Source: a bacterium (GTDB taxonomy: Bacteria > Blakebacterota > Blakebacteria > Blakebacterales > Blakebacteraceae). Taken from it: a stretch of 6,064 bases of DNA. This document shows, piece after piece, positions 1 through 6,064 of the stretch (the stretch's first letter is position 1; each line of letters begins with the position of its first letter). The notes beneath the pieces were generated by a model. The model was not told where the DNA came from and made no database searches. It saw only the letters and a program-made list of their open reading frames with translations. The position numbers and the translations under genes are program-made. The stretch covers positions 1 through 6,064 of the forward strand of contig JALGVQ010000243.1 of assembly GCA_025774615.1 (NCBI GenBank), written 5' to 3'.

Positions 1-495
1 GATTCCAGCGGCGGTCGTGTCCATCCGGATCGTCGCAACATCGAACGCTTCGAGGATCGGTGCGAAGGTCGCGTTCTCAACCGCCTCGAAGATCGGTTTG
101 GTGGAATCGGCCACAACGGAGTAGAGGTAGCTGCGGAGATACACCTTCTCACCCCGTCGCTCCCAGCGCACCACGTGCTCGGCGATCTTCTGTCCGCCGT
201 ACCCCTGGTCGGTCGGGACTGCGGATACCCTGCTCACCCAGAGGAAGTCTTTACCGAATTCAGAGGACGGGATCTCGTAATAGACCTTCTCGTCGATCTG
301 GTGCACCGTGAAGATACCCTCATCACTCACCGCCTCGTCGGTTATGACCTTCCCGTACGGTTTCAGGCCTTCTTCCGAGGATTCCTCCTGCTGAGAACCG
401 GACGGTTCCTGAGTGCCGGATTTTGCCTTCATCATGCCGGCACAGCCGGAGAGAAGCATCACGACAGAAGCAGCCAGACAGAGTTTCAAACGCAT
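1..495 (-). CDS. Lipoprotein zinc-metalloprotease of the DUF5118/DUF5117 type, N-terminal part only
   Basis: The 165 N-terminal codons of a larger gene are visible; the rest, including any catalytic HExxH site, lies beyond the left edge. The protein begins with a lipoprotein signal peptide: a basic start (MRLK), a hydrophobic stretch, and the lipobox L15-S16-G17-C18, so Cys18 should be lipidated. A Ser/Gln/Glu-rich linker follows (about residues 25-43). Residues about 60-91 (GIFTVHQ...YYEIPSSEFGKDFLWVSRVS) resemble DUF5118, and residues about 100-152 (GGQKIAEHVVRWERRGEKVYL...PILEAFDV) resemble the start of DUF5117. In known proteins these domains precede a zinc-dependent metallopeptidase domain, usually in envelope proteins of roughly 800 residues. 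The start ATG is preceded by a purine-rich run (496-510 on the complement) that supplies a ribosome site. The gene follows the secreted-protein gene after 45 nt, so the two probably share a transcript. The family assignment rests on remembered motifs; the protease activity is inferred, since the active site is not in view. Confidence 0.8.
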   Translation of the reverse strand, partial: MRLKLCLAASVVMLLSGCAGMMKAKSGTQEPSGSQQEESSEEGLKPYGKVITDEAVSDEGIFTVHQIDEKVYYEIPSSEFGKDFLWVSRVSAVPTDQGYGGQKIAEHVVRWERRGEKVYLRSYLYSVVADSTKPIFEAVENATFAPILEAFDVATIRMDTTAAGI

Positions 496-540
496 CTTCC
501 TCTTCCTTCCACTGGAGGTGTTGAACAGGTATCCCGGAGT

Positions 541-1098
541 CTACCGTACGAGCGCGCCGATGAAATTGAAATATCGCTCTCTCCACTTGAGGGGGAGGAG
601 GAAATTAGTCTTATACGTTTCATAATGGAACGATATGGTCCGCCGGAAATCGATTCGCTCGGGGACCTTGATGAAGCCGAATACGTTATCTCCACGTTTG
701 ACCGTGCTCGTGAACAGACCCACCACATCGACCAGATCCATGAAACCGACCTGATGGGCATTCTCGCGTTCGGTAAGCCTGATCTGAGTGGGGTCGAACC
801 GCGCGTCCCGGTATGGCGTCACTCTCAGGGCCAGGAGAGACCATTTGTCCTGAAGACGCGTGCTCTCCTGCTCGAATCTGAGAAATTCATCCGTTCTGAG
901 CACAATCTTCGCGATCTCCCTGCCCAGTGAGTCGGGGTGGAGGTATATGAACTGGATCGTGAGATCTCCCGCCTGGAGGATACAGGAATGATCACTCATG
1001 ACCTCCCGGGCGTTTCTCTGGGCTTCGGCAGCAGTCGGAATGGAGAGAGCCATGGCGGCGAGCAGAAGGAGTGGTCGCTTTAGCGGTTCAAACCTCAT
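541..1098 (-). CDS. Small secreted protein of unknown function
   Basis: This 185-residue protein is not one I recognise. It starts with a clear Sec signal peptide: basic residues K7-R8, a hydrophobic core (LLLLAAMALSI), and an A24-E25-A26 cleavage site, leaving a mature protein of about 159 residues starting at Gln27. The mature part has one Cys (C39), no further membrane segment, and many alternating hydrophobic/polar stretches such as LTIQFIYL and NVFGFIKV, suggesting a beta-rich fold; that fold is inference. The ATG at 1098 is supported by a GAGG ribosome site 7 nt upstream and by a sigma70-like promoter at 1136-1164 giving a leader of about 30 nt. It is followed after 45 nt by the lipoprotein metalloprotease, so the two exported proteins probably form one operon and may act together in the periplasm or at the envelope. 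A long plus-strand frame opposite it (175-930) lacks such signals. Confidence 0.75.
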   Translation of the reverse strand: MRFEPLKRPLLLLAAMALSIPTAAEAQRNAREVMSDHSCILQAGDLTIQFIYLHPDSLGREIAKIVLRTDEFLRFEQESTRLQDKWSLLALRVTPYRDARFDPTQIRLTERENAHQVGFMDLVDVVGLFTSTVKRGDNVFGFIKVPERIDFRRTISFHYETYKTNFLLPLKWRERYFNFIGALVR

Positions 1099-1135
1099 TA
1101 TCAGGCCTCACAGGAGTTGATTCGGGTTCATTCCC

Positions 1136-1164
1136 AGTATCCGATTGCCTGTCACCTCTGTCAA
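1136..1164 (-). promoter_or_regulatory. Sigma70-like promoter for the secreted protein/metalloprotease unit
   Basis: On the minus strand a perfect -35 box TTGACA (complement of 1159-1164) is followed by a 17-nt spacer and GATACT (complement of 1136-1141), which matches 4 of 6 bases of the -10 consensus. Transcription would start near 1129, about 30 nt ahead of the ATG at 1098. The -35 box lies 2 bp from the -35 box of the opposing tRNA promoter. Confidence 0.6.
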
Positions 1165-1166
1165 GG

Positions 1167-1195
1167 TTGACACCCGAGGGGGGCAGGAACATATT
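1167..1195 (+). promoter_or_regulatory. Sigma70-like promoter for the tRNA-Gly gene
   Basis: TTGACA (1167-1172), a 17-nt spacer and CATATT (1190-1195, 4 of 6 matches to TATAAT) point to transcription starting near 1202, about 8 nt before the mature tRNA 5' end. The bases after the -10 box (CCGTTGCC) are fairly GC-rich, as is common in stable-RNA promoters subject to stringent control; that regulation is inference. The promoter may also serve the genes downstream of the tRNA. Confidence 0.55.
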
Positions 1196-1209
1196 CCGTT
1201 GCCTGACAA

Positions 1210-1285
1210 GCGAGTGTAACTCAGCTGGTAGAGTGGCAGCTTCCCAAGCTGCAAGTCGCGGGTTCGAGCCCCGTCACTCGCTCCA
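1210..1285 (+). tRNA. tRNA-Gly (anticodon CCC)
   Basis: The 76-nt gene folds into a full cloverleaf. The acceptor stem is GCGAGTG (1210-1216) paired with CACTCGC (1275-1281). The D stem is ACTC/GAGT (1219-1222, 1231-1234) around loop AGCTGGTA. The anticodon stem is GCAGC/GCTGC (1236-1240, 1248-1252) around loop TTCCCAA, giving anticodon CCC at 1243-1245. A 5-nt variable loop and a T stem GCGGG/CCCGT around TTCGAGC complete the fold; the T stem contains one G-T pair. The discriminator base is U73 (1282), typical for bacterial tRNA-Gly, and the 3' CCA is encoded (1283-1285). The CCC anticodon reads GGG codons. No terminator follows before the next protein gene. Confidence 0.96.
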
Positions 1286-1363
1286 TTTCCTCTTCTTTAA
1301 GGAGCCTGTCGGAGAAAGCGACGATAGCGAGGATTACGCTGGCGCTGGATCGGAGTCAATGAT

Positions 1364-2707
1364 ATGAGGATCGCCTCTATCCGGGAAAAGAGTCTGGCCG
1401 CCACGTTGAATCTACGTGCAGGTGACGAGCTTCTCTCCATCAATGGCCACCCGATCTCGGATCACATCGATTTTCTCTACCACGCGTCCGATGTGGATCT
1501 CCATCTGGATGTCAGGCGGGGAAGCGAACGGCTCGCCTTTGACATCAGTTGCGAGGTTCCAGCTGAACTCGGCCTCCACTTCGAGGAGACGGGCCCGAGA
1601 ATATGCGGCGATGACTGCGTCTTCTGCTTCATCGATCAGAACCCCCCCGGAGTCCGGGCATCGATACGAGTGAAAGACGAGGATTACCGGCTCTCCTTCC
1701 TTCATGGCAATTACGTGACACTCGACAACCTGAGCCGCTCTGATTTCCGGCGGATCCTCGATATGCGTCTCAGCCCCCTCTATGTATCTGTCCACACGAC
1801 TGACCCCGACCTTCGATCCCGCATGCTGCGGGGCCGCAGATCTGCAGGGCTGACTGAACGGCTCGACCGTCTGATAGATGGCGGTATCAGGATACACGCG
1901 CAGATCGTCCTCGTGCCGGAGTGGAACGATGGTGAGCATCTGAGGAGAACCGTCTCTGAGCTGGCCGACCGGTTCCCCGGGGTGGAATCGCTCGCGGTGG
2001 TCCCGGTCGGTCTGACCGACCACCGGGAGGGACTCACTACTCTGCGAAGGCCGACGGTGGATGAAATGCGCGAGATCATCGACACCTGTGAGGAGTGGCG
2101 GGGGGATTTCAGGAAGAGGCTCGGGAATGGATTAGGGAATGGATTCGTCTATCTCGCTGATGAATTCTATCTCTCCTCCGGAGTACCTCTTCCCGGTGTC
2201 TCATGGTACGATGAGTTTCCCCAGATGGAGAACGGGGTCGGGATGGGAAGAGCGTATGTATCCCGTTTCGAGGAGCGTCAGGGGGAACTGGGAACCGGTC
2301 TGGGAGATGCCCGATCCGGGGATGACCGGACGATGCGGGTGTTTGCATGTACCGGGGGGATGGGGCACGAACTCTTCGGCCGTCACCTGATAGAACATCT
2401 CGAACCTCTGGAGGGACTGTCATTCTCGGTAATCGAGGTGGAGAACACTCTCTTCGGCAGGAGCGTAACAACCACTGGTCTGCTATCATCACACTGCCTG
2501 AGCGGGGCGCTCAGTACGCTCGATCTGAAGGAAAGCGACAATGTACTGCTGCCGCCCAACTGCACGAACGATGATGGCCTGTTTCTCGATGATGTGAGCA
2601 TTGATGAGTTCTCATCCCGGTGGCCATGCCGGGTGGAGCAGGGAAGTTATGATCTGGTCGAGGACCTGCTGACACTTACCCGGGCGAGCCACTCCGGTGG
2701 TCGCTGA
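1364..2707 (+). CDS. PDZ-like/radical-SAM/DUF512 family iron-sulfur protein
   Basis: A 447-residue protein of the DUF512 family (the putative radical-SAM proteins annotated with an N-terminal PDZ-like domain). Residues about 4-50 form the PDZ-like part, including RAGDELLSINGHPI. Next comes the family hallmark, ICGDDCVFCFIDQ followed by KDEDYRLSFLHGNYVTL (residues 80-120); C81, C85 and C88 form a CxxxCxxC motif expected to bind a 4Fe-4S cluster and S-adenosylmethionine. The segment FVYLADEFYL (261-270) and the C-terminal stretch VENTLFGRSVTTTGLL are also typical of the family. Length is normal. The reaction it catalyses is not known. The ATG is preceded by GGAG (1352-1355) with an 8-nt spacer. 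It is followed after 30 nt by der, an arrangement I recall from other bacteria, which hints at a link to ribosome or envelope housekeeping; that link is inference. A 12-bp near-perfect repeat at 2123-2146 encodes GNGL-GNGF. Confidence 0.9.
   Translation: MRIASIREKSLAATLNLRAGDELLSINGHPISDHIDFLYHASDVDLHLDVRRGSERLAFDISCEVPAELGLHFEETGPRICGDDCVFCFIDQNPPGVRASIRVKDEDYRLSFLHGNYVTLDNLSRSDFRRILDMRLSPLYVSVHTTDPDLRSRMLRGRRSAGLTERLDRLIDGGIRIHAQIVLVPEWNDGEHLRRTVSELADRFPGVESLAVVPVGLTDHREGLTTLRRPTVDEMREIIDTCEEWRGDFRKRLGNGLGNGFVYLADEFYLSSGVPLPGVSWYDEFPQMENGVGMGRAYVSRFEERQGELGTGLGDARSGDDRTMRVFACTGGMGHELFGRHLIEHLEPLEGLSFSVIEVENTLFGRSVTTTGLLSSHCLSGALSTLDLKESDNVLLPPNCTNDDGLFLDDVSIDEFSSRWPCRVEQGSYDLVEDLLTLTRASHSGGR
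2123..2146 (+). repeat. Short in-frame 12-bp tandem repeat in the DUF512 gene
   Basis: GGGAATGGATTA (2123-2134) is followed directly by GGGAATGGATTC (2135-2146), 11 of 12 bases identical. It encodes G-N-G-L then G-N-G-F (residues 254-261), just before the conserved LADEFYL segment. The reading frame is kept. Confidence 0.75.
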
Positions 2708-2737
2708 ACGCGCGTAACGGATCACGAGGAGTTTACG

Positions 2738-4216
2738 ATGTCCACCCCACCACTTGTCGCCATAGTGGGACGTCCCAACGTGGGGAAATCAACCCTGTTC
2801 AACCGGATCATCCGGCGCCGGCAGGCCGTGGTGGATGAGGTGCCGGGTGTGACCCGGGACCGGGTCTATGCGCACGCAGAATGGGCAGGCGCCCGTTTCC
2901 GCCTGGTCGACACCGGTGGACTCGTACCCAACTCGAAAGATCCGATGGAGATAGCGATCCGTGCCCAGGCCCAGGTCGCCATTGATGAAGCGTCCCTTGT
3001 CCTCTTTGTCGCAGATGTCGAAACAGGGGTAACCGACCTCGACAGTTCCGTAGCCGCTGAACTGCGCCGATCGGGTTGCCCTGCAATGCTGGCAGTCAAC
3101 AAGGTGGATAACGAGCACCGGGCCCCCGGCATCCATGAATTCCACACACTCGGGTTAGGAACACCGTGGCCGGTGGCAGCCATCTCGGGCAGGGGAAGTG
3201 GGGATCTGCTCGATGCTCTGCTGGAGCAACTCCGGGAGATGTACCCCGATAATGATGCTCTTGTCCCTGCAGCGGATGTTGAAGGGGAGGGAGAGGGTCT
3301 CGAGGGGCCGATCGAGATAGCTGTTCTGGGAAGACCGAATGTCGGAAAATCTTCCTTCGTGAACACCGTCTGCGGCAGTGAGCGGGTGATCGTCAGTGAG
3401 ATAGCCGGGACCACGCGGGATGCCGCCGACATTGAAATGAAAATGGGAGATCGAGATCTCACCCTGATCGATACCGCCGGCCTGAGGAAGCGCACGAGGG
3501 TGAAGGAAAACATTGAGTATTACAGCGCCCTCCGTGCTCTGAAGAGCCTGGACAGATGCGAGGTGGCACTGCTTCTCATCGACACTCCAGATGGCCTCGG
3601 CAGTCAGGACACGCGGATCCTCGAACGTATTCTTGATCGGGGAAAGGGTGCCGTCATCGTGATGAACAAATGGGACCTGGTAGAGAAGGAGACTGGCACC
3701 GCAGAAGCATTCGAGCGGGAACTCCGTTACAAACTGCCCTTTGCCAACTTCGTTCCGATCATTTTCATCTCTGCTCTGACAGGGCAGCGGGTACACCGCG
3801 TCCTCGAGCTGGCACTCCGTGCCGCCGACGCGCGGAACCATCGGATACAGACATCACAATTCAACGAATTCATCGGATCGACCCTGACGACTCCGTGCCG
3901 CCGACGCGCGGAACCATCGGATACAGACATCACAATTCAACGAATTCATCGGATCGACCCTGACGGGAAACGAAGCGATCACGCCTGCCATGGGAGACGT
4001 ACGCATCTCCTACGCGGTCCAGGCGGGAACCGCGCCCCCCCATTTCATCTTTTTCGTCAACTATCCATCAAAGGTGAAGCCGAACTTCAAGAGGTATCTG
4101 GAACGTCGCATCAGGGAAGCATTTACCTTCGAGGGAACTCCGATCAGGCTTTCCTTCCGGGCCAAGACTTGACACCCGTCCGGGGGAGCCTTACGATGGC
4201 TCCACCCGACGCCTGA
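2738..4216 (+). CDS. der: Ribosome-assembly GTPase Der (EngA), frameshifted near its C-terminus
   Basis: Der carries two tandem GTPase domains and a C-terminal KH-like domain and acts in 50S ribosomal subunit assembly. Domain 1 shows GRPNVGKS (11-18), DTGG (58-61) and NKVD (121-124). Domain 2 shows GRPNVGKS (198-205), DTAG (245-248), NKWD (310-313) and SA (345-346). An acidic linker (about 175-190) joins them. Residues 1-384 read as a normal Der; from residue 385 (position 3890) the frame is wrong because of an exact 76-bp tandem duplication (3814-3965). The remaining 108 residues (TPCRRRAEPS onward, ending at the stop 4214-4216) match nothing in the family, so most of the KH-like domain is lost. 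The proper C-terminus survives in another frame at 3966-4172. With one copy removed the gene would run to 4172 and encode 452 residues, a usual length. The start is supported by GAGGAG (2726-2731), 6 nt upstream. Whether the shift exists in the living cell or is an assembly error cannot be decided here. Confidence 0.93.
   Translation: MSTPPLVAIVGRPNVGKSTLFNRIIRRRQAVVDEVPGVTRDRVYAHAEWAGARFRLVDTGGLVPNSKDPMEIAIRAQAQVAIDEASLVLFVADVETGVTDLDSSVAAELRRSGCPAMLAVNKVDNEHRAPGIHEFHTLGLGTPWPVAAISGRGSGDLLDALLEQLREMYPDNDALVPAADVEGEGEGLEGPIEIAVLGRPNVGKSSFVNTVCGSERVIVSEIAGTTRDAADIEMKMGDRDLTLIDTAGLRKRTRVKENIEYYSALRALKSLDRCEVALLLIDTPDGLGSQDTRILERILDRGKGAVIVMNKWDLVEKETGTAEAFERELRYKLPFANFVPIIFISALTGQRVHRVLELALRAADARNHRIQTSQFNEFIGSTLTTPCRRRAEPSDTDITIQRIHRIDPDGKRSDHACHGRRTHLLRGPGGNRAPPFHLFRQLSIKGEAELQEVSGTSHQGSIYLRGNSDQAFLPGQDLTPVRGSLTMAPPDA
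3814..3965 (+). repeat. Exact 76-bp tandem duplication inside der
   Basis: Bases 3814-3889 and 3890-3965 are identical over all 76 positions. Matching stops at once on both sides (3813 is C where 3889 is G; 3890 is A where 3966 is G), so there are exactly 2.0 copies and no leftover microhomology. Since 76 is one more than a multiple of three, the second copy shifts der into a wrong frame. The unit encodes the end of GTPase domain 2 and the beginning of the KH-like domain (about residues 359-384). Confidence 0.98.
3966..4172 (+). pseudogene. der: Displaced C-terminal KH-like domain of der, out of frame with its own start
   Basis: Read from 3966, this stretch gives GNEAITPAMGDVRISYAVQA and onward through PPHFIFFVNYPSKV to IRLSFRAKT, stopping at TGA 4170-4172. 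This is the usual end of Der: the KH-like domain includes the PPxFxxFVN-type motif and a basic helix (KRYLERRIREAF). It lines up directly with residue 384 of the upstream part once one 76-bp copy is ignored. There is an ATG at 3990 but no convincing ribosome site before it, so separate translation is unlikely. The coding sequence shows no other decay, which argues that the shift is very recent or artificial. Confidence 0.92.
4169..4197 (+). promoter_or_regulatory. Putative internal promoter for plsY-gpsA, overlapping the native der stop
   Basis: TTGACA (4169-4174) is followed by a 17-nt spacer and TACGAT (4192-4197), which matches 4 of 6 bases of TATAAT including the important first T-A and last T. 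The -35 box includes the native der stop TGA. Transcription would begin near 4204, about 50 nt before the plsY start. The first ten bases, TTGACACCCG, are identical to those of the tRNA-Gly promoter at 1167-1176, with the same spacer length. Confidence 0.45.
4178..4210 (+). other. Imperfect hairpin between der and plsY
   Basis: GTC-C-GG-G-GGAGCC (4178-4190) can pair with GGCTCC-A-CC-C-GAC (4198-4210) around the 7-nt loop TTACGAT: 11 pairs with two mismatches, the inner six pairs unbroken. No T-run follows, so it is not a canonical rho-independent terminator. It could form in read-through transcripts from der and may act as an RNA-processing or stability element. It overlaps the putative plsY promoter, so only one of the two may be functional. 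Confidence 0.4.
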
Positions 4217-4237
4217 TTGCACCTGACATCATCTCAA

Positions 4238-4243
4238 AGAGGA
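4238..4243 (+). promoter_or_regulatory. Ribosome binding site that decides the plsY GTG start
   Basis: AGAGGA lies 10 nt before GTG 4254. The nearby ATG at 4246 is only 2 nt from it, in another frame, and stops after three codons, so the GTG is the usable start. The predicted N-terminus (MTTILLVLVLSYLLGSIP) begins directly with the first membrane segment, as expected for PlsY. Confidence 0.6.
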
Positions 4244-4253
4244 CAATGTATCT

Positions 4254-4910
4254 GTGACGACAATCCTACTCGTGCTTGTTCTATCCTATCTGCTCGGGTC
4301 GATACCGACCTCCATCGTGGTGGGCAGGGTAGCGGCTGGATTGGATATCAGGGAGCACGGTTCGGGCAACGCGGGCGCGACGAACGTCTACCGCATTCTG
4401 GGGCTGGGTCCAGCCATTCTCACCGGCTTTGTGGATGTGGCCAAGGGTTCACTCGCAGTCTTGGTGATCAGCGGTATTCATGCCGGTACACCACCGCAGC
4501 TGTCGGCCGATGTCCTGAAGATCGTGGCCGGTGGAGCAGCGGTTGCCGGTCATATCTGGACGGTCTTTGCCGGCTTCAGAGGCGGGAAGGGGATGGCGAC
4601 GGCGATTGGCGCACTCCTTTTCATCGCGCCGGCGGCCCTCGGCGCGGCGCTTGTCGTCTGGCTCATCCTGCTCTTCACGGTCAGGATCATGAGTATCGCG
4701 AGTCTGTCAGCCGCAATCATCCTTCCTCTTGCCACCTGGGTATGGGAGACCAATCCGGACGGATCGACATCCACCGAACTTCTGTGGTTCAGCATCGTTC
4801 TCTCTCTGTTGATCTTCTTCACTCACCGGGCGAACATCGGAAGGATACTGCGGGGTGAGGAGAAGCGACTCGGCAGGAGGTCGAAGAACGGGGAGGATGG
4901 GCAGGCATGA
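4254..4910 (+). CDS. plsY: Acyl-phosphate:glycerol-3-phosphate acyltransferase PlsY
   Basis: PlsY is an inner-membrane enzyme that transfers an acyl group from acyl-phosphate to glycerol-3-phosphate, giving lysophosphatidic acid, the first acylation step of phospholipid synthesis. The 218-residue protein has the usual length and several membrane segments (roughly 2-26, 52-74, 86-106, 114-142, 146-164 and 175-190). All three family motifs are seen: S37-G38-N39-A40-G41-A42-T43-N44; the GH...GGKG motif at residues 99-113 with K112; and N194-I195-G196-R197 with GEEKR (201-205) in the C-terminal tail. One detail differs: Thr103 stands where the E. coli protein has Pro (GHIWPVF). The GTG start is chosen from the ribosome site 10 nt upstream and from the N-terminal match. 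The stop overlaps the gpsA start by 4 bp (ATGA), so the two genes are translationally coupled. GpsA makes its substrate. Confidence 0.95.
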   Translation: MTTILLVLVLSYLLGSIPTSIVVGRVAAGLDIREHGSGNAGATNVYRILGLGPAILTGFVDVAKGSLAVLVISGIHAGTPPQLSADVLKIVAGGAAVAGHIWTVFAGFRGGKGMATAIGALLFIAPAALGAALVVWLILLFTVRIMSIASLSAAIILPLATWVWETNPDGSTSTELLWFSIVLSLLIFFTHRANIGRILRGEEKRLGRRSKNGEDGQA

Positions 4911-5920
4911 GGGTCACCATCCTGGGAGCCGGGTCGTTGGGTACCGCGCTGGCGGTCCTGCTCGAAGAAAAAGGGTACACGGTACGGATGTGGGAGTTTT
5001 TCCCTGAACTGGCGGTCGAACTCGACAGCAGGCGCGTGAACGAGAAGATGCTGCCCGGGGTCCGGATTCCCGGATCGATCGTGATCACCAGTAAGATAAG
5101 GGAAGCGCTCGAAGGAGCGGAGGTTGTCCTCTTCGTGGTACCGACGATCGCGGTCCGCTCCACGGCGACAGCAGCCGCGCCCTGTCTGGAGGGCTCACCG
5201 TTGATCGTGAATGCCGCCAAGGGGATAGAACAGGGCACCATGATGCGGGTCAGCGAGATACTCGAGGACACTCTTCCTGAACGCTTCATCGGAAAAACAG
5301 TGACGCTCTCCGGCCCGAGCCATGCCGAGGAAGTGAGTGGAGGGATTCCGACCACTGTCGTTGCCGCGAGTCCTGATGCCGCTGCCGCAACGCTTACGCA
5401 GGAAGTCTTCAGCACCTCTACCCTGCGGGTCTATACGAACCCTGACCAGACAGGTGTTGAGCTGGCGGGTTCACTCAAGAATGTTATCGCGGTCGCGGCC
5501 GGCGTGCTCGATGGACTGGGATATGGTGACAACACCAAGGGCGCCCTGATGACCAGGGGGCTTGCGGAGATCAGCAGGCTTGGCGACGTGCTCGGTGCCG
5601 ATCCCCTCACCTTTGCCGGCCTTTCGGGTATGGGAGATCTGATCACGACCTGCATCAGCCGGCATTCGCGGAATCGATATGTGGGTGAGCAGGTAGGCAG
5701 CGGGAAGAGCCTGGAAGAGGTGCTCAGCGGGATGGTCATGGTCGCTGAGGGAGTGAACACGGTACGAAGCGCACGAGAGCTTGCAGCGAAGGCTGACGTT
5801 GAGATGCCGATCACCGAAGCGATGTACGAGGTACTCTTTGAAGGTCGGGATCCCGGTGAAGCCGTTCTGCAGCTCATGACACGGGAACTGAAACCTGAAC
5901 TGGAACATCACCGGGGTTGA
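4907..5920 (+). CDS. gpsA: NAD(P)-dependent glycerol-3-phosphate dehydrogenase GpsA
   Basis: GpsA reduces dihydroxyacetone phosphate to sn-glycerol-3-phosphate in the cytoplasm, supplying the backbone that PlsY acylates. The 337-residue protein is full length. The N-terminal Rossmann fold begins with ILGAGSLGTALA (G7-x-G9-x-x-G12). NAAKGIE (102-108) carries a conserved Lys (K105), and SGPSHAEEV (135-143) is the family signature. The C-terminal helical domain has the catalytic-type Lys in GSLKNVIAVAAG (K191), then GDNTKGALMTRGLAE (207-221), FAGLSGMGDLITTC (236-249) and SRNR (254-257), expected to form the substrate pocket. Leu11 takes the place often held by Trp in GxGSWGTA. A GGGGAGG ribosome site (4890-4896) lies inside the plsY end. 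The stop codon overlaps or abuts the start of the MerR-type gene, so the operon continues. Confidence 0.97.
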   Translation: MRVTILGAGSLGTALAVLLEEKGYTVRMWEFFPELAVELDSRRVNEKMLPGVRIPGSIVITSKIREALEGAEVVLFVVPTIAVRSTATAAAPCLEGSPLIVNAAKGIEQGTMMRVSEILEDTLPERFIGKTVTLSGPSHAEEVSGGIPTTVVAASPDAAAATLTQEVFSTSTLRVYTNPDQTGVELAGSLKNVIAVAAGVLDGLGYGDNTKGALMTRGLAEISRLGDVLGADPLTFAGLSGMGDLITTCISRHSRNRYVGEQVGSGKSLEEVLSGMVMVAEGVNTVRSARELAAKADVEMPITEAMYEVLFEGRDPGEAVLQLMTRELKPELEHHRG

Positions 5921-6064
5921 TGATGACTAAAGTGAGCAAGGTATACTACAGCATCTCGGAAGTTGCCGAGATGACAGGTCTCGAGCAGCATGTCCTCAGA
6001 TACTGGGAGACGGAGTTCTCCCAGCTTCGCCCCCTCAAGAACAGGGGCGGAAACCGCGCGTACC
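5920..6064 (+). CDS. MerR-family transcriptional regulator, N-terminal part only
   Basis: Forty-eight codons are visible before the window ends. They encode a MerR-type winged helix-turn-helix: YYSISEVAEMTGLEQHVLRYWE (about residues 9-30) is the helix-turn-helix with the typical R27-Y28-W29-E30, followed by the wing LRPLKNRGGNRAY (36-48). No effector domain is in view, so its signal is unknown. The YWETEF stretch resembles the MlrA-like branch rather than the metal-sensing MerR proteins; this is a weak inference. ATG 5920 overlaps the gpsA stop by one base; ATG 5923 has a better-placed GGGG (5913-5916) 6 nt upstream, so the true start may be the second Met. The coupling to gpsA suggests co-transcription with the phospholipid genes, but does not show that it regulates them. 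Confidence 0.9.
   Translation, partial: MMTKVSKVYYSISEVAEMTGLEQHVLRYWETEFSQLRPLKNRGGNRAY

Follow-up and report, generated by a model that had tools for sequence, protein, structure and literature searches.

The gene for the GTPase Der (der, also engA) is split into two reading frames in the window by a perfect tandem duplication of 76 bp, and we conclude with high confidence that this duplication is an assembly artefact, one copy of which does not exist in the organism. The preliminary description of this DNA had ranked an assembly error first among its explanations, and this ranking is strongly supported by six further pairs of the same kind in the same assembly, by the core genes that such pairs split, and by a same-genus relative that has only a single copy. 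The window is the entire contig 27 (C27, 6064 bp) of a draft genome that totals 3.30 Mb, consists of 324 contigs, and is 82% complete.

Results

The tandem pair and the reading frames of der

Tandem Repeats Finder and a second repeat search agreed on a repeat at 3814-3965 with a period of 76, 2.0 copies, 100% match, and zero indels, which confirms the exact 76-bp tandem duplication (3814-3889 identical to 3890-3965) reported earlier. The two identical copies adjoin each other directly, and no remnant of a third copy is present. The reported absence of flanking microhomology was also found: base 3813 is c where base 3889 is g, and base 3966 is g where base 3890 is a, leaving no matching base past either end of the pair. 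A perfect 76-bp repeat is far beyond what chance could produce. The window contains another short repeat at 2123-2145, a 12-bp unit GGGAATGGATTA present in 1.9 copies, which lies in frame within the DUF512 radical-SAM gene and looks like an ordinary coding repeat.

The open reading frame in frame 1 extends over 2738-4216 and encodes 492 amino acid residues; its TIGR03594 match ends at 3889, and the 108 codons that follow carry no Der match. The frame at 3888-4169 matches TIGR03594 at positions 345-432 (E 2.5e-20) and contains PF14714 in full (positions 1-81, E 4.7e-26). The earlier claims that der is knocked out of frame, that it gains a nonsense tail of 108 residues, and that its true C-terminus stays undamaged in another frame are thus all borne out. 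Between 21 and 25 Der residues are encoded twice across the two frames, and these correspond to exactly the repeated stretch. A second der copy elsewhere in the genome was considered and rejected: neither a second der nor another KH-like domain was found in the rest of the draft genome (82% complete), in agreement with the preliminary description, which had seen none. The Der model found matches in all 41 genomes searched, several of them partial or below the cut-off, and Der lies in one continuous frame in most of the other genomes, including the same-genus genome.

Table 1. Features of the window around der, and the other perfect two-copy pairs of the assembly.
Feature	Location	Strand	Remarks
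der (engA), both GTPase domains, first frame	2738..3889	+	PF01926 twice; TIGR03594 1-367, E 2.5e-133
First 76-bp copy (C27)	3814..3889	+	Correct Der frame passes through; frame-1 TIGR03594 match stops at its end
Second 76-bp copy (C27)	3890..3965	+	Frame shifted relative to first part of der; absent from same-genus genome
Spurious 108-codon tail of the frame-1 open reading frame, with stop	3890..4216	+	No Der match in frame 1 past 3889
Intact C-terminal part of der (KH-like domain), other frame	3888..4172	+	PF14714 1-81/81, E 4.7e-26; TIGR03594 345-432
DUF512 radical-SAM gene, plsY, gpsA, tRNA-Gly	window		Ordinary neighbours of der
Start of putative MerR-type regulator gene	window		Neighbour of der, as read from the sequence
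38-bp pair	L021 (contig C18) 3965-4040		Splits PEMT/LmtA-like methyltransferase gene; second half is a weak match
35-bp pair	L035 (contig C28) 16320-16389		Splits rplP (L16); PF00252 1-128 and 95-132, in two frames
28-bp pair	L064 (contig C57) 6099-6154		Splits DUF4886 gene; both halves below curated cut-off
25-bp pair	L121 (contig C306) 2438-2487		Between NrfD and GCV_H (glycine cleavage H protein), in a 646-aa frame
22-bp pair	L131 (contig C316) 2652-2695		Splits L25/TL5 gene; PF01386 1-49, then 35-82 and TL5 domain
18-bp pair	contig C46		

Perfect two-copy pairs across the assembly

If the duplication in der arose from a join error, the same assembly would be expected to hold further pairs that vary in length and are indifferent to the reading frame. 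The search for tandem pairs therefore covered periods of 12-600 bp in 140 stretches totaling 1,269,076 bases (1.27 of 3.30 Mb, 39% of the genome), and a pair was regarded as suspicious when it was a perfect tandem pair whose match length was exactly equal to its period. Seven such pairs were found, with lengths of 76, 38, 35, 28, 25, 22, and 18 bp. The six besides the pair in der are unrelated in sequence and in length, and each consists of only two copies. At all seven sites the copies adjoin directly with no Ns between them, and the homology at their ends extends for zero bases. The periods of six of the seven pairs are not multiples of three, compared with approximately one in eight of the other short repeat arrays of the genome (Fisher P 0.01); the latter arrays are nearly all multiples of three with partial or multiple copies, and they look like ordinary coding repeats. 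Control DNA of 643 kb contained no such pair, where 3.5 were expected at the rate of this genome (P 0.03); it comprised 80 loci from 80 other genomes (393 kb) and, from E. coli K-12, five stretches of 50 kb each (250 kb). A search for spaced direct repeats in this genome gave no further class of suspicious pairs, and the flanks of the N gap at 15141-15151 of contig C7 do not overlap.

At least five of the seven pairs split a gene into two frames, and the genes split include der, rplP, which encodes ribosomal protein L16, and the gene for L25/TL5. For rplP, the portion of the first PF00252 match past the junction probably reflects over-extension of the model alignment. Two different domains flank the 25-bp pair within a single long frame, and the apparent NrfD-GcvH fusion may be a false one created by this pair. 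Der and L16 are both required for making ribosomes. Because of this requirement, a living cell is not expected to carry all of these lesions. Der and L16 cannot both have been lost from a single living cell by such duplications.

Comparison with a same-genus genome

Among the genomes available for comparison, the closest relative belongs to the same genus, and its contig is identical to JALGWK010000078.1 (MAG Meg22_46_Bin_213) over the 3,388 bases compared. The preliminary description had proposed looking for the same duplication in related genomes; in this relative der is single-copy, as are rplP and the L25 gene, these three being the loci that are cleanly comparable. Alignment to the relative opens a gap of exactly 35 bp in rplP and one of 22 bp in the L25 gene. 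At der, both copies in the window align to one and the same stretch of the relative, and the gap in the global alignment is 76 columns. The Der of the same-genus genome is full length in one frame (TIGR03594 1-432). The relative offers no usable match for the pairs in the DUF4886 gene, in the methyltransferase gene, or between NrfD and GcvH, and at the 18-bp pair the alignment was too poor for a decision.

Overlaps at contig ends

Of the 42 directed overlaps found between contig ends in this assembly, 36 are exactly 114 bp long. Many contigs of the assembly could be joined through these overlaps.

Discussion

The exact 114-bp end overlaps are what a de Bruijn graph with a k-mer size of about 115 would be expected to leave. 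At 76 bp or less, every one of the seven pairs falls short of 114 bp, which implies overlaps below the length that the graph could merge. We propose that two contigs had ends that overlapped by 76 bp, too short for a k-mer graph with k of about 115, and that they were placed end to end without removal of the overlap, which would write the common stretch twice. The reads would then hold a single copy, and the join was most likely made during paired-end scaffolding or gap closure. A fixed overlap of k-1 with k = 77 was considered as the origin of the 76-bp length and rejected, because the pair lengths vary and the contig ends overlap by 114 bp. One observation stands against the simple join model: not one of the seven pairs has a base beyond its ends that happens to match, an outcome with a probability of approximately 0.018 if the flanks are random, and the model does not explain it. 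IDBA-UD with --maxk 115 was used on the Guaymas Basin 'Meg' bins (PMC9258230), and IDBA-UD is also named in the paper on new FCB phyla that used such bins (PMC9727166). The contig-end overlaps, together with the identity of the relative, suggest that the genome was assembled by the same pipeline as the 'Meg' bins.

Scaffolding that leaves overlapping flanks duplicated has been documented for IDBA-UD and CLC (Genome Res. 2020, PMC7111523). As in that error, the overlapping flanks of contigs would here be written twice and genes are broken; however, Ns separate the copies in the published case, whereas the copies described here abut. The pairs also resemble the false duplications reported in Genome Biol. 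2022 (PMC9516828), which are absent from the organism and arise when sequences are joined, when gaps are filled, or when merging fails. Unlike the present pairs, those duplications come from vertebrate genomes and are linked for the most part to heterozygosity, and an assembly gap usually lies between the copies.

The strongest biological alternative is a recent, real duplication in part of the population that became the consensus, with its carriers either losing Der or living on a truncated Der. The two copies are identical, as expected of a new duplication, but the same lesion also occurs in rplP, the L25 gene, and at least two more genes of the same genome, and it is implausible that several duplications, each independent and lethal or nearly so, should all have reached the consensus. 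Moreover, the homology expected for slippage is absent at all seven sites. Ku-dependent end joining, considered as a source of homology-free duplications, was set aside when no Ku was found in the genome searched (82% complete). We regard a recent duplication as unlikely. Real duplications produced by an unrecognized process, one able to copy segments of 18-76 bp that lack homology at their ends and to hit core genes reversibly, are more improbable by a wide margin.

Phase variation, in which the loss of one copy would restore der as a reversible on/off switch, agrees with the finding that the frames of the two Der halves differ by the repeat length, such that losing one copy restores the frame. 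A contingency locus, however, needs a gene whose loss is tolerated, whereas der and the L16 gene are core genes; der is single-copy here, and its product was matched in every genome searched, if partially or below the cut-off in several. The relative has only one copy of the 76-bp stretch, and the genes that hold the other pairs are unrelated housekeeping genes, the pairs themselves sharing neither sequence nor length. A switch at der is accordingly very hard to credit, even more so than the unspecified copying process. Both a mutation and a switch are disfavored because neither would hit der, rplP, and the L25 gene alike in one genome. A programmed frameshift, or a split Der made as two proteins, would fit halves that are each intact in their own frame, but it is the least credible reading of all, given the residues encoded twice over exactly the repeated stretch and the single continuous Der frame seen in the majority of the other genomes searched, among them that of the same-genus relative.

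The assembly error therefore remains the preferred explanation, and the 76-bp pair is almost certainly no biological feature. Even without reads, seeking perfect two-copy pairs elsewhere in the assembly, core genes included, can reveal that a broken gene in a draft genome is an assembly error. Taken at face value, this assembly would wrongly suggest that the organism has lost Der, L16, and L25, and it would enter false frameshifts and possibly a false NrfD-GcvH fusion into databases.
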